A stretch of DNA of 64,000 nt from Tsukamurella pulmonis (GTDB lineage: Bacteria; Actinomycetota; Actinomycetes; Mycobacteriales; Mycobacteriaceae), in assembly GCF_900103175.1 (NCBI RefSeq), contig NZ_FNLF01000002.1, forward strand, positions 2,680,136 through 2,744,135, given 5' to 3'. Of this stretch, positions 1-64,000 are shown piece by piece. Both the position numbers and the translations under genes were made by a program. Under the pieces are notes generated by a model. That model did no database searches. It saw only the letters and a program-made list of their open reading frames with translations, and was not told where the DNA came from. Positions within the stretch are counted from its first letter, which is position 1. Each line of letters begins with the position of its first letter.

Positions 1-82
1 TGCTGGTGGTGGTCATCTGTGGTTTCTCCGAATCTCTGCGGTGGTCATCCGTGAGTGCTGGGGAAGGTCGACCGGTGGGGGT

Positions 83-316
83 CTATGCGCCGCCGGTCAG
101 GCGCGCGGCGAGCGCGGCGGCGTCGGCGGGGTCGAGCCGGTCGGCCTCGGCGTCGATCACGCGCAGTGCGCGGTGGTACGCGAGAGCGGCACGGCACCGG
201 AGCACACGAGAGTCCTGGTCGGACGCGCCTCGGGACTTCAGTCCGGCGAGCTGTGCGGACCAGCTCGAAGCGGGAAGCTCGGCGCTCGGTGCCTCGGGGG
301 CGGTGACTGTTGCCAT
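83..316 (-). CDS. Small hypothetical protein of the integrated element
   Basis: A 77-residue protein that I do not recognise. It starts MATVTAPEAPSAELP and has an Ala/Arg-rich helical C-terminal half with the segment RALRVIDAEADRLDPADAA. It reads in the same direction as the terminase operon, 174 bp downstream of the terminase stop, so it is probably the next gene of the packaging or structural module. There is no signal peptide, membrane segment or known motif. Codon third positions are G/C-rich as in the neighbours, which favours a real gene. An overlapping minus-strand reading frame (45-434) is Arg-rich and looks like a shadow. Confidence 0.55.
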   Translation of the reverse strand: MATVTAPEAPSAELPASSWSAQLAGLKSRGASDQDSRVLRCRAALAYHRALRVIDAEADRLDPADAAALAARLTGGA

Positions 317-490
317 GCGAGTAGTCCACCGAACGGGGGTGCAGCGGCGTTGCGGCGTAGCGCCGTCTGATGCCCCCGACCTGGGCGTTATCCCTGATGG
401 TCGGCGTGCTGGAAATCGTCGTGACCCCGGTCATGACGCCGAGTTCAGATCGTGCCTACCAGGGTAGTCACCGTGTGCTGACCTGGGAGT

Positions 491-1981
491 TCAGCCGATC
501 CGACGGCTGAAGTACGCCTTCCTGGCGTCTCGGTCGCCGGGCACGCCGAGGATCAGTCCCGCGGTCTTCGCGCCGAGCAGGTCGAACGCGATCACGGCGG
601 CGGCCAAGCTGTCCGGTTGGTGCTGCCCGCGCTGCCACCGGAGTGCCTGTTCTTCGAACTTCGGGAGATGACCGGCGACCCGGCACGTGCCCGTCTCCAG
701 GCCTTGCAGCATCGCGCCGCTGCGCGCCAGCGCGTCGCCCATCGCACCGCGGCCCTTCTCGGGCCACATCGTGACCCGGATGTGGTGCGTATCAGGGTGC
801 GCCCGACGGTGCCGTTCGACGGCTTCCGCCAGGATGCGCTCGTAGGTCGCGCGGGCGGTGAACGCCTCGACCGCGATCTCGGACGCGCCGACCTCGATGG
901 CCAGCTCCAGTGCGGTGCGAGCCCATGCGTCGCTGGTCATCGGTGCGCTGCGGTCGGCGATCAGCGCCACGACGCCGTCGGCTGTCGTGCTCGCCGCCAC
1001 GATGCCCGCCGAGTCGCCGCGGCCGCTGTCGGATGGGTCGACGGCGACGATCGCGCGGACGGGATTCGCGGGAGCCGTGGCCATGCGCCAGTCGTCCAGC
1101 CACGAGCGCTGCACCAGGCCGCCCTCGGGCGAGCTGGGCTCGCCCTCATACAGTGACCACCACGCGCGCTCGCCTGCAGTACGCCGCGCGCTGGCGAAGT
1201 GCTCGGCGGTGAATCCCAGAGCGGAGGTCATGGCCTGGCCGGGCTCGCGGCCGAGTGCGTCGGGCACTCCGACCTCGGACACGGCGGGCACGTTCGTACG
1301 TGTCCACAGCTCGGGCTCGTCGGCCAGCAGCGAGCCGATCAGGTCGGCTTCATGCCACCTGGTGCCGACCAGCAAGATGCTCCCGCCGGGGTACACGCGG
1401 GTCGAGTAGGTCGAACGGAACTCGTTCAGCACCCGCTTGCGGTGCGCGGCGGAATCAGCCTCGGCGGCGTCTTTGATCGGGTCGTCGATGATCAGTACAT
1501 GTGCACCGAATCCGGTCGCGCCGGACTGGATGCCGCCAGCGAGTAGTCCACCGCGCCGCCCCTCGATCCGCCATCGGCCGACGCTCGACTTGTCGCTGGC
1601 GATCGAGATGCCCAGCTCCGCGCCGTGCTCCTGGATCAAGGCGCGCACCTCGCGACTGTGGGACTGTGCCAACTCGTCGCTGTAGCTGGTTAGCAGCACC
1701 TCGCGGTCAGGGTCCGAGTGCAGCGCCCAGACCACCGTCCAGACCGAGAGCAACCGCGACTTGCCAGCGCGGGGTGGTGTGCTCACGATGTCGCGGCGAT
1801 CCTCCTCGCGGATGGATCGAACGGCGAGGTCTGACAGCAGGGCGGTGGCGGGCACGATCCGATAGCTGGGATCGAGGCGGCGTGCGAGCTGCGCCGGACC
1901 CGGCGCGGGCACACGGCGGCGCGCGGTGCGCAGCGCGCGGGCGGCGATCAACGTCCGCGTCGGGTCTTTGCGATCGCTCAT
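491..1981 (-). CDS. terL: Phage terminase large subunit
   Basis: DNA-packaging motor ATPase and nuclease, 496 aa. The ATPase domain has a Walker A-like TPPRAGKS (residues 68-75) and a Walker B-like LIIDD (163-167), followed by the coupling-type segment LLVGTRWHEADL. The nuclease half shows VAVDPSD (about 312-318), a VEAF acidic position (about 371-374) and a late FDLL acidic position, as in RNase H-fold terminase nucleases. The frame is open for 77 more codons upstream, but the ATG at 1981 overlaps the preceding stop by 4 bp (ATGA) and begins the alignable sequence, so it is preferred. It is the last gene of a coupled five-gene set. A full packaging ATPase argues for an element that can package DNA itself or derives from a phage. 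Confidence 0.9.
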   Translation of the reverse strand: MSDRKDPTRTLIAARALRTARRRVPAPGPAQLARRLDPSYRIVPATALLSDLAVRSIREEDRRDIVSTPPRAGKSRLLSVWTVVWALHSDPDREVLLTSYSDELAQSHSREVRALIQEHGAELGISIASDKSSVGRWRIEGRRGGLLAGGIQSGATGFGAHVLIIDDPIKDAAEADSAAHRKRVLNEFRSTYSTRVYPGGSILLVGTRWHEADLIGSLLADEPELWTRTNVPAVSEVGVPDALGREPGQAMTSALGFTAEHFASARRTAGERAWWSLYEGEPSSPEGGLVQRSWLDDWRMATAPANPVRAIVAVDPSDSGRGDSAGIVAASTTADGVVALIADRSAPMTSDAWARTALELAIEVGASEIAVEAFTARATYERILAEAVERHRRAHPDTHHIRVTMWPEKGRGAMGDALARSGAMLQGLETGTCRVAGHLPKFEEQALRWQRGQHQPDSLAAAVIAFDLLGAKTAGLILGVPGDRDARKAYFSRRIG

Positions 1982-2169
1982 GACTGGGCCTCGATCCGGG
2001 TCAAGGTGGAGTACACCTGATCTCTGATCAAGTGGTTCGGGGTAGTTCGCATGCGGCAAATGCAGCTGTTGACCAGGGGTGATGATGCCCCGTTCGCCCG
2101 ACCGGAGAGCGATCGGCCAAGCCGGTGGGCCAGCAGTGGGCCAATGACCCCCGGAATCGAGGCGATCAC
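1978..2169 (-). CDS. Small hypothetical protein of the packaging operon
   Basis: 63 aa, not recognised. It begins with GTG and overlaps the upstream gene by 4 bp (GTGA), and its own stop overlaps the terminase ATG by 4 bp (ATGA). That double coupling is the main support that it is translated. The sequence starts MIASIPGVIGPLLAHRLGRS, which could form an amphipathic helix, and has two cysteines in NSCICRM. Function unknown. Its place directly before the large terminase is where phages keep small head or packaging accessory proteins. Confidence 0.6.
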   Translation of the reverse strand: MIASIPGVIGPLLAHRLGRSLSGRANGASSPLVNSCICRMRTTPNHLIRDQVYSTLTRIEAQS

Positions 2170-2483
2170 GGCGCGTCACCGAACAGCACGTCGTCGCCGA
2201 ACCCGCGATCACGCGCCAGCTCAGTGCGCCGCCGCTCGGGTGTGCCGGAGCCGACCGGCCGGGCCAACGAGTTGGGCAACGCGCCGACGACTCCGCTCCG
2301 AGCGCGCATCACCTCGTCGGCCGAGACCCGGACCCGGCGCTGGCTCCCGAAGTCGTGTGGCCCTCGGACGTGCGGAGGTACTTCGTGCTGAGGCTGTGCG
2401 CCGCGGTCCGGGGTCAGATCTACCTCGGCGGGCTCAGGGGTGGGTCGCGCGGTTCGGGCGCGCAGACGGGCGAGCAGGCTCAT
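2166..2483 (-). CDS. Hypothetical protein of the packaging operon
   Basis: 105 aa, not recognised. It starts MSLLARLRARTARPTPEP, is Arg/Pro-rich at the N-terminus and acidic at the end (FGDDVLFGDAP). The reading frame is open for 75 more codons upstream, but that part is an Arg-rich shadow of the preceding gene. The ATG at 2483 overlaps that gene's stop by 4 bp (ATGA), so it is chosen. Its stop overlaps the next gene by GTGA. It is probably a basic structural or packaging accessory protein; this is inferred only from position. Confidence 0.6.
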   Translation of the reverse strand: MSLLARLRARTARPTPEPAEVDLTPDRGAQPQHEVPPHVRGPHDFGSQRRVRVSADEVMRARSGVVGALPNSLARPVGSGTPERRRTELARDRGFGDDVLFGDAP

Positions 2484-2941
2484 TCGGTCACTCCTCGGAG
2501 GTGGGGGCGCGCGGCACGCCACGCGTCGATGACAGCCTGCGCCGCCGCCTCGGCGTCGGCCAGCACGGACTCGGGGAGGTCGGCCAGCTCGTCGTCGGGC
2601 TCGGACTCGGGCTCGACGACGCCGAGCAGCGCGACCGGCTCGGGTGCCGGAGTCGCATCCTCGGGCAACTCGCCGCCGTTCTCGGCCCGAAGGCGCACGC
2701 TCAGCCACTCGCGCAGCTCATCGGAGGTCAGCCCGCCGACCGCGAGGAACTGACGCGTCACGTCGCAATGCAGCTCAAACAGCGGGTCGCCGGGCTCGCC
2801 GACGGTGCCAAACTCGGCGCGCATCATCTCGGTCAGCTCGGACTCCAGCGTCGCGGCGCTTAGGGTTCCGTCGGTGATCGCGGCCTGCACATCGAAGGCT
2901 GAGTTCACGACATCTGCGTCGGTCATGTTTGGCGTACTCAC
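2480..2941 (-). CDS. Acidic hypothetical protein of the packaging operon
   Basis: 153 aa, strongly acidic, not recognised. The N-terminal 75 residues look globular and helical (FDVQAAITDGTLSAATLE; MMRAEFGTVGEPGDPLF). The second half is a Glu/Asp/Pro-rich linker ending in a helix. The GTG at 2941 overlaps the upstream stop by 4 bp (GTGA); an ATG five codons in is an alternative. It lies between the HTH TerS-like gene and the unknown basic protein, so it may be a partner of the terminase complex or a head protein; this is inference from position. Confidence 0.65.
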   Translation of the reverse strand: MSTPNMTDADVVNSAFDVQAAITDGTLSAATLESELTEMMRAEFGTVGEPGDPLFELHCDVTRQFLAVGGLTSDELREWLSVRLRAENGGELPEDATPAPEPVALLGVVEPESEPDDELADLPESVLADAEAAAQAVIDAWRAARPHLRGVTE

Positions 2942-3435
2942 TCGACCACCTCGGCGTCGATCGGTTCGGGTTCGACGGAGGACACCGCCGGGGTTGTTGC
3001 ACGGCGCGCTTCGAGCGCGGCAAGGGCGGCGTCACGCGCTGTGGCGATCGCCTCGACGGGCGACCGTCCGATCGTCACGTCGACCTTCTCCGAGGCGTAC
3101 AGGCCGAAGATCTTCGATGTCTCGGCATCGGCTGCGGTGATCGTCTTCGACAGCGCTGCGACCGCGGCACTGTCGCCGTCGGTCTCGGCGACGGCGAGCT
3201 GGCGGAGAAGACGCTGGAGGGTCACCCGCCGCCGCTCCAGAATGTCCGCCAGCGTGTCCTCGCGCGAAGGTGGAGGGTTGCGCTTGCGGTGGCTGGCGAC
3301 GGCCTGCTGAGCAGCACCCACGGACTTGAACCCGAGCGCCCCTGCGATCTCGCGCCAGGAGTACCCGTGCACGCGCAGGGTGTGCGCTTCCTCGGCTCTC
3401 TCGCGGCTCAGGGCCAGCGGCATCACGTGGGGCAT
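2938..3435 (-). CDS. HTH protein, candidate small terminase subunit
   Basis: 165 aa. Residues about 18-50 form a helix-turn-helix (HTLRVHGYSWREIAGALGF, then a second helix AAQQAVASHR), followed by a long helical stretch with LERRRVTLQRLLRQL and an acidic C-terminus. DNA-binding HTH plus an oligomerising helix is the plan of phage small terminases, and it heads the operon that ends with the large terminase. A frame extends 79 codons further upstream but runs into the iteron array; the ATG at 3435 is the first sensible start. It could instead be a transcriptional regulator of the packaging genes or an iteron-binding protein, since it starts just outside the iteron array. Confidence 0.65.
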   Translation of the reverse strand: MPHVMPLALSRERAEEAHTLRVHGYSWREIAGALGFKSVGAAQQAVASHRKRNPPPSREDTLADILERRRVTLQRLLRQLAVAETDGDSAAVAALSKTITAADAETSKIFGLYASEKVDVTIGRSPVEAIATARDAALAALEARRATTPAVSSVEPEPIDAEVVE

Positions 3436-3628
3436 ACCCGATAAGTACCTGACAACCGTGCAGCCCTCGGCGCGCTCGCGCTCGGCTTGTCCGCAGCGCC
3501 ACACCAGAACGCCACACCAGAACACGGCACGGGGTGCTGAGCTAACGAGAGGGGGTGCCGAGGTGCCGAACCCGCGCCCCAGACGACGGCCCCACCACCG
3601 TCTACGCAGCTCAGCAGCATTTTCCAGC

Positions 3629-3913
3629 GGTGGCCGAGGGGTGGCCAGGGTGGCCAAGGGGTGGCCAAGCAAAACCGCAGGTCAGACAGGGGTGGCCGGG
3701 GTGGCCAGGGGTGGCCGGGGTCGCGCGCTCTCTCTACGCATCAGGGGATTGAAAAAGTAGTTAGTTCTTGTAATAAGTAAGAGGTATGCGAGGGTACTAC
3801 GCGCGGTCGTATTTCCGCGAGCGCGTGGCCACCCCGGCCACCCCTGGCCACCCCTCGCTGACCTGCGGAAACGCTGGCCACCCCTGGCGGCCACCCCTGG
3901 ATTTCTGGCCACC
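3629..3913. repeat. Inverted iteron array around an AT-rich core, candidate replication origin
   Basis: Seven direct copies of GGTGGCC start at 3629, 3640, 3649, 3660, 3691, 3700 and 3710. Six copies in the opposite orientation (GGCCACC) start at 3827, 3836, 3846, 3876, 3889 and 3907. Most are 9-11 bp apart, about one helical turn. A second pair, CCGCAGGTCAG (3675-3685) and CTGACCTGCGG (3858-3868), is also inverted about the same centre. The middle (3746-3790) is by far the most AT-rich stretch of the element (GATTGAAAAAGTAGTTAG). The array lies at the 3' end of the primase/helicase-like gene. Iterons on both sides of an AT-rich melting region next to the replication gene is how SaPI/PICI origins are built. 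No gene is seen here. Confidence 0.7.
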
Positions 3914-3927
3914 CCTCCCGAGCAGGG

Positions 3928-5439
3928 TCACGACTGCCGCAACCGGTAGTAGGTAACGCTCTGACCAGTGGCGTTGGTGTCGCGGCGGAGTTCGATCCGC
4001 TTAGAAGTCTGGAGGGCGAGCTGTGCCTCCTCGAAATGCTGGCGCAGCCGTGAGGACACGGCCTTGCGCACCTCCGACGAGGCGACCCATCCGCCGCGCT
4101 TGCGGAGGAACGATTCGATTCGGTCTGCGGTCGCCGCGATCGCGGCGGCGTCGCGCACAGTGTCCGCGGCTGCGCGGCGGTGTCCATCGAGTTCGCCTTG
4201 CCGTTCGGCGTCCCGCTGCGCTGCGATGCCCGACTCGGCGGCGACGGCTCGACTGGTAGCCGCGGACACGTCAAGAATCGCGGCGGCGAGTTGCCAGTAC
4301 ATCGGTTCTATCGCGGTCCGCCCGTGGAGCACTGCCAGCGCGGCGGCGACCTTCTCCTGGGTGAGGAGCCGATGGCCTGCGAGCGGGTCTCCGCTGCGGC
4401 CGAACGGGTCGAGATCCTTCGCCGCGTCGGCGGCGATGATCTCGGCGGTGATCGACGGGTGCAGGTCGAGCGGGATCAGCTCACGGGCCTCGGGGTTGAA
4501 CGCCAGGTCGTCGTCCGCCCCTTCGGGCACCGAGAACGGGTCGCTGCCAAAGTCCGGCAACTCGATCTCCATCGGCTCCAACGGCTTGTCCGGCGCGGCC
4601 TGGAGCTTGCGTGCCTCGCCCTGCCGTGTCGGTGCCCAGACGAACCGCTGCGGCACACCGTCGCGCTGCGCCTGGTCATTGAGCAGCGCCACGCCGTTGT
4701 CGAACTGAACGCCCGCGGACATGCAGAGGCGGTAGCTATGCATCGGAAGAATCACCCGGCGCTCGGCGTCAGCGTTGGCGAACCCCAACTCCTCGCCCAT
4801 CGCCGCCTTCAGCAGCTCGGGCAGCAGCGTCGAGCCCGACCGGCCAGCGAGCGCGACCAGATGGGCGATGTCCCGGACCCCGAATAGCGCCGCGGTCTTG
4901 TGCCAGCGCATCACAGTCGCGCCACCGCCAAGCGGGGCCTTCCGCGCGGTCGCGAACGTCCGGTTGATCCCCTCGCCGGACCCGAGCGGGACGACCGAGG
5001 GCGTGGGCATGCGAGCACCCTCGCGCGTGAAACGAATCGCCGCCGCAGCGGTCTTGTCGGCGGCCCCCTTGCCGCCGCTGGAGACCCCCACGAGCGCGGT
5101 CAGGAGGTTCAGCGACACCTCGCCGCCGATGATCGGCGGCAACACGACATACGGCGGCACCGCGAGGGTCGTGCGCTGAAGCACGCCGAGCAGCGTCGCC
5201 CAGTGCCCGGCTCGTCGCGCGTCAGCGAACGAGCGGACATGCGCGAGCGTCGGGCTCGCGTCGAACACGTCGGCGCGCTCCTGCATCACCTGGCGAAGGG
5301 CCTCCGTCGCGGCGGCGGCTTCGGTAGCCCCGGTGCGCGCAGCGCCGATCGACTCAGCCGCGTCACCCGCGACATGGCGATACGCCGCCTGCTCGTCTCC
5401 CGCATCGCCGCTGGTCGAGGTATTCTCGGCTTGGGACAT
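3928..5439 (-). CDS. Primase/helicase-like replication protein (DUF3987-type)
   Basis: 503 aa. The central region resembles AAA-type ATPases of phage and plasmid primase-helicase proteins: after a hydrophobic strand comes GVSSGGKGAADKT (118-130), a degenerate Walker A loop in which GKGA replaces GKS/T. Conserved-looking blocks follow (LVALAGRSGSTLLPELL; RRVILPMHSYRLCMSAGVQ). The C-terminal 60 residues form a winged helix (FLRKRGGWVASSEVRKAV) of the type used to bind origin repeats. A good RBS (AGGGAG) precedes the ATG. The iteron array lies just past its stop. Likely role: initiator or helicase for replication of the excised element. Whether the altered P-loop hydrolyses ATP is open. Confidence 0.65.
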   Translation of the reverse strand: MSQAENTSTSGDAGDEQAAYRHVAGDAAESIGAARTGATEAAAATEALRQVMQERADVFDASPTLAHVRSFADARRAGHWATLLGVLQRTTLAVPPYVVLPPIIGGEVSLNLLTALVGVSSGGKGAADKTAAAAIRFTREGARMPTPSVVPLGSGEGINRTFATARKAPLGGGATVMRWHKTAALFGVRDIAHLVALAGRSGSTLLPELLKAAMGEELGFANADAERRVILPMHSYRLCMSAGVQFDNGVALLNDQAQRDGVPQRFVWAPTRQGEARKLQAAPDKPLEPMEIELPDFGSDPFSVPEGADDDLAFNPEARELIPLDLHPSITAEIIAADAAKDLDPFGRSGDPLAGHRLLTQEKVAAALAVLHGRTAIEPMYWQLAAAILDVSAATSRAVAAESGIAAQRDAERQGELDGHRRAAADTVRDAAAIAATADRIESFLRKRGGWVASSEVRKAVSSRLRQHFEEAQLALQTSKRIELRRDTNATGQSVTYYRLRQS

Positions 5440-5469
5440 TGGTCGTGCTCCCTATCTGTGGTTTGGATG

Positions 5470-5499
5470 ACGCCCCCGCGAACCGTGACGCGGGGGCGT
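5470..5499. terminator. GC-rich hairpin upstream of the primase-like gene
   Basis: ACGCCCCCGCG (5470-5480) and CGCGGGGGCGT (5489-5499) form an 11-bp perfect stem with an 8-nt loop. There is no U-run, as is common for actinobacterial terminators. It lies between the ART-like gene and the primase-like gene, so it could end the early transcript or act as an attenuator. Confidence 0.45.
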
Positions 5500-5565
5500 T
5501 GTCGTGTCTGGTGGTCGCCCGGTGGAAGCGAAATACCTATGAGGGTGGTGCTTTTGATGGGCACG

Positions 5566-5615
5566 CCTCAGCGGCGGTGACCCGGTGCGTAACCGGACGA
5601 TCACCGCCGCTGAGG
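5566..5615. repeat. Perfect 15-bp inverted repeat with nested hairpin
   Basis: CCTCAGCGGCGGTGA (5566-5580) is an exact inverted copy of 5601-5615. Inside it, CCGGT (5582-5586) pairs with ACCGG (5592-5596). No gene covers it. It lies 37 bp past the stop of the ART-like gene, so it may be that gene's terminator, an operator, or an origin- or packaging-related structure. Confidence 0.5.
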
Positions 5616-5652
5616 GTGTGTTGGGGGCTGGAGAAGGCCCCCGGCCAGAGGG

Positions 5653-6213
5653 TCAGTGGCTCAGGCATACGTCGGAGAGCCCGGCGGGGTCCACCACGTA
5701 CTCCGACTCTCCCCGCCCGACCTCGGGGCCGATGTAGGCCAACAGGTGCTTCGGATCGACTGTGGCCGTGTACACAGCGCCTGCCGGTTGGCCCCTGAGC
5801 CCGTCGAATGCGAACGCCCTCGCGATCTCGCAGTCGGTCGTCCAGGACATCCCGTAGCGGCCGTCCTCCGTGCATCCCCGGTAGAGCTGAATGGGCTCCG
5901 TCGGCAGCGGAGCGCGACTGCCGTCGTGGGTGTAGCCGTTCCGCTTGAACATCCTCACCCACATGCTCGGCGGATCGTATGTGCGCTCCGGATATTCCGC
6001 ACCGCACCACGCACTGGCCGCGATCCCCGCCATGTCCGGGGCTCTGAGATCGACGACCCCGCCGAAGTGAAAGTCGAACAGCAGGGCCGGACCGTTGTTG
6101 CGTCCCACCCAAATCAGGCAGAGATCGAAGTCGGCACGGCTGCACCGGGAGGTGCCGCCCCACCGGTAGCCGAGGTCGTCCTCGTAGAGGCCGAGTTCCA
6201 TCGCCGTCGTCAT
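5653..6213 (-). CDS. ADP-ribosyltransferase-like protein (R-S-E type), putative effector
   Basis: 186 aa, no close family recognised. The C-terminal half shows the three spaced motifs of the arginine-type (R-S-E) ADP-ribosyltransferase fold: LYRG with Arg112; SWTTD at 123-127, followed by helix CEIARAFAF; then strand AVYTATVDP and ESEYVVDP with the pair Glu169-x-Glu171. The N-terminal 100 residues are aromatic-rich (YRWGG, CLIWVGRNN) and could be a substrate or partner domain. No signal peptide. The gene starts 4 bp after the excisionase-like stop, so it is co-transcribed with element control genes. It could modify a host or competing-phage target, or be a toxin. The function is inference from motifs only. 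Confidence 0.5.
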   Translation of the reverse strand: MTTAMELGLYEDDLGYRWGGTSRCSRADFDLCLIWVGRNNGPALLFDFHFGGVVDLRAPDMAGIAASAWCGAEYPERTYDPPSMWVRMFKRNGYTHDGSRAPLPTEPIQLYRGCTEDGRYGMSWTTDCEIARAFAFDGLRGQPAGAVYTATVDPKHLLAYIGPEVGRGESEYVVDPAGLSDVCLSH

Positions 6214-6217
6214 GGCG

Positions 6218-6436
6218 CTATGCCTCTACGCCGAGCATTGCCCTGAGCGCCGCGGTCGGGACCAGGCGACGCCCACCGAGCGCGATGCTCGGCAACTCGC
6301 CGCGGTCTGCGAGCGAGTACGCGTTGGCCCTAGAAATGCCGAGGATCTCGCCAGCGCGAGGGATGGAGATTGCTGCGCGAGAGCGCAATTCGTCGATGTC
6401 GGAGGTCGTGGATGGGTTGGTCTGTGTGGTGGTCAT
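6218..6436 (-). CDS. xis: Excisionase-family small HTH protein
   Basis: 72 aa. The core AISIPRAGEILGISRANAYSLADRGELPSI is a winged-helix HTH of the excisionase/MerR-like family: the first helix is followed by the recognition helix RANAYSLADRG, then the wing (ALGGRRLVP) that supplies the conserved basic turn. It is probably the directionality factor for the integrase encoded divergently, and may also repress the shared promoter region. The ATG at 6436 is chosen over an upstream ATG at 6472 because a -10-like GATATT ends exactly 6 nt before it, suggesting a leaderless mRNA. Confidence 0.8.
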   Translation of the reverse strand: MTTTQTNPSTTSDIDELRSRAAISIPRAGEILGISRANAYSLADRGELPSIALGGRRLVPTAALRAMLGVEA

Positions 6437-6442
6437 GAATCC

Positions 6443-6471
6443 AATATCGCCGATCAGCGTGACAAAGTCCA
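6443..6471 (-). promoter_or_regulatory. Candidate promoter for the excisionase-like gene
   Basis: Minus-strand -35 TGGACT (6471-6466), 17-nt spacer, -10 GATATT (6448-6443). The expected start point falls on the A of the ATG at 6436. It overlaps the divergent plus-strand promoter, so one protein could control both. Confidence 0.4.
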
Positions 6472-6488
6472 TGTCATTCGCTTATCAT
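6459..6488 (+). promoter_or_regulatory. Strong sigma-A-type promoter for the integrase-side genes
   Basis: -35 GTGACA (6459-6464), 18-nt spacer, -10 TATCAT (6483-6488); each hexamer has one mismatch to consensus. Transcription would start at 6495, the first base of the GTG start codon, giving a leaderless mRNA. Confidence 0.6.
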
Positions 6489-6494
6489 TTTGTC

Positions 6495-7070
6495 GTGGAC
6501 ATTGATAACCCCTACGACGACACCCCGATCCCGGGTGACGTGATGGCTGCCGACATCCGCCGCGTCTCGGGCGAGAAGGGCAGCGCGGACGGCTTGATCG
6601 AGATCCCGCTGTTCGGTCACGCGCACCGCTACCAGGTGCGTGTCGATCTCTCCGGCCCAGCGCCGCGCCTGGTCGAGCTGCGGATGATCGCCGACTCGCC
6701 CGAGCAGGAGATCACGCCCGCCGCACTGCGCGGGGTTCCTGCGCGGCGACTGACGAAGGCGGCGGCGCGGTTCATCACTCAGGGTGAACACGGAATTGCC
6801 ACGCCCGATCAGCTTGAAGACGCGACGGTCGTCGACCGGCCGGACCTCGACCCGATCAGTCGCCGTAACAGTGTCGGCCGCCGCAATCTCGATGACGCGC
6901 ACTACCGCCAGGTCGCGCGGCTGATGGTCACGGCCCGCGAGATGGGCGAGATTCCACGCGAGCACGTCGCGCAGCAGCTCGGCGGGGTGCCACTTCCGAC
7001 CCTGGACCGATGGGTGCGCGAGGCCAAGAAGCGCGGCTTCCTCGCGCGCGACTGGGCGACCCGATCCTGA
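6495..7070 (+). CDS. Hypothetical protein with C-terminal HTH-like region, upstream of integrase
   Basis: 191 aa, not recognised by name. It begins MDIDNPYDDTPIPGDVMAAD (GTG start). The first part looks like a small beta-rich domain (IEIPLFGHAHRYQVRVDL). The last third (VARLMVTAREMGEIPREHVAQ, then GVPLPTLDRWVREAKKRGFL) is a HTH of the kind seen in phage DNA-binding proteins that read one wing per repeat. It lies 36 bp before the integrase in the same direction and is probably co-transcribed. The GTG at 6495 is preferred to the ATG at 6471 because the promoter places the mRNA start exactly there. Confidence 0.7.
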   Translation: MDIDNPYDDTPIPGDVMAADIRRVSGEKGSADGLIEIPLFGHAHRYQVRVDLSGPAPRLVELRMIADSPEQEITPAALRGVPARRLTKAAARFITQGEHGIATPDQLEDATVVDRPDLDPISRRNSVGRRNLDDAHYRQVARLMVTAREMGEIPREHVAQQLGGVPLPTLDRWVREAKKRGFLARDWATRS

Positions 7071-7106
7071 CCACCTGACACGCCACCACGACAGGACACA
7101 CACGAC

Positions 7107-8504
7107 ATGCCCGAGAACACCACCACCGAGCCCACCAAGCGCACCCGCCGCGCCGAGCCGATCACGAAGCGCACCGCGAAGAACGGCACGGTCAGTTACG
7201 AGTTCCGCCTGGATGTAGGCCTGCGCCCCGACGGCACCCGAGATCGTCAGCGGTTCACCTTCCCCACCAAGAAGCTGGCCGTGATCGAGTTCCGCAGGAT
7301 CAGCGCCGAGGTCGCGGCCGGACGGTTCAGCCGCCAGACGACGCTCACGGTGAACGAAGCGATCGACCAGTGGCTCGCCGGGCGGCGCGGAGTGCGCGCC
7401 GTGACGTTGCGCGGGTACGCCGACTCGCTGAAGGCGGCGCAGCGGTACCTCGGGACCAAGAAGCTCGCGGCACTCACCAAGGCCGACGGCGACGCGCTGG
7501 TCACCTGGATGCTCACTGAAGGCCGCACCTCGCCGCGCCACTACCGCGCCGATTCGTTCGCGGGCCGCGTCACCGCGCTGGTCTCCGAGCATCCCGAGGG
7601 CATCACCCTGACTGAGATCAAGGCGGCGTTCCCTGGGGAGGACGCGAGCACCACGCTTGCCGGTCTGGTCCGTTCCGGCCGCGTGACCCGGCCGTCGCGC
7701 GGTGTCTACGCACCCGCACCCGCCGCACAGCAACAGGTCGGCGGGCTGAAGCCGGTGAGCGTCCGGGCGACTCTGAAGGCGCTGACTTCGGTGGCGCAGA
7801 GCTACGTCGACCAGGGCGCGCTCCCCCGCAACGTCATCGCCCTGGTCGAGCGCCCGCGCGACGAGTACGACGATCACGCCGCCGCCGACACCGACTCACG
7901 TACGCACATCGCCTGGTCCCCCGCCGAGGTCGAGGTCTTCCGCGCCTCCGTCGCCGCCGACCGGCTCTACCCGTTGTGGTTGCTCTCGATGTACGGACTG
8001 CGCCGCAGCGAGATCATGGGCATGAGGTGGGATGCGATCGACCTGGACGAGGGCACGCTGTCGGTCGTGCGCGGCCGGGTCGCGGTCGGTGCGGAGGTGA
8101 TCGAGGGCCGTACCAAGTCGCCGAAGCGATCGGATCGGACCCTGCCGCTGCCGGACGAACTGACCGAGGCGCTGCGGGCCTTCAGGACCGTCCGCAAGCG
8201 CGAGGCGCTGGCGCTCGGCGTCCCGTGGGATGAGCGCGGCCTGCTGGCGGTGCGAGAGGACGGCGAGCCCATCGCGCCGGATTGGTTCAGCCGCGAGTTT
8301 GACCGGCTGCGGGCCGCGACCGGCCAGCGGCGAATCACCCTGAAGGGCCTGCGCGCCTCGTCCGAGTCCGCGATGCTCGCGCGCGACGTCCCGCTGCACG
8401 TATCCGCGGCCTGGCACGGTCACTCCGAGGCGGTGGCGTTGGCGCACTACGCGCGCGCCCAGGAGGACGATCTGCGCCGCGCATCCACCGTGCTGTTCGG
8501 GTAG
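7107..8504 (+). CDS. int: Tyrosine-recombinase integrase with an inserted winged helix
   Basis: 465 aa. The N-terminal arm-binding domain has GTVSYEFRLDVGLRPDG and FPTKKLAVIEF. A core-binding helical domain starts near residue 80 (LTVNEAIDQWLAGR). The catalytic domain has MYGLRRSE (Arg about 299), K/L-rich ITLKGLRASS (second Arg about 416), AWHGHS (His about 437-439) and HYA with the nucleophile Tyr448. Residues about 148-205 are unusual for the family: a winged helix (LVSEHPEGITLTEIKAAF, TLAGLVRSGRVTRPSRGVY) resembling AbiEi/DNA-repressor wings, apparently inserted in the core-binding domain. The gene points at tRNA-Pro, whose 3' end is the likely attachment site. Confidence 0.92.
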   Translation: MPENTTTEPTKRTRRAEPITKRTAKNGTVSYEFRLDVGLRPDGTRDRQRFTFPTKKLAVIEFRRISAEVAAGRFSRQTTLTVNEAIDQWLAGRRGVRAVTLRGYADSLKAAQRYLGTKKLAALTKADGDALVTWMLTEGRTSPRHYRADSFAGRVTALVSEHPEGITLTEIKAAFPGEDASTTLAGLVRSGRVTRPSRGVYAPAPAAQQQVGGLKPVSVRATLKALTSVAQSYVDQGALPRNVIALVERPRDEYDDHAAADTDSRTHIAWSPAEVEVFRASVAADRLYPLWLLSMYGLRRSEIMGMRWDAIDLDEGTLSVVRGRVAVGAEVIEGRTKSPKRSDRTLPLPDELTEALRAFRTVRKREALALGVPWDERGLLAVREDGEPIAPDWFSREFDRLRAATGQRRITLKGLRASSESAMLARDVPLHVSAAWHGHSEAVALAHYARAQEDDLRRASTVLFG

Positions 8505-8584
8505 CCATTCGGCCCACTCGTGGCCCTCGGCAACCGCTTGGCCCACTCTTGGCCCACTGGGGCCGATCTGCGCCGGAAACAAAG

Positions 8585-8625
8585 AAGGCCAGGTCGGAGG
8601 TTTTACCCTCTGACCTGGCCTTTTT
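8585..8625. terminator. Bidirectional terminator between int and tRNA-Pro
   Basis: AAGGCCAGGTC (8585-8595) pairs with GACCTGGCCTT (8612-8622), and inner GAGG (8597-8600) pairs with CCTC (8607-8610). A T-run follows on the plus strand and an A-rich stretch precedes it, so it can end both int and tRNA-Pro transcripts. Confidence 0.75.
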
Positions 8626-8628
8626 CTG

Positions 8629-8665
8629 TCGGGCTGACAGGATTTGAACCTGCGACCACCTGACC
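8629..8665. other. Probable attachment-site core in the 3' half of tRNA-Pro
   Basis: The integrase reads towards the 3' half of a complete tRNA-Pro, with only a terminator between them. Tyrosine integrases commonly use tRNA 3' ends as attB. The second copy of the core, at the far end of the element, must lie left of the window start, so the exact core cannot be defined here. Confidence 0.5.
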
Positions 8666-8702
8666 CCCAGTCAGGTGCGCTACCAAGCTGCGCCACAGCC
8701 CG
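8629..8702 (-). tRNA. tRNA-Pro (anticodon GGG)
   Basis: 74 nt. The acceptor stem is CGGGCTG/CAGCCCG with discriminator A. The D-arm has GCAGCTTGGTAGC, the anticodon stem-loop CTGACTGGGGGTCAG has GGG at 34-36, and the T-loop has GGTTCAAATCC. CCA is not encoded. A TAATCT -10-like box lies 5' of it at 8732-8727. Confidence 0.95.
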
Positions 8703-8886
8703 TGGCCGCTCTCGCGGTGCTGTAGGAGATTACCCCATACGTCGCGCGGACGAGAAATCGCCAGCACGGCGCGACGCGGCGCGCTCACGACGTCGTCCCC
8801 GAGAGGCGGCGGAGTACGCCATCGCTTCGGTATACGGCGCCACCGCATCGCCGGTGGAATCGGACGTTCCGCCCTACTGTGGACGT

Positions 8887-9951
8887 ATGCGCACCCCGCT
8901 GAGGAACCGAGGCGTCGCGATCGCCGTGCTCGCGGCGCTGACGGTGGGGGGATGCGGCGGCGGGGCACCGTCGCAGGCGCCCACCCCGAGCGCGAGCGCC
9001 GACCCCGCCCCGCAGGACACCATCGCGGCGGGGCTCGATGCGCCCTGGTCGATCGCGTTCGCCGACGGAACCCCTCTGGTCAGCGAGCGCGACCGCGGCC
9101 GCATCGTGGAGATCGTCGACGGGAGGCCCCGCGAGGTCGGGCGGATCGACGGCGTGGCCGCCCGCGGCGAGGGCGGCCTGCTCGGGATCGCGGTCCGCGA
9201 CGACGAGCTGTTCGCCTACTTCACCACCGCGACCGACAACCGGATCGTGCGGATGCCGCTGCAGGGCACCGCCGGTGCACGCACCCTCGGCCCCGCCCGC
9301 CCGATTCTCACGGGCCTGCCCGCGGCGTCGATCCACAACGGCGGCCGCATCGCCTTCGGGCCCGACGGGATGCTCTACGCCACCGTCGGGGACGCCGGGA
9401 GCCCCGACGACGCCCAGGACCCGCGCGCCCTGGGCGGCAAGATCCTGCGCATGACGCCCGACGGGGCCCGGCCCGCGGACAACCCCTTCCCGGATTCGCT
9501 CGTCTACAGCCTCGGCCACCGCAACGCGCAGGGCCTGGCGTGGGCGCCGGACGGCACCCTCTACGCCAGCGAGTTCGGCCAGAACACCTGGGACGAGCTC
9601 AATCTCATCCGGCCGGGCGCGAATTACGGGTGGCCCGAGGTGGAGGGCATCGGACGACGTGAGGGCTTCGCGGACCCGCTGCAGCAGTGGTCCACCTCGT
9701 CCGCGAGCCCCAGCGGCATCGCGGTCGTCGGCACCGACCTGCTGATCGCGAACCTGCGCGGCGAGCGGCTGCGCACGGTCCCGCTGGGGGCCCCGGCCAC
9801 CGCCACGGAGCGCTACCGCGGGACCCACGGCCGGCTCCGCGACGTCGTACGCGCGCCCGACGGCTCCGCCTGGGCCCTCACCAACAACACCGACGGCCGC
9901 GGCGAGCCCCGCCCCGGGGACGACCGGATCGTGCGGGTCAACGCACGTTGA
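8887..9951 (+). CDS. Lipoprotein, PQQ-dependent sugar dehydrogenase-like (LppZ type)
   Basis: 354 aa. The signal peptide has lipobox LTVGGC (lipidated Cys23) followed by a Pro/Ser/Ala linker. The rest is a six-bladed propeller of the glucose/sorbosone dehydrogenase family: LDAPWSIAF, GEGGLLGIAV, SIHNGGRIAFGPDGMLYATVGDAG, GHRNAQGLAWAPDGTLY, EFGQNTWDELN and GANYGWP are typical blocks, and the His in IHNGG is the catalytic-type His. It resembles mycobacterial LppZ. It probably sits on the outer face of the cell membrane; the substrate is unknown and PQQ use is unproven. A TACTGT -10 ends 6 nt before the ATG, so the mRNA may be leaderless. Confidence 0.85.
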   Translation: MRTPLRNRGVAIAVLAALTVGGCGGGAPSQAPTPSASADPAPQDTIAAGLDAPWSIAFADGTPLVSERDRGRIVEIVDGRPREVGRIDGVAARGEGGLLGIAVRDDELFAYFTTATDNRIVRMPLQGTAGARTLGPARPILTGLPAASIHNGGRIAFGPDGMLYATVGDAGSPDDAQDPRALGGKILRMTPDGARPADNPFPDSLVYSLGHRNAQGLAWAPDGTLYASEFGQNTWDELNLIRPGANYGWPEVEGIGRREGFADPLQQWSTSSASPSGIAVVGTDLLIANLRGERLRTVPLGAPATATERYRGTHGRLRDVVRAPDGSAWALTNNTDGRGEPRPGDDRIVRVNAR

Positions 9952-9989
9952 GCCTGCTCGCGGGCCCTTCCGCGCGCTAGAGTAGCCGC

Positions 9990-10448
9990 ATGAAGCGTGT
10001 TCTCCTGGGCTCGGCGATGGTCGCCGCGATCGTGGCGGTCGCGGTGCCCGCGGCGGCCGAGCCCGCGGTGGACGCCGATCGCTACCGCACCGACGGCGGC
10101 CACCACGCCTTCGTCTACCGCTACGACGGCGGTAAGCGGGCGTGCACCATCGAGTCGGAGCCGGCCACGCTGCGCTGCGGGATCTTCGCCCCCGCGGGCA
10201 CCCGGATCACCGTGAAGAACCGCAGCGTGCGGCCCGAAGCGGTCGAGGTGACCGACGCCGGGTGGCGCTACCTGGACAAACTCAGCGTGCGGGAGCGGCC
10301 GCGCATGCTCCCGGCCGGCGCTCGGCTCTCGGTCCACGGCGTCTCCTGCACCGCGCTGCGCGACGGCGGGCTGGAGTGCTCGGTCGATTCCGCGGGGTTC
10401 ACCCAGGACGACGGCCGCTTCACCCCGAAGGGCAAGCGACTGGGCTAG
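9990..10448 (+). CDS. Secreted hypothetical protein
   Basis: 152 aa. It has a clear Sec signal peptide (MKRVLLGSAMVAAIVAVAVPAAAE, cleavage after about residue 23) and a small beta-rich mature domain with four cysteines (RACTIE, LRCGIF, VSCTAL, LECSVD), probably two disulfides. It resembles uncharacterised secreted proteins of mycolata; function unknown. A TAGAGT -10 (9978-9983) ends 6 nt before the ATG, indicating a leaderless transcript. Its stop overlaps that of the convergent phosphatase by 4 bp, so no terminator separates them. Confidence 0.8.
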   Translation: MKRVLLGSAMVAAIVAVAVPAAAEPAVDADRYRTDGGHHAFVYRYDGGKRACTIESEPATLRCGIFAPAGTRITVKNRSVRPEAVEVTDAGWRYLDKLSVRERPRMLPAGARLSVHGVSCTALRDGGLECSVDSAGFTQDDGRFTPKGKRLG

Positions 10449-11179
10449 GCGACGAGTTTGGCGCGCAGTCGGGCGATGACGACGTCGTCGATGCCGAGCC
10501 CCGCGCGCACGTACCCGTCGAAGCCGCCGTAGCGCGCATCGGCCTCATCGAACGCGGCGGTGAGCGCCTCGGGGAAGACCCCGGCGAGCGCCCGCGCGGC
10601 CTCGCCGATCGCCGCACCGCGCTCGGTGGTGGCGCGCTCGGCGATCGCCTCGATGACGGCTGCCGAGTACTCGTTGGTGAGCAGGTAGTCGGCCATCACG
10701 TCGTCGGGCGAGACGCCGAGGATCCGCTGCACGATCGCAGCCGCCCAGCCGGTGCGATCCTTGCCCGCGCTGCAGTGGAAGACCTGGGCGCGGTCCTCGT
10801 CGGCGACGGCCCGCACGAGCGAGGAGAACTGGGCCCGGGCGTTCTCCTCCGTCACGAACATCCGGTAGACGTCCGTGAGCAGTTCCTTGGCGTGCGCGGC
10901 ATCGGTGAGCGACTTGGGATCCAGCGCACCGAGCTCGACGTCGTCGCCGATCACGTTCAGCCGCACGTACCGCGCGCCGTCGGGCACGACGTCCGGTTTG
11001 GGCGTGACCTCGACCGTCATCCGCAGGTCGAAGACGTCCGCCAGGCCGGCCTGCGCCAGCCGGTCCGGGTCGATCGAATCGGCGTCCAGCACGCTGGAGC
11101 GGAAGAGCAGGCCGCGCCGCATCCGGCCGCCCTCGGCCGTGTACCCGTCCATACCTGCCACATCGCGGAAATTGTGCAC
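10445..11179 (-). CDS. PtpB-like tyrosine/lipid phosphatase
   Basis: 244 aa. The active-site P-loop is FHCSAGKDRTGW, the CX5R motif with the KD of the atypical PtpB/Y_phosphatase3 family. The N-terminus HNFRDVAGMDGY and RRGLLFRSSVLD, and the strand VFDLRMTVEV, match M. tuberculosis PtpB (Rv0153c). In pathogens PtpB is secreted and removes phosphate from Ser/Thr/Tyr and phosphoinositides. No signal peptide is visible here, also as in PtpB. GTG start; a TAGGCT -10 (11191-11186) ends 6 nt before it, suggesting a leaderless mRNA. Confidence 0.88.
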   Translation of the reverse strand: MHNFRDVAGMDGYTAEGGRMRRGLLFRSSVLDADSIDPDRLAQAGLADVFDLRMTVEVTPKPDVVPDGARYVRLNVIGDDVELGALDPKSLTDAAHAKELLTDVYRMFVTEENARAQFSSLVRAVADEDRAQVFHCSAGKDRTGWAAAIVQRILGVSPDDVMADYLLTNEYSAAVIEAIAERATTERGAAIGEAARALAGVFPEALTAAFDEADARYGGFDGYVRAGLGIDDVVIARLRAKLVA

Positions 11180-11244
11180 GGGCAGAGCCTAATCGACGGG
11201 CGAGCGCACCGGGCGCGCTCGGCTGCGCGGTGGTGCCGGACGGG

Positions 11245-11730
11245 CTAGGCCAGCCGTCCGAGGCGCCGGTGGGCGCACCCGGTCGCGGGCCACCAGTCGT
11301 GCGCGCCGGGCGTGGCCAGGCCGTGCGGCAGTGCGAGCGCGAGGGCGATCGGCGCGTCCACCGGCACGTCTACGGGAACCTCCACGCGGGCGGCGAGCCG
11401 CGCACCGTCGGCGCCGCGGACCAGGAGCTGACGCGTCCGGGCCCCGGCGAGGCGGGCCCCGGGCCACGCGACGTCGGCCAGGCTCGCGTGCTGCGGCAGG
11501 TGCCCGGCGACATCGCACAGGACCACCGGGCCCGACCGCACGAGCCGGCTGATGCGGCTCACGACCACCGGGTAGGTCGACGGGCCGCCGTCCGCGAGAG
11601 CGGCGGCCGGGGTGCCGGCGATGAGGACGTCGTCGCCGTCCATCGCGGTGCCTTCCGGCCAGATCGTGGGGTCGAAGGACCGGGCGACGCCGGCGCGGGC
11701 GAGTGAGGGCAGTACCTCCATCAAAGTCAC
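11245..11730 (-). CDS. Conserved hypothetical protein
   Basis: 161 aa, not recognised. It opens with MEVLPSLARAGVARSFDPTIWPEG, continues with DDVLIAGTPAAAL and SGPVVLCDVAGHLPQHA, and ends with DWWPATGCAHRRLGRL. It is soluble with no membrane segment. It is flanked by the phosphatase and the DUF2252 gene on the same strand, with gaps of about 65 bp on each side, so it could be transcribed alone or with them. A start three codons in (the Met of MEV) is equally possible. Confidence 0.65.
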   Translation of the reverse strand: MTLMEVLPSLARAGVARSFDPTIWPEGTAMDGDDVLIAGTPAAALADGGPSTYPVVVSRISRLVRSGPVVLCDVAGHLPQHASLADVAWPGARLAGARTRQLLVRGADGARLAARVEVPVDVPVDAPIALALALPHGLATPGAHDWWPATGCAHRRLGRLA

Positions 11731-11798
11731 GCCTACCGGTCTACGCGGGCCGTGGCGCGGAGGGAAGGTCCGCCGCCGTCAAGGTCGCGCTAAGACTG

Positions 11799-13169
11799 TC
11801 AGACCCCCGGTTCGGCGCACGGGAGAACGCCCGCCTTGACCGCGGCCTGCACTGCGGCGTAATCCTTTTCGTTCTGATCGGCGTACGCCGTGGCGAATCC
11901 GGCGACGGCCTCGTCGAACTCCGTGGACTTGCCCAGGTAGGCCGAGGCGGAGGCCGACGCCGGGGACTGCGAGTGGGCGCGGGCCAGCACGCCGCCGCAC
12001 GCCTGGCCGTACCGCTCGAACTGCTCGTGCGTGAGCAGTTCGGGGGCCACGGAGCCCTTCATGTCGCGGAACTGGCGCCAGTAGAAGTCCTTGCCGAGCA
12101 CGGTCGGCGTGTACCCGAGGAACGAGTCGGACTGCGCCTGCAGGATCTGCTGGCCCGCGACGACGCGCCAGGCCTGGGCACCGCTCGACGGCGCGCGGGG
12201 CGGCATCGTCGACGGCCCGCGTTTGCCGTACGTCTGCAGCACCGACGGGGACGCCTCCTTCACCTGCAGGAACAGCGTCTCCATACCGCCGCCGGGCACG
12301 TCGCGGCCCACCAGCACGATGAAGCACAGAGTGCCGACGCTGCCGACGCCCACCACCCGCAGCGCCCAGTCGAGGACCCGGAACTGGCCCAGCAGCGCCG
12401 CGGCGTCCGCGCGGAGCGAATCGAGGTAGCGGACGTAGATGCCCTCGAACCCCTCGACCAGCTTCGGGGGCGCCGGCACCAGCGTCGGGGGGTTCGCCAC
12501 GATGTGCGGTTCGCCGTCGGCGCTCGTCGCCGTGATCTTCTCGACCATGCGCGCCGAGGTGCGCTTGCGGGCCTTCTTCGCGGTCTGCTCGATGAGCTCG
12601 AGCAACGGCTGATCGCCGGCGGCCCGCGTCGCCAGGTGCTCGACGTCGTAGCAGGTGTAGTAGCGCTCGAGGGCGCTCTGGCCGACGAGCTCGGCCAATG
12701 TCGTGCGATAGGAACCCACGGCGGCGGCGACCGCGCTCCGCGCCTGCTCGTCGGTGTAGCCGTTCTCGCGGGCGGCGATCATCACGCTGGCCGCGAGACG
12801 CTTGACATCCCATTCGAACGGGGCGTTGCCCGCCTCATCGAAGTCGTTGACGTCGAAGAGCTGGCGCCGCTCCGGCGAGGCGAACAGGCCGAAGTTGGAG
12901 ATGTGGGCGTCGCCGCAGCTCATCACCGTCACGCCGGTGTCGGCCTCCCCCGCGAGGTCGTGCGCCATGAGGGCGGCCCCACCGCGGTAGAAGGCGAACG
13001 GCGAGTGCAACATGCGCGAGACCCGGACGGGCACGAGTTCCTGGATGCGGGTGCTGTTCTGCTCGCGGATGATCTCGACCGGATCACGCGCGTCCGGCGT
13101 GAACACCGCATGGGCGGACCGGGCGAGCCGTTTGCGCAGTCCCTTGCCGCTCGGTACCTCTGCACTCAT
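11799..13169 (-). CDS. DUF2252 family protein (kinase-like fold)
   Basis: 456 aa, full length for the family. Visible blocks are RVSRMLHSPFAFYRGGAA near the N-terminus, then SCGDAHISNFG and DVNDFDEA. In this family these correspond to the HGD-type catalytic loop and the metal-binding DFD of kinase-like folds, so phosphotransfer is possible but unproven. Later GGMETLFLQVKEA and VLARAHSQS are also family-typical. The frame is open far upstream across the divergent siderophore gene, but the ATG at 13169 begins the conserved sequence and has TAGCAT 8 nt upstream. The role in the cell is unknown. Confidence 0.85.
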   Translation of the reverse strand: MSAEVPSGKGLRKRLARSAHAVFTPDARDPVEIIREQNSTRIQELVPVRVSRMLHSPFAFYRGGAALMAHDLAGEADTGVTVMSCGDAHISNFGLFASPERRQLFDVNDFDEAGNAPFEWDVKRLAASVMIAARENGYTDEQARSAVAAAVGSYRTTLAELVGQSALERYYTCYDVEHLATRAAGDQPLLELIEQTAKKARKRTSARMVEKITATSADGEPHIVANPPTLVPAPPKLVEGFEGIYVRYLDSLRADAAALLGQFRVLDWALRVVGVGSVGTLCFIVLVGRDVPGGGMETLFLQVKEASPSVLQTYGKRGPSTMPPRAPSSGAQAWRVVAGQQILQAQSDSFLGYTPTVLGKDFYWRQFRDMKGSVAPELLTHEQFERYGQACGGVLARAHSQSPASASASAYLGKSTEFDEAVAGFATAYADQNEKDYAAVQAAVKAGVLPCAEPGV

Positions 13170-13242
13170 GTTCGCAAATGCTAGTCGCGGCCCGGCGGGC
13201 CGCGGCTGTTTCGTACGGGACGACCCACTCGCCCGAAAACGA

Positions 13243-13256
13243 TTAGGCGACCCTAA
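13243..13256 (+). promoter_or_regulatory. IdeR/DtxR-like iron box upstream of the siderophore-interacting protein
   Basis: TTAGG-CGAC-CCTAA is a palindrome with TTAGG/CCTAA arms, the core of the actinobacterial IdeR box, though its outer bases fit the 19-bp consensus poorly. It lies 24 bp before the GTG start and upstream of a TACGGT -10-like element (13268-13273). A role in iron-dependent repression is inferred. Confidence 0.45.
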
Positions 13257-13280
13257 GTTGCGAGGCGTACGGTGGAACGC

Positions 13281-14069
13281 GTGACTGAACAGCGTACTGA
13301 AACCGCCCCCGCCCCCGCCCGACGTCCGCGGCCGACCTACGAGGTCACGGTCGTGCGCACCGAGACCGTCGGCGCCCACCTCGTCCGCGTGATCGCTGAG
13401 GGCGAGTCCCTCGCCACCTTCGGCGACCCCGACCTGCCCGGCCTGCCCAGCACCGACTCCTACGTCAAGCTGGCGTTCGGCGACGCGACCCGCACCTACA
13501 CCGTCCGCTCCTTCGACCGGGCCGAGCGCCGCATCGCGATCGATTTCGTCGTGCACGGCGACGAGGGACTCGCAGGCCCGTGGGCCAAGAGTGCCCGGCC
13601 CGGCGACACACTCACCATCATGGGCCCCGGCGGGGCGTACTCCCCCGACGCCGCGGCCGCGTGGCACCTTCTGGCCGGCGACCTGTCCGCCGTGCCCGCG
13701 ATCGCCTCGGCGCTCGAGGCGCTCCCGGCCGACGCCCGGGGCAGCGCCGTCATCGAGGTCGAGAGCGACGCCGACCGGATCGACCTGACGGCACCCGCGG
13801 GCGTGAACGTGCGCTGGGCCGTGAACCCCGACGTCGCCGACGTCGACTTCCTCGCCCGCCAGGTCGCGGTCGCGAACTGGCCCGAGGACCGCGCCACCGC
13901 GCACGTCTTCGTGCACGGCGAGCGCGAGTCGATCAAGGCGATCCGGAAGGTGCTGCGCGAGCTCGCGATCCCGCGCGAGCGACTGTCGATCTCGGGCTAT
14001 TGGGCGCGCGGCCGCGCCGAGGACGCCTTCCAGGCCGAGAAGCGCCAGCCGATCGGCCAGATCGACTGA
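13281..14069 (+). CDS. Siderophore-interacting protein, FAD-dependent ferric reductase
   Basis: 262 aa. The FAD-binding motif RTYTVRSFD is the RxYTxR signature of the SIP family. The FAD-binding barrel is followed by a C-terminal NAD(P)H-binding SIP domain with VFVHGERESIKAIRKVL and the closing ISGYWARGRAEDAF. It probably reduces ferric iron in imported siderophores in the cytoplasm (ViuB/Rv2895c type). The GTG at 13281 is chosen; a GTG three codons upstream (13272) is possible. The candidate iron box just upstream fits induction by iron starvation. Confidence 0.9.
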   Translation: MTEQRTETAPAPARRPRPTYEVTVVRTETVGAHLVRVIAEGESLATFGDPDLPGLPSTDSYVKLAFGDATRTYTVRSFDRAERRIAIDFVVHGDEGLAGPWAKSARPGDTLTIMGPGGAYSPDAAAAWHLLAGDLSAVPAIASALEALPADARGSAVIEVESDADRIDLTAPAGVNVRWAVNPDVADVDFLARQVAVANWPEDRATAHVFVHGERESIKAIRKVLRELAIPRERLSISGYWARGRAEDAFQAEKRQPIGQID

Positions 14070-14189
14070 TCAGGCCGCCGACACCGGTGAAGGTGTCGCC
14101 GCTCACACCGTGTGCCGGGACGTGAGTGTGCACACAAACAGGCCTGTCGGAGCACGGATTTCAGACACCTGCGGATAATTTGTCTATTC

Positions 14190-15314
14190 GTGGATCTCGC
14201 ACCGGTACCAGGTTTCGCACCGTCGCACGCCCAGCTGCGGCGCCGCGGTGTCGCGTTCACCCTGTGCGTGGTCCTCATCGGCCTCGTGGTGTGGGGCGTA
14301 CAGACGCTGCGGCCCAAGGACGAGTTCAGCCTCACGCTGCGCACGCCGACGGTGGCCGCGGGCATCGTGGAGGGTGCCAAGGTCCGGATCCAGGGCGTCG
14401 AGGTCGGCACCGTCTCGTCGGTGCACGCGCTCGGCAACGCGCAGCAGGGCGTGACGCTGCTCATCGACGGTCCGCAGGGGCGCAGCCTGACCAACAACGT
14501 CGAGGCGGCGTTCTCGGCCGGAAACCTGTTCGGCGTATCCGAAGTGATCCTGACCCCGCACGACGGCGGCGGCGCCCTGCAGAACGGTGCCCAGATCTCG
14601 CCGAACCGGCAGATCACCGACAACACCGTCTCCAACATGATCACCACCCTCGGTGACGTGAACGACGACGCGCTGCGCCCGCGCATGAGCCAGGTGCTGA
14701 TGAACGTCGACGCCTCGTCGAAGGCGATGCTGCCCCTGCTCACCGCTCTGGGCAGCGTCACCGAGGCCGTGCACGACACGCAGCGCGTCTCGACCGCGGA
14801 GACCTTCCCGAAGATCGTGGCCGCGCTCCAGGCCGCCGATCCGTCGGTCGCGGCGATGCTCCCCGCGTTCCGCACGTCCTTCCAGTTCCAGCCCCTGCAC
14901 ACGGGCGCCAGCAAGCGCACGATCGCCATGCAGGACGCCATCAACAACGAGCAGACCGGCCTGCTGGCCGGGCTCCAGGCGATCCTGACGCCGGAAGCCC
15001 TGAACGGGCTCCGCACCGCGTCGCCGATCCTGGTGAACCTGCTCCAGCCGCTGCTCGACGCGTTCCCGAACGGCAGCGCGCGCGGTGTCGGTCTCCAGTT
15101 CTCACAGCTGATGGACAACGTGCGCAGGGCCATGCCGAACACCCCGAACGGCCCGGTGCTGAACCTCCGCCTCGCGGTGGACTACCCCGCCATCGCAGCC
15201 GGCCTCCCGCCCGGCGTCGACGTCGCGAAGCCCGCCACCCCGGCCAAGCCGTCCACCGCCGCGAAGCCCTCCTCGCCCACCTCGTCGGCGAAGCCCTCCG
15301 CCGCCCCGCGCTGA
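14190..15314 (+). CDS. Stand-alone MCE/MlaD family protein
   Basis: 374 aa. One N-terminal membrane helix (GVAFTLCVVLIGLVVWGV) is followed by an MCE domain (TVAAGIVEGAKVRIQGVEVG; AAFSAGNLFGVSEVIL) and a helical region, ending in a low-complexity Ala/Pro/Lys/Ser tail. MCE proteins form lipid-transfer tubes in mycolata, normally six per operon with YrbE permeases. This gene stands alone, with no yrbE or other mce gene nearby. The GTG at 14190 lies 10 nt past a perfect-looking GATAAT -10. It may serve as an accessory subunit for an mce complex elsewhere, or form a homo-oligomer. Confidence 0.8.
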   Translation: MDLAPVPGFAPSHAQLRRRGVAFTLCVVLIGLVVWGVQTLRPKDEFSLTLRTPTVAAGIVEGAKVRIQGVEVGTVSSVHALGNAQQGVTLLIDGPQGRSLTNNVEAAFSAGNLFGVSEVILTPHDGGGALQNGAQISPNRQITDNTVSNMITTLGDVNDDALRPRMSQVLMNVDASSKAMLPLLTALGSVTEAVHDTQRVSTAETFPKIVAALQAADPSVAAMLPAFRTSFQFQPLHTGASKRTIAMQDAINNEQTGLLAGLQAILTPEALNGLRTASPILVNLLQPLLDAFPNGSARGVGLQFSQLMDNVRRAMPNTPNGPVLNLRLAVDYPAIAAGLPPGVDVAKPATPAKPSTAAKPSSPTSSAKPSAAPR

Positions 15315-15410
15315 TCGCGCCCCGGCCGCCCGCGCACGTCCGGCGACGGTGCGCCGGCGCCCGCACGGAGATTCTGGGGCTGCGTCGGCATCGGGGCCGA
15401 CCACCTCGGT

Positions 15411-15510
15411 CGTCCCCCACGCGGCGCCGAAAGGCGGCGCCCCTCGTTCGCTCCCCCACCAGACGCCGTGCGAACGGTGGGGGTTGAGCCGTCCCCCGCG
15501 CGGCGCTGAT
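15411..15510. terminator. Hairpin-rich convergent intergenic region with repeated GTCCCCC motif
   Basis: GGCGCCG (15423-15429) pairs with CGGCGCC (15435-15441). CCCCCACC (15453-15460) pairs with GGTGGGGG (15476-15483). The motif GTCCCCC(A/G)CGCGGCGC appears twice (from 15412 and 15491). It lies between the convergent MCE and MFS genes and probably ends both transcripts. No gene is seen in 15315-15590. Confidence 0.5.
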
Positions 15511-15590
15511 TCCCACTCGGGACGCCCGGCCCTCCCTCGCGAGGACAGCATCTCGAGTGCGATTCCTCAGATCAGGCCTGCGCCCGTGAC

Positions 15591-16907
15591 TCAGGCCGCC
15601 AGGGCGCGGTCGCGGGTGGGGCGCACCTGGGCCAGCAGGAGCAGCCCCAGGGCCAGGACGACGATGATGCCGCCGATGCCCGCGCGATCGGTGCCGAACG
15701 CCCACACGAACAGACCGAACAGGGTGGGACCGAGGAAGGACGCGGCGCGCCCGGTGGTCTGGTAGAGGCCGAACATCTGGCCCTCGCGGCCGGGGAGCGC
15801 CATCCGCGCGAGCATGCTGCGCGCGGATGCCTGCGCCGGCCCGACGAACACCGTCAGCATCAGTCCGAAGATCCAGAACATGGTCTCGCCGCTCACGAGC
15901 AACAGCACCGTCCCCGCGATGAGCATGCCGGCCAGACACGCCACGATCACCGGTTTGGGGCCGATCCGGTCGTCGAACCGGCCCGCGACCACCGCACCCA
16001 GAGCGGCCACGACGTTGGCGGCCACGCCGAACAGCAGCACCGTCGACTCGCTCATCCCGTACACGCTGTGAGCCAGCACCGCGCCGAAGGTGAACGTCGC
16101 GGCCAGGCCGTCGCGGAAGACCGCCGAGGAGACCAGGAACCACACCACGTTGCGGTCCTCGCGCCACAGTGCCCCGATCGTCGCGAACAGGTCGCGGTAC
16201 GCCCCGGCGATGCCGCGACGCGGGGCAGCCGCCGGGTCGGCGGGCAGTTCGGGCACGAGGAAGAGCACCGGCAGCGCCGAGAGCGCGAACCAGGCGGCCG
16301 CGAACAGCGCGACGAGGCGGATGTTCAGGCCACCCTCGGTGGGCACGTCGAGGAAGCCGCGGGTGGGACCGTCGCCGGCGATGAAACCGAAGTTGCAGAG
16401 CAGCAGCAGCACGATGCCGCCGAAGTAGCCGCAGGCCCAGCCGATCCCGGAGATCCGGCCGATCGTCGCGGGCGTCGAGACCTGCCGCAGCATCGCGTAG
16501 TACGGCACGTTGGCGAGCTCGAACGCCGCGGTGCCCACGGCCAGCAGGAGCAGGCCGAGCCAGAGGAACTGGTACTCGTCGCGCACGAAGAAGCACGCGG
16601 CGGTGCACAGCGTGACCACCGCGCTCCACACGGCCAACGAGAACTTCCGCCGGCCCGCGGCGTCGGAGCGCGCGCCGAGCACCGGCGCCGACAGCGCGAC
16701 GACCACCCCGGCCGCCGCCATCGCCCAGGAGAGCCAGCTGGTGGCGCTGATCGAGCCGGGCAGGTCCTCGCCGACGGCACCGGTGAGGTAGACCGTGAAG
16801 ATGAACGTGGTCATCACCGCGTTGAACGCGGCGCTCCCCCAGTCCCACGCGCACCACGCCGCCACCTGGCGGCGCGGCACGGATGCGACGTCGACCCCGG
16901 CCGTCAC
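15591..16907 (-). CDS. MFS transporter, UMF1/Atg22-like
   Basis: 438 aa with about 12 hydrophobic segments. The N-terminus WCAWDWGSAAFNAVMTTFIF is characteristic of the UMF1 (unknown major facilitator) family related to fungal Atg22 vacuolar amino-acid effluxers. Further family-like blocks are APVLGARSDAAGRRK, GWACGYFGGIVLL and GREGQMFGLYQTTGRAASFLGP. The substrate is unknown; efflux of small metabolites is plausible. The start is 4 bp past the Der stop, so it is the last gene of the parA-to-der operon. Confidence 0.85.
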   Translation of the reverse strand: MTAGVDVASVPRRQVAAWCAWDWGSAAFNAVMTTFIFTVYLTGAVGEDLPGSISATSWLSWAMAAAGVVVALSAPVLGARSDAAGRRKFSLAVWSAVVTLCTAACFFVRDEYQFLWLGLLLLAVGTAAFELANVPYYAMLRQVSTPATIGRISGIGWACGYFGGIVLLLLCNFGFIAGDGPTRGFLDVPTEGGLNIRLVALFAAAWFALSALPVLFLVPELPADPAAAPRRGIAGAYRDLFATIGALWREDRNVVWFLVSSAVFRDGLAATFTFGAVLAHSVYGMSESTVLLFGVAANVVAALGAVVAGRFDDRIGPKPVIVACLAGMLIAGTVLLLVSGETMFWIFGLMLTVFVGPAQASARSMLARMALPGREGQMFGLYQTTGRAASFLGPTLFGLFVWAFGTDRAGIGGIIVVLALGLLLLAQVRPTRDRALAA

Positions 16908-16911
16908 GGCC

Positions 16912-18354
16912 CTACTTCTTCGCGCGCTTCTCGCGGACGCGGACGTTCACCCGCACGGGCGAGCCGTCGAAGCCGAACTCCTCGCGCAGCCGTCGCTCGA
17001 GGAACCGTCGGTAGCCCGCCTCCAGGAAGCCGGAGCTGAACAGCACGAACGTCGGCGGCCGCGTCGCGGCCTGCGTCGCGAACAGCACCTTCGGCAGCTT
17101 GCCGCCGCGCAGGGGCGGCGGGGTCGCGGCCATGACCTCGCGGAGCCAGTTGTTCAGGCGCCCCGTCGGGATGCGCTTGTCCCACGACTCGAGCGAGGTC
17201 TCGATCGCGGGCACCAGCTTCTGCAGCGCGCGGCCGGTCTGCGCCGAGATGTTCACGCGCAGCGCCCACGGGATCTGCACGAGTTCCCGGTCGATCTCCT
17301 TCTCCAGCATGTACCGCCGGTCCTCGTCGACGAGGTCCCACTTGTTGTAGGCGATCACCAGCGCGCGACCCGACTCGATCACCATCGACAGCACCCGCAG
17401 GTCCTGCTCCGTGATCGGCTGGGAGGCGTCGATGAGCACGATCGCGACCTCGGCGGCCTCGATCGCGCCCTTGGTGCGCAGCGAGGCGTAGAACTCGTGC
17501 CCGCTGGCCTGGTTGACCTTCTTGCGCAGGCCGGCTGTGTCGATGAACTTCCAGGTCTTGCCACCGAGCTCGACCAGGGAGTCCACGGGGTCGACGGTGG
17601 TGCCGGCGACGTTGTCGACGACCGACCGGTTCTCGCCGGTGAGCTTGTTGAGCAGCGAGCTCTTACCGACGTTCGGCTTGCCGATCAGCGCGATGCGGCG
17701 CGGCCCCATCCCGCCGGTGCCCTCGCGGGGCGTCTCCGGCAGCTTCTCCAGGATGACGTCGAGCAGGTCACCCGTGCCGCGGCCGTGCGCGGCCGAGATG
17801 GTGTGCGGCTCACCGAGGCCCATCGACCACAGCGATGCCGCCTCGGCCTCGGTGCGCTGGTCGTCGACCTTGTTGGCCGCCAGGATGACCGGCGCCTTCG
17901 ACCGGCGCAGCACGCGCGCGACGGCCTCGTCGGTCGCGGTCGCGCCGACGGTCGCGTCCACGACCACGACGATCGCGTCGGCGGTCCGCATGGCGACCTC
18001 GGCCTGCGCGGCGATGGACTGCTGCATCCCCTTGGCGTCCGGCTCCCAGCCGCCGGTGTCCTGCACCAGGAACCGCCGGCCGGCCCAGTTGGCCTCGTAG
18101 CTGATCCGGTCGCGCGTGACGCCCGGGATGTCCTCGACGACGGCCTCGCGGCGGCCCAGGATCCGGTTGACCAGCGTCGACTTGCCCACGTTCGGGCGAC
18201 CGACGATGGCGACGGTCGGCAGCTTCGCGGCGGCCTCGGCGGCCTCCGCCTCGAGGTCGCTGAAATCGCCCTCGTAGTCGGCGAAGTCGCCCTCGTCGTC
18301 CCAGGTGCCGTCCGCAGTGTCGGCGCCGGCGAACTCGAACTCGTTGTCACTCAT
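16912..18354 (-). CDS. der: GTPase Der (EngA), ribosome assembly
   Basis: 480 aa. Two tandem G domains: [25 protein letters not shown] and NKVD in the first; [16 protein letters not shown] and NKWD in the second. A C-terminal KH-like domain follows. An acidic N-terminal extension of about 45 residues ([18 protein letters not shown]), common in actinobacteria, precedes the first domain. Der is an essential GTPase for 50S subunit maturation. The start overlaps the cmk stop by 4 bp. Confidence 0.97.
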
Positions 18355-19049
18355 CGCGTGACCTCCTTATCGCGGGAGGACAGCGCGCGGTCGGCCAGTT
18401 CGGCCACCGCGGCGACGGTCTCCTCCAGGTTCATCTCCGACGAGTCCAGCTCGATCGCGTCCTCGGCCGGCCGCAGCGGCGAGATCTTCCGCGTCGAGTC
18501 CAGGCCGTCGCGGCGCTGCACGGACGCCAGCACCTCGTCGTAGTCGCTGGGCAGCCCCAGCTCGGTGTTCTGCGCATGGCGGCGCTGCGCGCGCGCCTCC
18601 GCGGAGGCGGTGAGGTAGATCTTCACCGGTGCGTCGGGGAAGACGACGGTGCCGATGTCGCGGCCCTCGACCACGATGGGCGACTCGTCGTCGGCGGCGA
18701 TGGCCCGCTGGTAGTCCACGAGCTGCTCACGCACCTCGGGCACCGCGGACACGGCCGAAACGGCCGCGGTCACGTCGTCCTCGCGGATCCGGCGGGTGAT
18801 CGAGATCCCGTCCAGCTCCACCTGCTCCGAGAGCGGATCGCAGCCCATCGCCAACGGCAGGTCGGCCGTGGCCGCGGCGATCGCGGCGGGGTCGGTGAGG
18901 TCGGCCTCCTGCTCCAGCGCCCACACGGTCGCCGCGCGGTACATCGCGCCGGTGTCCAGGTAGCGCGCGCCGAGGTTCTCGGCGATGCGCCGGGCCACCG
19001 TCGACTTGCCGGTCCCCGAGGGACCGTCCATGGCGATCACGAGCGTCAC
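18351..19049 (-). CDS. cmk: Cytidylate kinase
   Basis: 232 aa. Phosphorylates CMP and dCMP with ATP. P-loop [11 protein letters not shown] at residues 7-17, then [10 protein letters not shown] and [12 protein letters not shown], all family hallmarks; length is normal. It sits between rluB and der with 4-bp overlaps on both sides, as in M. tuberculosis (Rv1711-Rv1713), so the three are translated from one mRNA. Confidence 0.97.
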
Positions 19050-19963
19050 AGTCCCACCGCCTTGTAGAGAGCCGTCACTTCGTCGCGGCCGAGCACGCGC
19101 AGCGAGCCGGGGCGCTGATCGCCCAGGGCCACGGCCCCGACGTGGGTGCGCACCAGGCGCTCGACGGGGTGTCCGACCTCGGCCAGGAGCCGGCGCACGA
19201 TGTGCTTACGGCCCTCGTGCAGCACGATGCGGACCATCGAACGGCCCTCGGAGGCCTCCAGCACCGAGAACTTGTCGGCCTTCACGGGACCGTCCTCGAG
19301 TTCGACGCCGTTGCGCAGCGTGTTGCCCAGGCGGCGCGGCACCTCGCCCTGCACCCACGCCAGGTAGGTCTTGGGCACCTCGTACGAGGGGTGCATGAGC
19401 CGGTGCGCGAGGTCACCGTCGTTGGTGACCAGCAGCAGACCCTCCGTGTCGGCGTCGAGCCTGCCGACGTGGAACAGGCGCTGGCCGGCGGCGACGCGCT
19501 CGGCGACGATGTCGCCCACGCACGGGCGGCCCATGTCATCGCTCATCGTCGACTGCCAGCCGCGGGGCTTGTTCAGCGCGAGGTGCACGAGGTTCTCGTT
19601 GACGACGACGCGCACGCCGTCGACACGGACCACCGCGACGTTGGGATCCACGCGACGCCCCTGCTCCATCACGATCTCGCCGTCGACCTCGACGCGGCCG
19701 TCGGCGATCATCTCCTCGGCGACGCGCCGCGAGGCTACGCCCGCCTGGGCGAGCACCTTCTGCAGGCGGATGCCCTCGCCCTCGGCGACGGGGCCGGCGG
19801 CGGCATCCGACGGTGCGCGGTCGGCCTTGCGGGCCGCGACGTTCTGGGTGCGTGCCGGCTTGGCGTTCGACAGGCGCGGGACGCCACCCTGTTTCGGTGC
19901 CTGCTGGGGCTTGCTGGTTCGTTTTCTGTCCGGTGTGCCATCACGGCGAGCGGGTCTGTTCAT
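19046..19963 (-). CDS. rluB: 23S rRNA pseudouridine synthase RluB-type
   Basis: 305 aa. A Lys/Arg/Pro-rich N-terminal tail is followed by an S4 RNA-binding domain (RLQKVLAQAGVASRR, near residue 67) and an RsuA/RluB/E/F catalytic domain with the active-site Asp in GRLDADTEGLLLVTNDG. It probably makes the pseudouridine at about 2605 of 23S rRNA. The ATG at 19963 has GGAG 5 nt upstream; a GTG two codons earlier is less likely. It overlaps cmk by 4 bp. Confidence 0.93.
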   Translation of the reverse strand: MNRPARRDGTPDRKRTSKPQQAPKQGGVPRLSNAKPARTQNVAARKADRAPSDAAAGPVAEGEGIRLQKVLAQAGVASRRVAEEMIADGRVEVDGEIVMEQGRRVDPNVAVVRVDGVRVVVNENLVHLALNKPRGWQSTMSDDMGRPCVGDIVAERVAAGQRLFHVGRLDADTEGLLLVTNDGDLAHRLMHPSYEVPKTYLAWVQGEVPRRLGNTLRNGVELEDGPVKADKFSVLEASEGRSMVRIVLHEGRKHIVRRLLAEVGHPVERLVRTHVGAVALGDQRPGSLRVLGRDEVTALYKAVGL

Positions 19964-20005
19964 GATCACTCCATGATCGCAGGTCGCGGCCGAAAGCGGT
20001 ATTCG

Positions 20006-20602
20006 TCAGCGCGGCGCGACCGCGGCGGCGCGCAGGGAGCGGTTCCGGCGCCCCATGAACAGCACCGTCGCGGCGAGGGAGGTGACCGCGATCGTGCTCA
20101 CCAGCCCGCCCTTCGGCGGGAAGAACAGCGGATCGCCGCCCGCATCGCCGCCGGTCAGATCGTCGAGTCCACTCGTCATCATGGCCGGGAAGATCCAGAT
20201 CAGGATCGCCAGGACCGCGGCGAGCCCGAGCAATCCGCTCGCCAGGGCGAGGCCGCGGGTGAACGCGGGGCGCACCGTGGCGACGATCACCAGCACCAGC
20301 GCCGCGATCGCGAGCGCGGCGGTCGCGTACCCCCACGGGATCACCCCGTCGACGAGGTCGTCCGGACCGCCGAAGCCGATCACGTTCGCATCGGGCCCGG
20401 TCGCGACGATCCGGCCGGTGCCGGTGAAGCCCCACGGGAGCTCGACCTGCCCCACCTTGAAGCCGAGCCACGTCGCCGTCGCCGCCCATCCGGTGAGCGC
20501 CGCGGTCACGGCGGTCAGGACGAGCGGCCACCAGCGGCGGACCGTCGGGCCGAGGGAGCCGAGCGGGAAGGCTTCGCGGAGGACGGCGGAGAGATCAGGC
20601 AT
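20006..20602 (-). CDS. Four-helix membrane protein of unknown function
   Basis: 198 aa. Hydrophobic segments lie at about residues 25-48 (WWPLVLTAVTAALTGWAA), 91-110, 118-137 (GLLGLAAVLAILIWIFP) and near 165-182. An extracytoplasmic-looking loop after the first segment carries GFTGTGRIVATGPDANVIGF. No known family recognised. Its start overlaps the scpB stop by 8 bp, so it is expressed with the condensin genes; there is no sequence reason to link it to segregation. Confidence 0.8.
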   Translation of the reverse strand: MPDLSAVLREAFPLGSLGPTVRRWWPLVLTAVTAALTGWAATATWLGFKVGQVELPWGFTGTGRIVATGPDANVIGFGGPDDLVDGVIPWGYATAALAIAALVLVIVATVRPAFTRGLALASGLLGLAAVLAILIWIFPAMMTSGLDDLTGGDAGGDPLFFPPKGGLVSTIAVTSLAATVLFMGRRNRSLRAAAVAPR

Positions 20603-21248
20603 CGGGATCGAATCCGATCACGTCGGCGCTCTTGCGGCCCAGCTTGGCGAACCGCGGCTCCTCGTCGAGGTGCGAGCTGAGGTCCTCGATCACGTCGACC
20701 TCGGGCAGCAACGGCGCGAGCGGCGGCAACTCGTCGAGCGAGCCGAGGCCGAGGCGCTCGAGGAACAGGTCGGTGGTGGCGTACGTCGTCGCGCCCCCGT
20801 CACTGCCGGCTTCGGCGATGAGTCCGCGGGCGGCGAGGGTGCGCATCACCCCGTCGACGTTCACGCCGCGGACCGCGCTCACCTGCGAGCGACTCACGGG
20901 CTGCTTGTAGGCGATCACCGCGAGGGTCTCCAGAGCGGCGCGGGTCAGCTTGGAGCGCACCCCGTCGAGCAGGAGGCGCTCGACGTACGGCGCGTACTCG
21001 GCGCGGCTGTAGAGCCGCCAGCCCTCGGCGGACTCCCGCAGTTCCATGCCGGAGCGGCGCTCGGCGAGTTCGCCCGCCCACGCGCGCAGGTCGGCGGTGA
21101 TCCGCTCCTCCGGCTCCTCCAGAGCGGTGCCCAGCTGCTCCGCGGTCGCCGGGGCGTCCACCACCAGCAGCAGTGCCTCCAGCGCCGACCGCAGCTCGTC
21201 GGGCTCCATCCCCTCGACCAGGGCGAAGTCCTCGGATGTCTCGCTCAC
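20595..21248 (-). CDS. scpB: Segregation and condensation protein B
   Basis: 217 aa. ScpB is a dimeric winged-helix kleisin-partner of SMC condensin. Family hallmarks: ALEALLLVVDAPATAEQL at the N-terminus and LETLAVIAYKQPVSRSQV with RGVNVDGVMRTLAARGLI in the second winged helix. An acidic C-terminal tail is normal. It overlaps scpA by 4 bp (ATGA). It works with ScpA and SMC in chromosome organisation. Confidence 0.96.
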   Translation of the reverse strand: MSETSEDFALVEGMEPDELRSALEALLLVVDAPATAEQLGTALEEPEERITADLRAWAGELAERRSGMELRESAEGWRLYSRAEYAPYVERLLLDGVRSKLTRAALETLAVIAYKQPVSRSQVSAVRGVNVDGVMRTLAARGLIAEAGSDGGATTYATTDLFLERLGLGSLDELPPLAPLLPEVDVIEDLSSHLDEEPRFAKLGRKSADVIGFDPDA

Positions 21249-22168
21249 GATTCCTCCTCAGGAGTCTCGTCGTACTCGTCGACGGTGCCGCCCACCACCG
21301 TGCCATCGTTCTCGCCCGACCACCGCACCTTGAGGTCGCCGAGCGCCTCGGGCTGGTCGAAGAGCACCGCACGCTCGCGGTAGAGCTCCAGCAGCGCCAG
21401 GAACCGCGCGATGACGGCGATGCCCGAGTCGCAATCCGCGACGAGCTCGGCGAAACCCGACCAGTGATCGGGCCGCTCCCGCAGCCGGGCGGCGATGAGC
21501 TTGGCCTGTTCGGGCACCGAGACCTTGGGCACGTGCAGGTGTCCGAGGCCCACCGTCGGCTTCGCCTTGGGCGTGAAGGCCGACGCGGCGACGAGGGCGA
21601 ACTGCTCGGGCGTGACGCCCAGCTGCACCGGGGGCACCAGCTCCTCGAACCGGGCCTCGAGCCCCACGGCCCGCGGGTAGCGACGGTTCGCCTTCGCCTC
21701 GAGCTGGGCCATGAGCTCGGCCACCTGCTTGTAGGCGCGGTACTGCAGCAGCCGCGCGAAGAGCAGGTCGCGGGCCTCGAGCAGCGCCAGGTCCTCGGCG
21801 TCCTCGACCTCGCCGGCGGGCAGCAACCGAGCCGCTTTGAGGTCGAGCAGCGTCGCGGCCACGACGAGGAACTCGGTGGTCTGGTCGAGGTCCGCCTCGG
21901 CACCGAGTTGCTTGGTGTACGCGATGAACTCGTCGGTCACGACGTGCAGCGCCACCTCGGTGACGTCGAGCCGGCGGCCGCCGATCAGCTGCAGCAGCAG
22001 GTCGAACGGACCCTCGAAGTTGGCGAGCTTGACGGTGAAGCCCGACGGTGCCGCCTCCCCCTCTGCGCCCGACGTCGCCGCCTCGCCGTCCGACGGTGCC
22101 GTCCGCGGCGCCGGGTCGAGCGGGGCGTCGGCTTCGATCGGCTCGGGGGCCGCAGCGGTGTCGGTCAC
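21245..22168 (-). CDS. scpA: Segregation and condensation protein A (kleisin)
   Basis: 307 aa. Kleisin bridging SMC heads. After a 45-residue acidic/Ala-rich tail comes the SMC-binding start FTVKLANFEGPFDLLLQLI and the C-terminal winged helix region (RFLALLELYRERAVLFDQ). The frame is open much further upstream, but the GTG at 22168 has AGGAGAA directly before it and overlaps the parA stop by 4 bp (GTGA), so it is the start. Typical ScpA proteins are about 250-280 aa, so only the tail is extra. Confidence 0.95.
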   Translation of the reverse strand: MTDTAAAPEPIEADAPLDPAPRTAPSDGEAATSGAEGEAAPSGFTVKLANFEGPFDLLLQLIGGRRLDVTEVALHVVTDEFIAYTKQLGAEADLDQTTEFLVVAATLLDLKAARLLPAGEVEDAEDLALLEARDLLFARLLQYRAYKQVAELMAQLEAKANRRYPRAVGLEARFEELVPPVQLGVTPEQFALVAASAFTPKAKPTVGLGHLHVPKVSVPEQAKLIAARLRERPDHWSGFAELVADCDSGIAVIARFLALLELYRERAVLFDQPEALGDLKVRWSGENDGTVVGGTVDEYDETPEEES

Positions 22169-23088
22169 TTCTCCTGCGCGATGACCTCGCGCGCGAGGGC
22201 GCGATAGGCGTTGGCGCCGGTGGACTTCGGGGCCCACGAGGTGATCGGCTCGCCCGCGACGGAGGTCTCGGGGAAGCGCACCGTCCGCGAGATCACCGAG
22301 CGGTAGACCGCGTCGCCGAAGACCTCGACGACGCGCGCCATCACATCGCGCGAGTGCAGCGTGCGCGCGTCGAACATGGTCACCACGATGCCCGCGAGAT
22401 CGAGCCGCGGGTTGAGGCGGTCCTTGACCTTGTCGACGGTGTCGGTGAGCAGCGCGAGGCCGCGCAGCGCGAAGTACTCGCACTCCATGGGGATCAGCAC
22501 CTGATCGGCGCAGGCCAGCGCGTTGACCGTCAGCAGGCCGAGGGACGGCTGGCAGTCGATGAGGATGTAGTCGTAGCGGTCGAGCACCGGGTAGAGCGCG
22601 CGGCCCAGGGTCTGCTCGCGGCCGACCTCGTTGACCAGCTGGATCTCGGCGGCGGAGAGATCGATGTTCGACGGCAGCAGGTCGAGGCCGTCGACGCGCG
22701 TGCGCAGCAGCACGTCATCGGCGGAGATGCGCGACTCCATGAGCAGGTTGTGCACGGTGAGCTCGAGCTCGTGGTGCGCGACGCCGAGCCCGGCGGACAG
22801 CGCGCCCTGCGGATCGAGGTCGACGAGCAGCACCCGCCGCCCGTACGCCGCGAGCGAGGCGCCGAGGTTGATGGTGGTCGTCGTCTTGCCGACGCCGCCC
22901 TTCTGGTTGCACACCGCGATCACGCGCGCAGGGCCGTGGGTGGACTTGGGCGTGGGCTCGGGGAATTCGATCCGCGGGCGGCCGGTGGCGTCGAGGTCGC
23001 CCTCCTGCGCGTCCCGGGGGCTCGCGTGGTGGTGCTGGAGTTCACCCAGGTCCAGGCCCGGGTTCTCCGCGTCCGGCGCTGCCGCCAA
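22165..23088 (-). CDS. parA: ParA-family ATPase (Soj-like)
   Basis: 307 aa. Deviant Walker A CNQKGGVGKTTTTINL with the signature first Lys, Walker B ILIDCQPSLG, and the ParA block MFDARTLHSRDV. It belongs to the ParA encoded beside scpAB in mycolata (Rv1708 type), distinct from the origin-proximal ParA; it probably acts in chromosome or protein positioning. It starts with TTG at 23088, supported by GGAGGT 5 nt upstream. It heads the scpA-scpB-rluB-cmk-der operon. Confidence 0.93.
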   Translation of the reverse strand: MAAAPDAENPGLDLGELQHHHASPRDAQEGDLDATGRPRIEFPEPTPKSTHGPARVIAVCNQKGGVGKTTTTINLGASLAAYGRRVLLVDLDPQGALSAGLGVAHHELELTVHNLLMESRISADDVLLRTRVDGLDLLPSNIDLSAAEIQLVNEVGREQTLGRALYPVLDRYDYILIDCQPSLGLLTVNALACADQVLIPMECEYFALRGLALLTDTVDKVKDRLNPRLDLAGIVVTMFDARTLHSRDVMARVVEVFGDAVYRSVISRTVRFPETSVAGEPITSWAPKSTGANAYRALAREVIAQEK

Positions 23089-23236
23089 TGTCCACCTCCA
23101 GATAAGTCCACAACCACCCTAATGCGCGCGGCGCCGACGCCGTCGCACCGGCGCGCGCCACGCCGAGCTTACGGTGCCCCTGCGACGGGTGTGGCCGATG
23201 AGGCCTTCGGACGCCGCTCCCCGTCCCCCGGCACGC

Positions 23237-24181
23237 TCATCCCAGCGCCCGCGGGTGGGCCTGGGCGTACACCTCGCGCAGCGCGCTCACCGTCACGAGG
23301 GTGTAGACCTGCGTCGTGGTGACGGAGGCGTGGCCGAGCAGCTCCTGCACCACGCGCACGTCGGCACCGCCCTCGAGCAGGTGGGTGGCGAACGAGTGGC
23401 GCAGGGTGTGCGGCGAGACGTGCGTCGTCGCGGTGTCGATGCCCGCGCGTTCGGCGGCCGCGGCGAGCACCTGCCACGCGGACTGGCGCGAGAGCCGCCC
23501 GCCCCGCACGTTGAGGAACAGCGCCGGGTTGGAGCGCTTCACCAGCGCGGGACGGCCCCGCACCAGGTACGCGTCGAGCGCCGCGAGCGCCGGGCGCCCG
23601 ATCGGGACCACACGCTGCTTGCCGCCCTTGCCGAGCAGCACCACCGACCGCGACTCGGCGTCGATGTCGTCGACGTCGAGTGCGGTGACCTCGGAGATGC
23701 GGGCGCCGCACGAGTACAGCAGCTCGAGCATCGCGCGGTCTCGCAACCGCGACGGGGTGTCTGCGTCCGAGTCCCCGCCGGCCGCCTCGAGCAGGGCGAT
23801 CACCTGGTCCACCGGCAGGGCCTTGGGCAGGCGCTTCGCCGGGGCGGGCGGGCGCACCTCGCGCGCGACGTCGGCGCTCGTCATCCCCTCGGCCGCGGCG
23901 AACCGGTGCAGGCCGCGCACCGCGATCAGCGACCGCGCCGCGGAGCTGGCGGCCAGCGGCGGATGCTCCGCCCCACCCTCGCGCAGCGCCACCAGGAACC
24001 CGCTGACCTGCGGCTGCGTGACCTCCGCGAGGTCGCCGACGCCGAGCCCGTCGAGGTACTCGCGGTAGCGGGCGAGATCGCGCCGGTAACTGCTGAGCGT
24101 GTTCGGCGCCGCGCCGCGCTCCACGGTGAGGTGGTCGACGTACGCGCGCAGCTGATCGTCGAGAGCCACCCCGACCGACAC
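23237..24181 (-). CDS. xerD: Tyrosine recombinase XerD
   Basis: 314 aa. Resolves chromosome dimers at dif together with XerC. The N-terminal SAM-like domain has [20 protein letters not shown]. The catalytic residues are Arg in SCGARISE, Lys in LGKGGKQR, HxxR in [11 protein letters not shown], His in [11 protein letters not shown], and Tyr in QVYT. Length is normal. The GTG at 24181 is used, two bp past the Nudix stop; a GTG four codons later is possible. The order nudix-xerD-parA-scpA follows M. tuberculosis, with the intervening genes missing. Confidence 0.95.
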
Positions 24182-24183
24182 AG

Positions 24184-26647
<2,464 letters not shown>

Positions 26648-27568
26648 TCAACGACGACCCGCTCCGTAGGCGCGCACGTCGTCCCGCATCGCCTGCGCGA
26701 GCGCCAGCGCGGTCGAGACCTGCCCGACGACGGTGTCGGCGTCGTCGACGGTGGCGAGCTCCTCCCCGAGCGCCCGGTCCTGCCGGACCACCACGATCGG
26801 GCCCGCACCCTGCGACGATCCGGATCGGCCGGCGAGCACGGTGCCGTCGCCGTGACGTGAGAGCGCGGCCGCGAGGCGGCCGATCCCCTGGCCCTCGCCG
26901 GCGCGATCGCCGGGGACTGTTCCGCCCGTCACTACGACGGCGGCGCGCGCGCCGGGCACCGTCGGACCGGCGAAGTCGACGAAGCCCGCCTGCTGCAGCG
27001 CGGCCAGCGCGTCGGTCCGGCCGTTCGACGGCGGCTTGACCGCGCCCTCGGCGAGCAGTACGGCGCCGAGCAGGTCGCCGGCGCGAGCGCGCGGGTCGAC
27101 GAGGGAGGCGTTCAGCGTCACGTCGGTGGGTACGGCGTTCTCGACCACGCCGCGCAGGCGCTCCGCCTTGTCCTCGGCGTAGAGGTCGTCGGTGAGCCGC
27201 AGCGTCCCGGCGACGCTGCCGCCGCCATCGGTGATCCGGCGGCTGATCTGGTCCACATCGCCGCGATCCGCGGACGGCGCGAGCACCATCAGCACCGGAA
27301 CGCCTGCGAGGCTGCGCCCCAGCGCCGACGGGGCCGCAGCATCGGCGAAGTCGTCGGCCGCGCGGGCGCGGTCGGTGAGCCGGGCGTTGTCCTGCTCGAG
27401 CCGGTCCACCTGCGCGTGCAGGTCCTTGAGGTCACCGTCGGCGGTGAACCGGGTGAGGACTCCCCCGCCCAGGGCGACGCCGACGGCGAAGGCCAGCAGC
27501 ACTGCGGCCCAGAACAGCGCCGGACGGCGGGCGCCGGGCGAACGGAGTCGGCGCGACGGGCCGGGCAC
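26648..27568 (-). CDS. mctB: MctB/SteB family outer-membrane-associated protein
   Basis: 306 aa. N-terminal membrane anchor ALFWAAVLLAFAVGVALGGG, then a coiled coil (DLKDLHAQVDRLEQDNARL) and the family domain with DDLYAEDKAERLR and VDDADTVVGQVSTALAL. The M. tuberculosis homologue Rv1698 (MctB) lowers internal copper; the Corynebacterium homologue SteB works with SteA at the septum. Its GTG follows the steA TAA with no gap, within a small hairpin. Confidence 0.88.
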   Translation of the reverse strand: MPGPSRRLRSPGARRPALFWAAVLLAFAVGVALGGGVLTRFTADGDLKDLHAQVDRLEQDNARLTDRARAADDFADAAAPSALGRSLAGVPVLMVLAPSADRGDVDQISRRITDGGGSVAGTLRLTDDLYAEDKAERLRGVVENAVPTDVTLNASLVDPRARAGDLLGAVLLAEGAVKPPSNGRTDALAALQQAGFVDFAGPTVPGARAAVVVTGGTVPGDRAGEGQGIGRLAAALSRHGDGTVLAGRSGSSQGAGPIVVVRQDRALGEELATVDDADTVVGQVSTALALAQAMRDDVRAYGAGRR

Positions 27569-27580
27569 TTAGAGTGCCCG
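27562..27580 (-). promoter_or_regulatory. Hairpin enclosing the steA stop and mctB start
   Basis: CGGGCAC (27562-27568) and GTGCCCG (27574-27580) form a 7-bp perfect stem with loop TTAGA on the plus strand (TCTAA in mRNA). The steA stop lies in the loop and the mctB GTG in the stem, so ribosomes finishing steA would open the mctB start. Confidence 0.45.
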
Positions 27581-28759
27581 GAACTGGCCCTGGACCCAGA
27601 GCGCGAAGCGGTTCCACTGGTCGATGACCCACTGCAGCAGGTCGTGGCCCTGGTTCGAGACCAGCACCGCCGCGATGACGGCGACCAGCGCGGCGAGGAT
27701 GAACAGCGCGATGGCGCCGCCGTGGCCGCGGCTGCGGTACAGGGTGGCGACGGCCTTGCCGTCGACCAGCTTGGTGCCCACCTTGAGACGGGTGAGGAAG
27801 GTCGACGGGTTGGACTCACGGCGGCCGGCGTCGAAGAACTCCTCCAACGAGGCGGAGTGGCCGACGGAGACGATGAGCGAGGCGCCGTGGTGGTCGGCGA
27901 TGATCAGCGCGAGATCGGCGGCCGAGCCCGTGGCCGGGAAGGTCATCGCGCCGATGCCGAGGTCCTGGATCCGCTCGAGGCCGGGCGCGTGGCCGTCGGG
28001 CGCGGCGGGCAGCACCACCTGCGCGCCGGAGCGCAGGGTGTTGGTGGTGATCATCTCCGGGTCGCCCACGATGAGGTCGGGGCGGTAGCCGGCCTTGACC
28101 AGCGCGTCGGCGCCGCGGTTCACGCCGATGAGCACCGGCGCGTACTCCTTGATGAAGGGCTTGAGGCGCTTGAGGTCCTCGGCGTGATCGGGCCCGTCGG
28201 AGACGACGAGCACGTGCCGCTCGTTGAGGTTGACCTCCACGTCGGGGATGCCGACGCCGTCGATGAGCAGTGGCGACTCGACGCGGATGAACTCCACGGT
28301 GTTGCCCGCGAAGGCCTCCAGGTGATCGACGACGCCGGAGCGCGCGGCGAGCATGCGCGAGGTCACGTCGGTGTCGGTGAGCTGCTCGCCCTGGGCCAGC
28401 TCGCGCTCGCCGGTGTAGACGACGCCCTCGTGGACGCGGATCTTCGCGCCGTCCTTGACGCGGGTGAAGACCTCCTTGCCGGCATCGTCGACGAGCTCGA
28501 TCCCGGCGGCGGCCAGCACCTCGGGGCCGAGGTTCGGGTACCGGCCGGAGATGAACGGCGACGCGTTGACCACCGCCGCGACCCCGGCCTCGACCATGAG
28601 GTCGGCGGTGGTGCGGTCGAGGTCCAGCTCGTCGCACACCACGATGTCGCCGCGGCCGATCCGGCCGAGCAGACGCGTGGTGTCCTTGTCGACCCGGGCG
28701 GTGCCGGTGACGCCGGGCAGGTTCGACGTGTTGCGGGACAGCAGGCCAGTGAGCTTCAT
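27569..28759 (-). CDS. steA: SteA-like septation protein
   Basis: 396 aa. Homologue of Rv1697/SteA, a thiamin-pyrophosphokinase-like fold protein of the cytokinetic ring in Corynebacterium. The body has IGRGDIVVCDELDLDRTTAD, LIGVNRGADALVKAGYRPD and IVGDPEMI. One C-terminal membrane helix (GGAIALFILAALVAVIAAVLV) precedes WVIDQWNRFALWVQGQF. It forms a two-gene unit with mctB/steB. The ATG at 28759 is chosen; an ATG three codons upstream (28768) is possible. A CAGTAT -10-like box ends 7 nt before 28759. Confidence 0.88.
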   Translation of the reverse strand: MKLTGLLSRNTSNLPGVTGTARVDKDTTRLLGRIGRGDIVVCDELDLDRTTADLMVEAGVAAVVNASPFISGRYPNLGPEVLAAAGIELVDDAGKEVFTRVKDGAKIRVHEGVVYTGERELAQGEQLTDTDVTSRMLAARSGVVDHLEAFAGNTVEFIRVESPLLIDGVGIPDVEVNLNERHVLVVSDGPDHAEDLKRLKPFIKEYAPVLIGVNRGADALVKAGYRPDLIVGDPEMITTNTLRSGAQVVLPAAPDGHAPGLERIQDLGIGAMTFPATGSAADLALIIADHHGASLIVSVGHSASLEEFFDAGRRESNPSTFLTRLKVGTKLVDGKAVATLYRSRGHGGAIALFILAALVAVIAAVLVSNQGHDLLQWVIDQWNRFALWVQGQFRAL

Positions 28760-28773
28760 GCCGCACATACTGC

Positions 28774-28797
28774 CCCGTGAGTCACAGAAGTCACGGG
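28774..28797. promoter_or_regulatory. Inverted repeat upstream of steA
   Basis: CCCGTGA (28774-28780) and TCACGGG (28791-28797) are exact inverted repeats 10 bp apart, overlapping the likely -10/-35 spacer of steA. It could be a dimeric regulator site. The regulator is not known. Confidence 0.35.
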
Positions 28798-28933
28798 AGG
28801 CGCGCCGACAACACTGGAAACTTTGAGCAACTTGCACCGCACTGGTGTTACGCCCCGCCATCGACGATTCCGCCGGAATCGACGTGGCGCCGGTATATGC
28901 CGTCGCCACGCCGAAATCGGCTGATTTCCCGAG

Positions 28934-30721
28934 CTATGCGCTCGCGTGAGCCCCCGACTGCGCGATCTTGTCCGAATCGGCTGCCTCGAGGAGCTCCTCC
29001 GCGTGCGCGCGACCGGTATCGGAATCACCGAGCCCGGCGAGCATGCGCGCCAGCTCGGCGATGCGCTCCTCGCGCGACAGTGCGGTCAGCGTCGAGGTCA
29101 CCGAGCCCTTGCCCGTCTGCTTGCCCACCGTCAGGTGCGTGTCCGCGAAGGCGGCGACCTGCGGGAGGTGCGTCACGACGATCACCTGGTGCCGCTGCGC
29201 CAGAGCCGCGAGCCGACGGCCGATCTCGACGGCCGCCTTGCCGCCGACGCCTGCGTCCACCTCGTCGAAGACCATCGTCAGGCCCTGCTCGGTGGCGGCC
29301 AGGACCACCTCGAGCGCCAGCATCACGCGCGAGAGCTCGCCGCCGGATGCGGACTTACCGATGGGCAGCGGGTTGGCGCCGTCATGCGCGATCAGCCGGA
29401 ACTCCACCACGTCGGTCCCGTGCGCACCGGCGCGACGCGGCGCCCCGTCGACCACGACACCGGCCCCGTCGGCATCGGCCGCCACAGCGTCGGGCGCGAC
29501 GTCGACGGTGATCGACGCGCCGCCCATGGCGAGCTTGCGCAACTCGCCGGTGACCTTCTTGCCGAGCGAGCCGGCGGCCTTGACCCGCGCCGCGGTCAGT
29601 GCGGCCGCCGCCTTGGCGAGGTCCGTCTCGAGAGCCGAGACGCGGGACTGCAGCGCGGCGAGCCCCTCGGCGGACGTGTCGATTCCCTCCAGCCGGGTGC
29701 GCGCCTCGTCGGCCCAGGCGATGACGCCGTCGATGTCGGGCGCGTACTTGCGGGTCAGCGTCTTGAGCTCGGACTGCCGCAGCAGCAGCGATTCCAGCTC
29801 CGACGGGTCGCTCGGCAGGTCCGTGAGGTAGGCGCCGAGTTCGGTCGCGACGTCGCCCGCCACGGTGGCCGCCTCGTCGATCCGCTCCGCGAGAGCCCGC
29901 AACGCGGCGTCGTCGGAACCGGAGAGCGACGCGCGGACGGTGCCCAGCAGGTCCAGGACCGAGCCGACTCCCTCGCCGTCGTTGCCGTAGCCCGCGCCGG
30001 TGAGAGCGGCGTACGAGGTGTCGGCGGCCTCGCGCAGCGTATCGAGGTCGGAGAGCCGCTTGATCTTCTCGACGGTGTCCGTGTCCTCGCCGGACTGCGG
30101 TGCAACACCGTCGATCTCGGCGAGTGAGGCCGTGAGGTGATCCTGCTCGAGGGCGAGCTCGCGGGAGCGGGTGGTGCGGTCGGCGAGCTCGGCCCGTGCG
30201 GCGAGCCATTCCTCGCGCACACCCTGGTAGGCGCGCAGGGCCTTGGCCGCCGGGGAGCCGGCGAAGGCGTCGAGCAGGTCACGCTGGCGCTCGGGCCGCA
30301 GCAGGCGCAGCTGATCGTTCTGCCCGTGCACGGTGAGCAGCGGCCCGGCGAACTCGGAGAGGGTGCCCACGGGCACGCTGCGCCCGCCGAGGTACGCGCG
30401 GGAGCGCCCGTCGGGGGCGACGCTGCGGACGGCGATCACGGCGTCGTCGTCGAGTTCGCCCCCGGCCCCGTCGACGGTCCCGCGGACCAGGTCGGCTGAG
30501 CTGGCGCCGGCCAGGGAGAACCGGCCCTCGACGACGGCCTTGTCGGCGCCGGCGCGGATGCGGCCGGGATCGGCGCGCGCCCCCGCGAGCAGGTGCAGGC
30601 TGGTGACGACCATCGTCTTGCCCGCGCCGGTCTCACCCGTGAGCACCGTCAGGCCCGGCGCGAACTCCGCCGCGGCCTGCTCGATGACACCGAGCGACGA
30701 GATGCGGATCTCTTCGAGCAC
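28934..30721 (-). CDS. recN: DNA repair protein RecN
   Basis: 595 aa. SMC-like ATPase for double-strand-break repair. Walker A GETGAGKT (30-37), long central coiled-coil arms, ABC signature SGGELSRVMLALE and Walker B FDEVDAGVGG near the C-terminus. Length is normal. The start follows the nadK stop by 4 bp. The tlyA-nadK-recN order is widespread in bacteria. An inverted repeat at 28865-28881 (CGATTCC/GGAATCG) past the stop may end the transcript. Confidence 0.97.
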   Translation of the reverse strand: MLEEIRISSLGVIEQAAAEFAPGLTVLTGETGAGKTMVVTSLHLLAGARADPGRIRAGADKAVVEGRFSLAGASSADLVRGTVDGAGGELDDDAVIAVRSVAPDGRSRAYLGGRSVPVGTLSEFAGPLLTVHGQNDQLRLLRPERQRDLLDAFAGSPAAKALRAYQGVREEWLAARAELADRTTRSRELALEQDHLTASLAEIDGVAPQSGEDTDTVEKIKRLSDLDTLREAADTSYAALTGAGYGNDGEGVGSVLDLLGTVRASLSGSDDAALRALAERIDEAATVAGDVATELGAYLTDLPSDPSELESLLLRQSELKTLTRKYAPDIDGVIAWADEARTRLEGIDTSAEGLAALQSRVSALETDLAKAAAALTAARVKAAGSLGKKVTGELRKLAMGGASITVDVAPDAVAADADGAGVVVDGAPRRAGAHGTDVVEFRLIAHDGANPLPIGKSASGGELSRVMLALEVVLAATEQGLTMVFDEVDAGVGGKAAVEIGRRLAALAQRHQVIVVTHLPQVAAFADTHLTVGKQTGKGSVTSTLTALSREERIAELARMLAGLGDSDTGRAHAEELLEAADSDKIAQSGAHASA

Positions 30722-30725
30722 TGCG

Positions 30726-31637
30726 TTATCCCCCGATTCCCGTGCTGGTGCCGGCGACGGTCCCGCCGTCGCCGTCGCGGCGGCCGCGCCAGCCGCTGAT
30801 GGGCAGTTGGAACTTGGTCACCAGGCGGTCCGTGAACGGACCGGCGCCCAGTTTGATGAACCGGACCGGCTCGACCCCGCGCCGGATCTCGATGCGCCCG
30901 CGCTCGGGCACCTCGAGGGTGCGGCGTCCGTCGCAGAAGGCGATCGCCTCGTGCCGGCTCCCTTCGACCTCGATCGCGATCACCGAGCGCGGGCTGGTGA
31001 CCATCGGCCGGGCGAACAGCGCGTGCGCGTTGCTCGGCACGATGAGCAGGGCCTCCAGGTCGGGCCACATGACGGGGCCGCCGGCGGAGAACGCGTAGGC
31101 GGTCGAGCCGGTGGGCGTGGCGACGAGCAGACCGTCGCACGCGAACCGGGAGACGGGCCGGCCGTCGACCTCGGTGACCAGCTCGAGCAGGCCCTGCCGC
31201 GAACGGTTCTCCACGGACACCTCGTTGAGCGCCCAGCCCTGGGAGACGAGCCGGTCACCGTCGTGGATCTCGACGTCGAGCGTCATGCGCGGGTGCACGG
31301 TGTAGCGGCGGTGCACGAGGTCGTCGATGGTCTCCGGCACCGTGTCGACCTCGGACTCGGCGAGGAAGCCGACGTGCCCGAGGTTGATGCCGATGATGGG
31401 GACGTCGGCGCGACGGGCCAGTTCGGCGCCGCGCAGGAAGCCGCCGTCACCACCGAGGACGACGACGACCTCGCAGCCGACCGCGGCGTCGTCGGGCGCC
31501 TCGCGGACGTCGCTCTCGAGCTTCATCCGCACCCCGGCGGCGTCGAGCCGACGCCGGATGTCGTCGACGGTGCGGTCCACGTCGCTGCGGAGCGTGTGCA
31601 CCACCACGAGGAAAGTGCGGTCGCGCGCTGTGGTCAC
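30726..31637 (-). CDS. nadK: NAD kinase
   Basis: 303 aa. Makes NADP from NAD. Catalytic GGDGG in VVLGGDGGFLRG (about 53-64), NEVSVEN, and TPTGSTAYAFSAGGPV. Start GTG at 31637 overlaps the tlyA stop by 4 bp (GTGA). The frame is open about 100 codons upstream, but that part is shadow sequence over tlyA. Confidence 0.96.
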   Translation of the reverse strand: MTTARDRTFLVVVHTLRSDVDRTVDDIRRRLDAAGVRMKLESDVREAPDDAAVGCEVVVVLGGDGGFLRGAELARRADVPIIGINLGHVGFLAESEVDTVPETIDDLVHRRYTVHPRMTLDVEIHDGDRLVSQGWALNEVSVENRSRQGLLELVTEVDGRPVSRFACDGLLVATPTGSTAYAFSAGGPVMWPDLEALLIVPSNAHALFARPMVTSPRSVIAIEVEGSRHEAIAFCDGRRTLEVPERGRIEIRRGVEPVRFIKLGAGPFTDRLVTKFQLPISGWRGRRDGDGGTVAGTSTGIGG

Positions 31638-32449
31638 TGCGGTCCTTCCGTCACGGCCGTGCTGATCATGTCGTCCACGTCGCCGGGGAGGGCGACGGGG
31701 CCCTCCTCCCGCCGCAGGTGCAGGAAGTACTCGACGTTGCCCGACGGCCCGGGCAGCGGGCTGAAGGTCACCCCGCGCGTCGCCAGGCCCACCGCGGCGG
31801 CGGCCTCGGCCACGCCGCGCACGGCACTCGCGCGCAGCGCGGGTCCCCGGACCACGCCGCCGGACCCGAGGCGCTCCTTCCCCACTTCGAACTGCGGCTT
31901 GACCATGGGCAGCAGGTCCGCGCCGGGTGCGGCGCACCGCGCGAGCGCCGGCAGGACGAGGCCCAGGGAGATGAAGGACAGATCACCGACCACGAGGTCG
32001 ACGGGGCCGTCGACGGCCTCCGGCTCGAGGAAGCGCACGTTGGTCCGGTCGAGGACCGTCACGCGGTCGTCGTCGCGCAGGCGCCAGACGAGCTCGCCGT
32101 AGCCGACGTCCACGGCGTACACGCGCGCGGCGCCGCGGTGCAGCAGGACGTCCGTGAAGCCGCCCGTCGACGCGCCGGCGTCGAGGCACCGTCGCCCCTC
32201 TACCGTGACGTCGGGGAAGGCGTCGAGGGCGCCGATCAGCTTGTGGGCGCCGCGCGAGGCCCACTCGACCTCGCCCACCACCGCTGTCACGTGGACCGGG
32301 TCGGCGGGATCGATCTGGTTGGCGGCCTTGCGCGCGACCTGCTTGTTGACCGTGACCCGGCCCGACTCGATCAGTTCTCGGGCGTGGTCACGGGACCGGG
32401 CCATGCCGCGGCGGACCAGCTCGGCGTCGAGCCGCACCCTCCGAGCCAT
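31634..32449 (-). CDS. tlyA: TlyA, 16S/23S rRNA 2'-O-methyltransferase
   Basis: 271 aa. N-terminal S4 domain (RLDAELVRRGMARSRDHA) and an FtsJ-like methyltransferase with SAM motif CLDAGASTGGFTDVLL and VGDLSFISL. It methylates C1409 of 16S and C1920 of 23S rRNA and thereby gives capreomycin susceptibility in mycobacteria. Its substrate genes lie about 3 kb away in this window. Its ATG overlaps the upstream stop by one base (TGATG). Confidence 0.95.
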   Translation of the reverse strand: MARRVRLDAELVRRGMARSRDHARELIESGRVTVNKQVARKAANQIDPADPVHVTAVVGEVEWASRGAHKLIGALDAFPDVTVEGRRCLDAGASTGGFTDVLLHRGAARVYAVDVGYGELVWRLRDDDRVTVLDRTNVRFLEPEAVDGPVDLVVGDLSFISLGLVLPALARCAAPGADLLPMVKPQFEVGKERLGSGGVVRGPALRASAVRGVAEAAAAVGLATRGVTFSPLPGPSGNVEYFLHLRREEGPVALPGDVDDMISTAVTEGPQ

Positions 32450-32676
32450 CAGGCGCGATCCACGGTGTCGAGGGCGTCGACCAGGAGGTGGTGCGCCTGC
32501 TCGAACAGGGCGGCCTGCCGTCCGAGCGTCGCGAGCTCGCCGACGCCGGCGACGGTGCCGGGATCGACGACGGGTGCTGCCTCGAGCTCGTCGACGCGGT
32601 GCATCAGATCCTCGACGGCCGTGCGGACATCGGCGGGATCGTCGGGTCGAAACGCTGCTGGCTCCACGGTGTCCAC
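32449..32676 (-). CDS. Small conserved protein between HAD phosphatase and tlyA
   Basis: 75 aa, acidic and helical: AFRPDDPADVRTAVEDLMHRV, then a second helix LFEQAHHLLVDALDTVD. M. tuberculosis has a similar tiny gene in this place (Rv1693). Overlap with tlyA and a one-base gap to the HAD gene support translation. Function unknown. Confidence 0.8.
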   Translation of the reverse strand: MDTVEPAAFRPDDPADVRTAVEDLMHRVDELEAAPVVDPGTVAGVGELATLGRQAALFEQAHHLLVDALDTVDRA

Positions 32677-32677
32677 G

Positions 32678-33625
32678 CTATCGGATGGTCAGGCGCAGGC
32701 CCGCCCGGCGTTCCTCGGGGGCTTCCCGCGCGGCGGCGACCGCGACGTACTTCGCGTCGGCGGGATCGGCGCCGGGGCCGCCGGTGACGATCAGCTCGTC
32801 CCCGTCGAGGGTCGCGGTCCATCGCTCGCGCGGCCCGGGCCGCGTGGCCGCGCCGGGGAGGCGCAGTCCCGCGAGGGTGTCTGCGAGGTGGGTGGGCTGG
32901 TGCCTGTCGGGGGCGGCGACGACGTCGGCCACGTCGTTCACCCCGGTGAGCACCAGGTACGTGTCGGCGTCGAAGGCGTTGCCGCCCTCGATGTCCGTGT
33001 CGAGGCGGTCGCCCACGACCAGAGCCCGCTGCGCGCCGGCCGCGCGCATGGCGTCGACGAAGATCGGGGTGTAGGGCTTGCCCGCGACCCGGGGCTCGCG
33101 CTCGGTGGCGTTGCGCACCGCGGCCACCATCGACCCGTTGCCGACGAGCAGTCCCCGTTCGGTGGGAAGGGTGGCGTCGGTGTTGGTGGCGACCCAGACG
33201 GCGCCGGCGCGGATCGCGAGGGCGGCCTCGGACAGTCGCGCCCACCCCGTCTCGGGGTTGTGCCCCTGGATGACGGCGCGGGCCTCCTCGGCGGTCTCCA
33301 CCGGAACCATCCCGCGGGCCTCGACCTCGTCGCGCAGCGCCGGCGCGCCGACCACGAGCACCGGCGTTCCCACCGGCACGAGGGAAGCGAGCAGCCCCGC
33401 ACCGGCCTGCGCACTGGTGACGACGGTGTCGTCCGGTGCGGCGAAGCCGAGATCACGCAGGTGCCGGGCCACGTCGCCGGGGCGGCGGCTGGCGTTGTTG
33501 GTCACGTAGGTGACGGGCAGGCCGTCGAGCGCCTCCGCGGCCCCCGGGATCGCGACGGCGCCCGCGTACGCGGTGCCGTCCAGGTCGACGAGGAGCCGAT
33601 CGTAGGCTTCGGCGAGCGGACTCAT
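32678..33625 (-). CDS. HAD-superfamily phosphatase (Rv1692/NagD type)
   Basis: 315 aa. Motif I LLVDLDGTAY with nucleophile Asp, motif II YVTNNASRRP, Lys in AGKPYTPIF and motif IV GDRLDTDIEGGNAF are all of the NagD-like class. The M. tuberculosis homologue Rv1692 dephosphorylates glycerol 3-phosphate. A C-terminal domain of about 60 residues (ERWTATLDGDELIVTGG) is typical of the actinobacterial form. It overlaps the TPR gene by 4 bp. Confidence 0.92.
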   Translation of the reverse strand: MSPLAEAYDRLLVDLDGTAYAGAVAIPGAAEALDGLPVTYVTNNASRRPGDVARHLRDLGFAAPDDTVVTSAQAGAGLLASLVPVGTPVLVVGAPALRDEVEARGMVPVETAEEARAVIQGHNPETGWARLSEAALAIRAGAVWVATNTDATLPTERGLLVGNGSMVAAVRNATEREPRVAGKPYTPIFVDAMRAAGAQRALVVGDRLDTDIEGGNAFDADTYLVLTGVNDVADVVAAPDRHQPTHLADTLAGLRLPGAATRPGPRERWTATLDGDELIVTGGPGADPADAKYVAVAAAREAPEERRAGLRLTIR

Positions 33626-35001
33626 TCGGCGGCGTCGTCCGACGACAGCTCGGCGACCCGCTCCTCCGCGTCCGTGAACTCCTCCTCGTCCGCGGCAGCG
33701 GCGTTGAGGAACCAGGTCAGCGCGTCCGCACGGCGCTCGGCGCCGAGCAGCGCCTCCGCGTAGACGTAGAACAGGCGGGCGGCGTGGAAGCCGCGCCGGG
33801 ACGGATCGAGGTCCTCGGCCTGCAGGGTGACGACGGCCTTGTCGTACTCGCCCAGGTCCATGCGGGCGCCGGCCTCGACCATCCGCAGCTCGGTCCGGTC
33901 GTCGCCGGTCAGCTGCGCTGCCTCGTCGCCGCGGGCGGTCTCGATGGCCTTCTCGGGCCGGCCGAGACCACGCTCACTGTCGGCGATCATGGGCAGCAGG
34001 TTGACCGCGCCGCCCATCCGCTTGGCGGCACGCAGCTCGCTGAGTGCCTCGGACCACTCGCCGTTCATGTACGCGGCGATACCGCACGCCTCGCGCACGG
34101 CGGCGATGCGGCCGGCGCGCTCGCGCGCCGCCCGGGCGTGCGCCAGGGCGGCCGCGGGGTCGCTGTCGAGCAGCCGACCGGCGAGGACCAGGTGCGACGA
34201 GACGAGCTCGGCGTTGTTCTTGTCCAGGCTCAGCAGGTCACGCCGGATCGCAGGGTCGAGTTCCTTGGGATCGACGTCGTTCGGGATCGACGGCTCGCCG
34301 GCGCGGGTCCGCGGGCGGTCCGAGCGCTGATCGTCGCGCTTGAACCCGCCGGGCCGTCCGCCCTGGCCCGCGGGGCGCGCGCCGTTGCGAGGGCCGGAGA
34401 ACCCGCCGCGGCGGTCCCCTCCGCCCCGCCGGTCGCCGCCCGGGCCCCGACGGTCCGCGCTCGGCCCGCCGCTGCGTCGGTCGCCCGACGGCCGGCCGCC
34501 GAACTCACGGCGGTCACCGCCCCGGGTGTCGCCACCGCGGGAATCGCCGCTGCGGAAGTCGCGACGGTCACCGCCACGCGAATCGCCGCTGCGGAAGTCA
34601 CGACGATCGCCGCCACGCGAATCGCCGCTGCGGAAGTCACGACGGTCACCGCCACGGGAATCGCCGCTGCGGAAGTCACGACGATCGCCGCCACGGGAAT
34701 CGCCGCTGCGGAAGTCACGACGGTCACCGCCGCGGGAGTCGCCGCCGCGGCCCGACCGGTTGCCACCGACGTCACGGCGGTCACCGCGCGCGCCCTCGGA
34801 ACGCTGGTCACCGCCGCGACCCTGATAGCCACCGCGCTGGCCGCCGGAGCGATCACCGCCACGGGGGTCGTCGCCGCGGGCTCCCCGATCGTTGCCGCGG
34901 CCCGTGCCACGTGACGAATCTCCACTGCCGCCGCGGTCCGCCCGCTCGGCGGGATTGGTGAATCCGGCACGCTGCCGGCGCTCGCCGTTCGAATCGGCCA
35001 C
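33622..35001 (-). CDS. TPR-like protein with Arg/Gly/Asp-rich repeat N-terminus
   Basis: 459 aa. Residues 1-230 are low-complexity and very rich in Gly, Arg, Asp and Ser, including five exact 13-residue units DSRGGDRRDFRSG (88-152) and flanking variants. Residues 240-459 are helical repeats of TPR type (LAHARAARERAGRIAAVREA; WSEALSELRAAKRMGG; LGEYDKAVVTLQAEDLD; YVYAEALLGAERRADAL). The C-terminal part matches the Rv1691 position in M. tuberculosis. The RG-rich half resembles RNA-binding or condensate-forming tails. GTG start at 35001, right after the rRNA operon. Confidence 0.85.
   Translation of the reverse strand: MADSNGERRQRAGFTNPAERADRGGSGDSSRGTGRGNDRGARGDDPRGGDRSGGQRGGYQGRGGDQRSEGARGDRRDVGGNRSGRGGDSRGGDRRDFRSGDSRGGDRRDFRSGDSRGGDRRDFRSGDSRGGDRRDFRSGDSRGGDRRDFRSGDSRGGDTRGGDRREFGGRPSGDRRSGGPSADRRGPGGDRRGGGDRRGGFSGPRNGARPAGQGGRPGGFKRDDQRSDRPRTRAGEPSIPNDVDPKELDPAIRRDLLSLDKNNAELVSSHLVLAGRLLDSDPAAALAHARAARERAGRIAAVREACGIAAYMNGEWSEALSELRAAKRMGGAVNLLPMIADSERGLGRPEKAIETARGDEAAQLTGDDRTELRMVEAGARMDLGEYDKAVVTLQAEDLDPSRRGFHAARLFYVYAEALLGAERRADALTWFLNAAAADEEEFTDAEERVAELSSDDAAE
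34546..34740 (-). repeat. Five tandem 39-bp units coding DSRGGDRRDFRSG
   Basis: Exactly 195 bp, five units of 39 bp inside the TPR-protein gene, with only a few synonymous differences. Such near-identity implies recent expansion by slippage or recombination. Unit number may vary between strains. Confidence 0.9.
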
Positions 35002-35062
35002 GGTGCACCCACTTCCCGTCGCCCCCGAGGCGACTCACGCTATTACTGTACTTGGACATGGC

Positions 35063-35119
35063 GAAGGCCCCTGAGGAGTGGAACACGCGAAGTGTTCTAC
35101 ACGATCCCCAAGGGCCTTC
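35063..35119 (-). terminator. rRNA operon terminator
   Basis: GAAGGCCC (35063-35070) pairs with GGGCCTTC (35112-35119), enclosing an inner stem GAACAC/GTGTTC (35081-35086 and 35092-35097). It lies 19 bp past the 5S gene. There is no clear U-run. Confidence 0.65.
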
Positions 35120-35137
35120 ATCCTGTATCTAATTTTA

Positions 35138-35256
35138 GTCCGGCGGTGTCCTACTCTCCCACACCCTCACGAGTGCAGTACCATCGGCGCTGGAGGGCTT
35201 AGCTTCCGGGTTCGGAATGGAGCCGGGCGTTTCCCCTCCGCTATGGCCGCCGTAAC
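35138..35256 (-). rRNA. rrf: 5S rRNA
   Basis: About 119 nt. It begins GTTACGGCGGCCATAGCGG and contains CCCATTCCGAACC-type sequence (here CTCCATTCCGAACCCGGAAG) and GGGAGAGTAGGACACCGCC at the 3' end. Ends are estimated from the terminal helix. Confidence 0.96.
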
Positions 35257-35289
35257 ACTGCGAAACAACACATGTGTGCTGTCTCAGAC

Positions 35290-35307
35290 ATTGCATAGTG
35301 GACGCGA
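35290..35307 (-). other. 3' strand of the 23S precursor processing stem
   Basis: These 18 nt pair completely, with one G-U pair, with 38653-38670 in the 16S-23S spacer. The two strands bracket the 23S gene and form the long stem normally cut by RNase III. Confidence 0.7.
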
Positions 35308-35394
35308 ACCAAACCGAAGTCTGGTTTCTGTTGTTGTTACACGCTATTCGTTCCTGTGAGCCTCAGTGCTCATTTTGGCGAATGTTATGTGTGT

Positions 35395-38480
<3,086 letters not shown>

Positions 38481-38652
38481 AACACACAAAACACACACCA
38501 AACCTGAAACAACCGAAGCCGTCACAAACCTGAGTGCCCTTCATGACATAAGCGCCAAAAAAACACAACAAAATGCTTACACAGAAACATGTAAAATTAC
38601 AGAAACATAACACAACAACCACACCGAAAACGATGCAGCGTCATGTTGATGC

Positions 38653-38670
38653 TCGCGTCCACTATACAAT
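38653..38670 (-). other. 5' strand of the 23S precursor processing stem
   Basis: RNA strand ATTGTATAGTGGACGCGA pairs with its partner at 35290-35307 beyond the 23S gene over 18 bp. Confidence 0.7.
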
Positions 38671-38780
38671 TCTCAAACAACACACACCACCACACCGCCA
38701 CCAGCTATGAACCCCACAGGGCCCACTACGCCGGCGCAGACGCGCAGCAGCAAACTAGAGAAGACGTGTCCTCTCAGACA

Positions 38781-38795
38781 CCCAACAGTGTGCCG
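38781..38795 (-). other. 3' strand of the 16S precursor processing stem
   Basis: 15 nt that pair fully, with two G-U pairs, with 40631-40645 in the 16S leader. The two strands bracket the 16S gene, as expected for the RNase III stem. Confidence 0.65.
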
Positions 38796-38918
38796 ACGAA
38801 ACCCCCAACGACCAGCACCAGCCGGCCACGAGGCGATAAGAATTACCGTGTCAGTGTTCCACCCAATAATATGAGCGACCGCCAAACCACGAACGGGTTT
38901 GATACGGCACTAAATGCT

Positions 38919-40446
<1,528 letters not shown>

Positions 40447-40630
40447 AACACTAGAAACACAAGGTTTCAGCATAATCCAGGAAATCCTGAACAAAACGAA
40501 ACCACTGACAAAAATCAATGATTCCAGAAATACATCTCGCAAAGAAATAAACGAGAAAAGCCACAACACAAACAACCAAGTAATTTGATTGTCCATGCGT
40601 GCCAAAAAATTTTGGCACTGACAATTTCAT

Positions 40631-40660
40631 CGACACACTGTTGAGTTCTCAAAGAACACG
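40631..40660 (-). promoter_or_regulatory. 16S leader boxA-like element and 5' strand of the 16S processing stem
   Basis: The RNA reads GTTCTTTGAGAACTCAACAG, the element typically found in actinobacterial rRNA leaders and linked to antitermination. The adjoining bases (40631-40645) pair with 38781-38795 beyond the 16S gene. Confidence 0.65.
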
Positions 40661-40720
40661 CCAAACGCGGCCGTCCACACCATATGTTTTCCGTGTGAAC
40701 CGCACCTTCGCAGGCAGTTC

Positions 40721-40749
40721 ATGCTACTCTCTGAAGGAACACCAGTCAA
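40721..40749 (-). promoter_or_regulatory. rRNA promoter, proximal (P-a)
   Basis: -35 TTGACT (40749-40744), 17-nt spacer, -10 TAGCAT (40726-40721). Closest promoter to 16S, giving a leader of about 265 nt. Confidence 0.7.
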
Positions 40750-40784
40750 ACTCACTGGCGTGACCCTCTCGGAGCAACCGTTCT

Positions 40785-40813
40785 AGCTTAGCAGACCGGA
40801 TTTCCGTGTGCAA
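40785..40813 (-). promoter_or_regulatory. rRNA promoter, middle (P-b)
   Basis: -35 TTGCAC (40813-40808), 17-nt spacer, -10 TAAGCT (40790-40785). Its -10 and first transcribed bases are repeated almost exactly at P-c. Confidence 0.65.
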
Positions 40814-40940
40814 CTCGCTCTCGCGGGCCGCTCTCGGAACTGCTTCTCACCGCTCAGCCGCACATCAAGACGCTCTCGACCGTGTGACACGCTCGAAAGT
40901 CATCGTCTTCCGTGGGCTGGCTGCTCGGAGCAACCGTTCC

Positions 40941-40970
40941 AGCTTATGTCGGAGTCGAACTCGGTGTCAA
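40941..40970 (-). promoter_or_regulatory. rRNA promoter, distal (P-c)
   Basis: -35 TTGACA (40970-40965, consensus), 18-nt spacer, -10 TAAGCT (40946-40941). The downstream sequence GAACGGTTGCTCCGAG matches that after P-b, showing that the promoter unit was duplicated. Confidence 0.7.
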
Positions 40971-41068
40971 ACCGGGGTTCAGCTCCTGGTTGTCAATCTG
41001 TCTGCGTTTCTACCGCCTGACCTGGGCTTTTCGGCCCCGTCCTGGTCGGTGTCGCGCTGACTTCGAAT

Positions 41069-41097
41069 AAGTTACGCACCGTGGAACGGAAGGGCAA
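41069..41097 (-). promoter_or_regulatory. Possible fourth rRNA promoter (P-d)
   Basis: -35 TTGCCC (41097-41092), 17-nt spacer, -10 TAACTT (41074-41069). It lies closest to tyrS and is weaker than the others. The 800-bp stretch 40447-41250 holds only these promoters, the leader and the tyrS terminator; no gene is seen. Confidence 0.4.
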
Positions 41098-41192
41098 ATC
41101 CGCAGGTCAGCGCGTAACGCGATGTTCATCTATGCAGGTCAGGCGATCGCGTCTATCAGAATGCCGCCGAAACCCGTTCGTGTGATCCACAG

Positions 41193-41234
41193 CACTGAGG
41201 CCGTCCCGCGCACAGGTGCGGGACGGCCTCAGTG
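41193..41234 (-). terminator. tyrS terminator
   Basis: A perfect 17-bp stem (41193-41209 with 41218-41234; CACTGAGGCCGTCCCGC) and an 8-nt loop, 16 bp past the tyrS stop. There is no U-run, as is common in this phylum. Confidence 0.8.
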
Positions 41235-41250
41235 GTCATGACCAGGAACT

Positions 41251-42519
41251 TCAGACGAATCGAGCTCCGGCGAAGTTCTTCTTGCCGCGTCGCAGGACCA
41301 GCCACCGTCCGTGCAGGAGGTCCTCGGCAGCCGGCTCCCACTCCTCGGATTCCACCTTCACGTTGTTCGCGTAGGCACCGCCCTCCTTGACCGCACGCCG
41401 GGCGGCGCCCTTCGACTCGCTCAGTCCCGAGGCCACCAACAGGTCGACGATCGTGCGCGGCTCCCCCGCCGCCACGTCGACGACCGAGGCCTCGGTCAGG
41501 GCCGCCGCCAGCGTCTGCTCCGGCAGCTCCGCCAACTCGCCACGTCCGAAGAGTGCCTGCGCAGCCAGCTCCGCGGCGCGCGTGTGCTCCTCGCCGTGCA
41601 CGAGGGTCGTCATCTCGGCGGCGAGCCGCTTCTGCGCGGTGCGCTTGTGCGGCGCCTCGGCCGTCTCGCGCTCGAGCTCGGCGATCTCCTCCTGTGTGAG
41701 GAAGGTGAACCACCGCAGGTAGCGGATGACGTCGGCGTCGGCCGTGTTCACGAAGTACTGGTACCAGGCGTACGGGCTCGTCTGCTCGGGATCGAGCCAG
41801 AGCGAACCGCCACCGGTGGACTTGCCGAACTTCTTGCCGTCGGACGAGGTCACCAGCTGCGTGGTCAGCGCATGCACCTGGCGGCCGTCGATCTTCCGGT
41901 TCAGGTCGACCCCCGCGACGATGTTGCCCCACTGGTCGGAGCCGCCGATCTGCAGCGCGGTGTCGTAGCGCCGCGCGAGCTCGACGTAGTCGTAGGCCTG
42001 CAGCAGCATGTAGCTGAACTCGGTGTAGCTGATCCCGTCGGACTCGAGGCGCCGCTTGACCGTGTCGCGCGCGAGCATGACGTTGATGGAGAAGTGCTTG
42101 CCCACATCGCGGAGGAAGGTGGGCACGTTCATCGCGCCGTGCCAGTCCAGGTTGTTGACCAGGATGGCTGCGTTGTCGCCGTCGAAGGAGACGAAGCGCC
42201 GGAGCTGATCGTCGATCTTGGCCGCCCACTCGGCGACCGTGTCCACCGAGTTCATGACGCGCTCGCCCACGTCACGCGGATCGCCCACCTGGCCGGTCGC
42301 GCCACCGCCGAGGACGATCGGGCGGTGGCCCGCCTCCTGGAACCGGCGCAGGGTCAACAGTTGGACCAGGTGGCCGGCGTGCAGCGACGACGCCGTCGGG
42401 TCGAACCCGGCGTAGAGGGTGACCGGCCCCGCGGCGAGGCGCTCACGCAGCGCGTCGATGTCGGTGGACTGCGCGATCAGGCCGCGCCAGGACAGTTCCT
42501 CGAGGATGTCAGTGCTCAC
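41251..42519 (-). CDS. tyrS: Tyrosyl-tRNA synthetase
   Basis: 422 aa. Class I synthetase: [16 protein letters not shown] with the HIGH-like motif HAGH (about 46-49), GGSDQWGNI and KKFGKS (KMSKS equivalent). A C-terminal S4 domain ([20 protein letters not shown]) binds the tRNA. GTG start at 42519; the frame is open further up but without conservation. It is the gene next to the rRNA operon and ends in a strong terminator. Confidence 0.96.
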
Positions 42520-42545
42520 CCGACCATTGTGAACGAGCCGGTCCG

Positions 42546-43130
42546 TCAGCGGCTCACCGACGGGTGCCCTTCCAGCCACAGGCGCCACGGCAGGTCGACC
42601 GCCTTGCTGATCCCGATCCGCGGTCCGACGGCGACCGGGCCCCGTCGGGCGGCGATCTCCAGCCCCACCTCGGACGCTCCGCCGAGCACGTCGATCCCCT
42701 TGTCGGCGACCGTGATCCCGAGCGCCTGCCCGAGCCGACCGGGGCCGGCGGCGAGCCGGGCATCGGGATCGCGGACGGCGCGCCGCTCCCGTACCAGGTC
42801 GATCCCCGACTCGATCGCCGCGGCGCGCAGCAGGACGCCGGCGCCCTCGCCGTCCGGCCCCGCCGTGATGTTGACGCACTGGTGGATGCCGTACGAGAGA
42901 TACACGTACAGGTGCCCGGCGGGCCCGAACATCACCTCGTTACGAGGCGTTGGCCCGGGATAGGTGTGCGCGGCGGGGTCCGGCCACGGGCCGTCCTCGG
43001 GCGATCCGTAGGCCTCCACCTCGACGACGCGCGCGCGCACCGCGCCGACCGTCAGCACCGAACCGAGGACCAGTCGGGCGGCCACGAGCGGGTGCTCGGA
43101 CAGGCGCCGACGCGCCTCGTCCGGTATCAC
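42546..43130 (-). CDS. mpg: 3-methyladenine DNA glycosylase (Mpg/AAG family)
   Basis: 194 aa. Removes alkylated purines from [18 protein letters not shown] carries the catalytic Glu; [29 protein letters not shown] and [17 protein letters not shown] match the AAG fold. In M. tuberculosis the order is also mpg then tyrS (Rv1688, Rv1689). It overlaps the Trm112-like gene by 4 bp. Confidence 0.95.
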
Positions 43131-43333
43131 TCCGCCGCGCGGGCCAGGATCGACTCGTGCTCGGCGTCGTCGACGTCGCGGGCCTCGCCGACCAGCAGGA
43201 CCGGCAGTCCGTCCTCGATCGGGTAGGCGCGGCGCAGACGCGGGTTGTAGAACAGCTCGTCCGGCACGTACAGCAGCGGCCCCTTGTCCTGCGGGCAGGC
43301 GAGGATCTTCAGCAGCGTCGCGTCGATGGCCAT
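43127..43333 (-). CDS. Trm112-family small protein
   Basis: 68 aa. LLKILACPQDKGPLLYVPDE, YNPRLRRAYPIEDGLPVLLV and a terminal acidic helix are typical of the bacterial Trm112/YcaR family. Eukaryotic Trm112 activates methyltransferases; the bacterial role is uncertain. Only one Cys remains, so a zinc site is unlikely. Confidence 0.9.
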   Translation of the reverse strand: MAIDATLLKILACPQDKGPLLYVPDELFYNPRLRRAYPIEDGLPVLLVGEARDVDDAEHESILARAAE

Positions 43334-43342
43334 GGCGTCATG

Positions 43343-44416
43343 CTACCCAGCGGGCAGCCACACCGGCTTGACCGCGGTGCCCTCGCGGGCCGCGGCCCAC
43401 GCCTCGTCGAAATCGGTGAAGGTACTCACCAGCCGGTCCACGGGCAGCCGCCCCTCGACGGCCGCGGCGGCAAGCTCCGGGAGGAACTCCGACGGTTCCG
43501 AATCCCCCTCGATGACGCCGATCACCCGCAACCCGCGGGCCATGATGAGCATGACCGGCAGCTCCGCCGCCGGTGCGCCGAGCCCGACGACCGCGAGCGT
43601 GCCGCGGGCACGCAGCGCCAGGACCGCCTGCCCGAGGACGTCGGCGCGGGCCGTGGTGTCGACCGCGGCGTGCGCGCCGCCGCCGGTCGCCTCGAGCACC
43701 TGCTGCGCCGCCTGCGGTCCGGCCTCCACCGCGTGCGTGGCCCCCAGTTCCAGCGCGAGTGCGCGACGGTCCTCCCGCGGATCGACGGCGACGATCGTCG
43801 TCGCACCGGCCAGCTTCGCCCCCATCACGGCGGCGAGGCCGACGGCCCCGGTGCCGAAGACGACGACGGACTGACCCGACTGCACCTGCAGCGCGCGGGT
43901 GATCGTGCCGACGCCGGTCTGCACGCTGCAGCCCAGGGGCGCCGCCACCTCGAAGGGCAGGTCACCGATGCGGACGGTGTTGCGGTCGGTCGCGAGGGCG
44001 AGGCCGGCGAAGCTCGACTGCCCGAAGAAGCCGCCCGTCACGGCAGTCTCCCCGGCCCGGATTCCCGGGAGGCCCAGGTAGTTGCGAGTGATGGACTGCT
44101 CGCAGTAGCCGGGCGTCCCCGCGCCGCAGAACTCGCAGGCGCCGCAGCTGTCGAAGGTGAGGCAGACCCGGTCACCGACGGACAGGCCCTGCGCGTCGGG
44201 GCCGAGCGCCTCGACGACGCCGGCGCCCTCGTGGCCGAGGATGACGGGCAGTCCCTGCTCAGGCCACTGCGCGGCGAGGGTGAGGTCGGTGTGGCAGACG
44301 CCGACGGCGTGCACGCGTACCAGGACCTGGTTCCCGGACGGCGCGGGGACGTCGATCTCCAGCGGCGACGGTGCCGCCCCGGGCGCGGCGACGACCCGCG
44401 CGATCGTGCCGGTCAC
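43343..44416 (-). CDS. Zinc-dependent alcohol dehydrogenase
   Basis: 357 aa. Medium-chain dehydrogenase: catalytic zinc ligands in GVCHTDL and GHEGAG; four-Cys structural zinc loop CGACEFCGAGTPGYC; Rossmann motif FGTGAVGLAAVMGAK with Asp in VAVDPRED, favouring NAD. The sequence resembles aryl/benzyl-alcohol dehydrogenases. Its start overlaps the stop of the DUF4334 gene by 4 bp, so the two work together. The substrate is unknown. Confidence 0.92.
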   Translation of the reverse strand: MTGTIARVVAAPGAAPSPLEIDVPAPSGNQVLVRVHAVGVCHTDLTLAAQWPEQGLPVILGHEGAGVVEALGPDAQGLSVGDRVCLTFDSCGACEFCGAGTPGYCEQSITRNYLGLPGIRAGETAVTGGFFGQSSFAGLALATDRNTVRIGDLPFEVAAPLGCSVQTGVGTITRALQVQSGQSVVVFGTGAVGLAAVMGAKLAGATTIVAVDPREDRRALALELGATHAVEAGPQAAQQVLEATGGGAHAAVDTTARADVLGQAVLALRARGTLAVVGLGAPAAELPVMLIMARGLRVIGVIEGDSEPSEFLPELAAAAVEGRLPVDRLVSTFTDFDEAWAAAREGTAVKPVWLPAG

Positions 44417-44904
44417 CGGTCCGCCAGACAGCCACCGGCCGCCGCGGGTCGGGCGTCGCGCTCAAGATAGAAGTAGAAGTACGGCGGCGCGAGCTTCTTC
44501 CCGGTCATCACCCCCATGACGGTGTCGTCGTCGACCTTCGCGAAGTGGTCGATCACCGGTTGACCGTCGTAGACCATCGATGCGGTCACGGTGCCCTCGA
44601 ACTCGATCAGGCGCAGCGTCGCCTCGCCCTTGCCGAGCGCGACGTTGGAGAACTTCTCGCCGTTCTCGTCGAGGCAGACCAGCGGCTGCACGTCGTTCGC
44701 GGAGTGGAAGCTCTTGCCGTACCACCGAGCCCGGCCGAGGGAGCCGTCCATCGGGTGACCCGACGGCAGCTCGCCGCCGCGCCAGTCGCCGAGGAGGAAG
44801 TCGGTCGAGACCGGCTCGAGCTGCGCGAACAGCCCGGCCAGCTCAGCGGGTTCGGAACGGCGCGGCTCGTCGATGAGCCCGCGGACGGTGCGCTCTGCGG
44901 TCAT
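44413..44904 (-). CDS. GXWXG/DUF4334 protein
   Basis: 163 aa. N-terminal GXWXG domain (LLGDWRGGELPSGHP) and C-terminal DUF4334 (LRLIEFEGTVTASMVYDGQP, then DDTVMGVMTGK and PPYFYFYLER). The family is small, ligand-binding by its look, and often sits beside dehydrogenases. Coupled by 4-bp overlap to the alcohol dehydrogenase. A TAACAT -10 ends 6 nt before the ATG, so the message is likely leaderless. Confidence 0.88.
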   Translation of the reverse strand: MTAERTVRGLIDEPRRSEPAELAGLFAQLEPVSTDFLLGDWRGGELPSGHPMDGSLGRARWYGKSFHSANDVQPLVCLDENGEKFSNVALGKGEATLRLIEFEGTVTASMVYDGQPVIDHFAKVDDDTVMGVMTGKKLAPPYFYFYLERDARPAAAGGCLADR

Positions 44905-44947
44905 GCCGCGATGTTATCGGATGTTCTCCGTCGCACGACCGGAAACG

Positions 44948-44959
44948 GGAACCTGTTCC
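44948..44959. promoter_or_regulatory. 12-bp palindrome in the divergent promoter region
   Basis: GGAACCTGTTCC is a perfect palindrome between the DUF4334-adh operon and the divergent SDR gene (start 45079). It is a candidate operator for a dimeric regulator acting on one or both units. Confidence 0.3.
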
Positions 44960-45078
44960 AGGTCGCGGCACGGCGATGGACGGCGCCAGGACTGGCTCCC
45001 CGGCACAAGGGGCGCCGTCGGATTCCGTGGCTCGAGGACGAGGACCGATCACGCTCGACGGGCCTAGCGTCGTCACCC

Positions 45079-45870
45079 ATGACATCCATCGCAGTAGTGA
45101 CCGGAGCGGGCCGTGGCATCGGCCTCCGATTCGCCCACCGCCTCGCCGACCAGGGGCATCGCGTGATTCTCACCGACATCGACGGCGACGCCGCGGCCCG
45201 GGCCGCCGCCGAGGTCGGCCGCGACGCCGTGGGCATCGCCCAGGACGTGCGCGATCTCGACTCGCACCGCCGGGTCGCCGAACAGGCGCAGGAGCTGGGG
45301 CGCCTGGCAGTCTGGGTCAACAACGCCGGAATCCTCATCGCGGGCGACTGCTGGACCCACGAGGACGACCAGTTGACGGGGATCCTCGACGTGAATCTGC
45401 GTGGTCCGATCGGCGGCTCGATCGCGGCCGTCGACGCGATGGGCGCGCAGGGCGGGGCCATCCTCAACGTCGCCTCGATCTCGGCGCTGACCCCCGTCCC
45501 GGGCCTGGCCCTCTACGCCGCCACGAAGGCGGCGGTGCTCTCCTTCACCACGTCGCTCGAGGGCGATCTGCGGCACGCGGGGCTCCCGATCCGGGCCCGG
45601 GCGCTGTGCCCCGACGTCGTGAGCACCGCGATGGTGACCGACCGCAGCAAGGACCCGGGCGCCGCCATGCTGTTCTCGGGCCCCAAGCCGCTCGACGCGG
45701 ACGGTGTCGCCGCCGCCGGCCTCGACCTCCTCGACTCGCGGCAGGTGTTCCGTGTGGTCCCGCGCTGGCGGGGTGCGGTCGTGCGGTCCGCCGACGCGGC
45801 ACCGTCGCTGGGCCTGAAGATCCTGGCCGCGATGCGCCGGATCGGCGACCTCCGCCAGCGCGCCGGCTGA
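45079..45870 (+). CDS. Short-chain dehydrogenase/reductase
   Basis: 263 aa. Cofactor motif VTGAGRGIG, Asp in LTDIDGD favouring NAD, NNAG, Ser in VASIS, and YAATK catalytic pair. Classical SDR of uncertain substrate; a C-terminal tail (RVVPRWRGAVVRSADA) is like oxidoreductases acting on lipid or terpenoid alcohols. TAGCGT (-10-like) ends 8 nt before the ATG. It is divergent from the DUF4334-adh operon and convergent with the PucR gene. Confidence 0.88.
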   Translation: MTSIAVVTGAGRGIGLRFAHRLADQGHRVILTDIDGDAAARAAAEVGRDAVGIAQDVRDLDSHRRVAEQAQELGRLAVWVNNAGILIAGDCWTHEDDQLTGILDVNLRGPIGGSIAAVDAMGAQGGAILNVASISALTPVPGLALYAATKAAVLSFTTSLEGDLRHAGLPIRARALCPDVVSTAMVTDRSKDPGAAMLFSGPKPLDADGVAAAGLDLLDSRQVFRVVPRWRGAVVRSADAAPSLGLKILAAMRRIGDLRQRAG

Positions 45871-45887
45871 CGCTCCGGGGACACCGA

Positions 45888-47165
45888 TCAGCGCAGCACC
45901 GCGCTCCCCAACCAGCGGCAGGCGTGCAGCGCCAGCTCCAGTTCGAAGCGATCCGCATCGATCGGGCGTCCGCGCGCCTCCGCCGCCCGGTCGACACGGT
46001 ATTTCACCGTGTTCTTGTGAATGCGCAGGCGACGCCCGGTGGACAGGTAGCTACCGCCCTCGCCGAGGAAGACCAGCAGGGTCTCGCGGAGGCGCGCCGC
46101 GTTCTCGTCGTCGACGGCGAGCGCCCCCAGGGCCGCCGCGACCAGCTCCCGTCCGACCTCGACGTCCGCGGCCACCAGCGCCGCGGCGCGCACCCCCTCC
46201 GCCCCGTACGCCGTGACGGGGTGCGCGCGTTCGTCGGCGATCACGGCCACCTCGCGGGCGCGGAGTGCCTGCCTGTGGGTGGTCCGAAACCCCTCCGGCC
46301 CCGACGCCGACGTGCCGATGGCGACCCGCAGATCGGGGCCCGCCCCCGTCACGACGCCGCGGATGTCGTCGACCGCCGGCTCACCCGCCTCCCCCGGCAC
46401 GGCGATCCAGGCCCAGGCCAGCGAACCGTCGTGCGGGATGAACAGCGGCGGCTCCCCCGACCTCGCGACGCGGGCGACCGCCCCCGCCAACGACTCCAGG
46501 TCCCGTAGCGCGCCGGCCGTCTCCGCGCCGGCGGCGTTCCACAGCACCAGCCCCAGGTGTCGGCGGCGCAGGCGGTAGCGCAGCGCCGTCTCGGCGACCG
46601 TCACCCCGACGTCCTCGCCGTCGAGGACCCTCGCCAGCATCGCCGAGCGCACGGAGTTGCGGTTGGCGAGCCAGCGCTCCCGCTCGGCCTCGTACTCCGT
46701 CACCACCTGCTGGGCGACGCGATCGACGTACCGGAACGCCTCCTCGTGCAGCATCTGCGCGGCCAGGTACGCGACCTCGGCGTCGCCCGCCTGCCGGTCG
46801 ACCTCCGCGAAGCCGAGCTCGACGATGCCGCGCTGGCCGAGCCGGTACGCCCGCAGCAGCGCGTTCGACGATGTGCCGCGTTGCGCCAACCGGCGCGCGT
46901 AGGCCAGCGCCGCGGTGGGCGGCGCGATCTCCTCCACGGGGATCGCGTGCTGAGCGAAGTGCAGGAACGTCTCGATGTTGCTCTCGGTACTGGCCCGCAG
47001 GAGCTCCAGGAGCGCCGGATCGCCGCGCAACTCCGGGATGCCCGCGGCGAGCTGCTGGTGCACGGCGTCCGAGAGCGGGCCACGTGTCTCGTTCATCGCG
47101 CGGGCCGCAGCCGCCATGCACTCGCGCGCCCGCTCGCGCGCCGCCGGCTCGTTTCGCACCGCCAT
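45888..47165 (-). CDS. PucR-type transcriptional regulator
   Basis: 425 aa. The C-terminal PucR HTH reads TGRRLRIHKNTVKYRVDRA, followed by RFELELALHACR. The N-terminal half is a helical sensor region typical of actinobacterial CdaR/PucR regulators (AYRLGQRGIVELGFAEVDRQ), and the middle is GGDEF-like. The ATG at 47165 has AAAGGTGAG upstream. It is divergent from an SDR gene, which it probably controls. Confidence 0.88.
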   Translation of the reverse strand: MAVRNEPAARERARECMAAAARAMNETRGPLSDAVHQQLAAGIPELRGDPALLELLRASTESNIETFLHFAQHAIPVEEIAPPTAALAYARRLAQRGTSSNALLRAYRLGQRGIVELGFAEVDRQAGDAEVAYLAAQMLHEEAFRYVDRVAQQVVTEYEAERERWLANRNSVRSAMLARVLDGEDVGVTVAETALRYRLRRRHLGLVLWNAAGAETAGALRDLESLAGAVARVARSGEPPLFIPHDGSLAWAWIAVPGEAGEPAVDDIRGVVTGAGPDLRVAIGTSASGPEGFRTTHRQALRAREVAVIADERAHPVTAYGAEGVRAAALVAADVEVGRELVAAALGALAVDDENAARLRETLLVFLGEGGSYLSTGRRLRIHKNTVKYRVDRAAEARGRPIDADRFELELALHACRWLGSAVLR

Positions 47166-47177
47166 CACCTCACCTTT

Positions 47178-47190
47178 GGTCTCCGAGACC
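47178..47190. promoter_or_regulatory. Palindrome in the PucR-SDR divergent region
   Basis: GGTCTCCGAGACC is a perfect palindrome with a central C, 13 bp before the PucR-gene start. It is a candidate operator for autoregulation. Confidence 0.3.
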
Positions 47191-47330
47191 GGAATTCTCA
47201 CTGCCGAGCGGGAGAAAGAACCAAACCATCGCGCCATGTTCGTGCGCTGGACACAGTGATTCCTACCACACGCACTCCTACCGTCAGGACGACATCGACG
47301 AATACCGACCATCACGGGAGGACACACACC

Positions 47331-48101
47331 ATGACCGAGGATTTCCAGGGCAGGACCGCGATCGTCACCGGCGCCGCACGCGGGATCGGATTCGCCATTG
47401 CGCGCCGACTGAGCGAGGGCGGCGCGACGGTCGTGGTCTCGGACATCGACGAGGCCGGCGCCGTGGCGGCCGCCGCACAGCTCCCGGGCGCGCACGCCGT
47501 CGCATGCGACGTCCGCGACGAGGACCAGGTGCGCACGCTGGTGGAACGCACCGTCGCCGACCACGGCGGCCTGCACGTCATGGTGCCCAACGCGGGCATC
47601 GCCTCCGTCGCACCGCTGCTGCAGATGGACCTCGCGGAGTGGCGCAAGGTCATGTCCATCAACCTCGACGGCGTCTTCCTGTCGATGCGCTACGCCGCGC
47701 CGGCGATCATCGCGAGCGGCGGCGGCACGATCGTCAACGTCGCGTCCGTCACCGCAACGGCGGGCACCCCGCTCGTCGGGCACTACGGCGCGGCGAAGGC
47801 CGCAGTGGTGAACCTGACCAAGACCGCAGCGACGGAGCTGCGCGCACACGGCGTACGCGTGAACGCAGTGCTGCCGGGGTTCGTGGCGACCGCGCTCGTC
47901 ACCCACCAGTCGGCGGCGTTCGAGGCCGCACTCGGGATGCCTTCCGGCGGATTCGACGCGCTCATCGAGCAGAAGCAGGGCCGCTGGGGCACGGAGGACG
48001 AGGTGGCGCGGGCCGTCGCCTTCCTCGCGAGCGACGAGTCGACGTTCTGCAACGGCAGCGGACTGGTGCTCGACGGCGGCCTGGACGCCGGACTGTTCTG
48101 A
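47331..48101 (+). CDS. Short-chain dehydrogenase/reductase
   Basis: 256 aa. TGAARGIGFAIA cofactor loop, Asp in VVSDIDEAG, a variant PNAG in place of NNAG, VASVT and the catalytic HYGAAK (Tyr-x-x-x-Lys). Its end (FCNGSGLVLDGGLDAG) is that of classical SDRs such as acetoin/3-hydroxyacyl reductases. GGGAGGA lies 8 nt upstream of the ATG. Probably regulated by the divergent PucR protein. Confidence 0.9.
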   Translation: MTEDFQGRTAIVTGAARGIGFAIARRLSEGGATVVVSDIDEAGAVAAAAQLPGAHAVACDVRDEDQVRTLVERTVADHGGLHVMVPNAGIASVAPLLQMDLAEWRKVMSINLDGVFLSMRYAAPAIIASGGGTIVNVASVTATAGTPLVGHYGAAKAAVVNLTKTAATELRAHGVRVNAVLPGFVATALVTHQSAAFEAALGMPSGGFDALIEQKQGRWGTEDEVARAVAFLASDESTFCNGSGLVLDGGLDAGLF

Positions 48102-48120
48102 CACCGCACCGCTCCGGGGG

Positions 48121-48181
48121 TTGACCGCGCGGCGCATCCCGACGCATAATTCACTGACCGATGAATTCATCGAACAGTGAA
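48121..48181 (+). promoter_or_regulatory. Promoter with 32-bp palindromic operator for the ABC-TetR operon
   Basis: -35 TTGACC (48121-48126), 18-nt spacer, -10 CATAAT (48145-48150). Just after it, TTCACTG (48150-48156) and CAGTGAA (48175-48181) flank CGATGAATTCATCG (48159-48172), all in one palindrome with only the AC/AA steps unmatched. This is the size expected for a TetR dimer-of-dimers site, and the operon's third gene encodes a TetR protein. Confidence 0.7.
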
Positions 48182-48196
48182 TTACCAGGAGGCGCC

Positions 48197-48928
48197 ATGA
48201 ACAGCGCGATCACCCTCGCCGGCCTCACCGTGGTGCGGTCGAGTACCACGGTCCTCGACCGCCTGGACGCCGAGATCCCCGCCGGGGCCATCACGGGACT
48301 GCTCGGCCCGTCGGGCTCCGGGAAGACGACGCTCATGCGGGTGATCGTCGGGGCGCAGCGGATCACCCGCGGGAGCGCGACGGTCCTCGGCCGCCCCGCC
48401 GGCAGCGCGGATCTGCGGGCTCGTGTCGGCTACACGACGCAGTCCCCCGCGGTCTACGGCGACCTGACCGTGGCGCAGAACGTCGAGTACTTCGGCGCGC
48501 TGTACCCGGCCCGGCGCGCGTCGGCGCAGGCCGACGTCGCCGAGGCGATCGCGGCCGTCGGGCTCGGCGACTTCGCGGACCGGCGCGCGGAAGCGCTCTC
48601 GGGTGGGCAGCGCTCCCGCGTGAGCATCGCGTGCGCGCTGGTCGCCCACCCCGAGCTCCTCATCCTCGACGAGCCCACCGTCGGCCTCGACCCGCTGCTG
48701 CGCGCCGAGCTGTGGGAGCGGTTCAGCGCGATGGCGGCGGCCGGCACCACCCTGCTCGTCTCGAGCCACGTCCTGGACGAGGCTGCGCACTGCTCGCGGT
48801 TGCTCCTGCTCCGCGAGGGGCGCCTCGTCGCCGCGCTCACACCGCCGGAACTGCTCTCCCGCACCGGCGCCCCCACTCTCGACGAGGCCTTCCTGACGCT
48901 CGTCCGTGCGCAGGAGGCCACGGCATGA
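48197..48928 (+). CDS. ABC transporter ATP-binding protein
   Basis: 243 aa. Walker A GPSGSGKTT, Q-loop YTTQSP, signature LSGGQRSR, Walker B LLILDEPTVGLDP, and switch His in SSHVLDEA. Drug/antibiotic-exporter subfamily. The ATG at 48197 has AGGAGG 6 nt upstream, so it is chosen over an ATG at 48161 that lies within the operator. It overlaps the permease gene by 4 bp. Confidence 0.95.
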   Translation: MNSAITLAGLTVVRSSTTVLDRLDAEIPAGAITGLLGPSGSGKTTLMRVIVGAQRITRGSATVLGRPAGSADLRARVGYTTQSPAVYGDLTVAQNVEYFGALYPARRASAQADVAEAIAAVGLGDFADRRAEALSGGQRSRVSIACALVAHPELLILDEPTVGLDPLLRAELWERFSAMAAAGTTLLVSSHVLDEAAHCSRLLLLREGRLVAALTPPELLSRTGAPTLDEAFLTLVRAQEATA

Positions 48929-49683
48929 GCACCGTCCTGAATCCGAGCATCACCCGGGCGACCGCCGTCCGCGTACTCCGTCAGCTGCGCGCCGACCCGC
49001 GCACCGTCGCGATGGTCGTCGTGGTGCCGACGGCGCTGCTGACGCTCCTGTACTTCCTGTACCACGACTCCCCCGGCGGCCCGGCGCTGTTCAGCCGCAT
49101 CGCCCTGGTGCTGCTCGGGGTACTGCCGTTCGCCCTCATGTTCATCGTCACGTCGATCGCGATGCAGCGCGAGCGCTCCTCCGGGACGTTGGAGCGGTTG
49201 CTCACCACGCCGCTGGCCAAGGCGGATCTGCTGCTCGGCTACGCGGTCGCGTTCTCTCTGGCCGCCACCGTGCAGGCGGTGCTCGCCACCACCGTCGCGA
49301 CGTACCTGCTCGGCATGGAGACCGCCGGCAGCGTCTGGCTGGTCGTCCTCATCGCCGTCGTCGACGCCTGGCTCGGCGTCGCGCTGGGCCTGCTGTTCAG
49401 CGCCTTCGCCCGCACCGAGTTCCAGGCGGTGCAGTTCATGCCGATCGTGGTGGTGCCGCAGATCTTCCTGTGCGGCCTACTCGTCCCGCACGACGCCATG
49501 CCGGGCTGGCTGCAGGGCATCGCGGACGTACTGCCGATGACCTACGCGGTGCAGGCCCTGCAGGAGGTCGGCGCGCACGCCTCGCCGACGGGCACGATGT
49601 GGACCTCGCTCTCCGTGGTGGCGGGATTCGCCGTCACCGCGCTGGCCCTCGCGGCGGCCACACTGCCGCGGAAGGTCTCATGA
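48925..49683 (+). CDS. ABC-2 type permease
   Basis: 252 aa with six membrane segments, including VVVVPTALLTLLYFLY, ALVLLGVLPFALMFIV, VLATTVATYLL and FMPIVVVPQIFLCGLLV. The QRERSSGTLERLLTTP loop is the ABC-2 coupling signature. With the ATPase it forms an exporter of unknown substrate, perhaps a lipophilic drug or cell-envelope compound. It overlaps the TetR gene by 4 bp. Confidence 0.93.
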   Translation: MSTVLNPSITRATAVRVLRQLRADPRTVAMVVVVPTALLTLLYFLYHDSPGGPALFSRIALVLLGVLPFALMFIVTSIAMQRERSSGTLERLLTTPLAKADLLLGYAVAFSLAATVQAVLATTVATYLLGMETAGSVWLVVLIAVVDAWLGVALGLLFSAFARTEFQAVQFMPIVVVPQIFLCGLLVPHDAMPGWLQGIADVLPMTYAVQALQEVGAHASPTGTMWTSLSVVAGFAVTALALAAATLPRKVS

Positions 49684-50282
49684 CGCAGCGCCGGTCGGGC
49701 CGCAGGTCCGGCAGCCCGGACACGCGCGCCGAGATCCTCGGGGCCGCGCGCGCCGCGTTCGCCCGTGGCGGCCTCGCCGGCACGACGGTGCGATCGATCG
49801 CCGGGGCCGCCGGCGTGGACACGGCGCTGGTGCACCACTACTTCGGCACCAAGCAGCAGCTGTACCTGGCCGCGCTCGCGATCCCCGTCGACCCGGAGTT
49901 CGTGCGCGCGCCGCTGCGGGAGGCACCGCTCGAGGAAGCCGCACCCGTCCTCCTGCGTGCGCTGCTGACCATGTGGGACGGCCCGTTGCGGGAGGTGGGC
50001 GTCGCGGTGATCCGCACCAACCTCGGCAACGACGGTGACCCGGCGATCGTGCGCGGCTTCCTGCTCGAGATCGCCCTCGCCGAGCTGATCGAGCGGATGG
50101 ACGCGGGCCCCGGCGACGGGGTGCTGCGCGCGAACCTCATGATCGCCCAGGTCTTCGGCCTACTGGTCGCGCGTTACGTCGTCGGCTTCGAGCCCCTCGC
50201 CTCGCTCACCGTCGACGAGGTCGTCGCCCTCGCCGCGCCGCCGCTGCAGCAGGTGATCACCGGCCCGCTCCCCCGCGCCTGA
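49680..50282 (+). CDS. TetR-family repressor of the ABC exporter operon
   Basis: 200 aa. N-terminal HTH (ILGAARAAFARGGLAGTTVRS, then IAGAAGVDTALVHHYFGTK). The C-terminal domain ends with the TetR_C-like segment found in actinobacterial repressors. As third gene of the operon with a strong palindrome at the promoter, it most likely represses the operon until the exported compound binds. Its stop lies 9 bp from the argH stop (convergent). Confidence 0.92.
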   Translation: MTQRRSGRRSGSPDTRAEILGAARAAFARGGLAGTTVRSIAGAAGVDTALVHHYFGTKQQLYLAALAIPVDPEFVRAPLREAPLEEAAPVLLRALLTMWDGPLREVGVAVIRTNLGNDGDPAIVRGFLLEIALAELIERMDAGPGDGVLRANLMIAQVFGLLVARYVVGFEPLASLTVDEVVALAAPPLQQVITGPLPRA

Positions 50283-50291
50283 TTCCTCGGG

Positions 50292-55831
<5,540 letters not shown>

Positions 55832-55836
55832 GTGTC

Positions 55837-56738
55837 TCAGATCCAGGTCTGTGAAGGAGTTTTCGGCGGGGTCACCATGGTGCCGATGCCCTTGCTCGTG
55901 AACAGTTCGAGGAGCACGGAGTGCGGCACCCGCCCGTCGATGACGTGCGCGGTGGGGACGCCCCCGTGCACGGCTCGCAGGCAGGCCTCCATCTTGGGGA
56001 CCATGCCGGAATCGAGGCTCGGCAGCAGTTCCGTCAACGCGTCCGTGTCGATCTCGGAGGTCAGCGACGAGCGGTCGGGCCAGTTCGTGTACAGCCCCTC
56101 GACGTCGGTGAGCACCACCAGTTTCTGCGCGCCCAGCGCCTCCGCGAGCGCGGCGGCGGCGGTGTCGGCGTTGATGTTGTGCACCACACCGTCGGCGTCG
56201 GGGGCAATCGTGGAGATCACGGGGATCCGGCCCGCCGCGATGAGGTCGTTCACCGCGTCGGGGCTCACCGATGTGACGTCGCCGACCAGCCCGATGTCGG
56301 TGGGCGCACCGTCGACCACGACCTCCCGGCGGGTGGCCGTGAACAGGTGCGCGTCCTCGCCGGACATGCCGACGGCGAAGGGCCCGTAGGAGTTGATCAG
56401 CCCGACGAGCTCGCGCCCGACCTGGCCGAAGAGCACCATGCGCACCACGTCCATCACCTCGGGCGTGGTCACGCGGAAGCCGCCGCGGAACTCGCCCTCC
56501 ATGCCGAGCCGCTTGAGCATCGCGTTGATCTGCGGGCCCCCACCGTGCACCACCACGGGGTGCAGGCCGCAGGTCCGCAGGAACACCATGTCCTGCGCGA
56601 AGGAGCGCTTGAGCTCGTCGTCGACCATGGCGTTGCCGCCGTACTTGACCACGACGGTCTTGCCGTGGAAGTCCAGGAGCCACGGCAACGCCTCGGCGAG
56701 GACGCCGGCCTTGTCGAGCGGCGTGAGATCGGGTGCGG

Positions 56739-56742
<4 letters not shown>
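55837..56742 (-). CDS. argB: Acetylglutamate kinase
   Basis: 301 aa. Phosphorylates N-acetylglutamate; usual point of arginine feedback. [49 protein letters not shown] and [18 protein letters not shown] are all family motifs. The N-terminal helix typical of arginine-sensitive hexameric kinases is present ([20 protein letters not shown]). It overlaps argJ by 4 bp (ATGA). Confidence 0.97.
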
Positions 56743-58996
<2,254 letters not shown>

Positions 58997-59123
58997 CTAT
59001 TCACACTGGCTCGGCGAACCCACTTCCTTGGCACCCCCACAGCTTCCCGCCAGGCTCCGACCAGGCGTGATGGGCACGGTCGATAGCAGTAACGATCCAC
59101 TGCACCCGTCCGAAAGACCTGAT

Positions 59124-59348
59124 ATGCGCAACGACCTTCCGAACTCGAACCCCGACGCCCTGACGCAGCCGCTGTCGCTCCCGCGCCGCGAGCGCGGCCT
59201 GCGCGGCAGCGTCAACCGCGTCCTCGACGGCTTCGCACCGCGCGTGGAGAACCGCGCCATGCTGGTGAAGATGGGCCGCGGGCGCCCCAGCCTGGTGGGC
59301 GATCACCGGCGCGGCAACCACATCACGCAGGCCTTCCACCTGGGCTGA
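59124..59348 (+). CDS. Small basic hypothetical protein divergent from argC
   Basis: 74 aa from the ATG at 59124, not recognised. It has a run LPRRERGLRGSVNRVLDGF, then VENRAMLVKMGRGRPSLVGD and an ending HRRGNHITQAFHLG. The frame is open from an ATG at 58989 next to argC, but that part is atypical in composition, so the inner ATG is favoured. Strongly basic, so it might bind nucleic acid. It lies between the argC promoter and the convergent crotonase gene. Confidence 0.45.
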   Translation: MRNDLPNSNPDALTQPLSLPRRERGLRGSVNRVLDGFAPRVENRAMLVKMGRGRPSLVGDHRRGNHITQAFHLG

Positions 59349-59359
59349 GCACCGCCGCG

Positions 59360-60148
59360 TCAGGCGAAGCGCGCGAGCCGCGCCGCCGCGGCGTCGCTGG
59401 TGCCGGTCCGGGCGATGGTGCGGCGCTCGTCGTCGAGTTGCTCGCCGTAGCTGCTCGCGTACGACGCCCGTACCAGGCGGCGCGCCTCGCCCAGACCTGG
59501 GTACGGGCCGGCGAGGAGCCGGTCCACCGCCGCGCCCACCTCGGCCTCGAGCTCGCCCCCGGGCACGGCCCGGTCGATGAGGTCCCATGCGGCGGCGGTC
59601 GGCGCATCGATCCGCTCGCCGTCCAGCAGCATCCGGAGCGCGCGCCGCATCCCCACCGCCTTCGGCAGCAGCGCCGACACGCCGCAGTCGGGGCTCAGCC
59701 CCACGCCCGCGTACGCCGTGGAGAAGTGCGCCGCATCCGCCGCGATCGCGACGTCGGCGGCGAGCACCAGCCCGAGGCCGCCGCCCGCGACCGGACCCTG
59801 GATCGCGGCGACCACCGGCACGGCAAGCCGGTCCAGCCCCGCGAGCGCCTCGTGGATCGTGCCGGCCAACACGTCGAGCATCGTCCCGCGATCCGATGCC
59901 GCGACCATCGCCTTGACGTCGCCGCCCGCGCAGAAGAACCGCCCTTCGGCGCGCAGCACGATCACGCGGACCGCATCGTTGGCGCCGATGGACCGCACGG
60001 CTGCGACGAGCGCGTCCGCCAGCGGCTGGTTCAGGGCGTTCGCGGCGTCGGGTCGCTGCAGGGTGAGGGTCGCGACGCCCCGCTCGTCGATGCCGAAGCC
60101 CAGTCCCGCGCCGCCCGCCGGCGCGCTCTCGCCCGTCTCGTCCACCAC
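59360..60148 (-). CDS. Crotonase-family protein, PaaG/isomerase-like
   Basis: 262 aa. Enoyl-CoA hydratase/isomerase fold: oxyanion-hole segments FFCAGGDVKAM and GPVAGGGLGLVLAADV. Where hydratases have the second catalytic Glu, this protein has Asp in GLSPDCGVSALLP, which is the arrangement of PaaG-like isomerases. So an isomerase acting on enoyl-CoA (fatty-acid or aromatic degradation) is more likely than a hydratase. No operon partner is evident; the gap to the PIG-L gene is 71 bp. Confidence 0.88.
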   Translation of the reverse strand: MVDETGESAPAGGAGLGFGIDERGVATLTLQRPDAANALNQPLADALVAAVRSIGANDAVRVIVLRAEGRFFCAGGDVKAMVAASDRGTMLDVLAGTIHEALAGLDRLAVPVVAAIQGPVAGGGLGLVLAADVAIAADAAHFSTAYAGVGLSPDCGVSALLPKAVGMRRALRMLLDGERIDAPTAAAWDLIDRAVPGGELEAEVGAAVDRLLAGPYPGLGEARRLVRASYASSYGEQLDDERRTIARTGTSDAAAARLARFA

Positions 60149-60219
60149 TGAATCCTTCTTCCGCCGCGGGAACCGTTCGCGCCCACACTCTCACAGCGCG
60201 GTACCCGCGCTGCGGTCGG

Positions 60220-60888
60220 TCAGGCGAGGTCCCGGAAGCCCACGGTGTGCCGGTACTCGCCGCGCGGCAGGCACGCGGAGGCGACCTGCGCGCGGGCCTG
60301 CTCGATCACCGGCGTCTGCGGGTCCAGCACGGACAGGTACTGCCGGTGCTCGGCGAGCGACTCCACCGCGCGCTCGGTGAATCCCGTGACGTCGACGATC
60401 AGCGTGGGATCGGGGCACGTCTGGAACAGCCGCACGCCGGCCTCGGCGCCCGCCTCGGCGACCGCGCGGGTGAACTCCATGTGGTCGCTCTGATTGGCGA
60501 TACCGTTGCCCCAGTCCGGTCCGCCCCACAGCGTGATCACGATGTCGGGTGCGTACCGGGCGATGGACTTGCGGATCGATTCCCGCAGCTCCGGGGTGTT
60601 GCGCAGCTGCGAATCCGGGTAGCCCCAGAACCGCACCTCGTCGACCCCGACGACGGCGGCGGACCGTCGCTGCTCCTCCTCGCGCACGGGGCCGGCGGTG
60701 CCGGGCGACATGCCCTCGATGCCCTCCTCACCCGAGGTCGCGAGACCGTAGGCCACCGTCCTCCCCTCGGACGTCCAGCGGGCGACGGCGGCGGCCATCC
60801 CGTACTCGGGGTCGTCCGGGTGCGCCACCAGGACGAGCGCCGTGGTCCAGTCCTCGGGGAAGATCTGCGGCTCGCTCACGCTCCCCAC
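60220..60888 (-). CDS. PIG-L/LmbE family deacetylase
   Basis: 222 aa. Zinc-dependent N-deacetylase. AHPDDPEYG carries the AHPDD catalytic/zinc motif (23-27), and SDHMEFTRAV gives the third ligand His. The M. tuberculosis relatives MshB and Mca act on mycothiol intermediates; this one is shorter than those (about 300 aa) and more like the general PIG-L hydrolases. The substrate is unknown. Confidence 0.9.
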   Translation of the reverse strand: MGSVSEPQIFPEDWTTALVLVAHPDDPEYGMAAAVARWTSEGRTVAYGLATSGEEGIEGMSPGTAGPVREEEQRRSAAVVGVDEVRFWGYPDSQLRNTPELRESIRKSIARYAPDIVITLWGGPDWGNGIANQSDHMEFTRAVAEAGAEAGVRLFQTCPDPTLIVDVTGFTERAVESLAEHRQYLSVLDPQTPVIEQARAQVASACLPRGEYRHTVGFRDLA

Positions 60889-60906
60889 GCTAGAGGCCGG
60901 GACCGG

Positions 60907-62100
60907 TCAGCGCAGCAACTCGACCGAGACGCCGTCGGCGAACCGGTAGGGCTGCGCCGCGATCACCCCGGACAGCACGCGCCGCAGCCGGGAGATCTCG
61001 GCCCGCACCGTGACGACCCGCCCGCGGTCGCCGAACAACGCCTGCGCCAACTGCGCGGCGGTGTGCCCGGCACCGTCGGCGAGCAGGGCGAGGATCTGCG
61101 CGTGCCGCGGGGAGGGCTGGTACCGCCACGCGCCCCCGCGGCCCGCGACGGCGACCTCCGGTGCGCGGCCGGGCCGCAGGTCGAGCGTCACGCGGGTGAC
61201 CGGCTCCGCCCCGTCGCCCGGATCGGGCTGCAGCAGCCACCCGCCCGGCAGCGGCTCGACGGTGCACGGGCCGAGTTCGGGCAGCAGGACGCTCGGCCCC
61301 GTCAGGTCGGTCGGCAGCGCGACGCGCGTGCGCGGGGGCAGTGCGCCGACCGCGGCGACCCACCCGTTCACGTCCACGGCCAGTCCCGGCCGGCCGAGCC
61401 CGGCCAGCATCGGCGCCGCCACGGACCGCAGCCGTTCCAGGCCCGCGAGGTGCGCCTCGCGCAGCCGCGCCTCGGCCAGCTTGGCGACGGTCGAGACCAG
61501 AGCGAGCGTCGTCGGGTGCACCGTCGCGGCGGGACCGGAGACGTCGACCACGCCCAGGATGTGGCCGGTGTGCACGTCGCGGATGGGCGCGCCCGCACAG
61601 GTCCAGGCATGGTGACTGCGGGCGAAGTGCTCGGCGGAGAAGATCTGCACGGGCGTGCGCGAGGCGATGGCCGTCCCGATCGCGTTGGTCCCCACCTCAT
61701 CCTCGGCCCAGCCCGCGCCCTCGACGAAGCCGAGCCGGTCCGCGTGCGCGAGGACCCGCGTCGAGCCGGAGCGCCACAGCACGCGGCCGAACCGATCGGC
61801 GATGACGAGGATGTTGTCGCCGTCGGCGGTGAGCGGGTCCAGGCCCGCGGTCAGCTCCTCGAGCACGGGGCCGAGGCCCGACTGTCGTCGCCGCAGCTCG
61901 AGATCCATCCACCCGAGGGCGGGCGCGGCATCCGCGTCGGGCGCGAGTCCCGCCGCGAGCACCCGCTCCCAGGAGTCGCCGATCACGCCGCGCGGCCTGG
62001 CCGGCGGTCGGTCGCCGCTCATGGTCGCGTCGTAGACCTGCGTGAGCAGGCGCGCGTAGCTCCGCGGGTCCTCGCCCGCCGACATCGCCGGTTCCGTCAT
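60907..62100 (-). CDS. GAF-domain transcriptional regulator (AcoR-like, no sigma-54 domain)
   Basis: 397 aa. N-terminal helical region with GVIGDSWERVLAAGL, then a GAF domain (NILVIADRFGRVLWRSGS; EDEVGTNAIGTAIASRTPVQI; HHAWTCAGAPIRDVHTGHIL), which is the sensor of acetoin-type activators. There is no AAA/GAFTGA module. The C-terminus is a winged HTH (QILALLADGAGHTAAQL; VVTVRAEISRLRRVL), an arrangement usual in actinobacteria. Its paralogue lies at 62974-64000. It probably controls the SDR gene 13 bp away. Confidence 0.88.
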   Translation of the reverse strand: MTEPAMSAGEDPRSYARLLTQVYDATMSGDRPPARPRGVIGDSWERVLAAGLAPDADAAPALGWMDLELRRRQSGLGPVLEELTAGLDPLTADGDNILVIADRFGRVLWRSGSTRVLAHADRLGFVEGAGWAEDEVGTNAIGTAIASRTPVQIFSAEHFARSHHAWTCAGAPIRDVHTGHILGVVDVSGPAATVHPTTLALVSTVAKLAEARLREAHLAGLERLRSVAAPMLAGLGRPGLAVDVNGWVAAVGALPPRTRVALPTDLTGPSVLLPELGPCTVEPLPGGWLLQPDPGDGAEPVTRVTLDLRPGRAPEVAVAGRGGAWRYQPSPRHAQILALLADGAGHTAAQLAQALFGDRGRVVTVRAEISRLRRVLSGVIAAQPYRFADGVSVELLR

Positions 62101-62113
62101 CGGGGTCCCTCGG

Positions 62114-62884
62114 TCACCGGTAGACCAGGCCGCCGTCGATCAGCACCGCCTGCCCCGTCATGTAGTCCGAGTCGGGCGAGGCCAGGTGGGAGACGAAGGC
62201 GGCGACGTCCTCGGGGGTCTGCGCGCGGCCGAGGGCGATCCCGCCCACGAACTGGTCGTAGGTCGCGCCGACCTCGGCGCCCGTGAGCTCGGCGAACCGG
62301 CGGTCGATCTCGACCCACATGTCGGTGCCCACCACGCCGGGGCAGTAGGCGTTGACCGTGATGCCGTGGGTCGCGTACTCCTTCGCGGCGGCCTGGGTGA
62401 AGCCGCGGACCGCGAACTTGGTGGCGCTGTACGCGCCGAGCATGGCGAAGCCCTCGTGCCCGGCGATGGACGCGGCGTTGACGATCTTGCCGCGCACGCC
62501 GCGCTCGATGAAGGAGGCCGCCGCCGCCTGGATGCCCCAGAGCACGCCGTCGACGTTGACGGAGAACAGTCGGCGCAGTTCCTCGGGCGTCACGTCCGCG
62601 ACCGGCCCGACCAGCGCGACGCCGGCGTTGTTGATCATCACATCGAGCCCACCCAGCGCCTCGACGGCGGCTGCGACGACGCCGAAGACCGCGTCGCGAT
62701 CGGAGACGTCGGCCGTGAGCGCGACCGCGCGGCGTCCCGTCGACCGGATCTCCTCCGCGACGGCCTCGACGCCGTCGGCGGTGAGGTCCACCAGTGCCAG
62801 GTCCAGACCGTCGGCCGCGAGTCGTCGCGCGATACCCGCGCCGATCCCTCGTCCCGCCCCCGTCACCAATGCGATGCGTGCCAT
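62114..62884 (-). CDS. SDR, acetoin (diacetyl) reductase/2,3-butanediol dehydrogenase type
   Basis: 256 aa. Classical SDR: VTGAGRGIGAGIARRL, Asp in LVDLTADG (NAD preference), NNAG, VNAAS, and AYSATKFAV with catalytic Tyr and Lys. Blocks such as EYATHGITVNAYCPGVVGTD and DMWVEIDRRFAEL are close to acetoin/diacetyl reductases, which also fits the neighbouring AcoR-like GAF regulators. AAGGGA lies upstream of the ATG. It is preceded by a promoter with a palindrome. Confidence 0.88.
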   Translation of the reverse strand: MARIALVTGAGRGIGAGIARRLAADGLDLALVDLTADGVEAVAEEIRSTGRRAVALTADVSDRDAVFGVVAAAVEALGGLDVMINNAGVALVGPVADVTPEELRRLFSVNVDGVLWGIQAAAASFIERGVRGKIVNAASIAGHEGFAMLGAYSATKFAVRGFTQAAAKEYATHGITVNAYCPGVVGTDMWVEIDRRFAELTGAEVGATYDQFVGGIALGRAQTPEDVAAFVSHLASPDSDYMTGQAVLIDGGLVYR

Positions 62885-62905
62885 CGTGTGCGTCCCTTCG
62901 TCGAC

Positions 62906-62945
62906 GTGTCACACCGGTCTATGTGACCGGCGACACAGTCGCCAA
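62906..62945 (-). promoter_or_regulatory. Promoter and palindromic operator of the acetoin-type SDR
   Basis: Minus-strand -35 TTGGCG (62945-62940), 18-nt spacer, -10 TAGACC (62921-62916). A two-step palindrome overlaps it: GTGTC (62906-62910) with GACAC (62932-62936), and CCGGTC (62914-62919) with GACCGG (62925-62930). It is probably bound by one or both GAF regulators. Confidence 0.5.
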
Positions 62946-62973
62946 GGTTGCACGGGGTTGCGGCGGCGCCGGC

Positions 62974-64000
62974 TCAGCGGAGCGTCTCGACGGTCACCGC
63001 GTCGGCGAAGCGGTAGGGCTGGGCGGCGATCAGCCCGGAGAGCACCCGGCGCAGCCGGGAGATCTCCGCGCGCACGGTGACCACCCGGCCCGCGTCGCCG
63101 AACAACGCCGCCGCGACCTGCGCCGCGGTCCGCCCGTGCCCGTCGGAGAGGAGCTCGAGGATCTGCGCGTGCCGGGGCGTGAGCTGGTGCCGCCACTCCC
63201 CCGTGGCGCCCGCGACGGTGACCGACGGGGCCTTCCCCGCCCGCAGGTCGAGGGTGACCCGGGTGGTGCCGTCGCGCGGCTCCTCGGCGACGGGCCGCAG
63301 CAGCCAGCCGCCCGGCAACGGTTCGACGGTGCACTGCCCCAGCTCGGGGAGCCACAGGTGGGCGGAGTCCACGGCGCTCGGCAGCGTGACGCGGGTGCAC
63401 GGCGCCAGCTGCCCGACCGCGGCCACCCAGCCGTGGGCGTCGACCACGAGGCCCGGACCCGAGAGTCCCGCGAGCAGGGGCGCCGCGACGGTGCGCAACT
63501 GATCCAGCCCAGCCAGGTGCGCCTCGCGCAGCGAAGCCTCGGCCAGGCTCGCAACGGCGGCGACCAGCGCCAACGTCGTGGGATGCACGGTGGACGCGGG
63601 CCCGCTCACGTCCACGACGCCGAGCACCCGGCCCGTGCGGCGATCCCGGATCGGCGCCGCCGAGCAGGTCCACGGGTGCTGGTTGCGGGCGAAGTGCTCC
63701 GCGGAGAAGGTCTGCACGGCCGCCCGGGAGGCCAGCGCGGTACCGATGGCGTTGGTGCCCACGTCGTTCTCCGACCACGCGGCGCCCTCGACGAAGCCGA
63801 GCCGGTCGGCCTCGCGGAGCACCCGCGTCGAGCCGCTGCGCCAGAGCAGGCGGCCCTCGGCGTCGGAGACGACCATGATGCTCGATCCGGCGTCGGTGAT
63901 CGGCGCCAGACCGCCCGTGAAGTCGTCGATCAAGCCGGCCAGCCCCGACTCCCGGCGCAGCCGGGCGAGGGCGGCCGAGTGGATCGCGGGCGCGGCGCCC
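62974..64000 (-). CDS. GAF-domain transcriptional regulator, paralogue, 5' end cut by window
   Basis: At least 341 residues; the start lies beyond the window edge, because the frame stays open to base 64000 and the outer part still aligns with the paralogue at 60907-62100. The GAF block (IMVVSDAEGRLLWRSGS; ENDVGTNAIGTALASRAAVQ; QHPWTCSAAPIRDRRTGRVL) and winged HTH (QILELLSDGHGRTAAQV) run in parallel with the other gene. The C-terminal LSGLIAAQPYRFADAVTVETLR is nearly the same in both. Together with the first regulator it brackets the SDR. Confidence 0.88.
   Translation of the reverse strand, partial: GAAPAIHSAALARLRRESGLAGLIDDFTGGLAPITDAGSSIMVVSDAEGRLLWRSGSTRVLREADRLGFVEGAAWSENDVGTNAIGTALASRAAVQTFSAEHFARNQHPWTCSAAPIRDRRTGRVLGVVDVSGPASTVHPTTLALVAAVASLAEASLREAHLAGLDQLRTVAAPLLAGLSGPGLVVDAHGWVAAVGQLAPCTRVTLPSAVDSAHLWLPELGQCTVEPLPGGWLLRPVAEEPRDGTTRVTLDLRAGKAPSVTVAGATGEWRHQLTPRHAQILELLSDGHGRTAAQVAAALFGDAGRVVTVRAEISRLRRVLSGLIAAQPYRFADAVTVETLR

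What the first reader, a model, noticed from the sequence alone, without database searches (positions are those of the whole stretch)
3629..3913. Thirteen-copy inverted iteron array around an AT-rich core: a satellite-type replication origin
Seven GGTGGCC copies on one side and six reversed copies on the other, mostly 9-11 bp apart, flank the most AT-rich stretch of the element, with a second inverted pair (CCGCAGGTCAG) inside. It sits at the 3' end of a primase/helicase-like gene. PICI/SaPI origins in Firmicutes have the same plan; I know of no described actinobacterial origin with this motif.
Basis: partly seen in the sequence, partly recalled or inferred. Interest (0 to 1): 0.82.

Follow-up and report, generated by a model that had tools for sequence, protein, structure and literature searches.

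The report
Phage satellite's iteron replication origin
A small mobile element that probably depends on a helper virus carries a mirror-image set of short repeats that looks like the place where its DNA copying starts; a similar layout, with different repeat letters, sits beside related copying genes in other viruses and small elements.

Summary
Seven GGTGGCC copies and six reversed copies (3629-3913) mirror each other around 3771, flank the AT-richest 40 bp of a 13.7-kb element inserted at tRNA-Pro, and begin 15 bp after the stop of a DUF3987-like helicase/initiator gene (rep). The element has integrase, excisionase-like gene, terL and a homologue of a phage capsid pentamer protein; no portal, major capsid or tail gene turned up in the ORFs scanned: probably a phage satellite.

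The motif is not conserved; the layout is. A strong iteron array lies within 420 bp 3' of rep in 79 of 125 loci (62 of 98 non-redundant; control tiles 9 of 504), mostly as two facing sets around an AT-rich core: IMG/VR 57 of 79, family genomes only 17 of 40. Iteron divergence follows Rep's C-terminal winged-helix-like region best, by a modest margin. A second box (TGACCTGC) stays while iterons change; its binder is unknown.

Best reading: a PICI-plan replication origin bound by Rep's C-terminal domain, shared with phages and with an initiator family not reported for PICIs in the passages I read.

The parts
3629..3716 (+). rep-distal iteron half: seven GGTGGCC (outer set 3629-3666, inner set 3691-3716)
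3717..3724 (+). degenerate iteron GGGGTCGC (one mismatch to GGGGTGGC)
3675..3685 (-). second box CTGACCTGCGG (reads CCGCAGGTCAG on +), between outer and inner iteron sets
   Evidence: recognisable in relatives with other iterons
3748..3787 (.). AT-richest 40 bp of the element, at the dyad centre: presumed melting site
3827..3913 (-). rep-proximal iteron half: six reversed GGTGGCC (inner set 3827-3852, outer set 3876-3913)
3858..3868 (+). second box CTGACCTGCGG, mirror copy
3928..5439 (-). rep: DUF3987-like helicase/initiator, 503 aa, with a C-terminal winged-helix-like region (about residues 431-503)
2938..3435 (-). HTH protein (phrog_645, phrog_686; 37% over part of its length to Mycobacterium phage Dori gp83); TerS candidate by position, my label
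2480..2941 (-). 153-aa protein (phrog_27872), part similar to Dori gp84
491..2212 (-). terminase large subunit (phrog_38, E 2e-78; 61-63% to Dori-like phages and prophages)
5653..6213 (-). 186-aa protein of unknown function (phrog_4776)
6218..6472 (-). excisionase/AlpA-like HTH_17 protein
6459..7070 (+). piece scanned of an ORF (6285-7070) between xis and int in the int direction; place of a repressor gene in PICIs, no family match
7107..8504 (+). tyrosine integrase
8628..8670 (.). att core (43 bp), inside tRNA-Pro(ggg) 8628-8702; second copy 13,743 bp away, left of the window (L009:10021-10063)

Best explanation
The array is the replication origin of a phage satellite. The C-terminal winged-helix-like domain of the element's own DUF3987-type Rep binds the GGTGGCC iterons. 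The two facing iteron clusters would load two Rep helicase rings in opposite orientation across the AT-rich core at 3748-3787, which melts, giving bidirectional replication of the excised circle. As Rep lacks the primase part of its phage relatives, priming would come from the host or the helper phage. The 13.7-kb circle would then be packaged with its own terminase module into helper capsids, perhaps carrying the satellite's own pentamer protein. Shown: the anatomy, the position, the recurrence of the layout beside rep in many relatives, and a modest covariation of iteron and C-terminal region. Inferred: binding, melting, ring loading, induction by a helper, and packaging.
For: Exact dyad symmetry around an AT-rich core 15 bp from the rep stop. 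Within 420 bp 3' of rep, 79 of 125 loci score above 25 and 63 of 125 above 35; control tiles of the same loci 9 of 504 and 0 of 504; in 77 of the 79 the core is more AT-rich than its locus; median first site 12 nt after the stop; commonest pattern ++-|+-- with 17 of 79. Non-redundant: 62 of 98 and 46 of 98. 8 of 9 named phage records tested, all but Firecracker. The four closest relatives: L050 (GGGGTGAC), L051 (TGTGGCAC), L053 (TGTGGCGG) and L052 (GGGTGGCA, 5' of rep): same plan, other letters. Iteron divergence tracks Rep residues 431-485 best: partial correlation 0.28/0.24/0.23 against at most 0.17 in the other windows; partial Mantel p 0.001. For GGACA iterons the two strongest of 803 residue tests are neighbours in that region, at window R464 and L465. 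The C-terminal profile matches RPA32 winged-helix domains, E 0.001. Satellite nature: att repeats 13,743 bp apart, int, xis-like gene, terL, capsid-pentamer homologue (70% to a Tsukamurella phage TPA2 protein), and no phrog_10 major-capsid match in the whole genome.
Against: 46 of 125 rep loci score 25 or less in the 420 bp after the stop, among them 23 of 40 from family genomes, the setting nearest to the window. A wider look at these 46 found strong arrays elsewhere in L052 (5' of rep), L068 and L085 (inside the 3' end of the frame); other hits were weaker, and since dozens of overlapping tiles per locus were scanned, weak scores are expected by chance. Allowing for the C-terminal region, the helicase part correlates with iteron distance almost as well (0.23) as the other way round (0.24). 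For GTAC iterons the residues most associated lie outside the C-terminal region (A369, M214, G78), for CGGA too; only the GGACA and GGCC labels point to it first. The GGACA link was seen by eye before it was tested, and on the tree independent pairs agree in direction (4.8 same, 0.1 opposite of 9) without reaching significance (median p 0.06 to 0.13). No experiment shows replication or binding.
Confidence: 0.85

Rival explanations
1. The array is an operator: a repressor or activator of the element binds it and silences the rep or the terminase transcript.
For: Iteron origins often also control their own genes (general knowledge); the array lies in the gap between rep and the next genes of the same direction.
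Against: It lies 3' of rep; the consensus scan of 2800-7200 found one promoter-like site, at 6459-6488 and not here, though that scan covers one promoter type only. Its letters follow the Rep C-terminal region best. The AT-rich core with facing clusters recurs in phages and satellites.
Confidence: 0.06
2. The array, or its inner box, is a packaging site (cos/pac) bound by the neighbouring TerS candidate.
For: The next gene is an HTH gene with weak similarity to a gene of a terminase-related phage; the inner box stays while iterons change.
Against: In the phage records Jojo24, BetterKatz and prophiGD17-1 the array is beside rep and no terminase gene is the next neighbour; many positive relatives gave no match to this element's terL near rep.
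Confidence: 0.04
3. The array is a partition or incompatibility site of a plasmid-like element.
For: Repeat arrays of this size serve as centromeres in some plasmids (general knowledge).
Against: No ParA/ParB match among the 17 ORFs in and beside the element that were scanned; the element is integrated at tRNA-Pro; rep matched 2 of 72,556 plasmid records, weakly.
Confidence: 0.02
4. Chance or low-complexity G-rich repeat without function.
For: The region is G+C-rich, and GGTGGCC is common in the window (29 of 42 copies lie outside the array).
Against: At most 3 copies in the densest 285 bp of 300 simulated elements; exact mirror symmetry; recurrence beside rep in relatives against control tiles.
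Confidence: 0.01

Closest known systems
PICI/SaPI replication origins (PMC6092414, passages read)
   Same: Two sets of iterons flank an AT-rich region immediately 3' of the replication initiator gene; in SaPIs the Rep C-terminal domain recognises the iterons (PMC7581432, passages read).
   Different: Another initiator family (DUF3987-like here; DUF927 or Primase_Cterm/D5 types for SaPI Reps according to PMC7581432); other iteron letters; a constant inner box; [quoted passage not shown]
Candidate PICIs of Mycobacterium (PMC10654092, passages read)
   Same: Small integrated elements, some at tRNA genes, some with helicases and virion genes.
   Different: The main text has 'iteron' 0 times and the passages describe no element origin; candidates were defined by integration machinery plus a major capsid gene, which this element lacks.
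Capsid-forming PICIs (recalled; the name also appears in passages of PMC10690885)
   Same: Relative L051 encodes terL, portal, head protease and major capsid next to the same kind of rep and array.
   Different: The window's element has terL and only a pentamer homologue.
PICMIs of Vibrionaceae (PMC10803314, passages read)
   Same: Satellites whose primase model includes DUF3987 (PF13148); AlpA-type regulator and integrase.
   Different: Model also requires a fis gene; Vibrionaceae; 'iteron' 0 times in the main text.
pRN1 plasmid origin (PMC4234260, abstract and passages read)
   Same: Putative origin directly 3' of a prim-pol/helicase/winged-helix replication gene.
   Different: A 100-nt stem-loop instead of an iteron array; SF3 helicase.
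Origins of extrachromosomal mycobacterial prophages (PMC7157519, passages read)
   Same: Phage origins in actinobacteria, some dependent on a phage protein (RepA-like).
   Different: Serve the prophage state; 'primase' 0 times in the main text.

Membership tests
PICI | Origin organisation: two iteron sets flanking an AT-rich region immediately 3' of rep | tested here: met
PICI | Specific attachment site, satellite size | tested here: met
   43-bp att repeat at tRNA-Pro, 13,743 bp apart
PICI | Integrase and excision/AlpA-type gene | tested here: met
   (HTH_17 above Pfam's cut-off; AlpA itself below it)
PICI | Primase homologue (pri), separate or fused to rep | tested here: not met
   Rep matches the C-terminal half (529-989 of 994) of phrog_28894; no primase domain among the ORFs scanned
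PICI | Divergent repressor gene next to int | tested here: inconclusive
   ORF 6285-7070 lies in the right place and direction; the piece 6459-7070 matches no family
PICI | Induction by a helper phage, interference and transfer in phage particles | not testable with these tools
   needs experiments
Capsid-forming PICI | Own terL, portal, protease and major capsid genes (definition recalled) | tested here: not met
   only terL and a pentamer homologue among the ORFs scanned; these four genes are present in relative L051
DUF3987 helicase/initiator family | Match to PF13148 | tested here: inconclusive
   window Rep alone E 0.0055, below Pfam's cut-off; 35 of 38 aligned Reps match at E 0.01 or better, best 3e-10
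DUF3987 helicase/initiator family | C-terminal winged helix that binds the origin | tested here: inconclusive
   profile match to RPA32 winged helix, E 0.001; covariation with iterons modest and mixed; binding not tested

The most novel reading that the evidence does not exclude
A common initiation module underlies many phages and satellites: a winged-helix DUF3987 Rep, a minimal unit of three iterons, a central TGACCTGC box and three iterons, and a changeable iteron letter code read in part by two neighbouring Rep residues (window R464, L465). The box is constant because something other than the iteron-reading domain uses it (a host protein or the priming step). The window's origin is two such units in mirror image around a melting core, which may give a satellite its own compatibility group beside a helper with the same type of origin.
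Probability: 0.32. Interest if true: 0.8.

Novelty: new variant of a known kind. Interest (0 to 1): 0.65.

Why it matters
The literature searches I made (listings, and passages of the papers named here) showed no origin described for these satellites or for phages with this rep family; subscription papers and supplements were not searched. The layout predicts an origin for each locus that has it, including named Gordonia, Tsukamurella and Mycobacterium phage records, and each prediction can be tested by cloning one fragment. It also suggests that the PICI origin plan is not confined to PICIs or to their reported initiator families, so it is either older than PICIs or has arisen more than once. 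The constant inner box is an open question that can be tested directly.

Tried and rejected
Scans with the single window protein found nothing in viral contigs or genome contigs; the alignment A1 found 97 viral stretches, 80 kept. I first took the second box for a tRNA piece: no tRNA was found in the 14 loci tested of those fetched. The box strings gave three irrelevant papers (listing only). The single-stranded fold of the region (z -12) only restates the inverted repeats. The phylum search found rep relatives in 8 of 396 genomes, 3 of the 8 outside the window's family.

Full report
Observation. GGTGGCC occurs seven times on the plus strand (3629-3716) and six times on the minus strand (3827-3913). 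The array, the inner iteron sets and the second pair CCGCAGGTCAG (3675-3685, 3858-3868) share one dyad centre at 3771-3771.5. The 40 bp at 3748-3787 (75% AT) are the AT-richest of the element. The densest 285 bp of 300 simulated elements held 3 copies, the window holds 13. The host genome has 11 other close pairs of the motif, scattered, and no second cluster.

The element. A 43-bp repeat of the 3' part of tRNA-Pro(ggg) lies at 8628-8670 and again 13,743 bp to the left, outside the window. Between the copies lie, from the right: tyrosine integrase, an ORF without match, an excisionase/AlpA-like gene, a 186-aa protein, rep, the array, an HTH gene (TerS candidate by position, my label), a 153-aa protein, terL, small ORFs, a 257-aa protein, a weakly M50-peptidase-like protein, an XRE-ImmA/DUF4411 pair and an ORF without match. 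terL is 61-63% identical to that of Dori-like mycobacteriophages and prophages, and the two genes between array and terL match Dori-like phages over part of their length. The 257-aa protein (phrog_779) is 70% identical to a TPA2 protein encoded among that phage's structural genes and 53-56%, in the rows listed (8 of 501), to Gordonia phage proteins, most of them annotated 'major capsid pentamer protein'. The genome has no phrog_10 major capsid and no phrog_9 terminase match. This is the gene set of a phage satellite that needs a helper; a TPA2-like phage is a candidate helper (inference).

Rep. The 503-aa protein matches the C-terminal half (529-989 of 994) of a phage primase-polymerase family. 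Its own match to DUF3987 is below Pfam's cut-off, but 35 of 38 aligned Reps match that family. The aligned C-terminus matches RPA32 winged-helix domains at E 0.001. DUF3987 was predicted to be a helicase of mobile elements, and a winged helix in such proteins was suggested to recognise origins (PMC5862659, passages read).

Relatives. The rep family was found in 8 of 16 genomes of the genus and 75 of 401 of the family (both counts include the window's own genome), in 65 phage records, in 97 IMG/VR stretches of which 80 were kept, and in 2 plasmid records weakly. I fetched the surroundings, up to 20 kb, of 40 family matches. att-like repeats at a neighbouring tRNA, on both sides of rep, were found for 24 of the 46 loci examined (the window, 40 family loci and 5 phage records), 6.6 to 15.3 kb apart; one of them is only 14 bp (L072), and L056 and L057 are near-copies. 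L051 and L052 had no tRNA in the stretch held, so their ends are not known. In 8 of 28 genomes searched (28 of the 75 positives), a major-capsid match lies within 6 kb 3' of a rep (G004, G365, G389, G107, G127, G183, G371 and a second rep of G237). L051 has terL, portal, head protease and major capsid in a row.

The origin plan. I scored the best repeated 8-mer (one mismatch allowed, both strands) in 420 bp after the rep stop of 125 loci: the window, 40 family loci, 5 phage records, and 79 of 80 viral loci, L112 being too short. 79 score above 25, 63 above 35 and 87 above 20, against 9, 0 and 26 of 504 control tiles of the same loci. After dereplication it is 62, 46 and 70 of 98. By source: 57 of 79 viral loci, 4 of 5 phage records, 17 of 40 family loci, and the window. 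In the 79 the first site begins a median of 12 nt after the stop, the largest gap between sites has a median of 103 bp, and in 77 it is more AT-rich than the locus. The commonest orientation is ++-|+-- (17 of 79); many others vary; the window and its nearest relatives have an enlarged form. Of the 46 loci at or below 25, L052, L068 and L085 carry strong arrays elsewhere (5' of rep in L052, inside the 3' end of the frame in the other two). L063, L064, L089 and some more have weaker candidates, which a scan of dozens of tiles per locus also gives by chance, and for 28 of the 46 nothing above 28 was listed. Of nine named phage records picked from 65, eight have the plan; Firecracker does not (five of the nine are also among the 125).

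Iteron and protein change together, modestly. In 62 non-redundant positives, iteron distance correlates with C-terminal distance after allowing for the helicase part (partial 0.24, Mantel p 0.001), but also with the helicase part after allowing for the C-terminus (0.23). Over 42 windows along Rep the three highest partial correlations are those starting at residues 431, 441 and 451. Of 803 column-residue tests for GGACA iterons (20 of 62), Arg at R464 (19 with, 16 without the motif; other residues 1 and 26) and Asp at L465 (17 and 11; 3 and 31) are the strongest (p about 2e-5 each). The idea came from looking at the aligned table, so these p values are post hoc. Four further labels gave a mixed picture: GTAC (9 of 62) is most associated with A369, M214 and G78, and CGGA with H327, outside the region; GGCC is most associated with S462, inside it; GGGGTAC with L110 and S462 equally. 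Nearest pairs that differ at R464 agree 16 to 1 of 27. On a tree of the helicase part the traits change at least 15 to 17 times; independent pairs agree in direction, but the test is underpowered (median p 0.06 to 0.13). The window Rep has Leu where most GGACA readers have Asp, and its iteron has GGCC where theirs has GGAC.

The second box. L050, L051 and L052 keep recognisable copies between the outer and inner iteron sets, one of each pair exact in L050 and L051, the others with one or two changes, although their iterons differ; L053 lacks it there and has one exact copy outside the array. The 10-mer TGACCTGCGG is exact within 7 of 62 origins against 0.02 expected from shuffles. GCAGGTCA occurs within 13 of 62 origins, against a mean of 0.91 and a maximum of 5 in 1000 draws of equal segments of the same loci. 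Without the window, L050 and L051, near which the box was first seen, it is 10 of 59, and in 9 of these 10 it lies in the largest gap between iterons. A factor other than the iteron-reading domain probably uses it. What it is I cannot say.

Comparison with the known. The plan equals that of PICI origins (PMC6092414, passages read), but the initiator family differs and phages share it. Mycobacterium candidate PICIs are in print (PMC10654092, passages); no element origin is described in the passages seen. I therefore call the element PICI-like: the origin criterion is met, the primase criterion is not, and induction and transfer could not be tested.

Noticed in passing
L009:13289-14062 (left of the window, same element): A lone homologue (70%) of a Tsukamurella phage TPA2 protein, annotated as capsid pentamer protein in Gordonia phages, without a major capsid match in the genome; one also lies near rep in L052. 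A satellite that supplies only the capsid vertices would be an unusual way to redirect helper capsids.
   Followed up: partly
window 3675-3685 and 3858-3868; IMG/VR loci L184-L303: The box CTGACCTGCGG with an AT-rich tail recurs in at least 120 viral contigs (scan cut at its limit), in several GC-rich contigs as pairs and, in many low-GC contigs, near one contig end beside a promoter-like sequence.
   Followed up: partly
L051 and L089 (unnamed family genomes): Elements with the same kind of rep and their own terL and major capsid (L051 also portal and head protease): capsid-forming satellite candidates.
   Followed up: partly
L009:10718-12408: XRE-ImmA protein (PADLOC RmrA models, E 1.6e-17) with a DUF4411 partner at the left end of the element: possible defence or toxin-antitoxin cargo.
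   Followed up: no
L068, L085 (strong); L064, L089 (weak): In some relatives an iteron array lies inside the 3' end of the rep reading frame, beyond the conserved domain.
   Followed up: partly
L090 7191-7831, and L335, L336: In Jojo24, TinyDot and Hibiscus (Gordonia phages) the array lies under small annotated ORFs right after rep; these ORFs may not be genes.
   Followed up: no
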